From NCBI GenBank assembly GCA_040702975.1, contig CP159990.1:2976001-3040000 (forward strand): DNA of 64,000 bases, in the 5' to 3' direction. The notes below the pieces were generated by a model that was not told the DNA's origin, ran no database searches, and worked only from the letters and a program-made list of their open reading frames with translations. Made by a program: the position numbers and the translations under genes. The stretch comes from Roseburia hominis (lineage in GTDB: Bacteria > Bacillota > Clostridia > Lachnospirales > Lachnospiraceae). This document shows, one piece after another, positions 1 through 64,000 of this stretch (within the stretch, counting starts at the first letter, position 1; every line of letters begins with the position of its first letter).

Positions 1-851
1 ACGCCAATAATCATACAGGTACGGGACATCGGCACCCTGGCCGCCTCTTTTCGGTCCAGATAGCTGATAATATGGTAGGATCCCACTTCCTTTTCTTCCA
101 CATAGGCTCCAAGCACCTCTTCCACTTCCTCCGGTCTGTCAGCTTCCATGATCTTCCTGATATCAAAACGGTCTGCCGAAGCGAAGATCACCGCTGCACT
201 GTCATTATACACCAGCATCTGTGCCCGGGAATAATACTGCCAAATCGTCGCAAATCTCTCCCCGTCAAAGGTCAGGATCATACAGCCGGCACTCTGCATG
301 GTATAGGGGTCGCGGATTTCCTTGAGGAAAGAAAAGCCTCCCGGCTCCGCCAGGTTGCCGCTCTCGATCCGTGCCCTGATTTCTTCCCCCGCATGCTCCC
401 GATAGAGCTCCCGTTTTCCGCTGTAAGCAGTGAGCTCGCCCTGGCCATAGCTAAAAAATGCCACACGCTTCAGATTCTTGTAGGTATCAAATATATCTTT
501 GACAAAGGTATCCATTCCTTTATATTCAATGTCACTGCTTTTCATATAGGCGTCCAGGCGATACTGCTGATACTGCTCCGCATCACAGTTCAGATAATGC
601 AGAAGATCGTCCAGCTCCGTATTCGATTTGTACAAATTCTCATGAATCACTCTGGCCGTATCCTGAACCCCCTCCAAATAGGCCACTGCCTCCTCGTTCA
701 TCAGCCTGGTATAATCCAGATTCTCCTCCAGGTAACGATTCTTCGTACTGGACAAAAAATAAAACACCAGCGCCGACACGACTCCTATGATAATGGACGT
801 ATAGATCAGCAGCAGTTTATTATATAATTGTTTAGAACTTCTGATTTCCAT
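1..851 (-). CDS. Sensor kinase N-terminal part (YesM/LytS-like), runs off the left edge
   Basis: An open minus-strand frame starts at ATG 849-851 behind a purine-rich stretch (GAGAGGGAAA) and is still open at base 3, giving 283 codons. The product begins MEIRSSKQLYNKLLL, followed by one hydrophobic segment (about residues 13-33) and then a soluble extracellular region. This N-terminal layout (short cytoplasmic tail, one TM, large sensor domain) is usual for YesM-type histidine kinases. The kinase part would lie outside the window, so the assignment rests on topology and on the neighbouring yesL-like gene, since YesL/YesM/YesN genes commonly sit next to carbohydrate loci. It probably responds to mannosides handled by the two mannosidases upstream. 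An extracellular-sensor chemoreceptor is a less likely alternative. Confidence 0.6.
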   Translation of the reverse strand, partial: MEIRSSKQLYNKLLLIYTSIIIGVVSALVFYFLSSTKNRYLEENLDYTRLMNEEAVAYLEGVQDTARVIHENLYKSNTELDDLLHYLNCDAEQYQQYRLDAYMKSSDIEYKGMDTFVKDIFDTYKNLKRVAFFSYGQGELTAYSGKRELYREHAGEEIRARIESGNLAEPGGFSFLKEIRDPYTMQSAGCMILTFDGERFATIWQYYSRAQMLVYNDSAAVIFASADRFDIRKIMEADRPEEVEEVLGAYVEEKEVGSYHIISYLDRKEAARVPMSRTCMIIG

Positions 852-904
852 ATCTTTTTATTTCCCTCTCCTCATTTAGATCCGCACCATTTTCAATTAC
901 CTCC

Positions 905-914
905 ATTATACCAA
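905..914 (-). promoter_or_regulatory. Extended -10 promoter for the sensor kinase
   Basis: On the minus strand TGGTATAAT is a TG-extended -10 box (TATAAT at 905-910) about 55 bases before the kinase start. No convincing -35 is present, which is normal for extended -10 promoters. It follows the terminator at 929-955, so the kinase is probably transcribed separately from yesL. Confidence 0.45.
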
Positions 915-928
915 AGGGAATGCAAAAA

Positions 929-955
929 TGGAATGCCGTGCCCAGCAGCATTCCA
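929..955 (-). terminator. Intrinsic terminator after the yesL-like gene
   Basis: Minus-strand stem TGGAATGC / GCATTCCA (929-936 and 948-955) is followed by TTTTT. It lies 17 bases after the yesL stop. Confidence 0.65.
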
Positions 956-972
956 CCCAAACACTATGTGAC

Positions 973-1638
973 TTATTCCTGTTCCAGACTTCTTAAGACA
1001 CCCTGGTTCATGAACATCACAAGAAATCCATAAATACTTCCCATAAAAAGTACAGTCGTCCCTGCGGCCAGTTCATATGCCATCAAAACGACCGCCAACG
1101 CCGCAATATTTCCGATGGTCGCGACCGGTCTTGCGATCAGAAGGGTCAACGCAGTCCGCACAATCTGCAAATTCTTCATCTCATACCGCGCGATCAGCAT
1201 ATAGAGGTTCGGCGTGATCAGCACCGATACAGCAAACAGGATCACGAACAGAATTTCCAGCGGCAGCACCGGAATCTGTAAGGAGAAAAATCTGATATTG
1301 GTCCAAAATACCAGTATGGCAAATAGCTGTCCGGCTGTCAGAAGGATCTTCTGCTTAAGATCCGAACAATATCCCTTCTTATAATCCCGCAGTACACGCC
1401 CCTCCGTCCCCCGGATCAGCCGGTTCATGGTGTAGAACACCGCGCCAAGCGCCGGGCCCATCGGAAGCAGGCTAAGCAGAAAAAGCGGGAGACATTCCCC
1501 GATCTGCTGTACCCCGACGAATAGCAAAAACAGCAGCACCGGAATATTGGAACCTATGAACAGCAGGTTCACTATAAAAAAATACCATACCTTTTCACAG
1601 AACCCCAATACTCTCTCTATGTTAAATAATTCGGACAT
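973..1638 (-). CDS. yesL: YesL family (DUF624) membrane protein
   Basis: The 221-residue protein has about five hydrophobic segments (near residues 18-42, 46-68, 100-118, 127-150, 165-205) separated by short basic loops, and the N-terminal half matches the YesL/DUF624 pattern. YesL proteins are poorly understood integral membrane proteins encoded beside carbohydrate ABC transporters, glycoside hydrolases and YesM/YesN two-component systems, as here. The start has a GGGAGG Shine-Dalgarno. It lies 124 bases downstream of the GH38 gene and may share its transcript; two perfect or near-perfect hairpins without T runs occupy that gap. The function is not known; family assignment is fairly sure. 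Confidence 0.75.
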   Translation of the reverse strand: MSELFNIERVLGFCEKVWYFFIVNLLFIGSNIPVLLFLLFVGVQQIGECLPLFLLSLLPMGPALGAVFYTMNRLIRGTEGRVLRDYKKGYCSDLKQKILLTAGQLFAILVFWTNIRFFSLQIPVLPLEILFVILFAVSVLITPNLYMLIARYEMKNLQIVRTALTLLIARPVATIGNIAALAVVLMAYELAAGTTVLFMGSIYGFLVMFMNQGVLRSLEQE

Positions 1639-1674
1639 TTTCGGAATCCTCCCTTTTCCTGTTCTTTCCTGCCC

Positions 1675-1751
1675 GGGCGAAGGCTTTAAGTTCCTTCGTC
1701 CGGACAGATTCGATTGCCATACATACCTAAGTGAAGGTCCGGCGGACCTTC
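1675..1751 (-). repeat. Two hairpins between the GH38 and yesL genes
   Basis: GAAGGTCC/GGACCTTC (1733-1740, 1744-1751, loop of 3) is a perfect inverted repeat, and GGACGAAGG/CCTTCGCCC (1675-1683, 1693-1701) is a second stem with one G-U type pair. Neither is followed by a T tract on the minus strand, so they look more like mRNA-stabilising or processing hairpins than strong terminators. Confidence 0.45.
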
Positions 1752-1762
1752 ATCCCGGCCAG

Positions 1763-4700
1763 CTATAATTCAATCAGAAGCGTCTTGATCTCATATGCGT
1801 GTAGCTCCATGGTAATCTCTTTCTTTTCAGAGAATGTGCTGATCGGACGTTCTCTCAAATCGCTCTCGGCCCATGCTTTGAAATCAAATCCGGTCTTCAT
1901 CGTCACGTTCTGTCTGGAACCTGCAAATTCATGGAATCGGATCACGATATACCTGCCGTCTTCCGATTTCTTCACTGCGTCCAGCTCCACCTGCTCGTTG
2001 TCAAATGTAAGGAAACTCTCATAAGCAAGAGTGCTCTTTCCTTTTACTGCCTGCATCGGCTCGTTCAGGGCAAATGCCTCCTGTACCACATTTCCTTCCA
2101 CAAAATCTCCGCCGTGCGGAAGCAGGGAATAGGTAAAGGCATGCATTCCCTGATCCTGCAGATGATCCGGCTGAAGCCCGGACTTCAAAAGCGTGATCCG
2201 CATCACGTTATCCTTGATATCGTGACCGTATTTGCAGTCATTTAAAATACTGACGCCATAATTTCTCTCCGACAGATCAGCCCATCTATGCGCAACCGTC
2301 TCGAATCTTGCCTGATCCCAGCTTGTGTTCCAGTGATTCGGCCGTCTCACATTGCCATACTGGACATCGAAGGTTCCATAGGTGGAACGAACGTCTACCG
2401 GGAAGGCCGCTTTCAGAAGCTGCTGGCGCTCATGGTAATCCACGTTGGTCCTGAAATCGATTCTCCGGTTGTTGCTGTACAGGACCAGATCCTGCCGGAT
2501 CAGGGAACTCATGTATTTCCATTCCATATGAATCGTCATCTGAAGCGCCCCCATCTGCGTCACCTCAAATGCGGTAAGCTCCGTGATCTCGCGCATTTTC
2601 TGCTGATAGAAAATGTCGATATCCCACGCGTCGTTGTCGATCGGTTTATCCTCAAACATCTGCAGCACGTTTGCCCGCTCCCCTTCCGGAAGTACATCGC
2701 GCTCAAACGTTTTATCGTAAAGTCTCGTAATCTGACCATAGTTGTTAAGGGCAATATGGTAGAACGGTGTGTCGATATCCTTTCCGTTCACCTCAAAAAC
2801 GGGATCGGCGAGTTCCGCCTCCAAAGGCTCAAAGTAGATCACCTTTGCCCCCATTTGCGGTACGTCTTTTACTTCTACATAGGTAACACCTTCTTCTGTC
2901 TGAGAGGTGAGGATATTGCCTTCCTCGTCCTTGTAGATTCCCGGCACATCATTTAAGATCTCCACATTCTGGTCCAGCCTCCAGGCCGATGCGTTAAATA
3001 CGGTGTAGGCATTTTCCTTTGCCTCGAGCACCGCTTTGTAAGCCTTTTCCTCTACTTCCTTTGCAATACATTCAATATATTCGTAATCTTTTCTGGAATC
3101 CTCATATACCTCATGGATCGAAGAACCCGGGATGATATCATGGAACTGGTCAGTCAGGATATGCTTCCAGCCTTTGGTCAGTTCCTCCTGTCTGGCCCTC
3201 TCAAGACTTCCTTCCTGCAGGGCTTCCATCACTGTCAGCCATTCTGTCCTGCGGTAGAGAAGCTCCATTTTCCGGTTCATGCGCTTGTTGTAACCCTGGC
3301 TGGTATACGTGCCTCTGTGGTATTCCAGGTACAATTCTCCGTCCCAGGTATGCACATACTGATCAGTATTTTTCACCGTTTCCTGCAGATTCCGGAAATA
3401 CTCTGCCGCTGTGGACGTTTTCAGATGCGGCAGTCCCGGAATCCTATCAATCCTCCTGCGGTATTCCAGCATATCACGGTTTACACCGCCGCCTCCGTCG
3501 CCAAAACCATAGGCAATCAGAAGTTCCTTATTCATCTGCTTTTCGCTGTATGCGTCCCAGGTTCCTTTGACCGTCTTCGGGAGCAGTTTTCCATTATAGG
3601 TATAGAACCACGACCCCGGCTCATTCCACGGCTCCGGCGCGGTGATAAAATGCGTCAGCACTTCGCTCCCGTCGATTCCCTTCCACTTGAACGTGTCATG
3701 CGGCATACGGTTATACTGGTTCCAGCTTATTTTCGTCGTCATGAAGGTGTCGATTCCGGCTTTTTTCAGAATCTGCGGCAGTGCCCACGAATAGCCGAAC
3801 ACGTCCGGCAGCCAGAGGTACTTTACGTCTTTGCCAAACTCATCTTTGATGAACTTGCTTCCGATCAGAATCTGCCTCGTCAGGGACTCACCGCTTGTCA
3901 GGTTGCAGTCAGCCTCCACCCACATCGCTCCGTCCACTTCCCAGCGTCCCTCTTTTACTTTCTCTTTGATCTTTGCGTAGATCTTTGGGAACTCTTCCTT
4001 CATATATTCGTAAATCTGCGGCTGTGTCTGAAGGAAAATGTATTCCGGGTACATTTCCATCAGGCGAAGGACCGTCGAGAAGGAACGGGATCCTTTCTCC
4101 TTCGTATGTTTCAGCCTCCAAAGCCACGCCATATCAATATGTGTATGACCCACGCAGCGGATATTTATCATAGAATCCTTGTGCATTCCGTCAATCTTCT
4201 CATTCAGGAACTCGTCCGCCTGATATACGGATTCATAGAATTCTTCACTTCCCGGATAGGACCAGTCGATCAGATGGCAAGCACCATCCAGTGCTTTTCT
4301 GAGTTCATGCTGGATCGGATCAAACTCGTCCAGTTCCCTGATCGTCTGCCATACCATAGATGCCATATAGTAAAAATCATCTGTTTTTTCATCCAGCCAC
4401 GCAAGATCCGCACGGGCGATCCGATGCTCCTGCGCTGTCGGAACTCCGCCGCCTTCCAGACCTGACCAGAGACGGAAGGTCACATCTGCCGTCGTGCCGC
4501 AGAGCGCATCGTTAAAGAACACCTCTTTGTGATTCGCATCTACTGCCTGATACATCTCGCCATTTAAATAGACCATGGACTCAAATCCCGCATTATTTCC
4601 CGCTCCGGTATTTCCATAATCAAAAACTCCCACCACTTTTCTGCCCTTCCACTGGGAGGGAATCTCAATATCCTTGTGCATCCACAGGTACAGATCGCGT

Positions 4701-4882
4701 CCTTTCCATGTATCCTGCACTCTCAAAGTGTCCCAGCCTTCAAAAGAAGTCGGGAGCACCGGATTTACTACGCCCTGCGTATCTTCCTGCACAGCAAATT
4801 CGTTCAGGGCGATGATGTCTCTGTATCTGTATTTTTCCAGTTCAGTAATCCGCCGTTCTAATTTTCTGTCCGTTAAAAACAT
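1763..4882 (-). CDS. GH38 alpha-mannosidase
   Basis: The 1039-residue protein has GH38 architecture: an N-terminal beta domain (about 1-235), the catalytic barrel (about 240-510), a helical bundle, then beta-sandwich domains. The zinc-binding motif HTHIDMAWLW places H246, H248 and D250, and LWLPDVFGYS gives the probable nucleophile D360. There is no signal peptide, so it is cytoplasmic and should trim imported alpha-mannosides. It has its own AGGAGG Shine-Dalgarno and a probable promoter at 4950-4978. Its length fits the bacterial family (about 850-1050). Together with the upstream GH125 enzyme it forms a small alpha-mannan or N-glycan oligosaccharide utilisation set. Exact linkage preference (alpha-1,2/1,3/1,6) cannot be read from the sequence. 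Confidence 0.92.
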   Translation of the reverse strand: MFLTDRKLERRITELEKYRYRDIIALNEFAVQEDTQGVVNPVLPTSFEGWDTLRVQDTWKGRDLYLWMHKDIEIPSQWKGRKVVGVFDYGNTGAGNNAGFESMVYLNGEMYQAVDANHKEVFFNDALCGTTADVTFRLWSGLEGGGVPTAQEHRIARADLAWLDEKTDDFYYMASMVWQTIRELDEFDPIQHELRKALDGACHLIDWSYPGSEEFYESVYQADEFLNEKIDGMHKDSMINIRCVGHTHIDMAWLWRLKHTKEKGSRSFSTVLRLMEMYPEYIFLQTQPQIYEYMKEEFPKIYAKIKEKVKEGRWEVDGAMWVEADCNLTSGESLTRQILIGSKFIKDEFGKDVKYLWLPDVFGYSWALPQILKKAGIDTFMTTKISWNQYNRMPHDTFKWKGIDGSEVLTHFITAPEPWNEPGSWFYTYNGKLLPKTVKGTWDAYSEKQMNKELLIAYGFGDGGGGVNRDMLEYRRRIDRIPGLPHLKTSTAAEYFRNLQETVKNTDQYVHTWDGELYLEYHRGTYTSQGYNKRMNRKMELLYRRTEWLTVMEALQEGSLERARQEELTKGWKHILTDQFHDIIPGSSIHEVYEDSRKDYEYIECIAKEVEEKAYKAVLEAKENAYTVFNASAWRLDQNVEILNDVPGIYKDEEGNILTSQTEEGVTYVEVKDVPQMGAKVIYFEPLEAELADPVFEVNGKDIDTPFYHIALNNYGQITRLYDKTFERDVLPEGERANVLQMFEDKPIDNDAWDIDIFYQQKMREITELTAFEVTQMGALQMTIHMEWKYMSSLIRQDLVLYSNNRRIDFRTNVDYHERQQLLKAAFPVDVRSTYGTFDVQYGNVRRPNHWNTSWDQARFETVAHRWADLSERNYGVSILNDCKYGHDIKDNVMRITLLKSGLQPDHLQDQGMHAFTYSLLPHGGDFVEGNVVQEAFALNEPMQAVKGKSTLAYESFLTFDNEQVELDAVKKSEDGRYIVIRFHEFAGSRQNVTMKTGFDFKAWAESDLRERPISTFSEKKEITMELHAYEIKTLLIEL

Positions 4883-4949
4883 AGTATCCTCCTACGATAT
4901 TCACCTGATCATTACGGGACATCCCCTTTTTTACTGGTGTACTGATTTT

Positions 4950-4978
4950 ATCGTACTACGCAGGGAATTTTATCTCAA
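4950..4978 (-). promoter_or_regulatory. Sigma-A-type promoter for the GH38 gene
   Basis: Minus-strand TTGAGA (4973-4978), 17-base spacer, TACGAT (4950-4955), about 70 bases before the GH38 start. Confidence 0.5.
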
Positions 4979-5084
4979 TTCAGAGAATTCTATATTTGAT
5001 GGAAAAATTTTAGGAAATGTATTGTTTCCATATGACCGGTATAGAAAAGGATTTCACTCGCAGAACTATTGTGAAATAGAAAAA

Positions 5085-5129
5085 CGGCTATCGGATTCTG
5101 AGGCCTTTACCTCAAAATCCGATAGCCGC
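5085..5129 (-). terminator. Terminator overlapping the end of the GH125 gene
   Basis: The minus-strand stem CGGCTATCGGATT (5117-5129) pairs with AATCCGATAGCCG (5085-5097) and is followed by TTTTTC. The upstream arm is made of the last sense codons, so the stop codon at 5107-5109 lies in the loop region of the hairpin. Confidence 0.75.
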
Positions 5130-6399
5130 AGTAGTCAAGTACAAGTTCACTGAACATTGCATTCGCCCACGAAAACCATTCTCTTGTATACTGTTCCGGG
5201 TCATCCACATGAAATCCTTCATGCATCAGGCCTTTTCCCCCATCAGTCCTGGAAAGGATGTGCAGAACTGCCTCCTTCTCTTCCGGCGTCCTGGCAGTCA
5301 GCCCCTCCATGGCAAGAGCGATATGCCACACATATTTCACCGGAGTATGAGGGCTTCCGATCCCCGCCGCGCACCTACCCTCATAGTAATAGGGATTTGC
5401 CTCACTTAGAATGAGCCTCCTTGTATTCCTTGCAACCTCCGGATTCTTCCCCCAGTATCCGAGATACTCCATAGAAAGAAGGCTCGGCACATTTGCATCG
5501 TCCATCAGGTTATACTGTCCATAGCCGTCCGTCTCATAAGCATAGACCTCTCCAAAGCCTTCCTTCCTCGTGATACCATAGGTTTCGATCCCCTCATAGA
5601 TTTCTTCCTTTAATTTCCCGGCCTCCGCTTTCAGCATCTCATCTCTTAGCACGACTTCCGCAATTTCTTCCAAATATCCCAGCGCCACGACCGCAAACAT
5701 ATTGGAGGGTACAAGGTAGCCATAAGTACATGCATCATCACTGGGACGAAATCCCGACCAGGTCATTCCGATTCCGGATCTGACAAGCGCGCCCCTTCCT
5801 CCTCTGGATAAGGTATCGGTATAATACGTGTTCTTTCTCACGAAACGGTACGCCGACTCTTCCTCGTGGTACTGCTCCGTCCGAAACACTTGCAGGATTT
5901 TTGGCACTCCTCTCCGGAAGCTGGTGTCAAACTGGTCTGTACGCCCGGTGTTTTTCCAAAGCAGATAGGCAAACTGAATCGGATAACAAAGGGAATCGAT
6001 CTCATATTTCCGCTCCCAGACCCAGTCATTCCTTTCCGTTTCATCCTTTTCCCAGCAGTTTCCACTTGCCTCCTCGTTAAATGCATTTGCATAGGGGTCA
6101 ATGTTTATATACAGGAACTGCCGTTTTACCAGACCGACCAGGAGGTCCGCAACCTCCTCTTCTTCCCTCGCCGCTATCAGGTAGGGCCGAAGCTGGGCGA
6201 CCGAATCACGCAGCCACATGGCGGGAATATCCCCGGTGATCACGTATGTGGTTCCATCTTTTGGCCGCCTCACCGTCGTATTTAAGGTATTCGTAAAACA
6301 ATTCCGGAACATCTTATACAGCCTTAGGTCCCCCTTCAGCTTCTCCTTTACGTCCTGCAAAATCCGCTCTATGGAAGGATATAATACGTTCTTTTCCAT
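5107..6399 (-). CDS. GH125 exo-alpha-1,6-mannosidase
   Basis: The start is placed at 6399 (MEKNVLYPSIERIL) because GAGGAG lies seven bases upstream; this gives 430 residues, the usual length. The family signature TYVITGDIPAMWLRDS (about residues 45-60) followed by a helical (alpha/alpha)6-type sequence is characteristic of GH125 (formerly DUF1237). Known members, such as those of Clostridium perfringens and Streptococcus pneumoniae, release mannose from alpha-1,6-mannosides. There is no signal peptide. It precedes the GH38 gene on the same strand, but the terminator at its stop codon and a separate GH38 promoter indicate the two are partly independent transcription units serving one pathway. 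Confidence 0.92.
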   Translation of the reverse strand: MEKNVLYPSIERILQDVKEKLKGDLRLYKMFRNCFTNTLNTTVRRPKDGTTYVITGDIPAMWLRDSVAQLRPYLIAAREEEEVADLLVGLVKRQFLYINIDPYANAFNEEASGNCWEKDETERNDWVWERKYEIDSLCYPIQFAYLLWKNTGRTDQFDTSFRRGVPKILQVFRTEQYHEEESAYRFVRKNTYYTDTLSRGGRGALVRSGIGMTWSGFRPSDDACTYGYLVPSNMFAVVALGYLEEIAEVVLRDEMLKAEAGKLKEEIYEGIETYGITRKEGFGEVYAYETDGYGQYNLMDDANVPSLLSMEYLGYWGKNPEVARNTRRLILSEANPYYYEGRCAAGIGSPHTPVKYVWHIALAMEGLTARTPEEKEAVLHILSRTDGGKGLMHEGFHVDDPEQYTREWFSWANAMFSELVLDYCGYRILR

Positions 6400-6437
6400 T
6401 TTTCTTCTCCTCGTCACTTGTAAATGATACTGACTGG

Positions 6438-6466
6438 ATTTTAGCATCTGCACATGAGGAATACAA
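6438..6466 (-). promoter_or_regulatory. Promoter for the GH125 gene
   Basis: Minus-strand TTGTAT (6461-6466), 17-base spacer, TAAAAT (6438-6443) with a TG extension, 39 bases before the chosen start. The rest of 6467-6601 shows no gene. Confidence 0.5.
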
Positions 6467-6601
6467 GGGTGGCAAAAAGATGTAGAGAATATGTCCTTTA
6501 GAACTAGAATATTTACAGACAGCGTCGGCGGACTTCCGGCGGGGATTTCCCTTCATCCCGAAATAAAGTTTTAACCATGCCGTTACGTCTCCCCGACTCA
6601 G

Positions 6602-7249
6602 CTATTTATTTTCGCCGTTGCAACGATTATAATCCCGCCAGAACTCATCCGCTGTGTTCAGCAAATGTAAGACCATATACTGGCTGGCCTGGTCAGCCTC
6701 TTTTCGCTCAATGCAGGAAATAATCCGTTCCCATTCATTAATACTTGCCAGTCTTCTCTCTTCCGAGACCGAGGTCTTTGATGTAATACGGAGAATATTT
6801 GCCATCATATTATCCAGCAGGTTTACGACTATCGCATTTTTGGTCTTTTCTTTTATTACCGTATGATTGTCCAGTTCGCGATAACCGTATTCCTCATGCT
6901 CGGCCACCCTCATCCGCTGGGTATTATATTTCATTCGTTCGATATCGGACGCCGTCATTTCATTCATATTCCAGATCAATATCTGGGGCTCGACCATGAG
7001 CCGGACCTGGAAGGACTCCTCAATCGTCTTCTTGTCAATGGGCGCAACATAGGTTCCTGATTTTGCTTTAACGTAAAGCCAGTTTTCTTTCTTCAGACGA
7101 TCAATAACAATCCTGACGGCAGGACGCGTCACATTATATGCTTCGCAAATCTCACGTTCGCTGATCCGCGTGTTTTCCGCCAGTTCACCAGATAATATTT
7201 TATCCTTTATTTCCTGTTCAATCTGTTCTTCTATACTTTGATATTCCAT
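6602..7249 (-). CDS. GntR-family regulator, FCD subfamily
   Basis: The 215-residue protein has an N-terminal winged helix (about 10-70; ISEREICEAYNVTRPAVRIV is the recognition region) and an all-helical FCD ligand domain (about 80-205). GGGGGA precedes the start. FCD regulators sense small organic or amino acids, often with a bound metal. It sits directly downstream of the reductase/carrier operon, on the same strand, behind that operon's terminator, with its own promoter. The operator-like sequence over its -10 box is repeated almost exactly over the -10 box of the reductase operon, so it very probably represses both and is released by the reductase substrate. The ligand is unknown. Confidence 0.85.
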   Translation of the reverse strand: MEYQSIEEQIEQEIKDKILSGELAENTRISEREICEAYNVTRPAVRIVIDRLKKENWLYVKAKSGTYVAPIDKKTIEESFQVRLMVEPQILIWNMNEMTASDIERMKYNTQRMRVAEHEEYGYRELDNHTVIKEKTKNAIVVNLLDNMMANILRITSKTSVSEERRLASINEWERIISCIERKEADQASQYMVLHLLNTADEFWRDYNRCNGENK

Positions 7250-7326
7250 GATTTCCCCCTTAAATGCGTTACAATTCTTTTCAAATGGCCCTAGGAATCC
7301 GAACCATTCCCATTTTCGTATCTTAA

Positions 7327-7358
7327 TCTAGAATACCATCAAAAAACAGGCTTTACAA
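7327..7358 (-). promoter_or_regulatory. Promoter and operator of the GntR gene
   Basis: Minus-strand TTGTAA (7353-7358), 17-base spacer, TATTCT (7330-7335). The -10 is embedded in TGGTATTCTAGA (7327-7338), which matches TGGTATACTAGA at the reductase operon promoter in 11 of 12 positions. This supports autoregulation. Confidence 0.6.
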
Positions 7359-7368
7359 CTAAAAATTC

Positions 7369-7393
7369 GGCTCCGGCAAAATCTGCCGGAGCC
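7369..7393 (-). terminator. Terminator of the reductase/carrier operon
   Basis: Perfect 10-bp stem GGCTCCGGCA / TGCCGGAGCC with a 5-base loop, followed on the minus strand by a T-rich tract (GAATTTTTAG), nine bases after the last stop codon. Confidence 0.85.
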
Positions 7394-7402
7394 CCAAATC
7401 CA

Positions 7403-8833
7403 TCAATCTGCTTGTTCCTTCCTCTTCGTCTGATACATCCCAATCCCGACTGCCGCCAGGAGCAGCGCCATGATCGGATTCCCGTAAGTATTCAAACTGT
7501 AAAGCGCATATCCGTTCGTCCCAAAGACTTCCACCCCCAGAGTCGCGACATAAAACGCCCCTGCTGCGCTCCACGGAACCAGCGGCAGCAACATCGTTCC
7601 GGAATCCTCAAGTGTCCTGGAAAGGACAAATGGCGGCATCCCTTTCTTTTTAAACTCCTCTGTAAACATTTCTCCGGTAATGATAAATGCCGGATAGGAT
7701 GAGCCTGCACATGCCGCAACCAGGAAATTAATGAGCAGTGCACTTCCCACCAGGGATACTCTTGTTTTGCATCGTCTTAGCAGTGGCCTTGCCGCAGTCG
7801 ACAAGAATCCCGCTTTATCAATAATCGCCGCATACGCATAGCCGCAATAGACGACAATTACAATACCGGCCATGGACTTCATCCCGCCTCTATTCAGCAG
7901 GGACATGATCGATTCTGCAACCTGGCCATCATAGACCGCTGATATAGAAAACCCATTTACACATCCATCGATTCCGGCTGCAACATCAAACCCCTGGACC
8001 ACCCCGCCGAGGAACAACGCCGCCGCAGATGAGACGATCATGACCGGAACCGTAGGCATTTTCAAAAACGCACCTAAAAAGAGAATCACAAACGGCACAA
8101 GTAATACCAGATTCCAATGGTAGATTTTATCAAGTGAATCTATCATTTCCGCCGCCAGAGCCGGCATGGTGTCAGCCGCGACAGAAAGTGTCCGGCCACT
8201 GATTCCGAATAACAGCAGCGAGAGGAGGCTTGCCGGCACCGTCGTCCACAGCATGGATTTGATATGGCTGTATATATCCGTGCCACAGCACATCGGAGCC
8301 AGATTTGTCGTTTCGGACAGCGGCGACAGTTTGTCCCCCACCAGCGCGCCGCATATGACCGCCGCCGCAGTGATATTCAGCGGAACTCCAAAGCCTGCTG
8401 CCACGCCCATCATCGCCACGCCTCCGGTTGCCGCCGACCCCCATGAGGTTCCTGTCACAGTCGAAAGTATTGCACAGACCAGAAAGCTGCATACATAGAT
8501 GTAATGAGGATGCAATAATTTTAACCCATAATATATGACCATTGGTATCGAGCCGCTGAATATGAAAGAAGCAATCACGATCCCGATCATCCAGATGATT
8601 AATACCGCCGGAGTGGCCTTCATCAGTTTCTCGCAAATCGCATTTTCCATATCCTGATAGGAATAGCCTAACCGTTTTGCAGCCACGCCCGCTACGACAG
8701 CAGACAAGATCATTAAGATCTCAATACGCACATGGAAAACGATATATCCGACCGCAACTATAACTGCCATCTGCGCAACTGCAAACAATGCCTCCCCAAA
8801 TCGTGGTTCTCTTTTCCGCGCATCCTTCATCAT
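7403..8833 (-). CDS. NhaC-family carrier (second of two)
   Basis: The 476-residue protein is almost entirely membrane-embedded, with about 11-12 hydrophobic segments. The conserved NhaC-family stretch GTSWGSAATGGVAMMGVA, the GDKLSPLSETTNLAP loop and the late DSGTMLLPLVPWSAAGAF segment are present. NhaC members include Na+/H+ antiporters and, importantly, organic-acid antiporters such as the malate/lactate carrier MleN. It is the last gene of the operon, 12 bases after the paralogue upstream, so its likely job is uptake or exchange of the reductase substrate or product rather than pH homeostasis. That role is inferred from context only. Confidence 0.85.
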   Translation of the reverse strand: MMKDARKREPRFGEALFAVAQMAVIVAVGYIVFHVRIEILMILSAVVAGVAAKRLGYSYQDMENAICEKLMKATPAVLIIWMIGIVIASFIFSGSIPMVIYYGLKLLHPHYIYVCSFLVCAILSTVTGTSWGSAATGGVAMMGVAAGFGVPLNITAAAVICGALVGDKLSPLSETTNLAPMCCGTDIYSHIKSMLWTTVPASLLSLLLFGISGRTLSVAADTMPALAAEMIDSLDKIYHWNLVLLVPFVILFLGAFLKMPTVPVMIVSSAAALFLGGVVQGFDVAAGIDGCVNGFSISAVYDGQVAESIMSLLNRGGMKSMAGIVIVVYCGYAYAAIIDKAGFLSTAARPLLRRCKTRVSLVGSALLINFLVAACAGSSYPAFIITGEMFTEEFKKKGMPPFVLSRTLEDSGTMLLPLVPWSAAGAFYVATLGVEVFGTNGYALYSLNTYGNPIMALLLAAVGIGMYQTKRKEQAD

Positions 8834-8845
8834 ACACCACCCTCT

Positions 8846-10231
8846 CTAAGATTTTTTCTGCATAAACCACCCTGTAAATCCATATATGATCAACAAAATG
8901 GAAGAAATCCAGAAGGAATAGTAAAACGGCAGGAAATCCCGGAACGTAATTCCCAGTGTCGAAACAATCAAAACATGACTTCCACACCACGGAACCAGCG
9001 CGTTTGTATGACCGGAACCTTCCAGTAAGCTTCTCACCATCGTCAGCTTATCCATACCCGCATCTTCGTATGGTTTTTCAAACATTCCCGTATTTAAAAC
9101 AATTCCTGTATAAGCGGTTCCCCCTAAGTATGTGCAGAGAACTGCCGAAATATAGGAAGATAAGACAAGGGTTCCTCTGTTTCCGGTAATTTTACCCATT
9201 TTTGAAATCAAAGCGTTCATGACGCCGACGGACTCCAAAGTACCGGCCAAAATAAATGCACAGAATATAATCAGCATGATTCCCATCATATCGAGCATTC
9301 CGCCTCCGGTAAGGAGCTTATCGATCTCGGCTACCCCTGTATCCGTAACATATCCATTATAGAGCGCATTCAACATCTGTCCCGGATCTTTGCCCTGGTA
9401 GAACACTGCAATACCGAGCGCCAGTACGACTCCTAATACCAACACCGGCAGAACCGGCTTCTTTTTAGCCGCCAGTACGACCACCACGATGATCGGTATC
9501 AAGAGTAAAACGAGATTAATCTTATACTGACTGCTGATTCCGTCAACCAGGAACTGGATTTTTTCTTTGTCCATCCCGCTTCCGGCATATCTAAGGCCCA
9601 TGACTGCAAAGATCACTGCCGCAGCCACGCCACCGATTCCACTTGTGGGCAGCATCTTTTTCCAGACGTCGATCACATCTTCGCCGGTCATGGCTGCTCC
9701 CAGATTCGTGGTGTCTGATAACGGACTCCATTTATCCCCGATCCAGCAGCCGCTGACGATCGCGCCTCCTGCAATACCAACAGGCACTCCGATTCCATTG
9801 GCCACTCCCATAAGCGCTACGCCCACGGTCGCACAGGTCGTCCATGAAGAACCCGTAGCTATGGATACAACCGCGCAGGCAATAAACGCCGCAACAAGGA
9901 AAGTGCCTGGCGTCAATGTTTTAAGTCCCATGATCACCAGCGCCGGAATCGTGCCACTCGCAAGCCATGATGCGCTGATCAGGCCGACCATCAGCAGAAT
10001 GATGACAGCCGACATTCCTTTGGAAAACATCGCAAGGATATTTTTGTAAATTTTATCCCACTCTATTTTCAGTACAATAACTCCGTACGCCGCCGATACC
10101 ATTGCACATAGCAGAATCGCCATCCCTGTCGGGAACCGCCCGCTGGCCAGGACAAATATGACAACAAATATAGCAACCAAAATTAATGCTTCCAAAAAAC
10201 TAATATCTCTTTTTTCTTTTCTTTCCCCCAT
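8846..10231 (-). CDS. NhaC-family carrier (first of two)
   Basis: The 461-residue protein has about 11-12 hydrophobic segments and the same family landmarks as the next gene: GSSWTTCATVGVALMGVANG, GDKWSPLSDTTNLGA and EGSGHTNALVPWCGSH near the C-terminus. The start has an AAGGAGG Shine-Dalgarno and lies 14 bases after the stop of the selenoprotein gene, so the two are surely co-transcribed. Two adjacent, clearly diverged NhaC paralogues suggest a division of labour (for example substrate import and product export) or two related substrates. A literal Na+/H+ antiporter role is possible but does not explain the operon. Confidence 0.85.
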   Translation of the reverse strand: MGERKEKRDISFLEALILVAIFVVIFVLASGRFPTGMAILLCAMVSAAYGVIVLKIEWDKIYKNILAMFSKGMSAVIILLMVGLISASWLASGTIPALVIMGLKTLTPGTFLVAAFIACAVVSIATGSSWTTCATVGVALMGVANGIGVPVGIAGGAIVSGCWIGDKWSPLSDTTNLGAAMTGEDVIDVWKKMLPTSGIGGVAAAVIFAVMGLRYAGSGMDKEKIQFLVDGISSQYKINLVLLLIPIIVVVVLAAKKKPVLPVLVLGVVLALGIAVFYQGKDPGQMLNALYNGYVTDTGVAEIDKLLTGGGMLDMMGIMLIIFCAFILAGTLESVGVMNALISKMGKITGNRGTLVLSSYISAVLCTYLGGTAYTGIVLNTGMFEKPYEDAGMDKLTMVRSLLEGSGHTNALVPWCGSHVLIVSTLGITFRDFLPFYYSFWISSILLIIYGFTGWFMQKKS

Positions 10232-10245
10232 CTTCCTTCCTCCTT

Positions 10246-11544
10246 CTATAATACATTAAAAATCGTCTGATCATCAATGTCCGTCTGTAAAGCCTTTAAC
10301 GCCGTTTGTACCAGTTTTCTTCTGACCTCCTTCTCTTCCCCGGGAGTAACATTCGGATTCCCCGTCACATGTGGTATGGATATGCCCGGAACAATTCTGT
10401 TTGCTCCGACCGACTTGGAGATCGGGGTAACTGTACAAATATGGACTGCCGGAATACCTTGTGCTTCCAACTGTTTTACGATCGTTGCGCCGCAACGTGT
10501 ACAGGTACCTCATGTAGAGGTCAGGATCACACCGTCTACCTTGTCCTCCGCAAGTTCTTCCGCTATGGATTTTCCAAATTCTGTCGCCCTCGTCGTCGGC
10601 ATCGCAGTTCCGGTGGTGACGAAGACTTTGTCATACAGATGTCCTATTTCCCCTGCATTTTCCATCTCTTTTAGTACGTCCGACGGCAGTACACGCCTTC
10701 CGTCCTCATTGACATACACAGGATCGTATCCTCCATGCACGGTTTCCGAACAGGAAAGATCGAATCCCCCGTACTCGTCAAAGCTGTGACTCACGTATTT
10801 CATCGCCGCCGATGCCTCTAAGTGGTTAGGATTTCCCTTCGGCACCAGTCCGCCCGTCGTGACAAATGCAATCGTGGCATTCTTAATATCCCGGATCGCG
10901 GGACTTGGCAGCACCTTTTCAAATACCGGCATTGGGAGTTCTGTCTTATATGGTCTCCCGCCGATCTTGTCCATGAGCATATCCACGCCACGCTGGGCGC
11001 CTGTCTTGTCCGACATGAAGACTTTACGAATTCCCCGCTGGATATATCCGTCTTTCTCCGGCTCGTCGATGATCTCCCCAGCCGCGATCCTCTTAATAAA
11101 TTCGGCCATTCTTTTGATGGTTTTCGTCATGTATCTTGCAGAGTCTCCACACGGCAATATGTAAGCATATCTTCTGTACATCAGCACGCCCGGATTATCT
11201 TCGTTCATGGAGCTGACGGCTTCCACTCCCATCTCATATGCGCTTTTGCAAACTTCTCCGCAAGAGACGCCATAGCGTCCTGCCAAAAATGCCGGACCTG
11301 CGACAAGCAAATCGGCCTGATACTCTTTTAGAATTTCTTTAACCTGTTCTGCCGCTTCTGCATGTTCAACGTAATAATTGTCGCCGCAGATGATCGTCGC
11401 AACAATTTGGGCCGCATCCCCCAATTCCTTTTGCAATCCGTTTCCGGGGCCCACGCTGCCGCTTCTTACTTCTAATGGGTGACCGGCCGCTTCCTCGCCC
11501 CCGATCTGCCCGAAGAACTGATTAATATAATGAACAATCCGCAT
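10246..11544 (-). CDS. GrdB-like selenoprotein of a glycine/sarcosine/betaine reductase-type component B
   Basis: The gene contains an in-frame UGA (minus strand, 10510-10512) at codon 345; reading through it gives 432 residues, the normal GrdB/GrdF/GrdH length. The context STUGTCTRCG around it is the conserved selenocysteine (U) active site of component B, and both halves align to the family (N-terminal MRIVHYINQFFGQIGG, C-terminal GNPNVTPGEEKEVRRKLV). I chose ATG 11544 because GGGAGG lies eight bases upstream; a GTG at 11553 is possible. In the known enzymes the Sec attacks the alpha carbon of the substrate bound to the pyruvoyl of GrdE-type subunit, passing a carboxymethyl group to GrdA. 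Which substrate this copy serves is not visible. Automatic annotation would split it into two ORFs. Confidence 0.93.
10483..10512 (-). promoter_or_regulatory. UGA selenocysteine codon with candidate bacterial SECIS hairpin
   Basis: Twelve bases after the UGA the minus strand has a perfect 6-bp stem CGTTGC/GCAACG (10483-10488, 10492-10497) with a 3-base GCC/GGC apex, placing the apical loop about 19-21 bases after the UGA. Bacterial SelB-binding hairpins sit immediately downstream of the codon within the coding sequence at this distance. The structure is by eye. Confidence 0.6.
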
Positions 11545-11559
11545 TCTGTACACCTCCCA

Positions 11560-12822
11560 TTAATATACCTTTGATGTCAATTTTGTCATACCCATTCCGT
11601 TATGCATACTCATAATGCTGGAAACCGTTACATATAAACTTCCATCGGGACGGATACTCTCCTCTGAGCCTCCGGCAAGAATCTTAATCTGCTCCTCATG
11701 GCCGATGATCCGATCCATTTTAGGCAGCAGCATTTTTTCAATTCTGCTTCCCACATTGACGACCGCATCCGCTTCCGGAGTTGAATCCGTGATGGCTTCT
11801 TCCTCCCCGATGGCACCTACTATCATGACTGTGCGGATTCCATTTTTTTCTGCGTTCCGGCAGAGCATCATGAGGTCCGCCTCCGGATTCCCGCCGCCCT
11901 CTTCCGGGAGGAGAAGCCCGTCGAGCCCCAATGTCCTTGCAATGTTAATCGCACCGGTACAGCATCTTTTCTTATCTGCAAGTCCCGGACAGGAAGGGGT
12001 AAATATGATTCCGGCAAATTCCAGATCCTTCCCATGTCTTTTATACAGTTCCTTGACTAATGGGTTATTCTGATGATCATAAGTGGTGTACTTGTTCGAC
12101 GCAACCACGCAGTTTCCGCTTACGAGCGCTCCATCCATCAATTCATTCGGATGAAGCAGCGTCGTGTGAATCTTCTTTGCATCTACTCCATAAACATAAT
12201 TGTCGTGGAGAAGTCCCTGTGCCATCGCCAAAAACAGGATTGCGACCTTCGGCAGAGGCTTGTCAGGTTTTTCCAAATGATAGACCTCCTCTTCGTCAGC
12301 GGCCACATTTTTCGCACAGGAGGCCAAATATTTTGCGGCTTTGATCCCTGCCAGACGAATCGCGGTCTCATGCTCGGCAGGCGCTACTCCCTCCTTCTTT
12401 TCAGCCACGATCACAACATTATTCAAAACAGAATAATAACAGTGCTCGGCTGCCGGACCTGTCATGTCGATGATTCCTTCCTGGAATCCAACGATCTTCC
12501 CCGTTGTAACTACTCCGACCCCTTTCAATACTTTTGTCCGACCGTCCCCGGTTCCTTCGCACTCTCCCAGAAATCCCGGAAATGCATTTCCCTCTTCATC
12601 GATTTTGACTCTCGGCTCGATTACATCTTTTACCGGTATAATGCGAACCGACTCTCCCGGTCTGGCAAGCTCTATATCGATTGATGTCAGCCTGTCATCC
12701 TGTAAATAGTCAATCAATTCTTTCTTATTGATTTCCAGAACATGCTCCTTTACCTGCGTTACTTCGCCAAATCTGATATCCTTGATGTGGATAAGTTCCA
12801 ACGTAAGATTCATTCCTCCCAT
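11560..12822 (-). CDS. GrdE/GrdG-like proprotein of reductase component B
   Basis: The start is set at 12822 (MGGMNLTLELIHIKDI) because AGGAGG lies six bases before it; this gives 420 residues. The family signature GALVSGN-CVVASNK places the cleavage/pyruvoyl Cys at residue 238, with the conserved TYDHQNNPLVKELYKRHG segment following and LLLPEEGGGNPEADLMM near residue 310. In GrdE and GrdG self-cleavage before this Cys produces two subunits and the pyruvoyl cofactor that forms a Schiff base with the amine substrate. It is first in the operon, 15 bases ahead of the selenoprotein. Substrate specificity resides in this subunit, and the unusual carriers alongside argue for something other than the standard glycine system. 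Confidence 0.9.
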   Translation of the reverse strand: MGGMNLTLELIHIKDIRFGEVTQVKEHVLEINKKELIDYLQDDRLTSIDIELARPGESVRIIPVKDVIEPRVKIDEEGNAFPGFLGECEGTGDGRTKVLKGVGVVTTGKIVGFQEGIIDMTGPAAEHCYYSVLNNVVIVAEKKEGVAPAEHETAIRLAGIKAAKYLASCAKNVAADEEEVYHLEKPDKPLPKVAILFLAMAQGLLHDNYVYGVDAKKIHTTLLHPNELMDGALVSGNCVVASNKYTTYDHQNNPLVKELYKRHGKDLEFAGIIFTPSCPGLADKKRCCTGAINIARTLGLDGLLLPEEGGGNPEADLMMLCRNAEKNGIRTVMIVGAIGEEEAITDSTPEADAVVNVGSRIEKMLLPKMDRIIGHEEQIKILAGGSEESIRPDGSLYVTVSSIMSMHNGMGMTKLTSKVY

Positions 12823-12840
12823 AAAAATCCTCCTATTATC

Positions 12841-12944
12841 TGGTATACCATAATTTCTTTTTTTCTTCTCATTTTTGCGCATAACAGAGTTTTTATTGAT
12901 TGTTTTACAAAATCTAGTATACCACTTAGCATTGATATCGTCAA
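12841..12944 (-). promoter_or_regulatory. Reductase operon promoter with GntR operators
   Basis: Minus-strand TTGACG (12939-12944), 17-base spacer, TATACT (12916-12921), with the -10 inside TGGTATACTAGA (12913-12924). A perfect palindrome TGGTATACCA (12841-12850) lies in the leader near the ribosome binding site, and related half-sites TTGGTATACAAG (12988-12999) and GGGATACCAG (13036-13045) lie upstream. The arrangement suggests repression by the downstream FCD regulator. Region 12823-13074 has no gene and is AT-rich. Confidence 0.65.
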
Positions 12945-13074
12945 TATATTTCTTTTATTTATAAATATATTTTATTTTTGCATTTCTTTGGTATACAAGT
13001 ATGTCTATTTTCCATAATAAGCATTGGGAATTTTTGGGATACCAGATTTGAATATCTCAATCATAAATTAAAAA

Positions 13075-13109
13075 ATGGCACTTCCAGCCTTAATGCCTGA
13101 AAGTACCAT
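13075..13109. terminator. Bidirectional-looking terminator after the ABC exporter genes
   Basis: ATGGCACTTCCAG (13075-13087) pairs with CTGAAAGTACCAT (13097-13109), allowing two G-U pairs, and is flanked by T runs on both strands. It ends the minus-strand ABC transporter transcript before the reductase operon. Confidence 0.75.
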
Positions 13110-13228
13110 TTTTTTATTTCAGAGAATTTACACTCTTCCTTTTATCACGATCTTAATTGTAACATTTTACCAGTACAGCGTCCGCCAAATAAATATACCA
13201 AGATTCCCCCGTATACCCTATCTTATAC

Positions 13229-14986
13229 TTAACTTAGCGCGAACTGGCTCTGGTACAATTCCTTATAAAATCCGCCCTTCCTTAACAGCGTTTCGTGATT
13301 CCCCTGCTCGATGATCTTTCCGTCCTTCATGACCAGAATCACATCTGCCTCGCGGATCGTGGACAAACGGTGTGCCACGATAAAGCTGGTACGCCCCTCC
13401 ATGAGGCTTGCAAATGCTTTCTGGATCTTCACCTCTGTACGGGTATCGATGGAGGACGTCGCCTCGTCCAGAATCAGCATCGGCGGACGGCAGAGCATGA
13501 CTCTGGCAATACACAGAAGCTGCTTCTGTCCCTGGGAAAGACCGCCTCCATCTTCCGTAATCCAGGTATCGTACCCTTTGGATAATCTCTTAATAAAGCT
13601 GTGGGCGTGAGACGCCTTTGCCGCCTCGATCATCTCTTCCTCCGTCGCGTCCGGTCTTCCCATGATAATATTATCCCGAATCGTTCCGGTCTTCAGCCAT
13701 GTTTCCTGCAGCACCATTCCATAGCCGGCTCTGAGGCTATGGCGGGTTACCTCACGAATATCCAGATCCTCCACCTGAATACTTCCGCCACATACATCGT
13801 AGAAGCGCATCAGCAGGTTAATGAGCGTCGTCTTTCCACAGCCCGTCGGTCCCACGATGGCGACCCTCTGCCCCGGCCTTACGTCAAGGCTGAAATTCTC
13901 GATCAGCCTCTGCTGTGGTACATAGGAAAATGACACATCGGACAGCTTCACATTGCCCTTGATATTTTTAAGCACCACCGCGCGCTCCTTCTCCGGCACC
14001 TGCGGCTCCTCCTCGATCAGGTCAAAGATACGCTGCGCGCAGGCGATCGCATTTTGTAACTCTGTTATGACGCCGGAAATCTCGTTGAATGGTTTGGTAT
14101 ACTGATTTGCATAGCTCAAAAAACAGGACAACTGTCCGACGCTGAGCGAACCGTTCACCACCGCAAACGCACCGGTGATCCCCACGCCCGTGTAGACCAG
14201 ACTGTTGACGAACCTGGTCGCCGGATTGGTAATGGAAGAGAAAAAGATCGCTTTCAGAGAACATTTCTGCAAACGTCCGTTAATCTCATCGAACCGCTCC
14301 AAAACGTCCTCTCCTCTTCCAAACGCCTGTACCACCTTCTGGTTTCCGATCATTTCATCAATCAGACCTGTCTGCTCCCCGCGGGTCTCCGACTGGAGCT
14401 TAAACATGGAAAATGTCCGTTTTGCGATGAAATTCGCCACCAGGAAGGATACCGGAGTGATGAGCACCACCACGAACGTGATCCTGACATTGACCGAAAG
14501 CATGAACCCAAAGGTTCCTATGATCGTCGCCACCCCGGTAAAAAGCTGGGTAAATCCCATCAAAAGTCCGTCGGCAAACTGATCCACGTCCGCGATGACC
14601 CGGCTCACCACCTCTCCATAAGGGTGGCCGTCAATATATTTTAGCGGAAGTATCTCGATTTTCTGAAATGCCTCATTCCGGATATCCCGCACTACCTGAA
14701 AGGTCATTTTATTGTTGCACACATTCATAAGCCACTGTGCAAAAGCCGTGATCAGTGTGCAGATTCCGATCTGGATCATGATCCGTACCACTCCCGAAAA
14801 ATCCACAAGGCCCCTCTCCACAATGTAATCCACCGCTTTACCTGTCAGCTTCGGCACGTATAAGGTCAGCGCCACCGTCACCGTCGCAAGCAAAATGGAA
14901 AATACCAGAAAGATCCGGTATCTTCCCAGACGGCGAAATACCTTCTTCAAAATCTCCGACTGTTTTGTTCTGTTCTTATCTGCCAT
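13229..14986 (-). CDS. ABC exporter half-transporter, catalytically competent subunit
   Basis: The start is placed at 14986 (MADKNRTKQSEILKKVF) with AAAGGAGG upstream; the ATG overlaps the stop of the preceding gene (ATGGCAGATAA), giving 585 residues. Residues about 20-310 form a six-helix exporter TMD; the NBD has Walker A GPTGCGKTT and Walker B MLILDEATSS with the catalytic Glu intact. The signature motif is LSQGQ instead of LSGGQ. With its partner this is the asymmetric arrangement of heterodimeric exporters of the LmrCD/BmrCD/TM287-288 type, where one ATP site is degenerate. Substrate is unknown; a drug, lipid or peptide exporter is likely. Confidence 0.88.
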   Translation of the reverse strand: MADKNRTKQSEILKKVFRRLGRYRIFLVFSILLATVTVALTLYVPKLTGKAVDYIVERGLVDFSGVVRIMIQIGICTLITAFAQWLMNVCNNKMTFQVVRDIRNEAFQKIEILPLKYIDGHPYGEVVSRVIADVDQFADGLLMGFTQLFTGVATIIGTFGFMLSVNVRITFVVVLITPVSFLVANFIAKRTFSMFKLQSETRGEQTGLIDEMIGNQKVVQAFGRGEDVLERFDEINGRLQKCSLKAIFFSSITNPATRFVNSLVYTGVGITGAFAVVNGSLSVGQLSCFLSYANQYTKPFNEISGVITELQNAIACAQRIFDLIEEEPQVPEKERAVVLKNIKGNVKLSDVSFSYVPQQRLIENFSLDVRPGQRVAIVGPTGCGKTTLINLLMRFYDVCGGSIQVEDLDIREVTRHSLRAGYGMVLQETWLKTGTIRDNIIMGRPDATEEEMIEAAKASHAHSFIKRLSKGYDTWITEDGGGLSQGQKQLLCIARVMLCRPPMLILDEATSSIDTRTEVKIQKAFASLMEGRTSFIVAHRLSTIREADVILVMKDGKIIEQGNHETLLRKGGFYKELYQSQFALS

Positions 14987-16778
14987 TTTCTGCCGCCTCC
15001 TTTGGGAACTGGGAATAATAAATCTCCTGATAGATCGGGCAGGTCTCAAGAAGCGTATCATGCGTTCCGATTCCCGCCAATTCTCCGTCGTCAAGCACCA
15101 GAATCTGATCTGCGTACTGGATAGAAGACGCCCGCTGAGATACAATGAAAACGGTCGGACGGCTCTCCATTTCCCGGATCGCTTTTCTCAGCCTCGCATC
15201 CGTCGCAAAATCAAGCGCGGACGCACTGTCGTCCAGGATCAGGATCTCCGGCTTTTTCACCAGCGCCCTGGCGATCGTCAGCCTCTGTTTCTGCCCTCCG
15301 GAAAGATTTCTTCCGCCCTGCTCAATCTTAAAATCCAGCCGGCCTTCCTTCGTATCCACGAATTCTTTCGCCTGAGAGATAAGCAGAGCCTCCTCCATCT
15401 CCGCCTCGGTCGCATCTTCCTTGCCCCAGCGCAGATTCTCTGCAATGCTTCCTTTGAACAGGACTGCCTTCTGAAGTACCACGCCGATTTTCTCCCGAAG
15501 CACATCGGTCCGGTACTCTTTGATATTTCGCCCTGCGATCCGCACCTCTCCGGCGGTCGCGTCGTAGAATCTGGGAATCAGATTCACCACAGATGACTTT
15601 CCAGAACCGGTACCGCCGATGATTCCGATGGTCTGTCCCTTTAAGGCCTTGAACGAAATATCACTTAAGGATTCCCCGCCCGCACCTTTATAGGTAAGGG
15701 ATACATGATCGAATTCTACCACCGGGATTCCATCGTCCAGGCTGAAACTACTACTTTCCGGTTCTACAAACCTTTCATCATTCTCCGTTTTGTCGGCGCC
15801 TTCTGCCGGCCAGCCACACGTTCCGCCCTGCATGTCCGGCTTTTCTTCCAATACAGCCTGAATACGGTTTCCACAGGCGATTGCCTTGGTTACCGTGATG
15901 ATCAGATTCGCCAGCTTCACCAATTCCACCAGGATCTGGGACATATAGTTTAAAAGCGCGACCACCTCTCCCTGGGTCAGCACACCGATATCCACCCGCA
16001 CTGCCCCGACATAGATCAGAACGATCGTCGCACCATTTACAATCATATAGGTAAGCGGATTCATCAGCCCCGAGATACGTCCCACAAATTTCTGTGCATC
16101 GGTCAGGATCTGGTTGCTCTCCTCGAACCGTTCTCTTTCCTCTTCTTCCTTATTAAACGCCCGTATCACTCTGGCGCCGGTCAGATTCTCTCGCGTCACC
16201 AAAAGCACCCGGTCCAGGTTCGCCTGCACCTTCCGGTAAAGCGGCATCGTGATCAGCATGACCCCAAATACCACCACTGAAAGCAGCGGAATCGTGACCA
16301 CGAACACCAGCGCCCCCTCAAAATCCACCGTAAACGCCATGATCATCGCGCCAAACACGATAAAAGGTGAGCGCAGGAACAGCCGCAGAACCAGATTGAC
16401 TCCCGACTGCACCTGATTCACGTCACTGGTCATGCGGGTAATCAGCGTCGAAGTTCCCAGCGTATCCATCTCCGTAAAAGTAAAACTCTGGATATGCTCA
16501 AACAGTGCGTACCTCAGCTCCGTGGAAAATCCGGTCGCCGCTTTCGCCGCAAAGAACTGCGCCGTGATCGAACAGATGAGGCCGATGATTCCCAGCGTGA
16601 TCAGCACCAGACACATTCGCACAATATACGGCTTGTCATTACCTGCAATTCCCGTATCAATGACCGCCGCCATCACGAGCGGCACCAGCAGCTCAAACGA
16701 CGCTTCCAGCAGCTTGAACAATGGGGCAAGAATGGTCTCCTTTTTGTAATGTTTCAGGTATACCAGTAATGATTTCAT
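14976..16778 (-). CDS. ABC exporter half-transporter, degenerate-site subunit
   Basis: The 600-residue protein has a six-helix exporter TMD (about 15-315), an acidic linker, and an NBD with Walker A GGTGSGKSS, a canonical LSGGQ signature and Walker B ILILDDSASA. The catalytic Glu is replaced by Asp, the usual mark of the degenerate subunit in heterodimeric exporters; its own LSGGQ completes the active site of the partner encoded next. GAGGAG lies before the start. Translational coupling through an 11-base overlap with the next gene supports a 1:1 complex. A LysR regulator is divergently encoded 133 bases away and may control the pair. Confidence 0.88.
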   Translation of the reverse strand: MKSLLVYLKHYKKETILAPLFKLLEASFELLVPLVMAAVIDTGIAGNDKPYIVRMCLVLITLGIIGLICSITAQFFAAKAATGFSTELRYALFEHIQSFTFTEMDTLGTSTLITRMTSDVNQVQSGVNLVLRLFLRSPFIVFGAMIMAFTVDFEGALVFVVTIPLLSVVVFGVMLITMPLYRKVQANLDRVLLVTRENLTGARVIRAFNKEEEERERFEESNQILTDAQKFVGRISGLMNPLTYMIVNGATIVLIYVGAVRVDIGVLTQGEVVALLNYMSQILVELVKLANLIITVTKAIACGNRIQAVLEEKPDMQGGTCGWPAEGADKTENDERFVEPESSSFSLDDGIPVVEFDHVSLTYKGAGGESLSDISFKALKGQTIGIIGGTGSGKSSVVNLIPRFYDATAGEVRIAGRNIKEYRTDVLREKIGVVLQKAVLFKGSIAENLRWGKEDATEAEMEEALLISQAKEFVDTKEGRLDFKIEQGGRNLSGGQKQRLTIARALVKKPEILILDDSASALDFATDARLRKAIREMESRPTVFIVSQRASSIQYADQILVLDDGELAGIGTHDTLLETCPIYQEIYYSQFPKEAAENGR

Positions 16779-16828
16779 AATGATATCTCCTCATTCCTTT
16801 TCTCTGTTGCAAAATCTCCTGTTTTATC

Positions 16829-16842
16829 TTATCATAGGATAA
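16829..16842. promoter_or_regulatory. Possible LysR-type operator in the divergent intergenic region
   Basis: TTATCATAGGATAA has inverted arms TTATC/GATAA around four bases and sits between the ABC exporter and the LysR gene. LysR regulators commonly bind such interrupted dyads next to their own gene. Confidence 0.3.
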
Positions 16843-16911
16843 AGCATATAAAAATACTTACTTTTGTATATAAGCTATATTTTTTTCATATGGTTTATAG
16901 GGAGGTTCATC

Positions 16912-17799
16912 ATGGATTTAAAACAAATGGAATACTTTCTTACGATTGCCGAGGAAGGCACCATATCTGCCGCCGCCAGAAAGCTGCACCTTTCCCAGCC
17001 GCCCTTAAGCGCGCAGATGAAGCTGCTTGAGGCGGAGATTGGCTGCCGGCTCTTCAACCGCGGTTCCCGCAGGATCGAACTGACCGAGGCGGGCCGGCTG
17101 CTCTACGAGCGGGCACAGACGATCCTTCGGCTCTCCGACCTGACCGTTCGCGAGCTTCAGGATCACCGTGACGGCAAGGCGGGAACTCTGCGGATTGGTA
17201 TCGTCTCCTCCGTGGGCGATCTGCTGCTGAAGAACTGGGCGCTTCCCTTTCACCAAAACTACCCGCATATGCATTTCGAGCTTTTTGAGGCCAACACCTA
17301 TCAGCTTCTGGAGCAGCTTGGCGCCAACCTCCTGGATTTTGCCATCGTGCGGACTCCTTTTCAGTCCGAAAATCTGATCAAGCATACCTTGCTGAGCGAA
17401 CCGATCCTTGCTGCCGGACATGTTTCCTTCTTTACGCCCAAAGAGCAGAAAGCGGACACCCTGCCGCTTTCTGCTCTCGCTGACAAACCGCTGATCCTTT
17501 ACCGCCGCTGGGCCAATGTTCTGAATCAGCATTTTGACCTTCTGCATCTTAAGCCTTCCTTCTTCTGTATAAACGACGACGCGAGGACCTGCGTTTCCTG
17601 GGCTGACGCCAAAAGCGGCGTGGCGATCCTTCCCGCCTCGGCAGCCGCCCTTCTTGCAAGTGAGGATCTTCTGATCAAACACATCAGCAATCCGGCCCTG
17701 ACCTCGGACATCTGTGTGATCCACAACAAGAACGGATATCTCTCCTCCGGAGCCGCCGCCTTTTTGGATTACATGAAGGAGCACCCTGGCCCTTCCTAA
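16912..17799 (+). CDS. LysR-family transcriptional regulator
   Basis: I place the start at 16912 (MDLKQMEYFLTIAEEGT) with GGGAGG upstream, giving 295 residues. The N-terminal helix-turn-helix (about 1-60, with AARKLHLSQPPLSAQMKLLE) is typical, and a periplasmic-binding-protein-like effector domain follows (about 90-290; TLRIGIVSSVGDLLL begins it). The GC content is higher than that of its neighbours. It is divergent from the heterodimeric ABC exporter, the classical arrangement for a LysR activator and its target, but the target and the effector are inferred, not shown. Confidence 0.9.
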   Translation: MDLKQMEYFLTIAEEGTISAAARKLHLSQPPLSAQMKLLEAEIGCRLFNRGSRRIELTEAGRLLYERAQTILRLSDLTVRELQDHRDGKAGTLRIGIVSSVGDLLLKNWALPFHQNYPHMHFELFEANTYQLLEQLGANLLDFAIVRTPFQSENLIKHTLLSEPILAAGHVSFFTPKEQKADTLPLSALADKPLILYRRWANVLNQHFDLLHLKPSFFCINDDARTCVSWADAKSGVAILPASAAALLASEDLLIKHISNPALTSDICVIHNKNGYLSSGAAAFLDYMKEHPGPS

Positions 17800-17817
17800 T
17801 CCGCAGACTCCCCGGGC

Positions 17818-18366
17818 TTACTGCTCCATTTGTCTTCCCAGAAATCCTGCCGCACACGTGGCGAGCTTCTGCTCCGTGTCCCCCATTTTCTTCTTCCCTT
17901 CCTTTGCCAGGATCACCACGGCCCCGATGGCGTCACCCTCACAGATGATCGGGCTTACGACCTGACAGTCAAACTCCGCCGGCTGTTCCGCCGTCACCCT
18001 GGTGAACTTCTTGTCATCAGCTCCCGCCTGAAACTGCTCTCTTCTGAGAATCACTTCTCCGAGCTGCTTCGTAATCGCCTTCTCCTGGAAATCCTTCTTC
18101 CCCGGCCCTGCCGCCGCGATGATCTGGTCCGTATCGGTCACACAGACCAGATAGCCCAACGTCTGCGCCATACTCTCCGCATACTGCCGCGCAAAGGTCC
18201 CCATTTCCCCGATCGGCGAGTATTTCTTTAAAATGATCTCACCCTCGCGGTCTGTAAAGATTTCAAGTGGATCGCCCTCCCGAATCCGCAAAGTCCGACG
18301 GATCTCTTTGGGGACGACGACCCTTCCCAGATCATCTATTCTACGTACAATTCCTGTTGCCTTCAT
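17818..18366 (-). CDS. spoVT: Stage V sporulation protein T
   Basis: The 182-residue protein has an N-terminal AbrB-type swapped-hairpin DNA-binding domain (MKATGIVRRIDDLGRVVVPKEIRRTLRI) and a C-terminal GAF-like domain (about 60-178), the two-domain organisation and length of SpoVT (178 in Bacillus subtilis). SpoVT is a forespore regulator that modulates sigma-G genes and spore properties, so the host should sporulate. The Shine-Dalgarno GGAGG lies within one arm of a hairpin, and the leader carries a sigma-G-like promoter. This leader is duplicated 2 kb away on the other side of an AbiE-like pair. Confidence 0.92.
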   Translation of the reverse strand: MKATGIVRRIDDLGRVVVPKEIRRTLRIREGDPLEIFTDREGEIILKKYSPIGEMGTFARQYAESMAQTLGYLVCVTDTDQIIAAAGPGKKDFQEKAITKQLGEVILRREQFQAGADDKKFTRVTAEQPAEFDCQVVSPIICEGDAIGAVVILAKEGKKKMGDTEQKLATCAAGFLGRQMEQ

Positions 18367-18370
18367 ATAT

Positions 18371-18438
18371 AAATTCCTCCGTTTACTTTACTTTCCATTT
18401 CTGGGAGTAGTATCTGTAAATGGAGGAAATTTTATTCG
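18371..18438 (-). promoter_or_regulatory. spoVT leader, copy A, with sigma-F/G-like promoter
   Basis: On the minus strand CGAATA (18433-18438), 18-base spacer and GATACTA (18408-18414) resemble the sigma-G consensus (GAATA, CATACTA) with one mismatch in the -10. The segment forms an imperfect hairpin (TTCCTCCATTTAC with GTAAACGGAGGAA) whose 3' arm contains the spoVT ribosome binding site. Bases 18371-18430 match 20320-20379 at 47 of 60 positions without gaps. Confidence 0.55.
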
Positions 18439-18480
18439 CTAACTATGAATTCTTCCACCAACACTTTCTGCTTTTACATA

Positions 18481-19236
18481 TTATTCGATACCATAGCATT
18501 CTTCTAAAACTTTCACCAACTCCTCATACAAAATATTTCTTATGCCTAAATTTTTCAAATCTAAAGGATTTACTTTGGCCCTCTGCATGAATTTCTCTGC
18601 ATCTTTCTTAACCTGTCCAGAAATAGATACCCTTGCATCATTCTCAAGGTTTACTGCTAATCGAAACACATCATTCTTATGCTTTTTAATATCCTTACTA
18701 TCAATTTTCTCTCCGCAATTTTTTCTTTCAATTAAATCAAGCCAGGCCTTCATCTTAAACAATATGATATACTCCAGATTTAAAACAGAAATTTTGTCAA
18801 CAACCGTCACTCCTGTTCTAAGCAAATTATAGTAAGCTTCATCTAATAGTATCGCTGATAAACTCATAACATCATCACTAATATGTATTGGACTTAATCG
18901 GCTCATGATACTTTCAATATAATCCGGCTTTTTACTAAACAATTCAATCATATGCGGAAAGGTTATATCTCTTGGTTTAGAAAACCGAAAAAACTGATTT
19001 TCTCCAGTTCCTTTATCAATATGTTCATATCCTCCTGATTCTATAAAACAAATGAACGTATTAACAAAATCGCCATTCAAGGCTTCTATAAGAAGTACTA
19101 TATCCAGATCCTTTGTTGATCTAAAATCCACCCCCATATTTCCAAGAAGAATATCACATGCCGCCCCTCCAATAAACACGTACTGTCCTGCGTAATCTTC
19201 AAAATATTCTTTGAACTTATCTATGCCTCGTACCAT
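18481..19236 (-). CDS. AbiEii-like nucleotidyltransferase toxin
   Basis: The 251-residue protein carries the nucleotidyltransferase core: FIGGAACDILLG (Gly-Gly at 23-24) followed by STKDLDIVLL with the metal-binding Asp pair D43/D45. A helical C-terminal half follows. This pattern and the partner gene fit type IV AbiE/MenAT-like toxin-antitoxin systems, in which the nucleotidyltransferase modifies tRNA or other targets when the antitoxin is lost. Its first 16 bases overlap the end of the upstream gene, indicating coupling. Codon use is more AT-rich than spoVT and the flavodiiron gene on either side, suggesting acquisition. A housekeeping nucleotidyltransferase role cannot be excluded. Confidence 0.7.
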   Translation of the reverse strand: MVRGIDKFKEYFEDYAGQYVFIGGAACDILLGNMGVDFRSTKDLDIVLLIEALNGDFVNTFICFIESGGYEHIDKGTGENQFFRFSKPRDITFPHMIELFSKKPDYIESIMSRLSPIHISDDVMSLSAILLDEAYYNLLRTGVTVVDKISVLNLEYIILFKMKAWLDLIERKNCGEKIDSKDIKKHKNDVFRLAVNLENDARVSISGQVKKDAEKFMQRAKVNPLDLKNLGIRNILYEELVKVLEECYGIE

Positions 19237-20204
19237 TCAGTTCCCTCCATAAATTCATCTACTGCAATCTCAACTCTCTCATCAATTTGCCCCAAACTTA
19301 AAATCATTGTAATTGGGTCCACATATTGGTTCTCTGTTAGTTTACTGATATCATATTGCATAATTTGCACTTCTGGCAAATCTTCACTTAATGCCTCTGC
19401 TCTCGTTCTCTGATAGTTTAAAACTTCTTTAACATTTCCATAAACCGCATATTTTTCACGTGTTGGCTCAGCCAACATCGTTTGCTCACCTAACGCCGTT
19501 AATCCACATTTATAAGCTTTCAAGTTTTCAGGAATATGACTTACATTGACACTTCTCTTCACAGGGTTAATCAAATAATCCTTTCCAATACGATAGTATT
19601 CTTTTTTCTCAATAGGTCGAATTATCTTTTTTCTTCCGGTCTGTCCTCCAATTTCGTAATTAACAACACCGATCCTCTTCAATTCATCAAACGCTCTTAA
19701 CACTGTCATTGTGGAAACGTTCAACTTCTTTGCAAGCTCCTCTGCTCCGAACTGCGCTTCTTCGGAATATAACAATGCCAAAAAAATCATCTGTGTAGAT
19801 GCCGTAAATTTTTCCCGTATCTCATTTTCCATTTTTTTCTTCTGTATTTTTCTTATATGCAATGCTAAAAAGGGCAGATATAATTGTCGATCTACCGTTA
19901 TAAATGCAATTCTTTCTTCCAACATCTTTTTGACAGTATAAGGCGTAGCTTCTTCAATTAATACAGCCACATCATATTTTACTTTTTCCTGAATTCTGAG
20001 GATATGAATCCTGAGCCTTTGAATGGACTGCATTTCAATTGGCTTAATTAAAAGAAATGCTTCAGCAAAAATAGTCACCAAATAATATTCATAGTTACCA
20101 GCCAACTGCAAATTAAGATATTTCTTCGCATTCCAACGTTCAAGCGATGCCTTTTCATCTATTGCATCTTTTAGATAATTCAAAATATTTCTCATAATTC
20201 TCAC
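19221..20204 (-). CDS. Winged-helix antitoxin/regulator of the AbiE-like pair
   Basis: The 327-residue protein has a central winged helix (about 145-200; EELAKKLNVSTMTVLRAFDELKRIGVVNYE) between an N-terminal domain and a C-terminal domain of about 110 residues. It is encoded directly before, and overlapping, the nucleotidyltransferase gene, which is the antitoxin position in AbiE-like operons; such antitoxins also repress their own promoter. Two 12-bp direct repeats at the promoter, 20 bp apart, would be suitable binding sites. The start follows a good AGAGGTGAG Shine-Dalgarno. Sequence identity to a named antitoxin family is not claimed. Confidence 0.65.
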   Translation of the reverse strand: MRIMRNILNYLKDAIDEKASLERWNAKKYLNLQLAGNYEYYLVTIFAEAFLLIKPIEMQSIQRLRIHILRIQEKVKYDVAVLIEEATPYTVKKMLEERIAFITVDRQLYLPFLALHIRKIQKKKMENEIREKFTASTQMIFLALLYSEEAQFGAEELAKKLNVSTMTVLRAFDELKRIGVVNYEIGGQTGRKKIIRPIEKKEYYRIGKDYLINPVKRSVNVSHIPENLKAYKCGLTALGEQTMLAEPTREKYAVYGNVKEVLNYQRTRAEALSEDLPEVQIMQYDISKLTENQYVDPITMILSLGQIDERVEIAVDEFMEGTEWYEA

Positions 20205-20213
20205 CTCTTTTAT

Positions 20214-20257
20214 AATATAACATCATTATGTTTTATTGTAAATAGTTATGTTTTATT
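20214..20257 (-). promoter_or_regulatory. Promoter and direct-repeat operator of the AbiE-like pair
   Basis: Minus-strand TTTACA (20237-20242), 17-base spacer, TATATT (20214-20219). The plus-strand repeat TTATGTTTTATT occurs at 20226-20237 and again at 20246-20257, i.e. exactly 20 bp apart, on the same helical face and bracketing the -35 box. Confidence 0.6.
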
Positions 20258-20319
20258 TAAGAAAAGTTCACTAATTTCTTTCATATCTTGATATCTCATT
20301 TTCACATAAGTGATATAAA

Positions 20320-20386
20320 AAATTCCTCTGTTTACCACCCTCCCCATTCCTGGAAATAGTATCTGTAAACAGAGGAATTCTATCCA
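20320..20386 (-). repeat. Copy B of the spoVT leader, upstream of the AbiE-like pair
   Basis: This copy keeps the sigma-G-like elements on the minus strand: TGGATA (20381-20386), 17-base spacer, GATACTA (20357-20363). It also forms a perfect 13-bp hairpin (TTCCTCTGTTTAC / GTAAACAGAGGAA) followed by TTTTTT, so it can serve as the terminator of the flavodiiron gene. The ATG of copy A is replaced by ATC, so no protein starts here. Transcripts starting at the internal promoter would lack the 5' arm and would read on into the AbiE-like genes. Confidence 0.55.
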
Positions 20387-20446
20387 CCAGCGAGAACTAT
20401 CGATCAAAAACATGATTCCCCGCCAATCTTCATCTTATTCCAACCT

Positions 20447-22246
20447 CTAACCAATCGGTTCAAAATCCGTGGCTCCATGTTTACAGAGCGGGCAGATGAT
20501 ATCATCAGGAAGCGTATCTCCCTCATAAATATATCCGCAGACCGTGCAGACAAATCCTTTCTTCCCTTCCGTCTGCGGTTTCGGCTTCACATTTTTCTGA
20601 TAATACGTGTAGGTCATCGTCTCCTTATCAGACATTACCCTCGCCTCGGACACCGTACAGATAAACATACCGTGCGTTCCCAGATCCACATAAGACTCTA
20701 CTTCCAATGACATAAATGCATTGATGTAGCGTGACAGGAACGGAAGGCCATTATCTGAATACAGCGCATCATAATCTGCGAACTTGTCCACAGTGCGTCC
20801 GCTCTGGAATCCAAAATGCTGGAATACGGAGAACGGAGCCTCCACTGACAGACAATTGACATTCAGCTTCCCGGTCTGTTTGATCACATGGTGGGAATAA
20901 TTCTGTTTATTGATGTTGACTGCCACCCGGTTCGGATTATCCGTGAGCTGAGTCACCGTATTTACGATCAGGCCGTTATCCTTCTTGCCATCATTGCAGG
21001 TCACCACATATAATCCATATCCGATTCTGAAAAGCGCCGTCATGTCATTTTTATTTGCTTTTTCCGGCGACTGCGCGATGTAATCACGACAAAGCTCCTC
21101 TGCCAGCTTCTCAATGGCCTCCTTGGAATCTTCCTTGAGCGCGGACTTAATCGTCACTTCCGTTTCCGCATACGTCAGATTCTTGGAGCTCTCCAATAAT
21201 TTCTTCATCACTCTGGTCGCAAGCGGCGCCCAGCTTCCGTTCTGGATAAATGCAACGGTACGATTCTGGAAATTACGTTCCGTCAAATGTGTGATAAAAG
21301 TATGCATGAACGGGAAAATCTCTGCATTGTAGGTCGTAGTGGCAAGTACCAATTTCCCATAGCGGAACGCATCTTCCACCGCCTCAGCCATATCATCGCG
21401 CGCAAGATCAAAGACGGATACCTTCGGGCAGCCCTTGTCCCTCAGTTTGGACGCCAAAAGCTCCACTGCCTTCTTCGTATTGCCATATACGGAAGTATAG
21501 GCGATCACGATTCCATCACTTTCCACACGATAAGATGACCAGATATCATAAAGGTTCAAATAATATCCCAGGTTCTCGTTAAGGACCGGACCATGAAGCG
21601 GGCAAATGACCTGGATATCCAGTCCTCCCGCTTTCTTAAGAAGGTTCTGCACCTGCGCGCCGTATTTTCCAACAATTCCGATATAATACCTGCGTGCCTC
21701 ACAAGCCCAGTCTTCCTCCACGTCATTGGCTCCGAACTTTCCGAAGCCATCGGCAGAAAAGAGCACCTTATCCGTCGTATCGTAAGTAACCATAACTTCC
21801 GGCCAATGAACCATCGGGGCAAATACGAAAGCCAGGGTATGCTTTCCTAATACCAGGGTATCTCCTTCTGCCACCGTCAGACGTTTCACAGAGGCGTCCA
21901 GATCAAAGAACTGGTCCATAATCCCGAAACATTTTGTATTTGCCACGATCGTGGTATCCGGATACACATTCATAAAATTTTGAATATTTGCGGCATGATC
22001 CGGCTCCATATGCTGTACGATCAGATAATCCGGCTTTCTGTCTCCTAAAACCTCACTCAAATTATCCAGCCACTCATGCGTAAAACGGATATCTACCGTA
22101 TCCATGACCGCTATTTTTTCATCAAGAATCACATAAGAATTGTACGCCATTCCGTTTGGTACCACATACTGACCTTCAAACAAATCAATCTCATGATCAT
22201 TAACGCCAACATATCGAATATCGTCCGTAATCTGCAATTTTTCCAT
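20447..22246 (-). CDS. Flavodiiron protein with flavin-reductase and rubredoxin domains
   Basis: Starting from ATG 22246 (AGAGGTG six bases upstream) the protein has 599 residues in four domains: metallo-beta-lactamase-type diiron domain (about 1-245), flavodoxin (about 248-395), flavin-reductase-like domain (about 405-545) and a C-terminal rubredoxin with CTVCG and CPLC (about 548-599). All diiron ligands are visible: HMEPDH (79, 81, 83, 84), H147, D166 and H218. Such proteins reduce O2 to water and/or NO using rubredoxin-delivered electrons; fusion of the reductase modules makes a self-contained NAD(P)H-dependent oxygen scavenger. It is cytoplasmic and protects an anaerobe against oxygen or nitrosative stress. 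A terminator-like hairpin follows. Confidence 0.93.
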   Translation of the reverse strand: MEKLQITDDIRYVGVNDHEIDLFEGQYVVPNGMAYNSYVILDEKIAVMDTVDIRFTHEWLDNLSEVLGDRKPDYLIVQHMEPDHAANIQNFMNVYPDTTIVANTKCFGIMDQFFDLDASVKRLTVAEGDTLVLGKHTLAFVFAPMVHWPEVMVTYDTTDKVLFSADGFGKFGANDVEEDWACEARRYYIGIVGKYGAQVQNLLKKAGGLDIQVICPLHGPVLNENLGYYLNLYDIWSSYRVESDGIVIAYTSVYGNTKKAVELLASKLRDKGCPKVSVFDLARDDMAEAVEDAFRYGKLVLATTTYNAEIFPFMHTFITHLTERNFQNRTVAFIQNGSWAPLATRVMKKLLESSKNLTYAETEVTIKSALKEDSKEAIEKLAEELCRDYIAQSPEKANKNDMTALFRIGYGLYVVTCNDGKKDNGLIVNTVTQLTDNPNRVAVNINKQNYSHHVIKQTGKLNVNCLSVEAPFSVFQHFGFQSGRTVDKFADYDALYSDNGLPFLSRYINAFMSLEVESYVDLGTHGMFICTVSEARVMSDKETMTYTYYQKNVKPKPQTEGKKGFVCTVCGYIYEGDTLPDDIICPLCKHGATDFEPIG

Positions 22247-22327
22247 CTTAGTCACCTCTGATTATTATTTTTACATTCTATTGCCAAGCAGCAGAACTGC
22301 CTGTCCTCTTTCCTATTGTATTCTATT

Positions 22328-22606
22328 TTATAGATTATGACAAGGTATTATCTGGGTAATCTTACCCAAGGTATTTCCCCAGGCGTCCGGAAGACTGTCT
22401 GCAAATACTCCGAACAAGCCGCCAAAATAGTCTTTTTCCGGCACAAAAACCTGCGCTTTGAGAGGAATAGAAAATGGACTGATTGAAAATCCATTTTCCA
22501 GCCAATCAGCATCATATGCAAAAGCGGCTTTCCGGTCCGTTGTCAAAGCCAGCGTACCTACCAGCCGATCTTTATAGCATACCTGTAAATGTTTATTTGC
22601 TTTCAT
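22328..22606 (-). pseudogene. Truncated HipA remnant
   Basis: Only 92 residues remain, matching the N-terminal subdomain of HipA (KANKHLQVCYKDRLVGTLALT; GLFGVFADSLPDAWGNTLG). Full HipA kinases have about 400-440 residues; the kinase domain is absent and the frame ends in unrelated sequence (ITQIIPCHNL) shortly before the flavodiiron gene. It overlaps the upstream HipB-like gene by 14 bases, the normal hipBA arrangement, so the locus is a decayed toxin-antitoxin module with an intact antitoxin. Some hipA-like systems split HipA N and C parts into separate genes, but no C-terminal part is present nearby. Confidence 0.75.
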
Positions 22607-22898
22607 TTATGACCTCCTCAATGCTCCTATATGGCACTTTTTGAAACATTCCCCGAATCTCCTGTGCACAATCAAGTGCAACTGCGATCCTGGTGAGCGC
22701 AAGAAGGGAAATCTGCCCGGTCGTTTCAAATCTTTTGATGGAACCATAGCTGACTCCGCTAAGAACGCTTAGCCTTTCCTGCGAAATATTTTTCCTCTTC
22801 CGAATCAATCTTACTCGTCCGGCCAGTTTTTTATCCATTTCCTCCGGTGTTTCCCATAACAATGCTTCCATGACTTTCCATTCCCTTTCCGGTACCAC
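22593..22898 (-). CDS. HipB-like XRE-family regulator
   Basis: This 101-residue protein has an XRE helix-turn-helix (about 24-80; RVRLIRKRKNISQERLSVLSGVSYGSIKRFE) and belongs to the HipB-like antitoxins. It should bind operators upstream of its own gene; two AGATAATATATTATCT-type palindromes lie there, centred 40 bp apart. With HipA truncated, it may now act only as an autorepressor. Its position just upstream of, and overlapping, the hipA remnant supports the assignment. Confidence 0.8.
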   Translation of the reverse strand: MVPEREWKVMEALLWETPEEMDKKLAGRVRLIRKRKNISQERLSVLSGVSYGSIKRFETTGQISLLALTRIAVALDCAQEIRGMFQKVPYRSIEEVINESK

Positions 22899-22937
22899 TG
22901 ATTTACTCTGCTTCTAATGTTTCAGACAATATATTTA

Positions 22938-22993
22938 AGATAATATATTATCTATTTTTCAAAATTCGTATCATTATAGATAAAATATTATCT
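22938..22993. promoter_or_regulatory. Two palindromic operators upstream of the HipB-like gene
   Basis: AGATAATATATTATCT (22938-22953) is a perfect 16-bp palindrome and AGATAAAATATTATCT (22978-22993) differs only near the centre. Their centres are 40 bp apart, close to four helical turns, a spacing that allows dimer-dimer cooperation. The remainder of 22994-23127 shows no gene. Confidence 0.65.
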
Positions 22994-23127
22994 ATTACCA
23001 TTATACAATATTACCCTCTACATGTCCAGGTAATGTCTCAAATTTTCTCTCGGGATACGTTCCATATTTATTGCTTCTGTTACCTTGGCTGTTCCATAGA
23101 TACCGTGTTTATGCCCGACAACACAAA

Positions 23128-23182
23128 ATAGATTCTTTAAAAGCGACGGACCACATTCCTACCTGCTCCTAAAGAATCTATT
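23128..23182 (-). terminator. Terminator after the aldehyde dehydrogenase gene
   Basis: AATAGATTCTTTA / TAAAGAATCTATT forms a perfect 13-bp stem (23128-23140, 23170-23182) with a 29-base loop, followed on the minus strand by TTTGTGTT. The long loop and short T run make it a moderate terminator. Confidence 0.55.
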
Positions 23183-23212
23183 CTCATTTCTTTCATCTCA
23201 GCTAATCTCACC

Positions 23213-24592
23213 CTATTTCAAAAACATATGAACCAGCTTCCCATAAATCTTCCTATATGGCTGATACCGCATCGGCAAATCCAGCCAGGTCTTTTTATCC
23301 ACAATACTCTTGTAATGCGTAAAGGTATCAAATCCGTCCTTTCCGTGATAGGACCCCATTCCGCTCTCTCCAAAACCGCCAAATCCCATCTCACTGGTCG
23401 CCAGATGAATGATCGTATCGTTGATACAGCCTCCGCCGTAGCCGCACCGTGAAGTCACTTTGTCTGCGATCTCCTTATCGTTCGTAAACAAATAGAGCGC
23501 CAGCGGGTGCTGCATGGAGTTGATCTTCTCAATCGCCGCATCGATAGATTCATAAGTCAGGACCGGAAGCACCGGCCCAAAAATCTCTTCCTGCATAACT
23601 GCATCTTCAAACGTCACGTGATCCATAATCGTGGGCTCGATTTTCAGAGCCGCAGCGTCCGTCTTTCCTCCGAACACTACTTTTCTGCTGTCCATCAGGC
23701 CGCAGACTCTGTCAAAATGTTTCTCATTGATCATCTTTCCGTAATTTCCGTTCGCCAGCGGCTGTTTTCCAAACTGTCTGCGGATCTGCCGCTTCATCTC
23801 GGCAATCAACTGATCTTTGATCATCTTATCGCAATAAATGTAATCCGGCGCCACGCAGGTCTGTCCGCAGTTCAGGTATTTTCCGAACACGATCCGCCTT
23901 GCCGCCAGCTTAATATTTGCGCTTTTTTCCACGATGCACGGACTCTTCCCTCCAAGCTCCAGCGTCACCGGCGTCAGATGGCGCGATGCCTGTTTCATGA
24001 CCTCCCGCCCCACTGCCTGACTTCCGGTGAAGAAAATATAGTCGAAATGTTCTTCCAAAAGGCATGTATTTTCCGCCCTGCCTCCTGTGACAAGCGCCAC
24101 ATATTTTTTATGGAAACACTCCTCTATGATGGTCCTCATGATCTCACTGGTGTTCGGGGAGTAGGCACTGGGCTTTAACACCGCCGTATTTCCTGCGGCA
24201 ATCGCATCTACCAAAGGCTCAATCGTGAGAAGGAACGGATAATTCCATGGACTCATCACCAGCACGACGCCATATGGGGACGGCTTTTTATAACTTCGGG
24301 AATGGAATTGTGCAAGAGGCGTCATGACCCGTTTCTCTTTTGCAAATTTTCTGATATGCTTTAGCATATAGGTAATCTCACTTTGCACCAGCCCCGTCTC
24401 ACACATGTAACTCTCAAATGCGCTCTTCCCCAGGTCTTTTTTAATCGCCTCATTAATCTCCTCTTCATGGCTTTGGATACTGGCCTTCAGCTTCCTAAGA
24501 GCCTCGATCCGAAACTCCACCTCCAAAGTCACACCAGAATGGAAATACGTTCTCTGGTCCTCTACGATCTGCCTGATTTCTGCCTTATTCAT
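23213..24592 (-). CDS. Aldehyde dehydrogenase
   Basis: The 459-residue protein is an NAD(P)-dependent ALDH of the class found in fatty/aliphatic aldehyde oxidation. LELGGKSPCIV contains the general-base Glu (about residue 207), and NCGQTCVAPDY contains the catalytic Cys (about 241). The cofactor-binding segment MSPWNYPFLL is also clear. Length is normal for the short-C-terminus subgroup (about 455-490). It is encoded 52 bases after an iron-type alcohol dehydrogenase on the same strand, so the pair probably interconverts an alcohol and a carboxylate through the aldehyde. The actual substrate is not evident. Confidence 0.9.
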   Translation of the reverse strand: MNKAEIRQIVEDQRTYFHSGVTLEVEFRIEALRKLKASIQSHEEEINEAIKKDLGKSAFESYMCETGLVQSEITYMLKHIRKFAKEKRVMTPLAQFHSRSYKKPSPYGVVLVMSPWNYPFLLTIEPLVDAIAAGNTAVLKPSAYSPNTSEIMRTIIEECFHKKYVALVTGGRAENTCLLEEHFDYIFFTGSQAVGREVMKQASRHLTPVTLELGGKSPCIVEKSANIKLAARRIVFGKYLNCGQTCVAPDYIYCDKMIKDQLIAEMKRQIRRQFGKQPLANGNYGKMINEKHFDRVCGLMDSRKVVFGGKTDAAALKIEPTIMDHVTFEDAVMQEEIFGPVLPVLTYESIDAAIEKINSMQHPLALYLFTNDKEIADKVTSRCGYGGGCINDTIIHLATSEMGFGGFGESGMGSYHGKDGFDTFTHYKSIVDKKTWLDLPMRYQPYRKIYGKLVHMFLK

Positions 24593-24644
24593 AGCTCGAC
24601 GCCGTCCTTTCTACATTTATCAAATTTCAGTTCTATAACCGCCC

Positions 24645-25847
24645 TTAAACAGAAAGCAGCATATAGTAAAATGTCTCCAGCTCACCGGCGTCCATCAGCA
24701 CCGGAACCGGGTAGAGCGGATTGGCCTCCTTATCTGCGTAATGTGCCAGCTTGGTAATATCCTCTTCCTGAATCTCCGGCACCGTATCTCCAATCCCAAA
24801 CCGTTTTTTCATAGCTTTGATCTCTTCAATAAAAGCCTCTGCCGCCTGTGCTTCCGGAGTGTCCGCATCTGCAATACCTGCCGCAACGGCAAGCTGTTTT
24901 AATTTCTTATATATTTTTTCTCCATAAACTTCCAGCACAAACGGGAGAAGAATCGCATTTGCCAGGCCATGAGGTACATTATATTCCCCGCCAAGAGAAT
25001 GCGCAACAGCATGTACATATCCCACATAAGATTTCGTAAATGCACAGCCCGCATAGTATGAGGCCTTTAGCATATTACTTCTCGCTTCCACATTTGCACC
25101 ATCGCTGTAAGCGATATCCAGGTTTTCAAATATCAATTTCACTGCCATCAGCGCATCTTTTCTCGTCCCGGGCGTAGTTGAATTCCCGATATATGCCTCC
25201 ACCGCATGAGTCAGGGCGTCCATTCCGGTCGTCGCCGTAATATGTGGCGGCAGGCTTAAAGTCACCTTCGGGTCAAGCACCGCATAACGCGGAATCAGCG
25301 GGAAATCATTGATTGCGTATTTATGCCTTGTCTGGGCGTCCGTGATCACTGCCGCCAACGTTGTCTCGCTGCCCGTTCCCGCCGTAGTCGGAATGGCAAT
25401 CAAGAGCGGAATCCTCTTATGTACCTTCAAAATCCCCTTCATCTTTGCAAGGGACTGTTTCGGCTTAGCGACCCGGGCGCCCACTGCTTTCGCACAGTCC
25501 ATACTGGAGCCGCCCCCAAAACCGATGATTGCACTGCACGCGTCCTGCTCATACAGTTCCAATGCCTCCGCCACATTTACAGTCGTCGGATTCGCTACCG
25601 TCTTATCGTAAATAGAATAGCCGATCTGATTTTCCGTCAAAGCCTTTTCCAACCTTTTGGTAAGTCCTAACTGCATAATTCCGGCGTCCGTCACGATGAG
25701 CACCCGATCACAGCCCCGTTTTTTCAACACATCAGGCAGAAGTTTAACACTCTTTACGGTTTTAGGTCTCCGATAAGGCAACACTGGCAATGCCAGTTTA
25801 AATGCTCCCTGAAATATTCGACAATACATTTTCTTAAGTGGATTCAT
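24645..25847 (-). CDS. Iron-containing alcohol dehydrogenase
   Basis: The 400-residue protein is a group III (Fe-type) ADH: GFGGGSSMDCAKAVG binds the nucleotide (about 100-114), PTTAGTGSET is conserved in the family, and the metal site includes Asp and His in TTGMDALTHAVEAY and YVHAVAHSLGGEYNVPHGLANA. It is the first gene of a two-gene unit with the aldehyde dehydrogenase. The first 25 residues are hydrophobic/basic and extend beyond the minimal fold, as in many clostridial members. GGAGG precedes the start. Cytoplasmic, likely fermentative alcohol formation or oxidation; substrate unknown. Confidence 0.9.
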   Translation of the reverse strand: MNPLKKMYCRIFQGAFKLALPVLPYRRPKTVKSVKLLPDVLKKRGCDRVLIVTDAGIMQLGLTKRLEKALTENQIGYSIYDKTVANPTTVNVAEALELYEQDACSAIIGFGGGSSMDCAKAVGARVAKPKQSLAKMKGILKVHKRIPLLIAIPTTAGTGSETTLAAVITDAQTRHKYAINDFPLIPRYAVLDPKVTLSLPPHITATTGMDALTHAVEAYIGNSTTPGTRKDALMAVKLIFENLDIAYSDGANVEARSNMLKASYYAGCAFTKSYVGYVHAVAHSLGGEYNVPHGLANAILLPFVLEVYGEKIYKKLKQLAVAAGIADADTPEAQAAEAFIEEIKAMKKRFGIGDTVPEIQEEDITKLAHYADKEANPLYPVPVLMDAGELETFYYMLLSV

Positions 25848-25960
25848 TTGGTTTTTCCTCCATTTGTTTTATTTTAAATTCAAATCATTTTATAACCGAA
25901 CTATTTTATCACACATTTTCCTTTATGGAAACTCTTTCCTGCATATTTTTATAGATTATT

Positions 25961-26164
25961 CTATGCCTCATCGATTAAATCATAGATTTTATACAAAGAC
26001 AGCATATTCTGATACATTACTTTGTTTCCCATAAGCTGCCTGTAGGTGGCAGATTTCACCTTTCCTTCCCCTTTGAGTCTTTCCATTTTCTGATTCACGT
26101 CCCTGTAGTTTTCCTGCACTGCCAGGAGCATTTTTTCAAATGCCTCTAATCGTTTCTCTTCCAT
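25961..26164 (-). CDS. Small conserved-looking protein of unknown function
   Basis: A 67-residue, mostly helical, charged protein (MEEKRLEAFEKMLLAVQENY...) with no Cys, no membrane segment and no motif I recognise. It has a Shine-Dalgarno-like GAAAGGAAA before the ATG and normal codon use, and stands alone between the alcohol dehydrogenase and the DUF554 gene. The start of helix 1 resembles short Firmicutes proteins that appear near metabolic genes, but I cannot name a family. Confidence 0.55.
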   Translation of the reverse strand: MEEKRLEAFEKMLLAVQENYRDVNQKMERLKGEGKVKSATYRQLMGNKVMYQNMLSLYKIYDLIDEA

Positions 26165-26267
26165 TTTCTTTCCTTTCTCATATTATGAAATCACCATTGC
26201 CTACTTTACAATATCTATTTCCTATGCAACTTCAAACAAGCCAATATCTTGGAATAAATTGCTTAAC

Positions 26268-26996
26268 CTATGCCATAAATGATATCGCTACCGCAAATAT
26301 AATCGCCGGGAGAAGGTTTGCCACACGTATCTTTTTCCCCCAGACCAGATTGAGTCCCACACAGAAAATAAGGATTGAACCGATCATGGACAGATATGTC
26401 AGCGCCAGCTTTGTCATAAGCGGTTTCATAAATCCGGCCAGGCAGGTGAAGGTTACTTGGATCGCGGCGACCGGTATTGCGGAAAAGACACACCCTTTTC
26501 CCAGAGAACAGGTCATGACAAGAACGATTATGAAGTCCAGCACGGCCTTGGTCGCCAGAATCGAATAATCTCCGGTCAGACCGTCCTCGATTGCACCCAC
26601 AATGGCCATCGCCCCAATGCTCACGGTCAAAGAAGCCGTCACGAATCCTTCCACAAACCGCTTCTCCCCGGAATTCCCTGTCCTCTTTTTCAGCCACTCG
26701 CCAAATTGTTCCATTTTATCTTCCAAATTCAAAAGTTCTCCCAACAATGCTCCCAGCACCATACAAATCACAATCAGCATGGAACTGCCGCTCGCAACAG
26801 AATCGCCGTTTACGGTGAGCATACCCTCCATCGCGCCGCCGATTCCTATGAAAAGAACGCAGACACCGCAGGTCTTATTCAAAGTATCCTGATAGCGCTC
26901 TTTCAGAAAACTTCCACAAACTCTCCCCAGGATTCCTCCTGCAATAATGCCAACTACATTAATAATCGTCCCAAGTCCTGTCATTTCAAAATTCAT
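26268..26996 (-). CDS. DUF554 membrane protein (YdfK/YqgA-like)
   Basis: The start is put at 26996 (MNFEMTGLGTIINVVGIIAGGILG) with AGAGG upstream, giving 242 residues. Six or seven hydrophobic segments and the family stretch GTIINVVGIIAGGILGRVCG followed by LFIGIGGAMEG are characteristic of DUF554. These are proposed transporters of unknown substrate. The start lies 11 bases after the stop of the cysteine-cluster protein, so it probably belongs to the glutaminase/radical-SAM/cysteine-cluster operon. Confidence 0.8.
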   Translation of the reverse strand: MNFEMTGLGTIINVVGIIAGGILGRVCGSFLKERYQDTLNKTCGVCVLFIGIGGAMEGMLTVNGDSVASGSSMLIVICMVLGALLGELLNLEDKMEQFGEWLKKRTGNSGEKRFVEGFVTASLTVSIGAMAIVGAIEDGLTGDYSILATKAVLDFIIVLVMTCSLGKGCVFSAIPVAAIQVTFTCLAGFMKPLMTKLALTYLSMIGSILIFCVGLNLVWGKKIRVANLLPAIIFAVAISFMA

Positions 26997-27006
26997 TTCT
27001 ATGCCT

Positions 27007-27708
27007 CTATTCTTCTGTACTATTTTGCATCGGCTCCGCTTCCCTAAGCCTCGCCTCGAACTGGGAATAAAAATCCCCTTCCTCATACGGAATCAAATAA
27101 AATCTTTTCAGGATCTCCATGGATACCGCCTTCATCTCCCAGGGGTTCTCCTTCACCCTCTCTTCCATATCCATCAGGAAATAATGCCAGTCATTCACAA
27201 ATTTCTCATACCGCTTAAGTTCCGGGGTATCAATCCACTTTTTCACTTTCACCTTCGCCCGATTTTCCTTTCGGCACTCATGTACCTGGAGAAAATACTG
27301 GAATCCCCCATTTTCGTAATATCTCCCCAGCGGAAACAACCGGCAGATTCCCGGTCTGATGGCGTGAATCGTGCAACGCCCGGATTCGCTCAAAAACCCG
27401 CATTTCCCACCTGCTTCCTCCGGGCCTTCGGCCACGCCTCTCGCATTTTCCGTCTGCATTTTCAAATTAGGCAGAATCAGACCGTCGACCACATGCAGTT
27501 CTACTTTCCCGGCCAAAAGCTCCTCGAAACTCATATTCAGCCCTTTCGTTAATCGAAATACGTCGAGCGGATCGAGAATGATTGACTGCCCCATGTTGCA
27601 GCAGCACGCAAAGCACCCCGCGCAATCACCGCAGTCTGCCTTCACCAAATCATTACTGCCATATAACCTTCCGTCTGATATTTCCTTCAAATCTACCTGT
27701 CGTTTCAT
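27007..27708 (-). CDS. YkgJ-type cysteine-cluster protein
   Basis: The start is set at 27708 (MKRQVDLKEISDGRLYG) with AAGGAG upstream, one base after the stop of the radical SAM gene, giving 233 residues. The N-terminal half has the CxxC..CC..C arrangement DCGDCAGCFACCCNMG, later CGFLSESGRCTIHAIRPGICRLFPLG, typical of the zinc or iron-binding YkgJ/FliB family (UPF0153). Its biochemical role is not established; members are often next to radical SAM or methylase genes. Here it follows a radical SAM protein with tight coupling, which suggests that the two act together. Confidence 0.8.
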   Translation of the reverse strand: MKRQVDLKEISDGRLYGSNDLVKADCGDCAGCFACCCNMGQSIILDPLDVFRLTKGLNMSFEELLAGKVELHVVDGLILPNLKMQTENARGVAEGPEEAGGKCGFLSESGRCTIHAIRPGICRLFPLGRYYENGGFQYFLQVHECRKENRAKVKVKKWIDTPELKRYEKFVNDWHYFLMDMEERVKENPWEMKAVSMEILKRFYLIPYEEGDFYSQFEARLREAEPMQNSTEE

Positions 27709-27709
27709 T

Positions 27710-28600
27710 TTATACTCCTTCCAACGTAAACGGCGGAATAAAACTTTCCTTTGCCGTCTCGCCCTCCTGGATAAACGCCTGCTCCACCCCCAAGGAAATG
27801 GCATAGTCAACCAGCCGTTCATAGGCGCGCTCACTCACCTTGTTCCCCAGCCTCGGATACTTTTCTCTATCCAGCGTGTTAAGCGGCGTATACTGATTCA
27901 TAAGACTCATATAGATCTGATTTCCATAAGTCCGATACAAATATTCCACGATTTTTTTAGCGTCACCGAGGCACCCGGGCAGTAATAAATACCGCACGAT
28001 CACGCCTTTTACCATCATTCCCCGCTCATCAAACACGGGGGAGCCCGTCTGCTTTACCATCTGAGCAACTGCCCTCATCGCGACCTGCGGATAATCCGGC
28101 GCTGCCGAATACTGCCCGGCATGCTTAACACTCATATATTTAAAATCCGGCAAATACACGTCTACATAGCCTTCCAGCATTTTCAAGGTCTCTTCGCACT
28201 CATAACCGCCCGTATTGTACACCACCGGAAGATGCATTCCCCGGCTCTTTGCCTTGTCAAGCGCCCGAATGATCTGCGGCACAAAATGAGTCGGCGTCAC
28301 CAGATTGATATTATTTGCCCCTTTTTCCAAAAGCTCCAGAAAAATCTCCGCCAGCCTCTCCTCAGATACGATCTTCCCTACATCTCCGACAGAAATCTGA
28401 TGGTTCTGGCAGTATACGCACCGCAGCGTGCACCCGGTAAAAAATACGGTCCCGGACCCTTCCGTCCCTGAGATGCAAGGCTCCTCCCACATATGAAGGG
28501 CAGCACGTGCCACACGCACTGCTGCCGTCTCCCCGCAAAATCCTGTTTTTCCGTTCTCTCTGTCCGAGCCACATCTTCTCGGACACAGCATGCACCCCAT
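27710..28600 (-). CDS. Radical SAM protein, PflA/PflX-like
   Basis: The start is chosen at 28600 (MGCMLCPRRCGSDR) with AAGGAGG six bases upstream; the protein has 296 residues. The radical SAM cluster motif CTLRCVYC (CxxxCxxC) lies near residue 58-65, preceded by an extra N-terminal Cys pair (CMLCPRRC) and followed by GCLGDAKKIVEYLY. This matches the COG1313 group (uncharacterised pyruvate-formate-lyase-activating-enzyme homologues, PflX). No glycyl-radical enzyme is encoded nearby, so an activating role is unproven. It lies between glutaminase and a YkgJ-type protein in one compact operon. Confidence 0.85.
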   Translation of the reverse strand: MGCMLCPRRCGSDRENGKTGFCGETAAVRVARAALHMWEEPCISGTEGSGTVFFTGCTLRCVYCQNHQISVGDVGKIVSEERLAEIFLELLEKGANNINLVTPTHFVPQIIRALDKAKSRGMHLPVVYNTGGYECEETLKMLEGYVDVYLPDFKYMSVKHAGQYSAAPDYPQVAMRAVAQMVKQTGSPVFDERGMMVKGVIVRYLLLPGCLGDAKKIVEYLYRTYGNQIYMSLMNQYTPLNTLDREKYPRLGNKVSERAYERLVDYAISLGVEQAFIQEGETAKESFIPPFTLEGV

Positions 28601-28613
28601 TGTTATCCTCCTT

Positions 28614-29546
28614 CTACCACCGCATTCCCGGAATCCTCGGCGCAAACATATGAAGACTCAGTTCCTTTGACAAATATTGCAGCATACTCCGCCCCGCAAT
28701 ACTATTTCCCTTCTTATCCAATGCCGGTCCAAAGATTCCGATTCCCATACGCCGGTCCACGACCGACAGAAGTCCGCCGCCCACGCCGCTTTTGGTAGGA
28801 ATGCCGACACGCACCGCAAATTCCCCCGAACCATCGTACATTCCGCAGGTCAGCATGATCGTCTCCACAACCCGGACCACATCACTGTTTAAGAGACGCC
28901 GCCCGGTAATCGGGTGAAGCCCGTCCGTCGACAGCACCAGCCCAAATCCCGCCAGACTCTCCGCCGTAACGCTTAAGGAACACATGCGCACATAGAGATC
29001 CAGACATTTTTCCACATCTACTTTGATAATCCCTTTACTTTCCAACAGATAGGCAATCGCCTTGTTTCGGGAAATGTGACTCATCTCAGACTGATAGACC
29101 GCCTCGTCCATCACAATCTCCTCGTCCAGGCAGAGTTTTCTGGCAATATTCAGCATTTCCTCAAAATCTGTCACCTGCACCAGGTATCCCGCAATCGCCA
29201 GGGCTCCGGAATTGATCATCGGGTTAAAGGGATAATTACTGGAAAGGTCCAGCTTTACCAGCGAATTAAACGCGTCCCCCGACGGTTCCATTCCCACCTT
29301 ATCAAAAACCTTGTCAAATCCACATTTTTCCAGCGCGACCGCCAGCGAAATAACCTTGGAAATACTCTGTATGGTAAACCGTACCTTTGTATCTCCAACA
29401 CTATAACGTCTTCCGTCACTGGTGAAAATGCTAAGTCCGAGCTGATTCTTGTCCACTCTTCCCAGCTCCGGAATATAGGAGGCTGTCTCGCCGAAGGGAA
29501 TCTCCTTCCTTCCCTCAAGCATCGCCTGCTCCATGATATCCTTCAT
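28614..29546 (-). CDS. glsA: Glutaminase
   Basis: The start is set at 29546 (MKDIMEQAMLEGRKEIPFG) with GGAGG nine bases upstream; 310 residues is the standard length. Motifs of serine-dependent beta-lactamase-like glutaminases are clear: FTIQSISKVISLA holds the catalytic Ser-x-x-Lys, followed by NPMINSGALAIAG and LGIPTKSGVGGGLL-like text near the C-terminus. It hydrolyses glutamine to glutamate and ammonia in the cytoplasm, feeding glutamate metabolism or acid resistance. First gene of a minus-strand unit with the radical SAM, YkgJ-type and DUF554 genes. Confidence 0.93.
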   Translation of the reverse strand: MKDIMEQAMLEGRKEIPFGETASYIPELGRVDKNQLGLSIFTSDGRRYSVGDTKVRFTIQSISKVISLAVALEKCGFDKVFDKVGMEPSGDAFNSLVKLDLSSNYPFNPMINSGALAIAGYLVQVTDFEEMLNIARKLCLDEEIVMDEAVYQSEMSHISRNKAIAYLLESKGIIKVDVEKCLDLYVRMCSLSVTAESLAGFGLVLSTDGLHPITGRRLLNSDVVRVVETIMLTCGMYDGSGEFAVRVGIPTKSGVGGGLLSVVDRRMGIGIFGPALDKKGNSIAGRSMLQYLSKELSLHMFAPRIPGMRW

Positions 29547-29772
29547 TTCCGTTATCCTCCGTACATACCTATTATTTTTCCCAATCTCCCGCCTCAAAAT
29601 CCCAGGCTTTCGCTCAAACCTTCACTTCCTTTTGGCGAAATACTTTCTTTACTTCCAAGCATAATGTAATCTGAAATTCTGTTTCCCATACTCGTAACTA
29701 CTAGAAATTCTACCATTTCCAATTCTATATTTCAACTTGCTTCTGATAAAATCTTCCAAATCTGCACTTTAT

Positions 29773-29802
29773 GCTGGTAATTTTTTACCAGCGATGTATA
29801 AT
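29773..29802 (+). promoter_or_regulatory. Hairpin/operator next to a -10 box upstream of yqeY
   Basis: GCTGGTAA-TTTT-TTACCAGC (29773-29792) is a perfect 8-bp inverted repeat ending four bases before TATAAT (29797-29802). It occupies the position of the -35 region, so it may be an activator or repressor site. The rest of 29547-29772 shows no gene. Confidence 0.35.
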
Positions 29803-29878
29803 AAATGAAGAATCCCTTTAGTCAGCTTAGGTGATACAGGGATAGACTGAACAGTTTGAATAAATGGAGGGATAGATT

Positions 29879-30322
29879 ATGAGTAAGATTGATGAAGTAA
29901 GAAGCGCCATGGTAGCCGCTATGAAGGCAAAGGACAAGGACACAAAAGAGACCTTATCCTCTCTTCTGGCCGCTCTTAAGAACAAAGCGATCGACAAACG
30001 CGCCGATCTGACTGAGGAAGAGGAAGTCCAGGTCATCATGAAGGAGATCAAACAGACCAAGGAAACCCTGGAGATGACTCCCGCAGACCGCACAGATATT
30101 ATTGAAGAATGCCAGAAACGAATCGCCGTTCTGGAACAGTACGCACCGAAGCTGATGGACGAAGCCGAGATCAAAGAAGTGATTGCCTCCGTTCTCGCCG
30201 CTCTGGGGATTGAAACGCCCACCGCAAAGGACAAAGGCCGCATCATGAAGGAACTGATGCCGAAGGTAAAAGGGAAAGCCGACGGCAAGCTGGTAAACCA
30301 GGTGCTTATGAGTATGATGTAG
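29879..30322 (+). CDS. yqeY: GatB/YqeY domain protein
   Basis: The 147-residue protein matches YqeY: MSKIDEVRSAMVAAMKAKDKDTKETLSSLLAAL at the N-terminus and the tail-domain pattern GRIMKELMPKVKGKADGKLVNQVL at the C-terminus. YqeY resembles the C-terminal tRNA-contacting domain of GatB of the glutamyl/aspartyl-tRNA amidotransferase. The precise function of the free-standing form is unclear; it is widespread in bacteria. GGAGGG stands seven bases before the ATG. It is a single-gene plus-strand unit ended by the terminator at 30421-30494. Confidence 0.9.
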   Translation: MSKIDEVRSAMVAAMKAKDKDTKETLSSLLAALKNKAIDKRADLTEEEEVQVIMKEIKQTKETLEMTPADRTDIIEECQKRIAVLEQYAPKLMDEAEIKEVIASVLAALGIETPTAKDKGRIMKELMPKVKGKADGKLVNQVLMSMM

Positions 30323-30420
30323 AAAGTTTTTCACTCCGTTCCAATCAGTGTTAACCGGGTGGCACCAGGCACCCTCACGGAACGTATTGTATGTCATAGG
30401 ACACACTTTTCTATGAAATA

Positions 30421-30494
30421 AAAAAGTGTGCCGCCTTATAATCGGTCAGACTGCCTTTAAGCGTGTCCGTCATTATAAGGTGGCACTCTTTTTT
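30421..30494. terminator. Bidirectional terminator between yqeY and the GNAT gene
   Basis: AAAAAGTGTGCCGCCTTATAAT pairs with ATTATAAGGTGGCACTCTTTTTT over about 19 bp, with T runs on both strands. It serves the converging yqeY and acetyltransferase genes. The first 21 bases of the left arm lie at 30421-30441. Confidence 0.8.
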
Positions 30495-31244
30495 CTACAA
30501 TGGAAATTTTTTCTTCAAAAACGTTTCGTTCAGAAGATGGTTAGTTTCATAAACTCCATTATAAAAAACGGCCCAGTTATTAAAAACACAGGGAAGGTTT
30601 TTTGCTTTTTCCAAAGTATCCACAGCGATTAAATGTAACGGTATGTCTTTTCCCGTACAGTATTCCTGCACCTGCCTGGCACAATCCGGAATATACGGAC
30701 ATTGCAAACCATAGTATATCGTCAGTCCGTCACTATCTATCTTCATTTCCTTCGCGCTTTCAGAAAAACGGGGCTTTTTTCCGTCAAATGACAGTGCCAA
30801 TAGTTCATAATCATTTCCCACTGTATCTACGACCTCAAACCCGTATTTCAGAAAAAACTTTTTCTCTGACAGAAACGGTTTCTTCTTTTTTGAGCTAAGA
30901 ACACATACTCCTGCTTTCTTCTTTTCTTTCGCATCATTGATGCAATACTCAATAAGGGCTTTCCCATAGCCTTTCCCTTTGTAGGAACCGGCCACCCAAA
31001 GACAATAAATATACAAATAATCCTCTCCATAAACAGGTACCCATGCCTTCTCCAGAGGAGCATACTCAATAAATACTTTTCCTTTTTCGTCAAGTTTACG
31101 GAAAACATGTCCCTCGGCAAGCCGCTCCTTCAACCACTGCCGCTTTACGGCCACTCCGGCCTGATGTTTTTTGTCTGCAATAGCACAACACAAATGCTCT
31201 TTTTCTATATTACTGCTCGTTAAATTTATAAATTGTCCGCTCAT
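30495..31244 (-). CDS. GNAT acetyltransferase with YoaP-like C-terminus
   Basis: The 249-residue protein has a GNAT core in the N-terminal half, including the acetyl-CoA-binding motif GSYKGKGYGKALIEYC (about residues 88-103). The C-terminal part, with YYGLQCPYIPDCARQVQEYC, matches the YoaP-type thioredoxin-like domain of N-acetyltransferases. Substrate is unknown. GGAGGG precedes the start. It stands alone, converging on yqeY and separated from the Septu-like pair by a long perfect inverted repeat. Confidence 0.8.
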   Translation of the reverse strand: MSGQFINLTSSNIEKEHLCCAIADKKHQAGVAVKRQWLKERLAEGHVFRKLDEKGKVFIEYAPLEKAWVPVYGEDYLYIYCLWVAGSYKGKGYGKALIEYCINDAKEKKKAGVCVLSSKKKKPFLSEKKFFLKYGFEVVDTVGNDYELLALSFDGKKPRFSESAKEMKIDSDGLTIYYGLQCPYIPDCARQVQEYCTGKDIPLHLIAVDTLEKAKNLPCVFNNWAVFYNGVYETNHLLNETFLKKKFPL

Positions 31245-31280
31245 ACTGATTCCCTCCGCATTTTTTAACTGTATTGTAGC

Positions 31281-31316
31281 AAATCAACCATGACAACATT
31301 GTGTCATGGTTGATTT
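31281..31316. terminator. Perfect 15-bp inverted repeat between the Septu-like pair and the GNAT gene
   Basis: AAATCAACCATGACA (31281-31295) pairs exactly with TGTCATGGTTGATTT (31302-31316), loop of six. On the minus strand it lies downstream of ptuB and just upstream of the acetyltransferase start, so it can be a terminator, or an operator for the acetyltransferase. No strong T run on the minus strand. Region 31317-31425 shows no gene. Confidence 0.55.
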
Positions 31317-31425
31317 GTTTTAAATCTTTTATTGTTGTGCAGATAAACAGACTAAATAACTTCGCCATGCCACCGCAAACGCTTCATTTAAGAGGGGCTC
31401 GCATTCTGATGCCCTTACCTAATCC

Positions 31426-32124
31426 CTACGAAGCCGGCGAATCGGCAAGATTGCAAAATTCTATCAAATTTCTATATTTTTCTTTATTATCCCATAACAA
31501 CCAACGTTTGAATGCTGCGAACGGAGCTCCCTCCTCCACCTCTCTTCTGATTGCATATTTGAAATCCTCTTTATCATACTCCTCCGCTTCATCGTATTCA
31601 CGAATCAAATTCTTAAAATCTGATAAATTTCGTCTCAACGCCCTTCTGATATTGGTAGCCTCCAGCCTCTTTTGCGGAGTCGAACCATAATAGGCTTCAT
31701 ACAATAAAGCAACTGTATTCTCAACCTCAACACTATCCTCCAAAGCCAAGAACTCAAACTTCTCATCTCTGCCAAAGTACCCTTCTTTACGAAATGCAAT
31801 CTTTCTATCAGCCTCAACTTTGGTACAATCCAATATTGGTTCATATTTAGCATTTTTTATATTATTACAGTGCGCACACGACCAAAACAGATTATTCCAA
31901 TCATATTTCAATTCTGGATTACCTCGATGAGGTACCAGATGCTCGATTTGATAAGAAGAAACCCCTTCCTTATTTTCACAAATATAGCATTTACCCCTAA
32001 ACAACTCGGCAAGAGCCGCATTTACCTCCGGTGTATTATAGCTGCCCCTACTCTCCTTGGCTATCTTTAGTGCTTCTATCGCCGCTTTCGCCCTGGGCGT
32101 TTCCCTACGACTATACTTTATCAT
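31426..32124 (-). CDS. ptuB: Septu-like HNH endonuclease PtuB
   Basis: The 232-residue protein has an HNH/zinc-finger nuclease core: CYIC (46-49), EHLVPHRG (E61, H62, H66), NNLF and CAHCNNIKNAK (C83, C86). The HNH core lies in the N-terminal half and the C-terminal half is helical, as in PtuB. It is encoded after, and overlaps by 14 bases, an SMC/RecF-like ATPase, the gene order of Septu anti-phage systems (PtuA-PtuB), where the ATPase complex activates the nuclease on infection. The two genes here form a complete minimal Septu unit, without a retron nearby. Confidence 0.78.
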   Translation of the reverse strand: MIKYSRRETPRAKAAIEALKIAKESRGSYNTPEVNAALAELFRGKCYICENKEGVSSYQIEHLVPHRGNPELKYDWNNLFWSCAHCNNIKNAKYEPILDCTKVEADRKIAFRKEGYFGRDEKFEFLALEDSVEVENTVALLYEAYYGSTPQKRLEATNIRRALRRNLSDFKNLIREYDEAEEYDKEDFKYAIRREVEEGAPFAAFKRWLLWDNKEKYRNLIEFCNLADSPAS

Positions 32125-33247
32125 TCCGCTTCCTTCTATCCTCTATTTCCTCAAACGCATTTCTCGCATCTCTTGCCAAATCCCCTGACAGTTGCTTCAT
32201 TTCCATTAACAATACAGCTCGTTCCGCTCTCTCATCATCTGTCGGATTTTTCAATTCCACCAATTCTCCGTATCGTTTTACTTTTCGTAAAAGCAGATCC
32301 GAATAAGAATCCTGCTCAAAATATCCCTCTACGATTCCTTCAGCCGAATACCCTGACATGTCCTCCATACGGAACTTATTTTCCAAATCATAAATCACAC
32401 AATTCCCAACAGAATTCAGAATATATGGGGAATGTGTCGACACGATAAACTGTATTCCTGGAAAGAACTCCGTCAGAAATGGCAATATCGTTTTCTGTAA
32501 GCCTATGTGCAAATGTGTCTCCAGCTCATCAATCAGAACAATACCTTCCGCATCATAGGAACTCAAAATGCCTTTCTTCAGCCAATTCTGCTCCATTCTC
32601 AGAATCAAATCTGCAACAATCTGTATAGCTGCGGAATACCCATCAGAAAGCTGGTCAAAACCAAAAGCATTCCTTCCATCTTCTTTGATTTCAAAATTGT
32701 AATTCTTATAGTCATATCTTAATTCTATACTCTGATTATCAAGCAATACCTTTAAAGCGGATACAAAACGTTCAAACCACTGATCCAGCATCTGTACTGT
32801 TTCGATATCCCCCTCGTTCCTTGCATATGCCTGTTGCGTTTTCAGATGTACCAGATATTTGAGAAGCACCTGCCCCGGGTTCTCCTCCAATGAATAACTG
32901 GTATCCAAAACGACATCTTCTGCACCATTTTGCTTTATAATCCCCGTCTTTCGGTCTGCTCCATAAAACGCCAGAATAAACTGCCCTTCCCGAAATGCTC
33001 TACACAAACCAGCGGTTTCGTTAAAATCAACAGAAATTCCTTCCTTGTAATTCTTTTCCAGATTCTCCAACTTATTATCGGCAATTGCCGATAAATATTT
33101 TTTGAGTGCTCTTAAAACCGTAGTTTTTCCCGACCCGTTTTTTCCTGTCAAGAGCAGATGAACCCTTCTGTCCCTATTAAGTTCAATGCAAATATCAGAC
33201 AAATGTCTTAATTCTTCTATTTTAATTTCTGTAATATAATGGTTCAT
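32111..33247 (-). CDS. ptuA: Septu-like AAA/SMC-type ATPase PtuA
   Basis: The 378-residue ATPase has Walker A GKNGSGKTT (35-43), an ABC-type signature LSDGYSAAI (200-208), Walker B GIVLIDELETHLH (235-247) and the H-loop FIVSTHSP (268-275). This organisation is that of the OLD/RecF-like ATPase group to which PtuA belongs. The protein is shorter than many PtuA (about 400-600), lacking a long inserted region. It is preceded by a good promoter (33293-33321) and coupled to the HNH gene. A RloC- or Gabija-like ATPase is an alternative, but the HNH partner favours Septu. Confidence 0.75.
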   Translation of the reverse strand: MNHYITEIKIEELRHLSDICIELNRDRRVHLLLTGKNGSGKTTVLRALKKYLSAIADNKLENLEKNYKEGISVDFNETAGLCRAFREGQFILAFYGADRKTGIIKQNGAEDVVLDTSYSLEENPGQVLLKYLVHLKTQQAYARNEGDIETVQMLDQWFERFVSALKVLLDNQSIELRYDYKNYNFEIKEDGRNAFGFDQLSDGYSAAIQIVADLILRMEQNWLKKGILSSYDAEGIVLIDELETHLHIGLQKTILPFLTEFFPGIQFIVSTHSPYILNSVGNCVIYDLENKFRMEDMSGYSAEGIVEGYFEQDSYSDLLLRKVKRYGELVELKNPTDDERAERAVLLMEMKQLSGDLARDARNAFEEIEDRRKRNDKV

Positions 33248-33292
33248 TCAGGACTATCCTTTCACTATTGGTTACAATCTTTTCGTAATTTT

Positions 33293-33321
33293 ATCATAAA
33301 CCAATCCACTTTTTCTGGCAA
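33293..33321 (-). promoter_or_regulatory. Promoter of the Septu-like pair
   Basis: Minus-strand TTGCCA (33316-33321), 17-base spacer, TATGAT (33293-33298), about 45 bases before the ptuA start. The -35 lies 25 bases from the end of the ketopantoate reductase gene. Confidence 0.6.
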
Positions 33322-33345
33322 CCTAAATTTCTTATTTGCCATACC

Positions 33346-34287
33346 CTATCGCGTCTTTAGCCCTTCATACATCCGCTCCGACACCGGAACCTCTATTCCA
33401 AGCCTCTCCGCCTCCCGCACCAGATAACCGCCAAAGGTATCCAGTTCGTTCCTTCGCCCGGCTCTGATATCCCGCTGCAGGGAACTGGTCGCGTTCTCTG
33501 CAAGTTCAAAATAGAACCGATGGATTATCGCCGCCACATGCTCCCCAGTCACCTGCACGCCCTTCGCCCGGGCCACCGCGAACGCCTCATTCACGAGAGC
33601 CTCATACTCCGACGCCTTGACCGGATCGCTGCGAAGCTGGCCGATCGTATTGTCATAATAGGCAGACTCCACATTATAGGCACAATTTAAAATATATTTC
33701 CGCCAGATCTCCCGCTCAATATCCTCCGCGATCTTACTGTCAATATCGGCGGCCCCCAAAATCCCGGCGACCTCTTTCACACGTGCTTCCTCTTCTGCCG
33801 ACGCATTCCTGACGCCGATTCTGAGATTTGCGAAATCGCCCTGCTGGGTAATCGAGTAATCTGCATTAGCAAATGCCACAATATAAATCAACGAATCCAC
33901 CACGATTCCTTTTCCCAGCAGTTTTCTCGTCTTTTCTCCCGGGTCCGCGCCGTTCATCACCGGAATGACCACCGTGTTCTCATCGATGCTTTCCGCCAGA
34001 TCCCGGCAGATTTCTTCCAGAGAATAATTCTTCACGCAGATAAATACATAGTCCTGGTGTTCTAGTCTGCGGCAGGAATCCACCACCTTCTCCGGTTGCA
34101 CAGCGATTTCTCCATGGTAATCACTGTGAAGAATCAGCCCGTTTTTCTCTATGGATTCTTTTCGCCCGCCTCTGGCGACCAGCGTCACATGCGGAAATGC
34201 CTTGATCAGCATTCCCGCCAGGTAACCGCCCACTCCGCCGATTCCCACAACCGCTATCTTCTTATTTTTTAACTGATCTGTATCCAT
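33346..34287 (-). CDS. panE: 2-dehydropantoate 2-reductase family protein
   Basis: The 313-residue protein opens with a Rossmann motif IAVVGIGGVGGYLAG (10-24) and has the PanE/ApbA features KNYSLEE..., the catalytic-Lys-type region around RKYILNCAYNVESAYY and the C-terminal domain ending in GGYLVREAERLGIEVPVSERMYEGLK. PanE reduces ketopantoate to pantoate with NADPH in coenzyme A synthesis; many paralogues act on other 2-oxoacids, so the substrate is provisional. It lies just upstream of the RND gene's stop, in the same orientation, 36 bases apart. Confidence 0.85.
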   Translation of the reverse strand: MDTDQLKNKKIAVVGIGGVGGYLAGMLIKAFPHVTLVARGGRKESIEKNGLILHSDYHGEIAVQPEKVVDSCRRLEHQDYVFICVKNYSLEEICRDLAESIDENTVVIPVMNGADPGEKTRKLLGKGIVVDSLIYIVAFANADYSITQQGDFANLRIGVRNASAEEEARVKEVAGILGAADIDSKIAEDIEREIWRKYILNCAYNVESAYYDNTIGQLRSDPVKASEYEALVNEAFAVARAKGVQVTGEHVAAIIHRFYFELAENATSSLQRDIRAGRRNELDTFGGYLVREAERLGIEVPVSERMYEGLKTR

Positions 34288-34323
34288 GCCAAACTCTCTT
34301 TCCTTTCAATCCGCCGATTTCTT

Positions 34324-37300
34324 CTATTCCTCATCTATAGGGAATCGAATCTCCTCATCACGCACCGGCTCTGCATCTTCCGCTTCAAGTTCCGGAATCT
34401 CTCCAATTTCTTTCTCCCCCACGTCCTTATCCATAGCCTGATCCGCCGCCTCGGCAAAGGACTGGTCAATCGCCAGCACGATATTTTCCTCGTCCGTATC
34501 CACATCGGAATCCACGTCGACCACCTTGAGCTCACGTCTAAAGAAAATGTCGTAGAGCACCGGCACAATAAAGAGGGTCATGAAAGTGGCGTAGGTCAGT
34601 CCTCCGATGGTGACCGTCGCCATGCCTTTACTCATCGCGGCTGTCATCTCCTGATCAAACGCCAGCGTAGACATAGCAAGGATCGTCGTAAGAGCCGTCA
34701 TCAAAATCGGACGCATACGAGTCTTTCCGGTCTCTACCAGTGCTTCCCTTTTCCCGCGCCCGGCAAGCCGGAGCTGATTCACATAATCCACAAATACAAT
34801 ACCATTATTTACGACCACGCCTGCCAACACCAAAAATCCCATCATAGCGACCATAGACAGGGTCTGTCCGGTTCCCCAGAGCGCCAGAAGCCCTCCTGTA
34901 AATGCAAGCGGTATGGTGAACAGTACGATAAACGGCGACAGCAGGCTCTGGAACTGCGCCACCATGATCATATAAATGAACGCAATCGCGAGGGCGATCA
35001 TCTGAATCAGGTCGATCATCGTCTCCTGGACATTCATGACCTCTCCGGCCATCTCCACCGTATAACCCTCCGCCACCTGATACTCGTCAAGAAGCTTCTC
35101 CACCTCACGTCCCAGAAGGGTCGTATTGTAGCCCTCCTTTGTAACTGCCGTCACCGACATCTGCCGGGCCTGGTTGTCTCTCCGTATTGAAGCAATACTG
35201 TTCGCGTCCTCGGTCGTCGCAAACTCTTTTAATTTGTGCGTTTCCTTGACATCGTTTCCCTCTTCATCTTTCTTCGTCGTCTCGAACTCATATTCCAACA
35301 GGTTCTGCACTGTGAGAGGATTCGCTTCATCGACGATCAGCACCTGATAGTCATTTCCATCAAGAGTCAGATTCGTGGCCTTCGCCTCGGTCTTTAATTT
35401 GCCGGCAAGCTCACTGTAAATCTGCGCCACCGTCAGACCATTTCTCATGGCCGCGTCTTTATCAAGGGCCAGCTTGATTCCCACATCGCCCTCTTCCTGT
35501 CCATTGGTGATCTCCTCAAAGCCGTCCACTTTTCCGAGTATTTCCATCACATCTTCACTGATCGCAAGTAAGGTGTCCAGATCCTCTCCCTGAATATCGA
35601 TCTGCATTCCACTGCCGCCAAGCGCCGACATATCCATACCAGAAGCGGCTGCCTCCAGCTCATACTCCTCATCTTTTCCTTCTCCCAGCTTCGTGATCTT
35701 CTTGGAAATCGCATCTCCGTCATTGGCATGCTCCTCATCTAAGAGTGCATAGAAGGTAAACTGGGTCTGCTTCTCCCCGGAAGATGCACTTCCCCCTGTC
35801 ATAGACGCCATGCTGACGGTACTTCCGCCGGACATGACGCCCACCGTCTCAACGCCCTCAAGCTCTGTCATAGCTTCCAGAAGCTCATCTGCTTTCTTGT
35901 AAATACTCTCCTGATCCAGCTCCTCATTCATCTGTACAGAGACATTGATCGAATCACTGCTCATACTGGGAATCATCTCCATTCCCATGCGGGCTGTTCC
36001 CCATACGGCCACTACGAGAAGGGCAATCGAAAGTCCCAGCGGCACCACCTTCACCCGCAGGCAGAAACGCAGCACCTTCTCATAAAGTACCATCACCTTA
36101 TCAAAAAGCGGGTGCTGTTTTTCTTTACTCTTTCTCAGGACGGTCGCACTCATAGACGGAACAAAGGTCAGCGCCACCACAAGACTCGCAAGCAGGGAAT
36201 AGGCAATGGTAAGGCCCATATCCGTAAACAGCTCCCTTGTCATACCTTCCGTGAACACGATCGGAAGGAATACACAGATCGTCGTAAGCGTGGAGGCAAA
36301 AATCGCTCCTGCCACCTGTTTCGCGCCGAGCACCGCCGCCTTCGGGGCCGGAACTCCCTCGCTTCGCAGACGGTAAATATTCTCAATGACAACGATGGAG
36401 TTATCCACCAGCATACCCACGCCCAGCGCCAGGCCGGACAGAGAAATAATATTCAGTGTCACATCTGAAAAATACATCAGCACAATGGCAAACAGCACAC
36501 TAAGCGGGATACTGAAAGCCACAACTACCGTCGGTTTTACATCTTTTAAGAACAAGGCCAAAATAATAATCGCCAGGACAGCTCCCACAATCAGGTTCTG
36601 CAGCACGGAATCGACGATCAGCTTGATATAGTCTCCCTGATCCATCATCGGTACGAACCGGAGGCCATCGTACTCTTCTTCCAGATCCTCAAGCGCCCGG
36701 TTCAGCGCCTTAGACACATCTGATGTGCCCGCTGTCGAAGACTTCATGATACTGAGCATGACCGCATCATTCCCATTGATCTTCGCATAGCTCTCATCTG
36801 CATTGTCCACGATAGATACGTCCGCCACATCACCCAGACGCACGTCGCCAACGCCCTCAAGATTGCAGAGCAGGGTGTTCTTCAGCTCATCAATAGAGTC
36901 AAACTCATCTCCGATTTTCAGCATGATCTGGCTCTCGCCTTCCTTGATATATCCGGCAGGCATCTCAAAATTCTGTGCGTAAATGAGCTTGGACAGGGTA
37001 TTCATATCCACAAGTGCGTCGATATTCGCACTCTCCAAAGCGGTCTTGCGGGCGTCCTCATACTGCTTACGCGCCACATCAAGCTGGGCCTGGGCCGAAG
37101 TGATCTGGCTCTCTCCCGCCGCAAGCTGGGCACTCGCCGCCCCAAATGCTGCGGCAGCGGTAAGTTTCCCTTTCTCCACAGAGGTATAGTTACTCTTCGC
37201 CACAGCCACCTGCTGGTTGACCTGATCCAGAACCGCCTGTGAAGCCAGAATCTCTGTATTCAAATTGGCAAGCTCGGTATTGATCTGCGGAACCCGGATA

Positions 37301-38406
37301 AATACGACTTGTTCCAGTTTTGCAAGGTTCTCCCAGGTAAAATTCTCCAGCAATTCACCCAGCTTTGGATCGTCCGGCTGCGCCTTAATCATCTCTTCCA
37401 GAGCTGCACGGATCTTCTCAAAGGTCTCCTGGCTCGTATCTGCCAGAATATCTGAAATATCAAGCTGCGTATCCCCCAGCTCCGGATTCTTTGAGCACAA
37501 ATCTTTCAGGGCTTCGTTAATCTGATCATATACCAGCTTAAGTTGCTCTTCATAGATCTTCTTCTCCGCCTGGAGCGCCGCCTGGTTGGCCTTAAGGCCA
37601 TTTACCTGCGCCTGATAGGCCGCCGACGTTGCAACTGCCTCATCAAGCATCTGACTATATTTTGCCAGCTCGTCATAGGTAGCGTCCTGCTCGTCTGCCA
37701 GCTTCTTCTTTCCATTTTTTATCTCGCCTGCCGCCGCATTTAGCTGCCCTTCTTTTTCATCTAAGGTTGCCTTCGCCTCGGCAAAGGTACTGTCCAGCTT
37801 GGCAAGAAGCCGGTCGTTTACATTATCGATCTTACTCTGATTCAGGCGCAGTTCAACCTTCTCCTCAGTAAGCCCCGTAGCCGTCACGCTGGCCACGCCC
37901 TCCTGCCGTTCCAGATAGGGAATCAGCGTATCTTCTGCAAAACGGCTCAGTTCCTTGATATCCTTTCCCTCATAATCCATGCTCACCATCATGGTCGGCA
38001 GCATATCAGGTGAAATCTCCATCAACATCGGGGATCCCGCCTCCTCAGGCAGCGCATCTTTCAACTGCTCCACCGCCGTCGACAGCTTCACCATGGCACT
38101 ATCCATATTCGTATCGTCCTCAAATTCCAACATGACCATACTGAAATTCTCAGAGGACGTACTGGTCACATTCTCCACGCCATTTACCGTTCCAAGAGAA
38201 CTCTCCAGAATCTCGGTCACAGAACTCTCCACTTTTTCGGGCGTCGCTCCCGGATATGTAGTGATTGCCACCACATAGGGCAGGGTGATCGTGGGCAGCA
38301 GATCGGTCGTAATCTTCGTAAAACTGATGAATCCAAGCACCAGTACCATCACAACGCCCACCAGCACGGTAAACGGTTTCTTCACGCAATATTTTGACAT
38401 ATACAT
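34324..38406 (-). CDS. RND-family efflux permease with a coiled-coil insertion
   Basis: The 1360-residue protein has the RND plan: an N-terminal TM (MSKYCVKKPFTVLVGVVMVLV), porter domains with SSVTEILESS, six clustered TM segments, a second porter domain and six more TM segments (VVNNGIVFVDYVNQL). The family norm is about 1030-1050; here about 260 extra residues (about 200-460) form Ala/Gln/Glu-rich heptad-like helices inserted in the first porter domain. In a monoderm such an insertion might substitute for the membrane-fusion protein needed in Gram-negatives, which is inference. A ~60-residue acidic cytoplasmic tail ends the protein. ATG 38400 (GGAGG eight bases upstream) is an equally good start. 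Substrate unknown. Confidence 0.85.
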   Translation of the reverse strand: MYMSKYCVKKPFTVLVGVVMVLVLGFISFTKITTDLLPTITLPYVVAITTYPGATPEKVESSVTEILESSLGTVNGVENVTSTSSENFSMVMLEFEDDTNMDSAMVKLSTAVEQLKDALPEEAGSPMLMEISPDMLPTMMVSMDYEGKDIKELSRFAEDTLIPYLERQEGVASVTATGLTEEKVELRLNQSKIDNVNDRLLAKLDSTFAEAKATLDEKEGQLNAAAGEIKNGKKKLADEQDATYDELAKYSQMLDEAVATSAAYQAQVNGLKANQAALQAEKKIYEEQLKLVYDQINEALKDLCSKNPELGDTQLDISDILADTSQETFEKIRAALEEMIKAQPDDPKLGELLENFTWENLAKLEQVVFIRVPQINTELANLNTEILASQAVLDQVNQQVAVAKSNYTSVEKGKLTAAAAFGAASAQLAAGESQITSAQAQLDVARKQYEDARKTALESANIDALVDMNTLSKLIYAQNFEMPAGYIKEGESQIMLKIGDEFDSIDELKNTLLCNLEGVGDVRLGDVADVSIVDNADESYAKINGNDAVMLSIMKSSTAGTSDVSKALNRALEDLEEEYDGLRFVPMMDQGDYIKLIVDSVLQNLIVGAVLAIIILALFLKDVKPTVVVAFSIPLSVLFAIVLMYFSDVTLNIISLSGLALGVGMLVDNSIVVIENIYRLRSEGVPAPKAAVLGAKQVAGAIFASTLTTICVFLPIVFTEGMTRELFTDMGLTIAYSLLASLVVALTFVPSMSATVLRKSKEKQHPLFDKVMVLYEKVLRFCLRVKVVPLGLSIALLVVAVWGTARMGMEMIPSMSSDSINVSVQMNEELDQESIYKKADELLEAMTELEGVETVGVMSGGSTVSMASMTGGSASSGEKQTQFTFYALLDEEHANDGDAISKKITKLGEGKDEEYELEAAASGMDMSALGGSGMQIDIQGEDLDTLLAISEDVMEILGKVDGFEEITNGQEEGDVGIKLALDKDAAMRNGLTVAQIYSELAGKLKTEAKATNLTLDGNDYQVLIVDEANPLTVQNLLEYEFETTKKDEEGNDVKETHKLKEFATTEDANSIASIRRDNQARQMSVTAVTKEGYNTTLLGREVEKLLDEYQVAEGYTVEMAGEVMNVQETMIDLIQMIALAIAFIYMIMVAQFQSLLSPFIVLFTIPLAFTGGLLALWGTGQTLSMVAMMGFLVLAGVVVNNGIVFVDYVNQLRLAGRGKREALVETGKTRMRPILMTALTTILAMSTLAFDQEMTAAMSKGMATVTIGGLTYATFMTLFIVPVLYDIFFRRELKVVDVDSDVDTDEENIVLAIDQSFAEAADQAMDKDVGEKEIGEIPELEAEDAEPVRDEEIRFPIDEE

Positions 38407-38502
38407 ACTCCTCCTGTCGGCTATTCTTTTATTCTATTACCTGGTTTCCAAAGAATCAATGACGTTTTTATCCTTTCCTGGAAATTTATAATAATTTAAT
38501 AT

Positions 38503-38531
38503 TTGTCCTTTTTCAAAAATTACGGTATACT
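38503..38531 (+). promoter_or_regulatory. Promoter of the DUF4317 gene
   Basis: TTGTCC (38503-38508), 17-base spacer, TATACT (38526-38531), 57 bases before the start codon; GGGGAGA lies upstream of the ATG. Confidence 0.6.
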
Positions 38532-38588
38532 TATCTTTGCGAAAATGCTGCGCGATACTAAACCATACACAAAGGGGAGATTATACAT

Positions 38589-39733
38589 ATGAATAAAAAA
38601 GAAGTAACCGAAATCAAGAAACAATTTACACCGACGAACTGCGCGATCACGCGAATCTGCGGCTGCTATGTGGACGGAGAAAAAGAAAAGAAGACGGAGT
38701 TAAAAGAAGCCTTTCTCTCCCTTCCCGAAGAAGAGATCTTCAAATATTTTGACATATTCCGCAAGACCCTCTCAGGCACCATCGGGAAGAACCTGCTGAA
38801 CATGGAATTTCCGCTGGAGACGGAGTCCGAGGGAGGCACGCAGGAATTCCTCTTAAAGCTCAGGAACAGCCGTCTGACCGATGAAGCGCTGCTGGAAGAT
38901 TTCTATAACCGGGTGATCGATGCCTATGATTATAGTGAGAATTACCTGATCCTTTTGATTCACGCCGCATATGACATTCCCGGAAAGGCTTCCGACGGCA
39001 GTGAGATGTTCGATGCCTCCGATGAGGTCTACGACTATATTCTCTGCAGCATCTGCCCGGTAAAGCTCTCCAAGCCCGGCCTCAGCTACCACGCTGACGA
39101 GAACAGCTTCCACGAGCGCGTCCGCGACTGGATCGTGGAAATGCCGGACGCCGGTTTTCTATTCCCGGCCTTCAATGACAGAAGCACCGATATCCACAAT
39201 CTTCTTTACTACTCAAAGAATGCGGAGAATCTGTCCAACGGACTGACCGACACTCTGCTGGGCTGCGTCCCCCTCTCACCGCAGACAGCCAGAAGGAGAC
39301 CTTCAAGGCGCTGATCGAGGACACGCTCGGCGATGACTGTGGTTATGAAGTGGTGAAGAATATTCATGAGAATCTGAACGAGCTGATCGAGCAAAACGCT
39401 GACAATCCGGAACCGCTCGCCCTCGATAAAGCGGAGGTCAAATACCTTCTTACCAAGAGCGGGGTTGATGAAGAGAAACTGGAAACCTTCGATGAACAGT
39501 TTAACGCGGCCGCCGGAGAACACGCGACCTTACTGGCCACAAATATTGCGAACACCAAAAAATTTGAGATCAAGGCGCCGGAGGTCACGATCCAGATCAG
39601 TCCGGAATTCATTGGGCTTGTAGAGACGCGCGTGATCGATGGCCGCAAATGCCTCGTCATCGGAGTCGACGACCGGGTGGAAATCAATGGAATCCGTGCA
39701 CGCACCTTCATTCCGCAGAGTGCGGAAGAATAG
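38589..39733 (+). pseudogene. DUF4317 protein gene with a single-base frameshift
   Basis: Codons 1-228 encode the N-terminal part of a DUF4317 protein (MNKKEVTEIKKQFTPTNCAITRICGCYVDG). The frame breaks at a run of five C at 39269-39273, giving a short out-of-frame tail that stops at 39314. Adding one C restores GCVPPLTADSQKET and the intact C-terminal part continues to the stop at 39733 (about 381 residues in total). DUF4317 is common in Lachnospiraceae and has no known function. The break is either a real mutation or a sequencing error; everything else about the gene (promoter, codon use, terminator hairpin) is intact. Confidence 0.8.
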
Positions 39734-39752
39734 ACGGAGCATCATAGATAAA

Positions 39753-39797
39753 TGTGCGGTATACCACCTGATATTTTCTTAGGTGGTATACCGCACA
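39753..39797 (+). terminator. Perfect 17-bp inverted repeat after the DUF4317 gene
   Basis: TGTGCGGTATACCACCT (39753-39769) and AGGTGGTATACCGCACA (39781-39797) pair perfectly around 11 bases. Strong stem but no T run follows on the plus strand (TTACAC), so terminator strength is uncertain. Confidence 0.6.
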
Positions 39798-39821
39798 TTA
39801 CACTATTGATGACTCACTTTA

Positions 39822-40078
39822 CCATGATTCTTCGAATCATGGCCCCTCCGGGAGATTTTAGCGCTCACATTTCTGCGGTGAACGCAGAAATCTATGCGCA
39901 GTATAATGTCTAACGACATTGTACCAAGTCGCTAACGCGACGGCTAGCCCTAAGTACGTGATTCCACTACTTTTTCTTGAAAATTTCATTTTTCTCAAAA
40001 TAAAAGTAGCAGTTTTTTTATATTTGTTTTATTGTTGAATCACCACAAGACAACCTAAAACAATACAAGAAAACTGCT
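39822..40078 (+). other. Cluster of short stem-loops at the 5' side of the IS91-type element
   Basis: Perfect inverted repeats follow each other: CCATGATTC-TTC-GAATCATGG (39822-39842), ATTTCTGCG-GTGAA-CGCAGAAAT (39869-39891), AATGTC-TAAC-GACATT (39905-39920), GTCGC-TAAC-GCGAC (39928-39941), CTACTTTT...AAAAGTAG (39967-40009), and TAGCAGTTTT...AAAACTGCTA (about 40007-40079). Two share the loop TAAC. IS91-type elements initiate or terminate transfer at hairpin-containing ends, so this may be a terminal recognition region. No gene is seen in 39798-40200. Confidence 0.45.
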
Positions 40079-40200
40079 ATGCTTAGTTTATCATGGATTT
40101 TTAAACTCAACAACTACTTATCTTATTTTTTTATTCGTCCACCGCCTTCTTGCGTGAGGAATACATTACTTTTCATTTCATCACAAAGGAGTTTTTTATC

Positions 40201-41073
40201 ATGGACAAATATTTCAATACTTTTCGGGAAATGATTTCCCTTCGCGGTCTTACTGACCATACCTTATCTGCTTACTGTACCTACATTCGCGCTTACCTGG
40301 ACTATCTTGAATGTTTTCTTCATAAACAGCCTGAAGAAGTGACATGGTCAGAACTGCGTGATTTTGTCAGATGGCTTTCATATAGCAGAAACCTGTCTGA
40401 CCGCACCATTAACTGTGCGATTTCCCAGCTCCGTTTTTTTACCATGTATGTTCTTCATAAGCCCTGGGATGCTACCCACCTCCCCCTACGTAAGTTCGAC
40501 ACTTATATCCCGTTTGTCCCTACAAGAGAAGAAATCTCTGGTTATTTTTCCGATATCCCTGATATAAAAGAAAAAACCATGCTTGTTCTCATGTATTCTT
40601 CCGGGCTTCGTCTCGGTGAAGTCTGTTCCCTCCGTTATGAGGATATCGACCGCAAACAGATGAGGATCTTTATCCGGCATGCAAAGAACCGTTCTTCCAG
40701 GTACGCTATCCTTTCAAAGTATGCCCTGGATTTACTTACTGCTTATTGGTTCCAATGTGGAAAACCCAAAAACTGGCTTTTCCCTGCGAACCGAAAGGAA
40801 AATGCACCCTATAGCTCTACTAGTTTCTCTAATAAATTTGTGCAATACCGCAAAACTTTTCGTTGGAATGAGAAACTCACCTGCCACTCGTTTCGCCATG
40901 CTTTTGGCACCCATCTTTATGAAAATGGCACTGACCTGCTCACAATCAAAGAGCTCCTTGGACATAAATCACTGTTATCCACCACTATTTATGTCCATCT
41001 TGCCAGTAATGGGGTACAGGCGGCACTTAGTCCTTTTGACCAGTTTGGAGGTGCTCTTGTTGACAAACAGTAA
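40201..41073 (+). CDS. Tyrosine recombinase of the IS91-type element
   Basis: The start is placed at 40201 (MDKYFNTFREMISLRGLTDHTL) with AAAGGAG nine bases upstream, giving 290 residues. A SAM-like N-terminal core-binding domain (1-100) precedes the catalytic domain, which shows the first Arg in SSGLRLGEVCSL, HSFRH (HxxR), and LLGHKSLLSTTIYVHL with the second His and the nucleophilic Tyr. It belongs to the XerC/D-type integrase superfamily, as found beside IS91 transposases in Firmicutes. It overlaps the transposase gene by 14 bases. Confidence 0.85.
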   Translation: MDKYFNTFREMISLRGLTDHTLSAYCTYIRAYLDYLECFLHKQPEEVTWSELRDFVRWLSYSRNLSDRTINCAISQLRFFTMYVLHKPWDATHLPLRKFDTYIPFVPTREEISGYFSDIPDIKEKTMLVLMYSSGLRLGEVCSLRYEDIDRKQMRIFIRHAKNRSSRYAILSKYALDLLTAYWFQCGKPKNWLFPANRKENAPYSSTSFSNKFVQYRKTFRWNEKLTCHSFRHAFGTHLYENGTDLLTIKELLGHKSLLSTTIYVHLASNGVQAALSPFDQFGGALVDKQ

Positions 41074-42214
41074 AATTTCCCAAATCTGGCACTATTCCTA
41101 TGAAAATTTTTCTGCCTTACATCACCAGTCCGGTGTTCAGGAAAAGACTTCTCATGCCATCCTTAACTGTAAAACCGGAAAACTCGGCTGTAACATCAGC
41201 CAATGTACAGTCTGTGGACATACGCAAGTCCACCACAATTCCTGCCGGAATCGGAACTGCCCCAACTGCCAGGCTGTACGAATGGAAATCTGGGCAGATA
41301 AGCGGAGAGCAGAGGTCATTGACACCCCTTACTTTCATGTGGTGTTCACACTCCCACATGAACTGAACTCCCTGATCTACTGTAATCAGAAACTCCTGTA
41401 CAATCTTCTGCACAGATGTTCCGCCGAAACACTTCTGGAATTATCCCAAAATCAGAGGTATCTCGGAGCAACGCCCGGCATTATTCAGGTTCTTCACACG
41501 TGGAACCAGGAACTGGATTATCATGTGCACATGCATTGTATCGTATCCGGAGGCGGTCTGACTGCTGATCAAAAGATCCGGAAATCCAAAGGGACTTTTT
41601 TTATTCCCGTTAAAGTGCTTCGCGATAAATTCAAAGGAAAATATCTTGCCCATCTAGAGAATTATTATCGGAACAGAATGCTGTCCTTTTCCTCTTCCTG
41701 TAAAGAACTCCAGAACTCTTACTGTTGGAAAGAATGGAAAAACAATCTATATGAAAAAGACTGGTGTCCTTACATCAAAGAGACGTTCAATGGTTTTGGG
41801 AATGCAATCGAATATCTGGGACGATATACCCATAAGATTGCTATTTCCAACAGCAGGATTCTCTCTGTCACACAATCAGAAACCACTTTTTCGGCACGTG
41901 GAATAAAACCCGGTGACCCTAAACGGGAAATCACTCTTCCGAACACAGAATTCATCCGAAGATTTCTGATGCATGTACTTCCATCAGGATTCCAAAAAAT
42001 CCGTTACTATGGTTTCCTAAATAACCGTATGAAATCAAAAAATCTGAAATTGATTTTCAAACTACAAGGATACCAGAAATTCAAGCGACAATATACAGAT
42101 TTATCTATAGCAGAACTGTTAAAGGCTGTCTGGAATTATGATATCCGTGTCTGTTCGGAATGTGGCTGTGCGAGTATGGAACAACTCGGAAGGACATATG
42201 CAAAACCAAGCTAA
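41060..42214 (+). CDS. IS91-family HUH transposase
   Basis: I place the start at TTG 41060, eight bases after GGAGG and overlapping the recombinase gene; this gives 384 residues, normal for the family. An N-terminal zinc ribbon (CTVCGHTQVHHNSCRNRNCPNC) is followed by the HUH metal motif HVHMHCIVSGGG and by YLGRYTHKIAIS, which carries the nucleophilic tyrosine(s) of rolling-circle transposases. It ends with a C-terminal Cys pair. It should nick and transfer one strand by rolling-circle transposition. The upstream stretch open in the same frame is part of the recombinase gene and not translated here. Confidence 0.85.
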   Translation: MTNSKISQIWHYSYENFSALHHQSGVQEKTSHAILNCKTGKLGCNISQCTVCGHTQVHHNSCRNRNCPNCQAVRMEIWADKRRAEVIDTPYFHVVFTLPHELNSLIYCNQKLLYNLLHRCSAETLLELSQNQRYLGATPGIIQVLHTWNQELDYHVHMHCIVSGGGLTADQKIRKSKGTFFIPVKVLRDKFKGKYLAHLENYYRNRMLSFSSSCKELQNSYCWKEWKNNLYEKDWCPYIKETFNGFGNAIEYLGRYTHKIAISNSRILSVTQSETTFSARGIKPGDPKREITLPNTEFIRRFLMHVLPSGFQKIRYYGFLNNRMKSKNLKLIFKLQGYQKFKRQYTDLSIAELLKAVWNYDIRVCSECGCASMEQLGRTYAKPS

Positions 42215-42424
42215 ACAGCAGTTCCATTCATACTGTTTTTTCAAGACCTCCCAACGGAAGGTCTGCGAAGCATGCCCAAAAAAATTTTTTCGGCCGGTTT
42301 TTCCATTGATTTCTTACAGTTTTATCCGAAATCTGGAATTTTTATCAAATGAGGGAAAATACTATCCCCATATCATTTCAGGCTAAACGTCCGCGAATTG
42401 GTACAATTGAGAAGAATCACATTC

Positions 42425-42459
42425 AGAGCAGTTCTTGTTTATTCCGAACTGCTCTTTTT
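42425..42459 (+). terminator. Terminator downstream of the IS91 transposase
   Basis: AGAGCAGTTC (42425-42434) and GAACTGCTCT (42446-42455), followed by TTTTT on the plus strand. The rest of 42215-42424 and 42460-42517 shows no gene. Confidence 0.75.
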
Positions 42460-42517
42460 GTCTGCTCAGAATCTGATACTTCTCTAAAGAATTATACCAT
42501 GATAGTCTTTTCGCTAT

Positions 42518-45004
42518 TTATAACGCTTTCATATACAAAAATACCCAGCGCCTCCTGCCTTTCAGTTCCGCAAGCACACCTCCCCGGAATTTCTGATATA
42601 ATTTATACATCTTCACCCAGTCCTCTTTCCCCGTTTTTTCACCGGAAAATGCAGATCTGACGGCACAATGAGTCAGCCAATCCCACTCTTCGCCCGTAAG
42701 GTAGGGATATTCCCTCTTCCATATTTCGCCCAATTCGTTTTCGCTAAAGCCCATATCCTTCATTCCCAGGAAAACAGTGATTCGATAAATCTCCGCATAA
42801 ATGCTGGCGATTCCCCGGTTATCTTTCCTCTTCCGAAATGCCTGCAGCCTTTTCCTTCTTCTTATTCTATACCACACGAAACCTGAAATCCAAAGAATTC
42901 CAATCAGCGCAGCTAAGCAGCCAAGCCCTGACAAAACCCTCATCATCAAAGCATACGCCCTGCTCTCCCTGAACTTTTGCCACTTTTCAAATAATGTACC
43001 GCCCTGATTTGTGCCTCCCATACCGGAACCCTTCCCGGAAGATACAATGCCAGGTCCTCCCTCTTCCTCGTCCGCCGGATCATTTTCTCTTATACCCTCT
43101 TCCGAGGCAGGCTCATTTTCATTTTCCTCATCTTCCCCTTCCGGATCAGCATTTTCATTTTCCGTATCCTCCGGGTTTTCTTCCTCCCGCCGATCCTCAT
43201 CTTCTGTATTGTCCGGGCCCGGGGCATTTTCCTCATCATTTTGGTTGCGCAGGGCCTCCGGCTGCGCCTCTGTACCGGTATAAGGCAGCGTATGTTCCCT
43301 CACCTGCCAGCCAAGCTCCGAATCAAAGGTCTCACACCAGGCATGCGCCATCTCGTCAGTCACTACCGCACGGTAGGTTCCGTCACTTTGCTTTTCAAAT
43401 CTCTCCGGGGAGACGGCGTACCCCTCCACATACCGGGACGCATATCCGCATTTCCGGTAAATCAGCGCAGCCGTCGTCGCAAAATGGACACAGAACCCTT
43501 TTTGATTATCCAGCAGAAAATACTCTGCAAAATCCTTCCCCTCCGGAGTTTGTCCCGGCTCCAGACTATAGCTCAGATCGTCGGAAAACTCATAATCAAT
43601 CCCACTTGCCACCTTATCTGCTGAGCCTTTATCAAACAAGACACAATACTTTCCCAGCCGCTCAAGTTCCTTAGGATATTCCTTATAATTTTCTTCCACA
43701 AACGTACAATAATTCTCCCAGTCCTTTGATTTTGCAGCCAGATCCTCTTCTCCTACATTCTCCGCTTTTCTACTCGGATAATACTCATATTCCCACTCTT
43801 TTCTACCGTTCCCCTTGACATAGGCGTCCAACCGCACAGTCAGGTTATCCGGAATCTGCGCATAATACGGCGTGTACCCGAACTCCCCGGAAGCGCCAAA
43901 ACGCTTGATCCACATACTCTCCGCTTCAATTCCACTGCTCCCTTCATGGATACGCCGGAACGGTTCATTTAACAAATCCTTCTTCTTTCCCTCTCCGACG
44001 ATCGGCGCCGCCATTTCGGCAAACCGGATACTGCTCATCTCTTTCCAGCCATTTCCCGTATAATCTACTCCCACATACGCGCGCAAATACACACGGGATT
44101 TGGGCTCACCTGTCACAACCACTTCCAGTTCCTTCGTCCCCTGCGGGTGATGACTGGACAGATTTCTGAAATCTCCCTTTCCCACCCCGCCTTTGGAATA
44201 ATCGGATTCTCCCTTCATATGCTCCGCCAGCATGGCCCCCACATCTACCTTCTGCGCCTGGAGAAGATCTTTTCTGATTTTGGTGTATTCCTGCTCATGC
44301 TCCCCGACAAGCTGCAGAATCGCCGGACTTACAGCCGCCGCGCAGCCATAGAGAATGAGGAACACCAGCATACCTCCGGCCAATTCAAGGGTCCACCCCT
44401 TACCACAGCCGGAATGCCCCACGATCATGAACAGGCAGCATGCGCCCAGAAGCACCCAGGAAGCAGTGACCGACGGCAGATATCCCACAAACGCACCAAG
44501 AATCCCCGGAAGCAGCATGACCGGAACCGCCACGAACAGAAAACGCCCCCTCAGAAGAATCCCCACAAGGATCGCTCCCAGCAAAAACTGCACCACAAAA
44601 AGGGCGCAGAAAATCGCAACGCCTCCTGCTTCCTCCATACGCGGAAACCCGGCGCCATAAAACTGATTATATTTCCCTATAAAATCATTGACCAGCACGA
44701 AGGCTCCCGGCGTCCAGAGCCGATACCCCAGCACCATCACCACCGCTGCCGCACCACTAAGTGCAAAACCCATTTTCCGTATTCCCGGCCTTTTCTTTCC
44801 ACCTTCGAACAGAATCACAAAAATCCCCAGGCAAAATACGGCCACCGCCCGGCTTCCATAGGCGAGTTCCCGGTTCACCCCAGTCTCAAACACAGAGACA
44901 TAGGCGGCAAACATGGCGGACAGAATCAGATACACCACCGCCAGGCAAATATATCGATACGCTTTATTCTCTTTGTTCGCATGAATCATCTTCAGACCCG
45001 ACAT
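42518..45004 (-). CDS. Membrane transglutaminase-like protein (DUF3488/DUF4129 type)
   Basis: The start is set at 45004 (MSGLKMIHANKENKAYRY) with GGAGG seven bases upstream, giving 828 residues. About six TM segments (1-210) are followed by a large extracytoplasmic part with a transglutaminase/protease-like core: the catalytic Cys in DNQKGFCVHFATTAALIYRKCG and the His-region AHAWCETFDSELGWQ. A low-complexity acidic stretch (EDEDRREEENPEDTENENADPEGEDEENE) and a final TM follow. This gene closes a moxR-DUF58-transglutaminase operon, a common trio of unknown substrate implicated in cell-surface peptide or peptidoglycan-associated protein maturation. Confidence 0.85.
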   Translation of the reverse strand: MSGLKMIHANKENKAYRYICLAVVYLILSAMFAAYVSVFETGVNRELAYGSRAVAVFCLGIFVILFEGGKKRPGIRKMGFALSGAAAVVMVLGYRLWTPGAFVLVNDFIGKYNQFYGAGFPRMEEAGGVAIFCALFVVQFLLGAILVGILLRGRFLFVAVPVMLLPGILGAFVGYLPSVTASWVLLGACCLFMIVGHSGCGKGWTLELAGGMLVFLILYGCAAAVSPAILQLVGEHEQEYTKIRKDLLQAQKVDVGAMLAEHMKGESDYSKGGVGKGDFRNLSSHHPQGTKELEVVVTGEPKSRVYLRAYVGVDYTGNGWKEMSSIRFAEMAAPIVGEGKKKDLLNEPFRRIHEGSSGIEAESMWIKRFGASGEFGYTPYYAQIPDNLTVRLDAYVKGNGRKEWEYEYYPSRKAENVGEEDLAAKSKDWENYCTFVEENYKEYPKELERLGKYCVLFDKGSADKVASGIDYEFSDDLSYSLEPGQTPEGKDFAEYFLLDNQKGFCVHFATTAALIYRKCGYASRYVEGYAVSPERFEKQSDGTYRAVVTDEMAHAWCETFDSELGWQVREHTLPYTGTEAQPEALRNQNDEENAPGPDNTEDEDRREEENPEDTENENADPEGEDEENENEPASEEGIRENDPADEEEGGPGIVSSGKGSGMGGTNQGGTLFEKWQKFRESRAYALMMRVLSGLGCLAALIGILWISGFVWYRIRRRKRLQAFRKRKDNRGIASIYAEIYRITVFLGMKDMGFSENELGEIWKREYPYLTGEEWDWLTHCAVRSAFSGEKTGKEDWVKMYKLYQKFRGGVLAELKGRRRWVFLYMKAL

Positions 45005-45068
45005 ATCATATCCTCCGGTCTTCCTCACATTAAACAACGAAATACAGTCTGCTCCAATTTTTCTCACG

Positions 45069-46283
45069 TCAAACAGTAAAATACAGCCTGCCCCAATCTA
45101 TCTTTTCTCCATTTATCGGTATCCGCAGGAATTCCTCCCCGTTCATCAGAACAGCTCCGTTTAGCCGGAATTCTATGATTCTGCTGAACGCATCTTCTCC
45201 CGGCAGACGGCCCACATTGCTCTCTTTCGTCCCGGAAGAACTGCCGAGATGAACGTCCACCGGACGTTCACTCAGGTATGCATGGCAGCCAAACGCCTCC
45301 GCCCACCTTGCCTCGGCCTGCTCCCCGCCCCGATAGGGAGATGCGTACAACAAACGGTTCGCCAGCTCGTATACATGCTCCTCCCTGCTGACTTTCACTT
45401 TGACCACACGCCCGTTCGCTTCCTCATACCAGGCGGCCATATGCACACATTTCTCCTCCAAAAGGGAAAGCGACAAAGATGCGACCGCTTCCAGAACCTC
45501 TGACGGCCAGCCCTTTTCTCTATTCCTTCGCCTGTCCCCTTTTTGGGCAAATTCCCGATTCAGATTCAGATAAAGAAGGACCACCGGGCCTAATGGTTTC
45601 CCGTGCTCCTTGACCAGAAGCTCCTCTGATTTTGCCGACAGTTTCCAATGCACATCATGCAGGGCGTCTTTCTCCTTGTACTCCCGGATCTGATAGATCT
45701 CAGACGGGTCGTCTCCCTTCTCCCGGTCCGAATACTCCTCGGCATCTGCCAGAAATTCCCGTGTCCGCCTGCTGACCTCCACCGGAACCAGATGACACTC
45801 CGGCAGGATTCCTACCTGGCTGACCTCTTTGCAGCGTTTTCTCGTCAGAAAAATATGCAGCAGATCATATAGCTCCACCGCTTCCAGCACAATCCGCAGA
45901 TTTCCACACTGATCCGACTGGGTGTGCATTTTCACCTCTGTTTTTCTTCCACGCAGCGCGCAGCCCTTTACGCTGCACGTTTTGATTTCTCCCGTAAATG
46001 TATTTTCTATGCGCATCCTCAGCCGAAAATGAACCGCCGGTATCCGCGAACCATTCTCTATTCTTACCGGTACCGGAATCTTCTGTCCTTTCTCCGCCAC
46101 TGCCAGAATCGTTCCAAGCCGCACCTTGATCCCTTTTCTTGCAAATAGAAGAAACCCCGCTCCCAAAATCGGATATAAGAACTCTGCGACCAGCAGCATT
46201 CCCAGAATCCGGTCATCATACAGGAAAAAACAATATAAGGTCAGCAAAACGACTGCTATATAACTAACAATTCTCTTAATCAT
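45069..46283 (-). CDS. DUF58 domain protein
   Basis: The start at 46283 (MIKRIVSYIAVVLLTLYCFF) overlaps the end of moxR by eight bases and follows AGGTGGGG; the protein has 404 residues. Two N-terminal TM segments are followed by a beta-rich domain and the DUF58 landmark DPSEIYQIREYKEKDALHDVHWKLSAKSEELLVKEHG, which adopts a vWA-like fold. DUF58 proteins pair with MoxR ATPases as putative chaperone systems. It is the middle gene of the trio, 64 bases before the transglutaminase gene. Confidence 0.85.
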   Translation of the reverse strand: MIKRIVSYIAVVLLTLYCFFLYDDRILGMLLVAEFLYPILGAGFLLFARKGIKVRLGTILAVAEKGQKIPVPVRIENGSRIPAVHFRLRMRIENTFTGEIKTCSVKGCALRGRKTEVKMHTQSDQCGNLRIVLEAVELYDLLHIFLTRKRCKEVSQVGILPECHLVPVEVSRRTREFLADAEEYSDREKGDDPSEIYQIREYKEKDALHDVHWKLSAKSEELLVKEHGKPLGPVVLLYLNLNREFAQKGDRRRNREKGWPSEVLEAVASLSLSLLEEKCVHMAAWYEEANGRVVKVKVSREEHVYELANRLLYASPYRGGEQAEARWAEAFGCHAYLSERPVDVHLGSSSGTKESNVGRLPGEDAFSRIIEFRLNGAVLMNGEEFLRIPINGEKIDWGRLYFTV

Positions 46284-47238
46284 GCCCCACCTGTTTTCTT
46301 CTTGCCGTTGGCTTTGGAACCTCACCAAGCACCTGATTCAGCACGTCTTCCACATTGACGTGAGCGACCTTCGCTTTGATCCCCAGCGTTACACGATGTC
46401 TGACCGTACACAAGAATACTTCTTTCACATCTTCCGGAATCACAAAGTCTCTTCCCGCAAGATAGGCCCTCGCCCGGCTCATCGCCGCAAGCGCCACCGT
46501 TCCTCTGGGGCTTAAGCCCGAACTTAACAGTTCCTGCTCCCGTGTCGCTTTAGCCAGCCGCGCTATGTACTCAAACACAACCTCATGCACGAACACCCCG
46601 GCAGCCTCTTCCTGCATCTGAAGGATCAACTGATCATCGGCCACATTTTCCACCTGTTCCACCACGCTTCCGGCCTGTCTGCGCTTTAGTATTTCGATTT
46701 CCTCCTGCACCGTGGGATATCCCATATGAATGCTGATCATAAACCTATCAAGCTGCGACTCCGGCAAAAGCATCGTTCCCGCCGATCCTTCCGGATTCTC
46801 CGTCGCAATCACAATAAACGGCCGTCCCGTTTCCCGGCTCACGCCGTCCACCGTTACCTTTCTCTCCTCCATAACCTCCAAAAGCGCCGACTGCGTCTTG
46901 GGAGAGGTCCTGTTAATCTCATCTGCCAGAAACAGATTGCACATGAGAAGCCCCGGCTGATACACGAACTTGCCTCTCTCCTTCTGATAAATGGAGAATC
47001 CTGTCAGATCCGCCGGCATAATATCCGGCGTGAACTGTACTCTTTTTTCCATAAGCCCCATAGCTTTGGCAAATGCCAGTGCCATGGTGGTCTTCCCTAC
47101 CCCCGGCATATCCTCTATCAAAATGTGGCCTCCCGCCACAATCGCCGTCATGATCTTCTCAATAACGTCCGATTTCCCGACTACTGCTTTTTCAACTTCC
47201 CTGATGATTGCTTTCGCTTCCTGATATAAAGCTGACAT
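46276..47238 (-). CDS. MoxR-family AAA+ ATPase
   Basis: Starting at 47238 (MSALYQEAKAIIREVEKAVVG) the protein has 320 residues, the usual size. It shows Walker A (EDMPGVGKTTMALAFA), Walker B (FLADEINRTSPKTQSALLEVMEE), sensor 1 (ATENPEGSAGTMLLPESQLDRF) and sensor 2 regions. MoxR ATPases are chaperone-like and act together with vWA/DUF58 proteins. First gene of the operon with DUF58 and the transglutaminase. Cytoplasmic; client unknown. Confidence 0.9.
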   Translation of the reverse strand: MSALYQEAKAIIREVEKAVVGKSDVIEKIMTAIVAGGHILIEDMPGVGKTTMALAFAKAMGLMEKRVQFTPDIMPADLTGFSIYQKERGKFVYQPGLLMCNLFLADEINRTSPKTQSALLEVMEERKVTVDGVSRETGRPFIVIATENPEGSAGTMLLPESQLDRFMISIHMGYPTVQEEIEILKRRQAGSVVEQVENVADDQLILQMQEEAAGVFVHEVVFEYIARLAKATREQELLSSGLSPRGTVALAAMSRARAYLAGRDFVIPEDVKEVFLCTVRHRVTLGIKAKVAHVNVEDVLNQVLGEVPKPTARRKQVGHD

Positions 47239-47429
47239 ATTCCCTACCTCACTGCTTAATGCAGTGTACTGTTGACCTTCATTATGATACACTGCACTGG
47301 TTTTCCATTTCTTCCAGTATACCCTAAATATCCGACGGTTGAAATAGAAAGAGGCTTAATATTTCCTTAAAAGAAGAAATTTCTATTTTTCAACTGCCAC
47401 ATACAAACACATATTAATGCATAATAAAG

Positions 47430-47453
47430 CCACCAATTATCTCAACTGGTGGC
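47430..47453 (-). terminator. Terminator after the M50 peptidase gene
   Basis: GCCACCA / TGGTGGC (47430-47436, 47447-47453) followed on the minus strand by TTTATTATG. The remaining bases of 47239-47586 show no gene. Confidence 0.45.
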
Positions 47454-47586
47454 AATAAAACCTGATATTTACATGAATAAAAAATTATTCAGCGGGCACC
47501 CGCTTCCCCTACATCGCTTCTGTCTCAAAGACTGCGCGGCTGCGGCAAAATTTATCTCTCCAACTAATCACCCAGACAAAGCCCAT

Positions 47587-48288
47587 CTACACGATCGTCC
47601 CTCCGGACGCCGTCCCAACGCCAATTCGCAGGATTGCCTTCACCAGCGTCATAAGCGCATTTATAATTCCATCATTCAAAACAGCCAGCGGAGCATTCAG
47701 CACACCACTTCCCAACAGTACCGCAAGAATCAACACGCTGTAAGGCCGGATTCTTGCATAGAACTGATTCACTCCCGGAGCAATCTCCGACAAAATATTC
47801 GATCCGTCCATCGGTGGAATCGGAATCAGGTTAAATACCCCAAGCCCCACATTCAACACCGCCGCATAATAACAGAGAACATACAGGTAATTAATAATCA
47901 CCCCATGTGTTCCTACTTTATTAATAATTCCATAAAGAAGCATGAACAAAAACGCCATGATAAAATTCGCTGCCGGACCTGCTGCCGATACCAGGATCAG
48001 ATCCCTCTTCCGGTTCTTATAATTCCTGGTGTTTACACGCACAGGCTTCGCCCAGCCCACATGGAAAAGCAGCAAACATAACGTCCCCCAGGGATCAAGA
48101 TGCTTAAACGGATTCAGCGTCAGCCGTCCGTCCAATTTAGGCGTCATATCCCCTAATTTATAAGAAACATACCCATGCGCGAATTCGTGCATAGAAATCG
48201 CTATGAGCACCGCCGGCGCAACATAGATCAGGGTCTGAAAAAAACGATACATATAACTGGTCAACACATTACTTATTGGAAAGAACAT
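47587..48288 (-). CDS. Site-2 protease family (M50) membrane peptidase
   Basis: The 233-residue protein contains the zinc motif HEFAH (in IAISMHEFAHGYVSYKLG) within a TM segment, an NPFKHLDPWG stretch and the second metal-ligand motif LIPIPPMDGS, typical of the short YwhC-type M50B group. It has about six hydrophobic segments. GGAG stands nine bases before the ATG. Members cleave membrane-embedded regulators; the target here is not known. It is a single-gene unit. Confidence 0.87.
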   Translation of the reverse strand: MFFPISNVLTSYMYRFFQTLIYVAPAVLIAISMHEFAHGYVSYKLGDMTPKLDGRLTLNPFKHLDPWGTLCLLLFHVGWAKPVRVNTRNYKNRKRDLILVSAAGPAANFIMAFLFMLLYGIINKVGTHGVIINYLYVLCYYAAVLNVGLGVFNLIPIPPMDGSNILSEIAPGVNQFYARIRPYSVLILAVLLGSGVLNAPLAVLNDGIINALMTLVKAILRIGVGTASGGTIV

Positions 48289-48407
48289 ATTTCATAACTC
48301 CATTTCATTTCATACGTCACATTATAGAACGGAATCCGTTCATAATCAATATCCAGAGTGTGAATAATTTCTAAAGAAATATGAAATAGAATGTGGAATA
48401 AAAGAAA

Positions 48408-48429
48408 GACAGCCCCTGACCAGACTGTC
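48408..48429 (-). terminator. Terminator after the rpiB-like gene
   Basis: Stem GACAG/CTGTC (48408-48412, 48425-48429) with flanking complementary bases, followed on the minus strand by TTTCTTTT. Together with 48289-48407 this is the intergenic region before the M50 gene; no other gene is seen. Confidence 0.5.
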
Positions 48430-48462
48430 CTTCTCCTTTACCTGACTTATGTCCAACTCTAC

Positions 48463-48897
48463 TTATTCGTTCTCGTACTCTGTAATTCTTGCAACCTTTG
48501 CTGCTGAACGTGAATTCGGATCATAGGTAACACTCAGATATTCTTTTACCAGACATTTTGCAAGTTCGATACCGGTAACCTGTGCGCCCATAGTGATAAT
48601 GTTTGCATTGTTGCTGAGCTGTGCTCTCTGAGCCTGATATACGTTATTTACCAATGCTGCATAAGCTCCTTTTACCTTGTTCGCTGCGATACTTACACCG
48701 ATACCTGTTCCGCAGATCAGGATTCCTCTGTCACATTCACCTGCTGCTACGCTCTTGGCAAGGCGGATCGCTGTGTTAGCATAGATCGGATCGTCACTTC
48801 CGAAATCTACGCACTCATGTCCGAGGCTTTCGATAAACGGTGTTAAGATGGTCTTGTACTCTGTTGCGTTCGGGTCACATCCAATAGCAATTTTCAT
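48463..48897 (-). CDS. RpiB/LacA/LacB-family isomerase with altered active site
   Basis: The start at 48897 (MKIAIGCD) follows GGAGG by eight bases, giving 144 residues. The family fold is clear (CDRGILICGTGIGVSIAANKV, including the catalytic Cys). However the usual DH after the first beta strand is DP (GCDPNATEYK), the typical YPD of the sugar-binding loop is YAN, and the usual HND stretch near residue 100 is SNN. RpiB interconverts ribose 5-phosphate and ribulose 5-phosphate, using these residues for ring opening and proton transfer. The protein therefore either isomerises another sugar phosphate or has lost part of the activity. Confidence 0.75.
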   Translation of the reverse strand: MKIAIGCDPNATEYKTILTPFIESLGHECVDFGSDDPIYANTAIRLAKSVAAGECDRGILICGTGIGVSIAANKVKGAYAALVNNVYQAQRAQLSNNANIITMGAQVTGIELAKCLVKEYLSVTYDPNSRSAAKVARITEYENE

Positions 48898-48940
48898 TGT
48901 TTCGTCCTCCATTTTGAAAAAGTATTCTGATACTGGCTTT

Positions 48941-48969
48941 ATTATACATCACCTTACTCATAATTTCAA
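48941..48969 (-). promoter_or_regulatory. Promoter of the rpiB-like gene
   Basis: Minus-strand TTGAAA (48964-48969), 17-base spacer, TATAAT (48941-48946), 44 bases before the start codon. Confidence 0.7.
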
Positions 48970-49144
48970 TTCATTTTTTCGCTTTTTTCAATTATTTTCG
49001 CTTTTGCCGTTTATTCCTTTTGTTTTCTTTCGTTATTTTTGGATATTGGATTTTGTATAAAATATTACGCATTAAATATCACAAAAAGCTACCGAATTCA
49101 AAATAGAATTTTTCAAAAATCTTCCAATTTTTCAAAACACCTCT

Positions 49145-49172
49145 TTTACACGTTCCCCGAAAATGCTATGAT
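49145..49172 (+). promoter_or_regulatory. Promoter of the HD-domain gene leader
   Basis: TTTACA (49145-49150), 16-base spacer, TATGAT (49167-49172). Transcription would start near 49179, giving a ~150-base leader. The segment 48970-49144 is AT-rich with no gene. Confidence 0.55.
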
Positions 49173-49178
49173 AATTAA

Positions 49179-49290
49179 AAGGCCCTAAAAAACTGTGGAA
49201 CATAAGGCTTTAAGTGCAAGGGCTCCCATTCTCTCGGCAGCCTTTTAGGTCAGACATATCTGACCTTGAACCATTACTTCGGGAGAATAA
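49179..49290 (+). ncRNA. Candidate structured leader RNA
   Basis: The segment GCCTTTTAGG (about 49240-49249) can pair with three upstream partners: AAAAGGC at 49177-49183, CCTAAAA at 49184-49190, and AAGGCT at 49204-49209. Immediately after it GGTCAGA-CATA-TCTGACC (49248-49265) is a perfect hairpin, and ATTCTC/GAGAAT (49228-49233, 49273-49278) can close the whole. Mutually exclusive pairings are typical of a regulatory RNA; no known riboswitch signature is recognised. A free small RNA is the alternative. Confidence 0.4.
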
Positions 49291-49326
49291 AGACGATACT
49301 ACACAAAATTTCAGGAGGCATTTATA

Positions 49327-49923
49327 ATGGAAACAAAATTTACACATGAATCGGCATTAGAATTACTTAAAAAATACAACAAAGAACCTTTTCATATTCT
49401 CCACGGTCTGACTGTGGAAGGCTGTATGGCCTGGTTCGCTAAGGAGCTGGGACACGGCGAGGAAGAGAATTTCTGGGCGTGTGTCGGATTGCTCCATGAT
49501 ATTGATTTCGAACTCTACCCGGAAGAACACTGCCAGAAGGCTCCCCAGCTTCTTACTGAGGCCGGCGCTGAGCCGGAACTGATTCACGCAATCGTAAGCC
49601 ACGGCTACGGAATCTGCAGCGACGTGGAGCCGGCTCTGGAAATGGAAAAGGTCCTTTTTGCCGCGGACGAGCTTACCGGATTGATCGGTGCCGCCGCTAA
49701 GATGCGTCCTTCCAAAAGCGTAATGGACATGGAAGTAAAGAGCCTGAAGAAAAAATACAAGGACAAACGGTTCGCCGCCGGCTGCTCCCGTGATATCATC
49801 GCACGGGGCGCCGAGCGGCTTGGCTGGACCCTGGAAGAATTGATGGAGAAAACAATTCTCGCCATGCGGTCCTGCGAGGAACGTATCCAGCAAGAGATGC
49901 AGGAACTGGGACTGGAAGCTTAA
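49327..49923 (+). CDS. HD-domain hydrolase
   Basis: The 198-residue protein is an HD-superfamily phosphohydrolase: H26 in HILHGLTVE, the HD pair at 57-58 (GLLHDIDFE), H92 in IVSHGYG and a later Asp in FAADELTGL. These residues bind the metals for phosphodiester or nucleotide hydrolysis. The closest subgroup hydrolyses unidentified nucleotides. AGGAGG precedes the start by 9 bases. It is expressed from its own promoter through a long leader that appears structured. The substrate is unknown. Confidence 0.85.
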   Translation: METKFTHESALELLKKYNKEPFHILHGLTVEGCMAWFAKELGHGEEENFWACVGLLHDIDFELYPEEHCQKAPQLLTEAGAEPELIHAIVSHGYGICSDVEPALEMEKVLFAADELTGLIGAAAKMRPSKSVMDMEVKSLKKKYKDKRFAAGCSRDIIARGAERLGWTLEELMEKTILAMRSCEERIQQEMQELGLEA

Positions 49924-49954
49924 TCTTGCCAAACTGCGCCAGGAATTTAAGACA

Positions 49955-49977
49955 GGAGACGGCGAACCACCGTCTCC
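49955..49977 (+). terminator. Terminator after the HD-domain gene
   Basis: GGAGACGG/CCGTCTCC perfect 8-bp stem (49955-49962, 49970-49977), weak T tract. 49978-50072 shows no gene. Confidence 0.6.
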
Positions 49978-50072
49978 TTACATCATAATACTCTACCTTG
50001 TTTACTTCTGCTTCCATGCCAGGGAGGCAACTCTTTTCTTGTCCAGAGGACACCTACTATTTCTTGCGGCCA

Positions 50073-50456
50073 CTACTTTGCGTCAGCAAAAACTGCAGCC
50101 TCCTTAATCCAGGTCATCAGCTCATCATCAATTTCTTCTGTATCCGCTATCAGAAGATGGTGTGTCCAGCGGTTCGGATAAGGCTCTGTTGCGATTTCTA
50201 CCCTTGGGGATTCCAGCTTATAAGCCAATCCAATTGTCACAACAATATAGCTTGCTGGACACGCACTCTTTTTCCTTACTTTTGCAAAGGAAACGCAGGT
50301 AAATAGATGTTTGTTATAAAACGAAATCTGGCTCTTCTGAACCTTTATCCACACATTTTCTATCTCATTTAAGATTCGATTTTCCAAAGCCTCATATAGG
50401 GGCATCGCATCCATATGTCTATCAAAGAAAAGCAAACAATCCGCATTCATAGTCAT
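50073..50456 (-). CDS. DUF5655-like protein
   Basis: The start at 50456 (MTMNADCLLFFDRHMDAMPLY) follows AAGGAG by five bases, giving 127 residues. The sequence pattern (FFDRHMDAMPLYEALENRIL, IGLAYKLESPRVEIATEPYPNRWTHHLLI) matches the DUF5655 group, small proteins of unknown function often seen in Firmicutes. A longer reading frame upstream lacks a ribosome binding site. It stands alone beside an AT-rich intergenic stretch. Confidence 0.7.
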   Translation of the reverse strand: MTMNADCLLFFDRHMDAMPLYEALENRILNEIENVWIKVQKSQISFYNKHLFTCVSFAKVRKKSACPASYIVVTIGLAYKLESPRVEIATEPYPNRWTHHLLIADTEEIDDELMTWIKEAAVFADAK

Positions 50457-50806
50457 CCTTTCTCCTTCCCGCACCATTTGTCTATTTCCACTATTTACTT
50501 CCTTCCATAATCCATCAGCCGCTTTTTTGCTAAGGTTACTTTTGTATACATTATAACAATTAAGCGGCGGCATTACCATCGAAATTTGCATGTACAAACA
50601 ATCATCGGAAAATGGGAATCTACGGAGAAGACCACAGCAAAGATCTGTATGCAATCTAATTTGCTTTACTGTTTGAATTATCTAAAAACTTTTACATCCA
50701 TATGCAGACTGTGACAAGGACTGCCCTACGGCGTCTCGGCTTCGCCTTGTTCTTTGACCTCACTAGTTTTTGCATATTATTAAGAACCCGACAAACTTGA
50801 AATTAA

Positions 50807-51007
50807 CTAACTGTTTTCAATCTCATTTTCTATAAAGTGATTTGCTATTTCAAAAGCTCTTACTCATCTTTTCGCCAAAGTGATTTGCGACTTATATCTT
50901 TCTGAATTTTCTTTTGCTTCAAAGGTTATTATTGTTTCTCGCAACTTATGCAATGTTGAATCAATTTGCCTTTTTGCTTCAATTAAATCTTCCTTTGTAT
51001 ATTCCAT
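50807..51007 (-). pseudogene. Small conserved protein gene interrupted by a TGA codon
   Basis: From ATG 51007 (GAGGAGG upstream) 47 codons read MEYTKEDLIEAKRQIDSTLH...QITLAKR, then TGA (50864-50866), then VRAFEIANHFIENEIENS and a TAG at 50807-50809. The post-stop part is in the same frame and continues the pattern of a short conserved Firmicutes protein (TLHKLRE...RYKSQITLAKRR.KAFEIAN), so one nonsense change (probably from CGA or AGA) has broken it. Selenocysteine is unlikely because no hairpin follows and the family has Arg there. Confidence 0.7.
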
Positions 51008-51098
51008 TTTTGTCCTCCTCAAATCCCGATCTGTTCATTTCTTTTGAAATCTATTGTACTACGTTCTTCTCATGTTCTCAACAAAAACCATATGAGCA

Positions 51099-51197
51099 AT
51101 AATACTTCTTTATAGAGATTTACAGCGTCTGGAAGTGTTGATGAAAAAGCACATTGCTGAATTTGAAAAGACTCTTAGAAAAATTGAGTTTGATTAA
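51099..51197 (+). pseudogene. Remnant of a MerR-family regulator C-terminus
   Basis: The open frame ending at TAA 51195-51197 reads LLYRDLQRLEVLMKKHIAEFEKTLRKIEFD, like the dimerisation helix at the end of MerR-type regulators. The DNA-binding part is missing and no start with a ribosome binding site is seen. Together with the neighbouring broken gene it marks a decayed region; 50457-50806 shows nothing else. Confidence 0.3.
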
Positions 51198-51326
51198 TAG
51201 TCTTTATTTATCAATTACGTATGTATGCAAAAAAGCGATTACCACATATAGCAGTCTCTTTTTTCAAAAAAATGACGCAGACAATGTTTCCACTACCTAC
51301 GCCATTCCTTATAACATCTTGAAATA

Positions 51327-51367
51327 TTTACTCCATTTGCTTTCGACTTTTACTCCAAATTTACTCC
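51327..51367. repeat. Three TTTACTCC repeats at helical spacing
   Basis: TTTACTCC (GGAGTAAA on the minus strand) occurs at 51327-51334, 51349-51356 and 51360-51367, start-to-start 22 and 11 bp. The sites lie on one face of the helix, as protein-binding repeats such as integrase arm sites do. The rest of 51198-51505 is AT-rich without a gene. Confidence 0.4.
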
Positions 51368-51505
51368 ATTTTAAAAATCTTTCACAATATTTTACGGTAT
51401 TTTATGATACCCCTTTCTTGAAGAAAAACTGTCGTAAACCTTGATTTTCAGCCAACTTTTCAATATTTCCAAGCACTTTATTCTGTTGCGAGATTTTCTC
51501 TCAAA

Positions 51506-53932
51506 TTATTTCTGCACAATATTAATAATCTTCTTCGGCACATAAATCTCTTTCACAATCGTACCGGTCAGTTTATCTGCGATTGCTGCCTTTCCTGCCG
51601 CAATAGCCTCCTCTTTCGTCGCCTCGGCAGAGATGGTCACAACGACTTTCGTCTTTCCGTTGATCTGTACCGGAATCTGAATCTCATCGTCCCTCATAGC
51701 CTCTTCGTCACACTTCGGCCATTTGGCTGCAAATACGGTGCCTTCCTGTCCCAACTCTTCCCAGATCTCTTCTGCCATATGCGGTGCAAATGGTGCGATC
51801 AGAACAGCCAGAGTATCCAGCGTCTCTTTATCTACGCCGCCTTCTTTTCTGGCAATCTCTGCCAGCTTATTGGTATTTTCCATAAATGCAGAAATTACCG
51901 TGTTCAGGCTGAAGCTCTCCAGACGAGTCGTCACGTCATAGATCAGTTTGTTGCGGACCTTCAGCATTTCCTTCGTTGCCTTGATATCCTTATCCTTGCT
52001 GTCCATAAGCAGGTTCCAGAGCTTCTTGAGGAAACGGTATACACCGTCGATTCCACGGTCGTCCCACTCTGCGTCAAGCTCCGGCGGTCCAACGAACAGC
52101 TCATACATTCTCAGGGAGTCACAGCCGTAATCTCTCACCAGATCGTCCGGGGATACTACATTTCCTTTGGACTTGCTCATCTTGATTCCGTTCTTACCGG
52201 TAATCATTCCCTGGTTGAACAGCTTCGTAAATGGTTCGTCAAAATCTACCACGCCGATATCGCAGAGGAACTTGGTGTAGAAACGGGAATACAGAAGATG
52301 AAGTACCGCATGTTCTACGCCGCCGATATACATATCGACCGGGAGCATGGCGTCTGCTTTCTCTCTTGATACCAGTTCTTCGTTGTTATGATTATCCACA
52401 TAGCGCAGAAAATACCAGGAAGAACCTGCCCACTGCGGCATGGTATTCGTCTCACGTTTTGCCGGTTTTCCACATACCGGGCAGGTCGTATTTACCCATT
52501 CGTCGATGGCAGCAAGCGGAGATTCTCCGGTTCCTGTCGGTTCATAGGACTCTACGTCCGGCAGTGTAAGCGGAAGCTGATCCTCCGGTACCGGTACACA
52601 GCCGCAATCCGGGCAGTGTACGATCGGAATCGGCTCTCCCCAATATCTCTGACGGGAGAATACCCAGTCGCGGAGCTTATAATTCACCGTTGCACGTCCG
52701 ATTCCCCGCTCTTCAATGATATGCGGAGCTTCCTTTTTAAGGACAGCGGACTCCATACCATTCCACTCACCGGAATTAATCATGGTTCCGGAAGCCTCGG
52801 TATATGCCTCGGTCATATTTTCAATCTCTTTTCCATCTTTTGCGATGACCTGAATGATCGGAATACCAAATTTTGTGGCAAATTCAAAGTCACGGTCATC
52901 ATGAGCCGGTACACACATGATTGCGCCTGTACCGTAATCAGCCAGAACATAGTCGGACAGCCAGATCGGCGTCTTCTCCCCATTCAGCGGATTGATCGCA
53001 TAGCTTCCGGTAAATACACCGGTCTTTTCTTTATCCTGAAGACGGTCTACGTTAGATTTCATAGACGCTTCATAGATATACTGCTCTACAGCCTCTTTCG
53101 TCTCATCAGTAGCCAGTTCTTTTGCCAGCTTATGCTCCGGCGCAAGAACCATGAAGGTTGCTCCATACAGGGTATCCGGTCTTGTGGTGTAAACGGTGAT
53201 CTTCTCGTCCCTTCCTTCTACCGGGAAATCTACCTCGGCGCCGTAAGATTTGCCGATCCAATCCGTCTGCATCTTCTTTACCTTCTCCGGCCAATCCAGT
53301 TTATCCAGATCATTCAGAAGACGGTCTGCATATTTGGTGATCCGAAGCATCCACTGACGAAGATTCTTCTTGGTCACCTCCGTGCCGCAGCGCTCACATT
53401 TTCCATTTACAACTTCCTCATTGGCAAGTCCGGTCTTGCAGGAAGGACACCAATTGATCGGGAATTCCTTCTCATATGCCAGCCCCTCCTTGAACATCTT
53501 CACAAAAATCCACTGTGTCCACTTATAGAAATTCGGGTCTGTCGTATTGACCTCCATATCCCAGTCATAAAGTGCAGAGATCTCGTTGATCTGACGTTTA
53601 ATATTCGCCACGTTCTCTGCGGTGGATTTAGCCGGGTGTACACCCATCTTGATCGCGTAGTTCTCTGCCGGAAGTCCGAATGCATCCCAGCCCATCGGGT
53701 GAACGATATAATATCCCTGCAGGAGCTTATATCTGCTCCACACATCGGAGATGACATACCCTCTCCAATGTCCCACATGCAGTCCGTTTCCTGACGGGTA
53801 CGGGAACATGTCAAGACAGTAGTATTTCGGTTTCGGATTACCGTTTGCATCTACCTTCGGATTCACCGGGTTCTCCGCCCATCTTTGTTTCCATTTCTTC
53901 TCAATCGCCTTATGATTATAAGGTACAGCCAT
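51506..53932 (-). CDS. leuS: Leucyl-tRNA synthetase
   Basis: The 808-residue class I synthetase has the HVGH version of HIGH (GNGLHVGHWRGYV, about residues 48-59), a zinc/CP1 editing domain with the Thr-rich TTRPDTLYGATF stretch, and KMSKSKGN (about 577-584). Length and domains are normal for bacterial LeuRS. It charges tRNA-Leu in the cytoplasm. AAGGAGG precedes the ATG. It is preceded by a T-box leader with a CUC specifier and a near-consensus promoter, so it is induced by uncharged tRNA-Leu. Confidence 0.97.
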   Translation of the reverse strand: MAVPYNHKAIEKKWKQRWAENPVNPKVDANGNPKPKYYCLDMFPYPSGNGLHVGHWRGYVISDVWSRYKLLQGYYIVHPMGWDAFGLPAENYAIKMGVHPAKSTAENVANIKRQINEISALYDWDMEVNTTDPNFYKWTQWIFVKMFKEGLAYEKEFPINWCPSCKTGLANEEVVNGKCERCGTEVTKKNLRQWMLRITKYADRLLNDLDKLDWPEKVKKMQTDWIGKSYGAEVDFPVEGRDEKITVYTTRPDTLYGATFMVLAPEHKLAKELATDETKEAVEQYIYEASMKSNVDRLQDKEKTGVFTGSYAINPLNGEKTPIWLSDYVLADYGTGAIMCVPAHDDRDFEFATKFGIPIIQVIAKDGKEIENMTEAYTEASGTMINSGEWNGMESAVLKKEAPHIIEERGIGRATVNYKLRDWVFSRQRYWGEPIPIVHCPDCGCVPVPEDQLPLTLPDVESYEPTGTGESPLAAIDEWVNTTCPVCGKPAKRETNTMPQWAGSSWYFLRYVDNHNNEELVSREKADAMLPVDMYIGGVEHAVLHLLYSRFYTKFLCDIGVVDFDEPFTKLFNQGMITGKNGIKMSKSKGNVVSPDDLVRDYGCDSLRMYELFVGPPELDAEWDDRGIDGVYRFLKKLWNLLMDSKDKDIKATKEMLKVRNKLIYDVTTRLESFSLNTVISAFMENTNKLAEIARKEGGVDKETLDTLAVLIAPFAPHMAEEIWEELGQEGTVFAAKWPKCDEEAMRDDEIQIPVQINGKTKVVVTISAEATKEEAIAAGKAAIADKLTGTIVKEIYVPKKIINIVQK

Positions 53933-53986
53933 GTTTATTTCCTCCTTGTAAAATGAAATCCTGCACTTTTCTGTGCAGTAAAATAT

Positions 53987-54319
53987 AAAAGCCCCTCATC
54001 TCATAGAAAGAGACGAAGGACTTACCTCTCCGTGGTACCACTCTTTTTCATTGCTTCTTACGCACAAAATATGCCAAGCGCCGGAAACAATGCACTTTTC
54101 TTCTATAACGGGAATCCCCGCCTGCGGCTACTTCGCGCACTGACGAACCTATTCATCGTAATCTGTCATACGCTTCAGGCAAGCGATCTGCAAGGCTCCA
54201 TATTCACCACAGGAACTCCAAGGCGAGTTCAAAGTCTTTACCTGCTGCCTTGCACCAGCCGGCAGTTCTCTGGAAAGTATCTGACTTCTACTACTCCTTA
54301 TCTTCGTTTCTACATATTC
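53987..54319 (-). ncRNA. T-box leader of leuS (leucine, CUC specifier)
   Basis: The minus strand has the T-box sequence AGTGGTACCACGG (54030-54042), the stem I landmark GCCGGCTGGTGCAAGGC, and GAA-CUC-GCCUUGGAGUUC with CUC (54225-54227) as specifier codon. The terminator (CCTTCGTCTC with GAGATGAGGGG, then TTTT, at 53987-54019) overlaps the T-box end, and a further hairpin CTGCAC/GTGCAG lies at 53961-53978. Uncharged tRNA-Leu should stabilise the antiterminator. Confidence 0.9.
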
Positions 54320-54325
54320 TTGTAT

Positions 54326-54354
54326 ATTATAAGAAGAATCTTAAAATTCGTCAA
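54326..54354 (-). promoter_or_regulatory. leuS promoter
   Basis: Minus-strand TTGACG (54349-54354), 17-base spacer, TATAAT (54326-54331). The IS30 element ends only 14 bp upstream of the -35 box (target duplication from 54368). Confidence 0.8.
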
Positions 54355-54380
54355 GTACTTCTGTGCAAAAAATTCACTCT

Positions 54381-56079
54381 CCTAAATTGCAAAAGTAAAT
54401 TCCACCTACTTTTTCTTTGATAGAAGTTACTTTTGCATAGGTTGAATTTAGTCCTGCATACGTATTATGATGGTTTTATTCCTGACAGCAGTAGAAGGAG
54501 ACATCATGAGTAAACATATCCCAGGAAACCATAAACATCTTACTACCGCAGACAGACTTTATATTGAACGCCAGTTGAATGCAGGGGCTTCTTTTAAGGA
54601 GATTGCTTGTTACCTCTGCAAAGATCCCAGTACCATATCCAAAGAGGTGCGTTCTCACCGTCTATCCGATTTCTATCCAGGCAAAGGACTCTTCCTGAAT
54701 GCTAAAAATTTCTGCGTCCACCGTTTCCATTGCCAAAAAAAGAATGTCTGCAGAAAAATCATTCTCTGCGATACGAAATGTTCTTCCTGCCCCTCCTGCA
54801 ACCAGCACTGTAAGGATTTTGTGAAGGAACGCTGTAACAGACTTGACCGGGCTCCCTATGTCTGCAATGGTTGCGATAAGACCCATGTCCGTTGTACCGT
54901 TCCTCATAAATACCATTACGATGCTCTCTTTGCAGACCGCAAATACCGCGAAATGCTTCGGGATTCCAGGTCTGGTATTAACCTTTCAAAAAAGGAACTC
55001 CACCACATTGATGAGGTCGTTACCCCTCTGATCTGGCAGGGCCATTCTCCCTATCAGATCGTTGTGGAACATCCGGAACTGGGGCTTTCCGTACGCTCCA
55101 TTTACCAATACATAGAACTCGGACTGCTTACCGGACGCAACATCGACCTGAAACGGAAAGTGAAGTTCAAGGCACGCAAGTGCCACAAAACTCAGATTAC
55201 AGACCGGCAGGTGTTTTCCGGCCGCCTCTACAGTGATTTCCTCCAACTCCCTCCCACGCACGTAGTTGAAATGGATACCGTTAAGTCTTCGCGGGATTCT
55301 AAAAAATGTATCCTGACATTCTACTTCCGGGACGAGAAACTGTTCCTTGCCTATCTCTTGAACCGATGCACCAAAGGCGCTGTCCGTGCTGTTTTTGACC
55401 GTCTGGAAGCACGGCTCGGCACGGAAACATTCCGCATCCTGTTTGAAACGGTCCTGACAGACCGGGGCGGTGAATTCGGTGATCCACTGGCCCTGGAAAC
55501 CGGCATGGATGGCAGCCAGCGTACTAATATTTATTATTGCGATCCCATGCGCAGCGGTCAGAAAGGTGGCGTTGAAAATGTTCACACAAAACTACGTGAG
55601 ATTCTTCCGAAGGGTACCAGCTTCGAATATCTGACGCAATGGGACCTGAACCTGATTGTAAATAACATCGATTCGGTTCCGCGCCAGAGCCTGCTCGGCC
55701 TTACTCCATATCAGGCGGTAAAGGAAAACTTCGGTATGGATATCTTGGCAGCACTTCAGCTCAAGCCTGTCAATCCAGAAAAGATCGTCCTGACGCCTGA
55801 GCTGATTAAGTAACCCATAAACCCAAACAAAAAATCTGCTGTTAGGTAATTCTGCTTTTAAATCTTCATAAAAAATAAACAAAGCTAATAGAATTTAGTC
55901 CTGCACACGACATTTCCTGTTGGCTTGTTTGCCATACCCTATTTTAGAATATTTGCTTGGATTAGAATCTATTATAACCCATTTTTTCGTCCTATGCTCA
56001 AAAAAAGTTTAAAAAAACAGCAGATTTTAAAGGCGGGTAGAATTTACTCCTGCACTGGAATTTACTTTTGCAATTAAGG
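54381..56079 (+). mobile_element. IS30-family insertion sequence with 24-bp inverted ends
   Basis: The ends read CCTA-AATTGCAAAAGTAAATTCCA (left, 54381-54404) and its complement with one mismatch at the right (56056-56079), 23 of 24 paired. Immediately outside lies the direct repeat AAAAATTCACTCT (54368-54380 and 56080-56092), a 13-bp target duplication. A third internal pairing, TTACTTTTGCA near 54427, makes the left end a hairpin. Three ~20-bp direct repeats (AGAATTTAGTCCTGCACACG-like) are near the ends. One transposase gene inside; the element is complete and looks recent. Confidence 0.88.
54506..55813 (+). CDS. IS30-family transposase
   Basis: The start at 54506 (MSKHIPGNHKHLTTADRLYIER) follows AAGGAG by five bases, giving 435 residues. 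An N-terminal helix-turn-helix (KEIACYLCKDPSTISKEVRSH) and Cys-rich segment (CDTKCSSCPSC) are followed by the DDE core: D in VEMDTVKSS, D in LTDRGGEFGD and E in SGQKGGVENVHTKLRE. It catalyses insertion of the element. The gene is intact. Confidence 0.92.
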   Translation: MSKHIPGNHKHLTTADRLYIERQLNAGASFKEIACYLCKDPSTISKEVRSHRLSDFYPGKGLFLNAKNFCVHRFHCQKKNVCRKIILCDTKCSSCPSCNQHCKDFVKERCNRLDRAPYVCNGCDKTHVRCTVPHKYHYDALFADRKYREMLRDSRSGINLSKKELHHIDEVVTPLIWQGHSPYQIVVEHPELGLSVRSIYQYIELGLLTGRNIDLKRKVKFKARKCHKTQITDRQVFSGRLYSDFLQLPPTHVVEMDTVKSSRDSKKCILTFYFRDEKLFLAYLLNRCTKGAVRAVFDRLEARLGTETFRILFETVLTDRGGEFGDPLALETGMDGSQRTNIYYCDPMRSGQKGGVENVHTKLREILPKGTSFEYLTQWDLNLIVNNIDSVPRQSLLGLTPYQAVKENFGMDILAALQLKPVNPEKIVLTPELIK

Positions 56080-56090
56080 AAAAATTCACT

Positions 56091-56645
56091 CTAATAACGA
56101 TGAAGCACGCCTCCGTTCTCTCTAAGCCAACTCCGATACTTCCGGTAATCCGGCATGACCTCTTCCACAATCTCCCAGAAACGCGGCGAATGGTTCATCT
56201 CTTTTCTGTGAGATAACTCATGCACGACCACATAATCCAGGACCCCTGGCGGTGCCAGGATCAGCCGCCAGTTAAAATTCAGATTCCCCTTATCTGAGCA
56301 GCTTCCCCAGCGGGTCTTCTGATCCCGAATGGAAATCCGCTCAAAGGAAACTCCCATAAGCGAAGCGTAATACGCAGTCCTCAGCCGGATAATCTCCCGG
56401 GCCTTTTCCTTATACAGCCCTGCTTCGGCCTCACTAAGAGGACGTACCTTCTCTGCCCTCTGCTGCCTCTCCCTCTGGGACTTCACCTTTTCCCTGATCC
56501 AGTCCTGCTTTTCCAAAAGGAACCTGTCGATCTGCCTCTTAGGACACCTCCTGGGCGCACGAACGAGAACAGAGCCATCTTCCCGCACTTCCACCGACAT
56601 GGTTCTGCGCGCAGACCGCCTAAGCTCATACTCTAACTTCATCAC
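56091..56645 (-). CDS. YgjP-like metallopeptidase (DUF45/WLM)
   Basis: The 184-residue protein contains the zinc peptidase motif HELSHRKEMNH (H142, E143, H146, H152) and the YgjP family stretch RWGSCSDKGNLNFNWRLI. Zincin-type metal-dependent peptidases of unknown substrate; in Escherichia coli a YgjP homologue is linked to phosphate metabolism. Its stop codon overlaps the right copy of the IS30 target duplication, so the insertion occurred just at the gene end without breaking it. It precedes hicAB on the same strand. Confidence 0.85.
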   Translation of the reverse strand: MMKLEYELRRSARRTMSVEVREDGSVLVRAPRRCPKRQIDRFLLEKQDWIREKVKSQRERQQRAEKVRPLSEAEAGLYKEKAREIIRLRTAYYASLMGVSFERISIRDQKTRWGSCSDKGNLNFNWRLILAPPGVLDYVVVHELSHRKEMNHSPRFWEIVEEVMPDYRKYRSWLRENGGVLHRY

Positions 56646-56673
56646 CGCTCTTTCCTTTGCCGCCGCTTCCTCA

Positions 56674-57069
56674 CTATTTTGCGTGGAGCTTTTGGATCAA
56701 CGCCTCCTGAAGCACCTGGGAGAAATTGATTCCTCTTGCCAGCGCTTCCTCATTCAGCCATTCCGGTATGCTGAGCGTCTTCTTCACCGCACGGGAACTG
56801 TGCTTCTTTTTGTATTCTTCCATATCAAAGCAGATTACTACCACTACTCCTTCTCCCGCTTGCACTTCTTCTACCCGGGAGGGAACAGGAATCTCTTCAT
56901 TTTCCTTTTCCCTGCTGACAAGCGCCAACCCCAGGGCATCAACTGCCATCTCGTAAGCCTGATTTCTGTCGTCACCTTCCGTAAAACACTCCGGTAAATC
57001 CGGGAATGAGACCCAAAAGCCATTCCCTTCCCGATGAAATATTGCAGGATAAAATAATTTATTCATCAT
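56674..57069 (-). CDS. hicB: HicB-like antitoxin
   Basis: The 131-residue protein has the HicB N-terminal domain (KLFYPAIFHREGNGFWVSFPDLPECFTEG) and a ribbon-helix-helix/HTH-type C-terminus (LSIPEWLNEEALARGINFSQVLQEAL). It binds HicA and represses the operon. It lies downstream of hicA on the minus strand, 21 bases apart. Both partners are intact, so this module is likely functional. Confidence 0.9.
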   Translation of the reverse strand: MMNKLFYPAIFHREGNGFWVSFPDLPECFTEGDDRNQAYEMAVDALGLALVSREKENEEIPVPSRVEEVQAGEGVVVVICFDMEEYKKKHSSRAVKKTLSIPEWLNEEALARGINFSQVLQEALIQKLHAK

Positions 57070-57090
57070 GTACCTCCGTCTACTCTCACA

Positions 57091-57279
57091 TTATAACAGC
57101 CCTGCCGTTTTTAAGATTGCCTGTTCCAGCCCCTTTTTCATAGATTTACTATGATACGGGACTATCACTTGCTTTCCGGTCCGAAAATTTTTTAATTTTA
57201 TATGCGAACCATTCTGGCTTACCTCTGTAAACCCATGTTTCTTAAGGAGTTTTATGATCTCCTTCGGTGTCATTGGCAT
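57091..57279 (-). CDS. hicA: HicA-like toxin (mRNA interferase)
   Basis: The 62-residue protein is a complete HicA: MPMTPKEIIKLLKKHGFTEVSQNGSHIKLKN with the catalytic His in GSHIKL, a dsRBD-like fold that cleaves mRNA. HicA is normally 60-80 residues. It is encoded upstream of hicB, and its toxicity would be neutralised by it. Regulation by HicB at an upstream operator is expected but the operator is not obvious. Confidence 0.9.
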   Translation of the reverse strand: MPMTPKEIIKLLKKHGFTEVSQNGSHIKLKNFRTGKQVIVPYHSKSMKKGLEQAILKTAGLL

Positions 57280-57351
57280 CTTCCGAACTCCTTCTTTCTC
57301 ATTTATTATTCTATCACTTTATCCACCATGTTTCAAGCATTTTACGTAATA

Positions 57352-59193
57352 TTACGTATTTATTCCTTTTAAAAATCTCTCCCCATATTTCTGATATTTA
57401 AACTCCCCAACTCCGGTGATCCCAAGCATCTCTTTCTTGTTCTGCGGCTTTTCCAGACACATATGTACCAGCGTTTTATCCGAAAATACGATATAGGGCG
57501 GCACTCCCTCCTCTTTTGCGATCTCCATTCGCAGCCTTCTCAGCTTTTCGAACAGTGCTTCATTCTCATGCGTAAGCACTACCCCTGCCGTTTTCTTTTT
57601 CTTCTTTTTGGGCGCGGCCTTCTCCCGCATCTCCTGCTCTTTTGCCATCTTCATGACCAGCGTTTCCTGTCCATTTAGCAAAAGCTCCGACTTCTCTGTC
57701 AGCTTCACGAGCATATATTCGTCATTTGTCGTAAACAGATACCCTTCCAAAAGCATATAGTTCAGTATCTGGCGCAGACGATATGCCGGAACTTTGGAGA
57801 GCGTACCGTAACACGAATTTTCATTCATGCGGTACTGCCTGATCTTCGCCGTATTGGCTCCATGAACCGTGTCAAGAATCACATTGATTCCATACCTCTG
57901 TCCGCATTCTCTGACGCACTGCACCAGCTTTATTGCCATCTCAGTCACATCTACAGTCTCAAACTGGCTTAGGCAATTGGAACAATTTCCGCAATAATTT
58001 GAACTATATTCCCCAAAATACCGCAGGATATAATCCCGCAGACACTCATTCGTAAAACAGTAATAAGTCATTCGTTTCAGTCTTTCCCGGTCCCGCTCCA
58101 TCACGATCTCCCGGGTCAGGTCATCAAGCTCCTCATTCTCCTGATTATATTCAATGAACCTCTGATTCGTGACCACGTCCTGGCCGCCGTACAGCAGAAT
58201 ACATTCGCCGCTCTGGCCGTCCCTTGCACACCTTCCGGCCTCCTGATAATAGGATTCCAGATTCTTCGGCATATTGTAGTGAATAACATACCGCACATTG
58301 GACTTATCGATCCCCATTCCAAAAGCATTGGTCGCCACCATGATCAGCTTCCTGTCATAAATGAAATCGTCCTGATTCTCACGGCGCTCCAAATCTCTTA
58401 GCCCGGCGTGATATTTCGTGACAGAAAACCCGTCGTCCTCCAGGCGCGCGCACACCTCTTCCACCAATTTTCTCGTCAGGCAGTAGACAATCCCGCACTG
58501 ATCCGGGTGCATATCTACATAATTCTTGAGCGTACCATATTTGTCCTTAGGCGAAATCACCCCGAAGTACAGGTTCGGCCGGTCAAATCCCGTGGTGACC
58601 ACTACCGGGCTTCTGAGCATCAATATATCTACAATATCTTCACGCACTTCCTTCGTTGCCGTAGCCGTAAAAGCGCTGATCACCGGCCGCACCGGTAACT
58701 TCTCCACAAAGCTCAGGATCTTTAAATAACTGGGCCTGAAATCCTGTCCCCACTGGGAAACGCAGTGCGCCTCATCTACAGCCACCATCGCTATCTTCGT
58801 ATGCAGAGCAAAATGCAGGAACTCCTCCGTCTCCAGTCTTTCCGGCGCCACATAAATAATCTGATATCTCCCCTGCACGGCAAACGCCAGCGCCTTCTGG
58901 TACTGTCCATAAGTCAAAGAGCTATTTAAAAATGCGGCGTGAACTCCGGCCTGATTGAGCGCCGCCACCTGATCTTTCATCAGAGAAATAAGCGGAGAAA
59001 TGACCAGCGTAATCCCATCCATCAAGAGTGCAGGAATCTGGTAACAGAGCGATTTCCCCGCTCCGGTCGGCAAAATACCGAGCACGTCCTGCCCGGAAAG
59101 TATCCCGTCGATCAGTTCCTCCTGCCCCGGTCTGAACTCGTCGTATCCAAAATATCGTTTTAAAATCTGAAATTTCTGTTCCGTATATTCCAT
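57352..59193 (-). CDS. recQ: RecQ-family ATP-dependent DNA helicase
   Basis: The 613-residue protein has helicase motifs I (LPTGAGKSLCYQ, about 41-52), II (DEAHCVSQWGQDF), III-VI including ATNAFGMGIDKSNVRYVIH and QEAGRCARDGQSGECILLY. The zinc-binding Cys cluster (CFTNECLRDYILRYFGEY, CGNCSNC) and winged helix follow, and the C-terminal ~75 residues form an HRDC domain (FEKLRRLRMEIAKEEGVPPYIVFSDKTLVHM). It unwinds DNA during recombination and repair. Start codon behind a purine-rich stretch. Normal RecQ. Confidence 0.95.
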   Translation of the reverse strand: MEYTEQKFQILKRYFGYDEFRPGQEELIDGILSGQDVLGILPTGAGKSLCYQIPALLMDGITLVISPLISLMKDQVAALNQAGVHAAFLNSSLTYGQYQKALAFAVQGRYQIIYVAPERLETEEFLHFALHTKIAMVAVDEAHCVSQWGQDFRPSYLKILSFVEKLPVRPVISAFTATATKEVREDIVDILMLRSPVVVTTGFDRPNLYFGVISPKDKYGTLKNYVDMHPDQCGIVYCLTRKLVEEVCARLEDDGFSVTKYHAGLRDLERRENQDDFIYDRKLIMVATNAFGMGIDKSNVRYVIHYNMPKNLESYYQEAGRCARDGQSGECILLYGGQDVVTNQRFIEYNQENEELDDLTREIVMERDRERLKRMTYYCFTNECLRDYILRYFGEYSSNYCGNCSNCLSQFETVDVTEMAIKLVQCVRECGQRYGINVILDTVHGANTAKIRQYRMNENSCYGTLSKVPAYRLRQILNYMLLEGYLFTTNDEYMLVKLTEKSELLLNGQETLVMKMAKEQEMREKAAPKKKKKKTAGVVLTHENEALFEKLRRLRMEIAKEEGVPPYIVFSDKTLVHMCLEKPQNKKEMLGITGVGEFKYQKYGERFLKGINT

Positions 59194-59305
59194 CTTATAC
59201 CCTTTCCTCTAAAAGTGTTCCCAATTATACACACCTGCTCAGGTAAATGCAAGTCTTCAACTTTCACAAATTTCACGCCCGATTCCTCACAAATCCCATG
59301 CGCGA

Positions 59306-59346
59306 CAAAGGCAGAACCCCCTTAAATTCAAGGAATTCTGCCTTTG
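59306..59346 (-). terminator. Inverted repeat after the shorter GTPase gene
   Basis: CAAAGGCAGAA / TTCTGCCTTTG perfect 11-bp stem (59306-59316, 59336-59346); T tract poor on the minus strand. Lies between the COG0523 operon and recQ. Confidence 0.55.
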
Positions 59347-59370
59347 TATAATTTGCCACTTTCCTATTTA

Positions 59371-60312
59371 TCACCCAAGATAAACAACTTCCTCCTCGGG
59401 TCTGTCAGCTTTTTTTGCGTCCAGAAGGTAGAGAATCGGCTGCTTTGGCGCAAATTTTCTGACTGCCTCAAATTCGAACCGCACACGCACGCGCATCCAA
59501 CTGCGCTGCTCGATGCGTGCCTTCTCACTCATTTTACAGGGATATCCGTAAAACCGGATATCCTCCGCACAGCACGCCATGATCTGCCGTCCCGGAATCA
59601 ACATATTCGCCGGCATTCCCTTGGGCCTGAATACCTGTGCCAGAAATAAGATTTCCTTATGCTCATACCGCTCCGGGTGTTCATATGCGTCAACATACCA
59701 TATACCGAAATCTGTGTCCTCTATCTCAATCTTGTCTGCTTTTATGTCAAACGGAAGATCCTCGGCCGTCTGCGGGATAATATTTCCTTCCATATCCTCA
59801 AAAATAAGCTGCGCCATAGGATTCTGTATTTTCAGCGCTCTCCTGAATGATGAGCGGTCCGTATTTTCACCACAGCGGTTCGTCACGATCAGCTCGGACT
59901 CTGTCAGCTGGTTCATCAGCATATTCCGCATATTTTTCAGATACACATCGAGCGTCTCGCCATTTACGGTAGAATAGACGCCCTGAATCTCCCAATTCTC
60001 CGGGAAACTCTCATTCATGATCTCCTGTAGATCCCAGGTCCCGTTATACTCGATGATTACCTGATCCGGGTGGTAAATGCGCTCACAGTTTTGAAAAAAT
60101 GCTTCGTTAAGCTGCTCCCTGTCCTCAATTTCAAATAAAAATACTCCATTTTCATCGCGCCAATCTTCGGGATACTCCTCCTCTCCTTCTTCACATTGCA
60201 GAAGCAGAGTCGGACCGTCCTCTATCCAATCCTGTTTCATCAGTGTATCCTTGACAAAGGTTGTCTTCCCGCTGTCCAGAAACCCGGTACAGATATAAAC
60301 CGGTGTCATCAT
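59371..60312 (-). CDS. COG0523-like GTPase without the metal-binding CxCC motif
   Basis: The 313-residue protein has a P-loop of the G3E/COG0523 type, CTGFLDSGKTTFV (about 9-21), and conserved switch/base-recognition regions further on. The usual CxCC metal motif of COG0523 metallochaperones is absent; QCEEGEEEYPED occupies the corresponding region. It lies 37 bases after the larger GTPase and is co-transcribed. The C-terminal half is also unlike CobW-C. It may be a partner or regulatory GTPase, or a non-metal member. Function unknown. Confidence 0.7.
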   Translation of the reverse strand: MMTPVYICTGFLDSGKTTFVKDTLMKQDWIEDGPTLLLQCEEGEEEYPEDWRDENGVFLFEIEDREQLNEAFFQNCERIYHPDQVIIEYNGTWDLQEIMNESFPENWEIQGVYSTVNGETLDVYLKNMRNMLMNQLTESELIVTNRCGENTDRSSFRRALKIQNPMAQLIFEDMEGNIIPQTAEDLPFDIKADKIEIEDTDFGIWYVDAYEHPERYEHKEILFLAQVFRPKGMPANMLIPGRQIMACCAEDIRFYGYPCKMSEKARIEQRSWMRVRVRFEFEAVRKFAPKQPILYLLDAKKADRPEEEVVYLG

Positions 60313-60349
60313 CTCATTTACCTCCTCGCAAAATCCATTCCCTCATCTC

Positions 60350-61717
60350 CTAGATGTGGAACAGCGTCTTCAGCTCGTCTTCCTTCAAATCTGTACCGAT
60401 CACACAAATACGTCCTGTATAATCCGGCTGTCCTTCCCGCACCTCATATTCCTCCGGAACCATGTCGAACTGCTTCCAGGTTCCGTTTTCCATCTGTACG
60501 ATTCCCTTCGCACGGAGAATAGTGCCGTATCCTTCAGTCTCTGATAACGCTTTCAAAATGAAATCCATCTCCGTCTCCGTATACTTATGCGCCGTCTCCT
60601 TGCCCCAGCTCGTGAAGATCTCATCTGCATGATGATGACCGTCATGATGGTGATGGCCACATCCACACTCGCCGTCGTGATGATGATGTTCATGCTCTTC
60701 GTCATGGTGATGGCCACAACCGCACGCACCGTCGTGATGACGGTGTTCATGCTCCTCGTCATGGTGATGGCCGCAGCCGCATTCTCCGTTATGATGGTGT
60801 TCATGTTCCTCGTCATGGTGATGGCCACAGCCACATTCTCCGTCATGATGGTGCTCATGCTCCTCGTCATGGTGGTGTCCGCAGCCACACTCGCCGTCAT
60901 GGTGATGGTGCTCATGCTCCTCGTCATGGTGGTGTCCGCAGCCACACTCCTCGTCATGATGATGTGCTTCGCCATGATGTTCCAGGCAACCCTCGTCACC
61001 ATATTCATGTCCGCATTCCACTCCGTGATGATGACCACATTCACCCTCATGGTGATGCTCATGGCAGCACTCGTCGTCATGATGGTGGTCATGCGCATGA
61101 AGCAGCTCCTCGATCTCCGCTCCCTGCTCCAGTGCGCGCAGGATCGCATCTTTTCCAAGCTCGTCCCATGGAGTCGTGATAATCGCCGCCTCCTGGTTCT
61201 TCTCGCGGAGCAGATGAACACAGCTCTCGATCTTCTCGTTTGTCATCATCTGCGTCCGGCTCATCACGATCGTAGAAGCATGCTCCACCTGATTGCTGAA
61301 AAATTCACCGAAATTCTTCAGGTACACCTTCGCCTTCTTTCCGTCCACAACGGTGATCCGCCCGCTGATCCCAATATCCGCTTCCGCCTTGACACCCTCG
61401 ATGGCTTTCACAACATCGGACAGCTTGCCCACTCCGGACGGCTCAATGATTACACGATCCGGCTGATATTCTGAAAGAACCTGCTGAAGTGCCTTGCTGA
61501 AATCACCTACAAGCGTACAACAGATGCAGCCTGAATTCATTTCTGTGATCTCTACTCCGGCATCTTTCAAAAATCCACCGTCAATGCCGATCTCTCCAAA
61601 TTCATTCTCGATCAGCACCAATTTTTCTCCCGGAAATACTTCCTCAATCAGTTTCTTAATAAATGTTGTCTTTCCGGCACCCAAAAAACCTGAAATAATA
61701 TCTACTTTAGTCATCAT
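60350..61717 (-). CDS. COG0523 (CobW-type) GTPase with a His/Cys-rich repeat insertion
   Basis: The 455-residue protein has Walker A SGFLGAGKTTFIKKL (9-23), the metal motif NSGCICCTLV (CxCC, 64-67) and a CobW-type C-terminal domain (about 365-455). Between residues 207 and 364 lies an insertion, about two-fifths His, with repeats of 18-19 residues (GECGCGHHHDEEHEHHHHD-type) and two Cys per repeat. COG0523 members insert or chaperone metals, often Zn or Co, and His-rich loops store them. The repeat units are nearly identical in protein and in DNA. Co-transcribed with the next GTPase. Zinc or nickel handling is inferred. Confidence 0.85.
   Translation of the reverse strand: MMTKVDIISGFLGAGKTTFIKKLIEEVFPGEKLVLIENEFGEIGIDGGFLKDAGVEITEMNSGCICCTLVGDFSKALQQVLSEYQPDRVIIEPSGVGKLSDVVKAIEGVKAEADIGISGRITVVDGKKAKVYLKNFGEFFSNQVEHASTIVMSRTQMMTNEKIESCVHLLREKNQEAAIITTPWDELGKDAILRALEQGAEIEELLHAHDHHHDDECCHEHHHEGECGHHHGVECGHEYGDEGCLEHHGEAHHHDEECGCGHHHDEEHEHHHHDGECGCGHHHDEEHEHHHDGECGCGHHHDEEHEHHHNGECGCGHHHDEEHEHRHHDGACGCGHHHDEEHEHHHHDGECGCGHHHHDGHHHADEIFTSWGKETAHKYTETEMDFILKALSETEGYGTILRAKGIVQMENGTWKQFDMVPEEYEVREGQPDYTGRICVIGTDLKEDELKTLFHI
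60626..60952 (-). repeat. Tandem ~57-bp coding repeats of the His/Cys-rich insertion
   Basis: Five full and one partial unit of 54-57 bp encode residues 256-366 of the GTPase. Units differ at a few bases, consistent with recent expansion by slippage or recombination. The copy number may vary between strains. Confidence 0.8.
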
Positions 61718-61828
61718 ATTCCCTCTTTTCTATTCTATGTTTTCCATATAAATCCGGACTCATACCCGGTTATTTGTTGCTTCCGAAAGTAATATATCAC
61801 AAATGTCAAAAAGATGCAAATAAATGGC

Positions 61829-61857
61829 TTGTTTATCGATTATGATTAGTGTATAAT
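61829..61857 (+). promoter_or_regulatory. Promoter of the small P-loop protein gene
   Basis: TTGTTT (61829-61834), 17-base spacer, TATAAT (61852-61857), 61 bases before the start. The opposite direction toward the GTPase gene has no obvious promoter. Confidence 0.6.
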
Positions 61858-61918
61858 AGACCCAACAGAAAAAGTACCATTTTTAGTACAAATATACATA
61901 AAAAGGAGACTTGACGAT

Positions 61919-62341
61919 ATGGTAAATTTATTAACAGGCCCAAAGGGCAGTGGAAAGACACAGCAGATGATTGAACGCGCGAATGAGGCAGTAAAGAATT
62001 GTGACGGACACGTATTCTTTATTAAGAAGAGCCACCGCGATACATACAGCCTGTCTTTCAACATCAGAGCAATCTGCATGGACGACTATGATGTAATCCA
62101 GACCGCAGATGAATACCTCGGATTCATTTACGGTATGAGCAGTGCTGACCATGATATCCAGGCCATCTTCATCGACGGTATCCTGAAACATGCCAATATC
62201 ACATTAGAGAGTATGCCGCACTTTATTGAAAAGTTGAAAAAACTCTCCAAAGACTGCGAGATTGATTTCTATGTAAGCGTAAGCGCAACCAACGAGCAGC
62301 TCGGTGATATAGACATGAACGACTGCCAAATCCTCAACTAA
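61919..62341 (+). CDS. Small P-loop NTPase
   Basis: The 140-residue protein begins MVNLLTGPKGSGKTQQMIERANE, a Walker A motif at residues 7-15, and has a Walker-B-like hydrophobic strand QAIFIDGIL (about residues 80-88). No other domain is evident. AAGGAG lies 10 bases before the ATG. It is a single-gene unit with its own promoter and terminator. Related small ATPases are seen in Lachnospiraceae, but I do not know the function. A role in ATP-dependent switching is all that can be inferred. Confidence 0.65.
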   Translation: MVNLLTGPKGSGKTQQMIERANEAVKNCDGHVFFIKKSHRDTYSLSFNIRAICMDDYDVIQTADEYLGFIYGMSSADHDIQAIFIDGILKHANITLESMPHFIEKLKKLSKDCEIDFYVSVSATNEQLGDIDMNDCQILN

Positions 62342-62358
62342 ATATCGACAAATTTTAA

Positions 62359-62396
62359 AGGACAGTTACTTCTCACTCGTAACTGTCCTGTTTTTT
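62359..62396 (+). terminator. Terminator after the small P-loop gene
   Basis: AGGACAGTTAC/GTAACTGTCCT perfect 11-bp stem (62359-62369, 62379-62389), followed by TTTTTT (62391-62396). It also marks the converging end of the membrane protein gene. Confidence 0.85.
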
Positions 62397-62494
62397 ATGG
62401 AAATCTTTTTATCCCTGATACTTTACATAACATGGACAGCGATTTCTCTTTCAATTCCATTCTTTCTTTTGTGCAAAGGCACTGCTGCCTGTCC

Positions 62495-64000
62495 CTACTC
62501 TTTCAAAGCAGTGACCGTATTCATCTTCTCGCCCTCTTTGTATTCCAGATTAATCTCATCTCCCACGTCATACCGGATAATTTCCACGAACTGTACTACC
62601 GGAATATCGTAAATCTCTTCCGAATCCGCAAGCATAATATAGTAATGCGAATTCCCTTCCACGACTCCCTGGGCAATCTTCGTGATCACACCCGACACCG
62701 TCTGAATCTCACGCTCATCTTTTTCCTCTTCCCTAAGTCCATTGGTAAGCAGGAGGTCATGATACTGCGCTTCACAGTCGCTGACCGTATCTCCAATCGC
62801 CACCACCTGGTATTTTTGGACATTTACCATCGCATATTTCTTTACCAGTCCCGCATCATCTTTGAGCGCCAGAAAATACGTCGGCTCACCGGATATGTTG
62901 AGGAGCAGCGGGAAGGTCGCCTGATAATGCAGGTTCTGGACCTGTCCTTCCGCAGAGTCCATGGCGGAATCCTCTATCGCTCCCTCGATCGGGTAGTACT
63001 TCGTCTCCATCGTCCGCTGATTCATCAAAACAAATCCAACGTTAGACTGGTCACTATTTACCGAAGTCACGCCAGTGTAGACCCACACATCGTCATCAAT
63101 TGCCAGAAAATTATACCCGTTCGTTGTCTTAAGGCAGTCCTTCTGGCTGAGCACACTGTTAAAGAAGCCGTGCTTTAAAGCCCCATAATAGTCATAGAGC
63201 TGTACCAGAAGATCCGCGGAATACGCCCGGTCAATCCATTGTGGAACATCTTCCACCTTATAATCCTTAAGCTCGCCCGTGATCGCATTACAGAGGACCA
63301 CACGCCCTACGGTCTCTCCGCCAAACAGGCCAATGTTGAATTTCTTCACCGGGGCGATCCAGTACGGAACTCCCTCATCATCGATCTCAAAACTCAGCTC
63401 GCCGTAAATATAGGTCGGGTGAGCAAAGCGAAGATGCCGGTACACATTTCTTCCAAAATGTTCACTGGTGGAATATTTCATACCTTCTTTTAATTTCACA
63501 AGCTCCGTCGTCTGACTGGCCATATCAAGCCTAATGTACGCCGGAATTCCGTCGCTGCGGTTCGTGAACCACTTAATCACGCTGGCGTATCTAAGCGGCG
63601 ACACCCGCACCGGCCGGTCCTGATAATTGATCTGGCTGTAAATATCGTCTACCTCGAACTGGGATACCATATCTGACATACTTCCCATCTTTCGATTACC
63701 GAGAAGCAGCGCGGAATCCCTGTCCAGAAGCGGAATCTGATCAAAGGACAGCTCTTCGATATCCTTCGTAAATTCGCCTTCCTCGACAGTCAAAAGCTGC
63801 TGATATTTCTTCGCATTGATGATCGGCGAGGACAGAAGGCTTCCCACAAGGTACACCGCAAGCAAAAGAAAAAAAAGTCCGAAAATCGCCCTGACCCCTT
63901 TCTCCTTCCTGACTTCCCGGAGGGAACTTAAATCACCTCTTCGCGCACCTTTCCGAAACGCATAGATCACGCCTGCTGCGGCCACAACAATTAAAATGAA
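62495..64000 (-). CDS. Large membrane-anchored protein of unknown function, 5' end outside the window
   Basis: The frame is open at the right edge; the visible part has about 502 codons. Near the N-terminus are a hydrophobic segment (FILIVVAAAGVIYAF), then a short basic stretch and a second TM (IFGLFFLLLAVYLVGSLLSS). The remaining ~430 residues are soluble and presumably extracytoplasmic, mixed alpha/beta, with no catalytic motif I recognise. A GTG near 63985 could start a shorter version but the hydrophobic segment upstream suggests the real start lies beyond the window. A CvpA-like name has been given to similar proteins in Lachnospiraceae, but I cannot confirm it. Confidence 0.6.
   Translation of the reverse strand, partial: FILIVVAAAGVIYAFRKGARRGDLSSLREVRKEKGVRAIFGLFFLLLAVYLVGSLLSSPIINAKKYQQLLTVEEGEFTKDIEELSFDQIPLLDRDSALLLGNRKMGSMSDMVSQFEVDDIYSQINYQDRPVRVSPLRYASVIKWFTNRSDGIPAYIRLDMASQTTELVKLKEGMKYSTSEHFGRNVYRHLRFAHPTYIYGELSFEIDDEGVPYWIAPVKKFNIGLFGGETVGRVVLCNAITGELKDYKVEDVPQWIDRAYSADLLVQLYDYYGALKHGFFNSVLSQKDCLKTTNGYNFLAIDDDVWVYTGVTSVNSDQSNVGFVLMNQRTMETKYYPIEGAIEDSAMDSAEGQVQNLHYQATFPLLLNISGEPTYFLALKDDAGLVKKYAMVNVQKYQVVAIGDTVSDCEAQYHDLLLTNGLREEEKDEREIQTVSGVITKIAQGVVEGNSHYYIMLADSEEIYDIPVVQFVEIIRYDVGDEINLEYKEGEKMNTVTALKE

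Follow-up and report, generated by a model that had tools for sequence, protein, structure and literature searches.

The window analyzed here, a stretch of 64,000 nucleotides, carries on its minus strand, from 12822 to 7403, a compact operon grdE-grdB(Sec)-nhaC-nhaC. Both gene calls and Pfam matches place the four-gene operon where the preliminary description had put it. A separate gene for a GntR/FCD regulator, absent from that description, belongs to the same module. The features are as follows (L016 is a matching locus in another genome, described below).

12989..12998, minus strand: operator-like half site TTGTATACCA, identical in L016
12916..12944, minus strand: sigma-70-like promoter TTGACG-17-TATACT (consensus scan, 10/12)
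12913..12924, minus strand: operator-like site TGGTATACTAGA, overlapping the -10 box, identical in L016
12839..12850, minus strand: operator-like site TGGTATACCAGA, which holds the palindrome TGGTATACCA
11560..12822, minus strand: GrdE-like proprotein, component B alpha subunit, 420 aa (PF09338, 523 bits)
12109..12111, minus strand: codon of Cys238, aligned with the pyruvoyl Cys242 of C. difficile GrdE
10246..11544, minus strand: GrdB-like selenoprotein, component B beta subunit, 432 aa (PF07355, 449 bits)
10510..10512, minus strand: in-frame UGA for selenocysteine, motif UGTCTRC (TGA read as Sec, alignment)
10472..10509, minus strand: bacterial SECIS element (Rfam RF01990, SECIS_4)
8846..10231, minus strand: NhaC-family carrier 1, NhaC1 (PF03553, 148 bits)
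7403..8833, minus strand: NhaC-family carrier 2, NhaC2 (PF03553, 160 bits)
7369..7393, minus strand: intrinsic-terminator-like hairpin behind NhaC2 (consensus scan)
7327..7338, minus strand: operator-like site TGGTATTCTAGA ahead of the GntR gene, one mismatch in L016
6602..7249, minus strand: GntR/FCD regulator, separate gene (PF00392 and PF07729)

The longest grdE reading frame begins at 12882; the start at 12822, chosen in the preliminary description, is the better one because AGGAGG stands just upstream of its ATG. For the GrdB-like protein the likely start is the ATG at 11544, and the two nhaC genes are preceded by gaps of 14 and 12 nt. In the promoter-like sequence TG precedes the second hexamer, and the hairpin found by the consensus scan behind NhaC2 has an 11-bp stem with 8 GC pairs and a T-rich tail. 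The GC content of the operon (48.9%) is close to that of its flanks (48.4 and 48.1%), and thus base composition gives no signal of lateral gain.

An alpha subunit matching PF09338 adjacent to a selenoprotein matching PF07355 is the characteristic build of the component B superfamily, and the subfamily model TIGR01918 is passed with 512 bits against a cut-off of 65. The grdB reading frame runs on past the UGA, directly 3' of which, at 10509-10472, the SECIS_4 model scores 48.9 bits (gathering threshold 38), although by energy alone the plain fold of this segment is no better than that of shuffled sequences (z 0.48). The selenocysteine column, written as Cys in the alignment, is invariant in all 26 aligned GrdB proteins, the window's included, and each of these frames contains one TGA. 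A sequence search of PDB yielded no match for GrdB, GrdE, or NhaC1. The predicted structure models (pLDDT 81.9 and 87.9) also had no meaningful counterparts there: the best match of the GrdE model had an E-value of 0.018, and the five matches of the GrdB model with E-values of at most 0.001 (best 2.2e-4) had a TM-score of about 0.2.

Component B of glycine reductase needs GrdA, GrdC, and GrdD. A tblastn search with the host's own GrdA, GrdC, GrdD, TrxA, and TrxB found none of them within the 64-kb window, in agreement with their reported absence beside the operon. The host genome contains, outside this locus, two GrdA frames with TGA, GrdC and GrdD, as well as selA and selB, two genes of the Sec machinery that the preliminary description had singled out for checking; GrdA was found in all five relatives' genomes tested. 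Genes for the GrdA/GrdC/GrdD set postulated earlier are thus present, and the window pair may use their products in trans.

No equivalog or exception model reaches its cut-off with the window pair. The pair scores 496 bits with the glycine GrdB model TIGR01917 (cut-off 602), 437 and 537 bits with the sarcosine GrdG and GrdF models NF040793 and NF040794 (cut-offs 780 and 800), and 458 bits with the betaine model NF040795 (cut-off 775). Fluoroacetate and D-proline reductases can be rejected, as the scores are far below the cut-offs for both FarE (NF053623, 203 vs. 675 bits) and PrdA/PrdB (TIGR04480 and TIGR04483, 45 vs. 700 and 92 vs. 300 bits). In the tree of 63 concatenated GrdE and GrdB pairs, where the sarcosine group is nested in the glycine group, the window pair belongs to an orphan clade of 12 rows and within it to a subclade of seven (both 99*), outside the glycine, sarcosine, and betaine clades. 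The AU test rejects its grouping with sarcosine (p 1.1e-10) and its placement inside the joint glycine and sarcosine group (p 1.5e-4). Hence, based on model scores, tree placement, and AU tests, membership in the glycine or sarcosine groups was rejected; betaine membership was rejected on the model score, the presence of the pyruvoyl Cys, and the distance in the tree.

A possible explanation is that the pair forms a second glycine or sarcosine component B that has drifted in sequence and uses another carrier and regulator. With the glycine GrdE/GrdB it shares the two-subunit build, the UxxCxxC selenocysteine motif, the pyruvoyl Cys, and the SECIS element, and with the sarcosine GrdG/GrdF the adjacent alpha and beta genes and again the pyruvoyl Cys; the sarcosine models provide its top NCBIfam scores, glycine is abundant, and several genomes of the family have at least two GrdE matches. 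However, it is only ~45-51% identical to glycine GrdE/GrdB, lacks the T-D-E loop and adjoining GrdA and thioredoxin genes, and has its own NhaC carriers. It scores 263 (GrdF) and 343 (GrdG) bits below the two sarcosine cut-offs and has lost the second Cys of GrdG, and the sarcosine locus of the host (L011) is associated with an SNF-type sodium-dependent transporter (NF037979) rather than NhaC. The Glu of the acidic loop, retained in all glycine-group (33/33), sarcosine-group (5/5), and betaine-group (10/10) rows, is lost in all seven rows of the window's subclade. Moreover, both reductases are already present in the host: one GrdB passes the glycine model (713 bits, cut-off 602), and one component B passes the sarcosine models (821 bits, cut-off 800; GrdG 874 bits, cut-off 780). 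Given also the AU rejections, we regard a second glycine or sarcosine enzyme as unlikely. A third component B of the host passes the betaine model (845 bits, cut-off 775). The presence of separate component Bs that pass the models for all three of these substrates strengthens the earlier suggestion that the window pair acts on a different one.

The retained pyruvoyl Cys is informative about the substrate type. A published study assigns the pyruvoyl group of C. difficile GrdE to residue 242 (PMC9908766), and in our alignment a Cys occupies this site in the window GrdE and in all rows of the glycine group (33/33), the sarcosine group (5/5), and the orphan clade (12/12). It is replaced by Phe in the betaine group (10/10) and by Tyr in four of four riboflavin-cluster-like loci, which we call fin-like. 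Groups here were read from the tree, the curated models having been run on four loci, L010, L068, L011, and L012. The pattern fits the published rule, as FarE and GrdI are described without this Cys (PMC10838667). The same paper speaks of two conserved cysteines (PMC10838667); the second Cys of the GNCVSACDK motif is Ser in the window GrdE, which might therefore be processed more slowly or not at all. What the pyruvoyl group of GrdE does is debated in print (PMC9908766 vs. PMC10838667): according to one reported view, glycine is bound by a cofactor of GrdB, and the pyruvoyl group serves to maintain GrdB in its active state (PMC9908766), and the STUG motif of GrdB, whose Ser is retained in the window GrdB, has been named as a possible carbonyl source through this Ser (PMC10838667).

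The family also includes members with other substrates or contexts, and the window pair could accordingly serve a substrate that is not an amine or is a tertiary or quaternary one (betaine-, fluoroacetate-, or flavin-like), with the Cys as a relic. Betaine GrdI/GrdH form a separate operon with the same selenocysteine motif, and the host copy stands by eye beside a transporter-like gene. FarE/FarB likewise make up a component B with an operon to itself, farACEB, which has a dedicated antiporter; this component B is proposed to supply the shared GrdA and component C (PMC10838667). A recent case of GrdE/GrdB homologs in a non-classical context is finHI from a riboflavin-induced neighborhood of Clostridium scindens (PMC12934955); fin-like loci have aldehyde-dehydrogenase-like (4/4) and RibF-like (3/4) neighbors, as seen by eye, and a riboflavin kinase was confirmed at one of them, L239. 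However, the betaine group and the fin-like loci lack the Cys that all orphan-clade rows retain, FarE is also without it (PMC10838667), and the FarE model score is far below its cut-off. FarB differs further in having no CxxC, and the antiporter of its operon is an oxalate/formate-type MFS carrier (PMC10838667), not an NhaC. This explanation is therefore quite improbable.

Close relatives of the pair are rare. Among 397 genomes, matches with identity above 48% were found in the host's own genome only, and in a second set of 97 genomes a match above 49% occurred only in the genome of L016. The window and L016 share 78-83% of DNA and 84-92% of protein positions, and L016 retains all four frames, the UGA, the SECIS element, the spacing, the GntR gene, and the operator-like sites; such conservation makes it very improbable that the operon came in by lateral transfer and is now decayed or silent and of no use to the host, as the patchy distribution might suggest. 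In another row of the subclade, L018, the neighboring genes encode a CoA-transferase III, an acyl-CoA dehydrogenase, ETF, and an amino-acid permease, with a similar set partly visible by eye at L017 and L022. These neighbors suggested a carnitine-like link, but neither the window nor L016 has such genes next to the operon.

Of the two carriers, NhaC2 passes TIGR00931 (405 bits, cut-off 370) and NhaC1 falls below it (347 bits). As cognate carrier of GrdE/GrdB, NhaC2 is the strongest candidate, because an NhaC 58% identical to it follows GrdE/GrdB at two loci, L184 and L185, which are near-identical copies within one distant genome. The NhaC2-type carriers linked to GrdE/GrdB in L016, L184, and L185 form a 100/100 clade with that of the window; the examined stretches of five of the seven subclade rows (L017, L018, L183, L019, and L022) contain no NhaC. 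The NhaC superfamily likewise includes the amino-acid-linked ArcD arginine/ornithine antiporter and the NhaC under a lysine riboswitch, but the two carriers of the window score far below the ArcD cut-off of 650 bits (277 and 244 bits), and the lysine-riboswitch NhaC of the host, considered as possible kin, is not close. The closest relative found for NhaC1 (L265) is adjacent to an ornithine-cyclodeaminase-family gene (PF02423) and, by eye, a regulator-like gene, and a relative of NhaC2 (L270) adjoins an amidohydrolase-family gene in a neighborhood that by eye looks aspartate/malate-like. Therefore, kinship suggests for the NhaC substrates an amino- or organic-acid-like class at most. The preliminary description's proposals of organic-acid-like carriers and of a substrate-product exchange found no support in these comparisons.

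The GntR/FCD protein probably regulates the operon, because its gene is conserved beside it (84% identity in L016, where it is oriented the other way relative to the operon) and the operator-like sites in the 64-kb window occur only before grdE and before gntR. These sites are putative operators.

Taken together, these data make it likely that the window pair is the substrate-specific component B of a glycine-reductase-like system whose substrate is an amine distinct from glycine, sarcosine, and betaine. Model scores and phylogeny are no proof of what a component B acts on. Retention of the pyruvoyl Cys in all 12 orphan-clade rows suggests that a primary or secondary amine is likely and a quaternary amine unlikely; an N-methyl compound is possible, being no likelier than other such amines. 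The best fit is with compounds of the type R-NH-CH2-COO(-), namely N-substituted glycines, N-carboxymethyl amino acids among them. In the proposed scheme, NhaC2, perhaps with NhaC1, would import or exchange the substrate, and the GrdE proprotein would be cut at Cys238, yielding the pyruvoyl group. This group, or a GrdB carbonyl that it may serve, would form a Schiff base or iminium with the amine; the GrdB selenolate would then attack the activated carbon, freeing the amine. A GrdA from another locus would accept the carboxymethyl group on its selenocysteine, and GrdC/GrdD would liberate acetyl phosphate for ATP synthesis, with the GntR/FCD protein probably controlling the operon. A specific version, which we offer with considerable doubt, is that this pyruvoyl-selenoenzyme reductively cleaves N-carboxymethyl amino acids, yielding acetyl phosphate and the free amino acid; one NhaC would take up the substrate, and the other would export or exchange the amino acid released. 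Its substrates would include, for example, strombine, iminodiacetate, or the glycation product N-carboxymethyl-lysine, and if it is true, such compounds would be terminal electron acceptors for an anaerobe.

Component B sets which electron acceptors a Grd-bearing anaerobe can use, and the bacterium probably respires with an amine outside the known reductase substrates. The curated models used here name component Bs only for glycine, sarcosine, betaine, and fluoroacetate, with flavin-derived compounds being a recent lead for further substrates. Six component Bs are present in the host genome, three of which pass no named-substrate model, and thus much of Grd chemistry is still without a named substrate. 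The Cys rule offers an easy check at the sequence level, by which candidate component Bs may be divided into amine-type and non-amine-type. For the orphan clade, the retained pyruvoyl Cys, the lost acidic loop, and the NhaC2 partner open the question of its substrate to direct tests.

The operon that carries the window pair of grdE-like and grdB-like genes comprises four genes with small intergenic gaps, followed by a regulator gene:

12944-12916, sigma-70-like promoter before grdE (consensus scan)
12822-11560, minus strand, grdE-like gene (component B alpha proprotein)
11544-10246, minus strand, grdB-like gene (component B beta selenoprotein)
10512-10510, minus strand, single in-frame TGA of grdB
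10231-8846, minus strand, nhaC1
8833-7403, minus strand, nhaC2
7393-7369, 11-bp terminator-like hairpin behind nhaC2 (consensus scan)
7249-6602, minus strand, GntR/FCD gene after the hairpin

The promoter and terminator calls are guides only, because over 6.9 kb the scan lists 19 promoter-like sites where shuffles give a mean of 11.1, and 12 terminator-like sites where they give 5.2. By its sequence features the operon is a real selenoprotein component B operon. The Rfam SECIS model matches immediately 3' of the grdB TGA (48.9 bits, gathering 38), the energy fold of this stretch alone being unremarkable (z 0.48), and the TGA (Sec) column is invariant in all 26 aligned proteins. The Sec motif UGTCTRC of GrdB is intact, whereas FarB lacks CxxC according to excerpts of PMC10838667. 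As the preliminary description had stated, no GrdA, GrdC, GrdD or thioredoxin genes adjoin the operon; tblastn found no GrdA, GrdC, GrdD, TrxA or TrxB within the 64-kb window.

The shared components had been expected elsewhere in the genome, and this is borne out: the single 4.26-Mb contig of the host contains two GrdA frames with one TGA each, GrdC and GrdD above their cut-offs, and, for the Sec machinery, selA (620 bits, cut-off 268) adjoining selB (375, cut-off 242). There are seven PF07355 matches, six spanning the whole model and one partial. By curated models (score/cut-off), component B is of glycine type in L010 (713/602), of sarcosine type in L011 (821/800; GrdG 874/780; also marginally over the glycine model, 604/602) and of betaine type in L012 (845/775). 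The window pair, L013 and L014 exceed no equivalog or exception model, and GrdB of all three passes the general subfamily model TIGR01918. Thus, the host has genes for the shared components A and C and for some of the Sec machinery, and glycine, sarcosine and betaine are already served by other component Bs.

Other observations concern the remaining host loci. The second orphan component B, L013 (G000:C1:3771000-3790000, 10067-11335 and 8740-10050, minus strand), has Tyr at the pyruvoyl site, an adjoining CitMHS/DASS-like carrier and a very long branch, and is perhaps for a non-amine acid. The third, L014 (G000:C1:2564500-2583500, 8911-11579, minus strand), has a GrdE-like gene split across two frames, Ser instead of Cys at the pyruvoyl site, and an adjoining SSF symporter and M20 peptidase-family gene. 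The locus of the partial PF07355 match, L015, resembles a proline reductase operon on inspection by eye. A 16-residue stretch of the window (45243-45290, minus strand; GCHAYLSERPVDVHLG), in frame within ORF 45069-46328, matches its PrdA-like protein (116-131) at 15/16 residues, perhaps by chance. The window also has a T-box leader (54006-54313, minus strand; Rfam RF00230, 122 bits).

For the phylogeny, 63 concatenated GrdE+GrdB pairs were hand-chosen from 163 paired loci (211 GrdE found; L014 left out). Groups were named from the positions of L010, L011 and L012; L068 is the one further reference row that was run against the models (glycine, 735/602). A quick tree method was used, with a program warning of long branches for L013, L019 and L183. 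The window pair and L016, the same operon in another genome, fall in a 12-row orphan clade (support 99) containing a 7-row subclade (99). This clade is separate from the sarcosine (5 rows, 100), betaine (10 rows) and glycine groups; sarcosine is nested inside glycine (38 rows together, 97). With L013 omitted, the AU test rejects joining window and L016 to sarcosine (p 1.1e-10) or placing them inside glycine+sarcosine (p 1.5e-4). By descent, this component B lies within the glycine/sarcosine/betaine reductase superfamily, in none of its named branches.

The published pyruvoyl site, C. difficile GrdE residue 242 (PMC9908766, consulted in part), corresponds to Cys242 of L039 in our alignment. All glycine-group (33), sarcosine-group (5) and orphan-clade (12) rows carry Cys there, and the 10 betaine-group rows all carry Phe; outside these groups stand L150 and L245, both with Cys, and L013, with Tyr. 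Among 211 GrdE, some genomes' copies being fetched twice, it is Cys in 192, Phe in 14 and Tyr in 5. The available part of PMC10838667 describes FarE as lacking two conserved cysteines and not forming a proprotein, and betaine GrdI likewise. Besides L013, Tyr occurs in L237, L239, L241 and L242, all with an aldehyde-dehydrogenase-like gene and three with a RibF-like gene by eye; riboflavin kinase was confirmed by Pfam in L239, the only Tyr locus so tested. These four resemble the riboflavin-induced fin neighbourhood of C. scindens, as far as seen in PMC12934955. The finHI substrate may be a carboxymethyl flavin, which would have no free amine. The Cys at its pyruvoyl site predicts a primary or secondary amine as ligand of the window component B. 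Arguments to the contrary are that the second motif cysteine of its GrdE is Ser, that PMC9908766 reports a view in which the GrdE pyruvoyl serves to keep GrdB active, not to bind substrate, and that PMC10838667 names a Ser within the STUG motif of GrdB as a possible carbonyl. The Glu of the loop T-D-E-x-x-G is present in all glycine-group (33/33), sarcosine-group (5/5) and betaine-group (10/10) rows, and the loop is lost or rewritten in 7/7 rows of the window's subclade.

The two NhaC carriers are 32% identical. NhaC2 shares 58% identity with the NhaC that comes immediately after GrdE/GrdB at L184 and L185; both of these loci belong to genome G505, and their NhaC are 97% identical to one another. 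In a comparison of 18 NhaC, the proteins of L016, L184 and L185 group with that of the window in a 100/100 clade (nearest others 41-42% identical). The 210 GrdE loci compared, the window's among them and 103 of the others longer than 8 kb, show an NhaC-like match in four loci besides the window: L016, L184, L185 and L072 (~32%, upstream). NhaC2 is thus likely the cognate carrier; NhaC1, which among loci examined occurs only in the window and L016, is likely an addition. Subclade members L018 and L183 lie near amino-acid permeases, consistent with an amino-acid-like substrate. The ArcD-type arginine/ornithine model of the NhaC superfamily gives 277 and 244 bits for the window's carriers (cut-off 650), and PMC11477304, in the part consulted, describes an NhaC under a lysine riboswitch as possibly transporting lysine; neither settles the substrate. 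The host has a lysine riboswitch (L246 669-838, 95.5 bits) before an NhaC at 1569872 that is unlike the window's two.

The GntR gene of L016 is 84% identical and stands at the same operon end in the opposite relative orientation; its linkage to the operon is therefore more than mere gene order. The motif TGGTATNCTAGA (at most one mismatch) has three sites in 64 kb, one before gntR and two before grdE, of which one overlaps the -10 box (expected 0.73; 4/100 shuffles reach three). The only TKGTATACCA sites lie before grdE, at two positions, one of them palindromic and counted on each strand (expected 0.11; 0/100 shuffles reach three). These statistics are a guide only, since the motifs were picked after viewing the alignment. 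L016 shares the operator-like sites ahead of grdE and has the one ahead of gntR with a single mismatch.

In the genomes sampled, window-type component B is rare and patchy. Among the best 80 of 578 relatives in the contig scan, identity is 55-88% at five loci and at most 51% at the others. In the host's family, 41 of 397 genomes, its own included, have GrdE at E <= 1e-60, and only its own exceeds 48%; in the class (391 genomes), 46 match at E <= 1e-115, only its own above 51%. Among 97 relatives of L016's genome, G397, itself included, 18 match at E <= 1e-100, with this type only in G397. The family of G399 (247 genomes) has 53 with matches at E <= 1e-100, three of them (G398, G399, G505) with matches of 52-59%. 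GrdA was present in 5/5 relatives' genomes tested. One Anaerovorax odorimutans SL.3.17 contig holds L181, L182, L018 and L183, with three orphan-clade GrdE/GrdB pairs, a GrdA, octopine-dehydrogenase-family and D-serine-dehydratase-like genes and, by eye, GrdC, GrdD, SelA and SelB genes.

In the literature surveyed (titles and abstract openings, most subscription journals lying outside), no GrdE/GrdB pair with NhaC carriers is described; PMC11477304, as far as consulted, mentions NhaC and glycine reductase as separate matters. The proposal of a different amine or N-methyl compound holds in its general part: placement in no named branch and the retained pyruvoyl Cys suggest that the substrate is most likely another primary or secondary amine. 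The exact compound is a guess, R-NH-CH2-COO(-) compounds being the candidates, among which we would presumably count strombine, iminodiacetate and N-carboxymethyl-lysine. The R-NH-CH2-COO(-) type would suit the host's existing machinery, since it is a carboxymethyl group that the shared components process, according to the part consulted of a mechanism review (PMC10298544).
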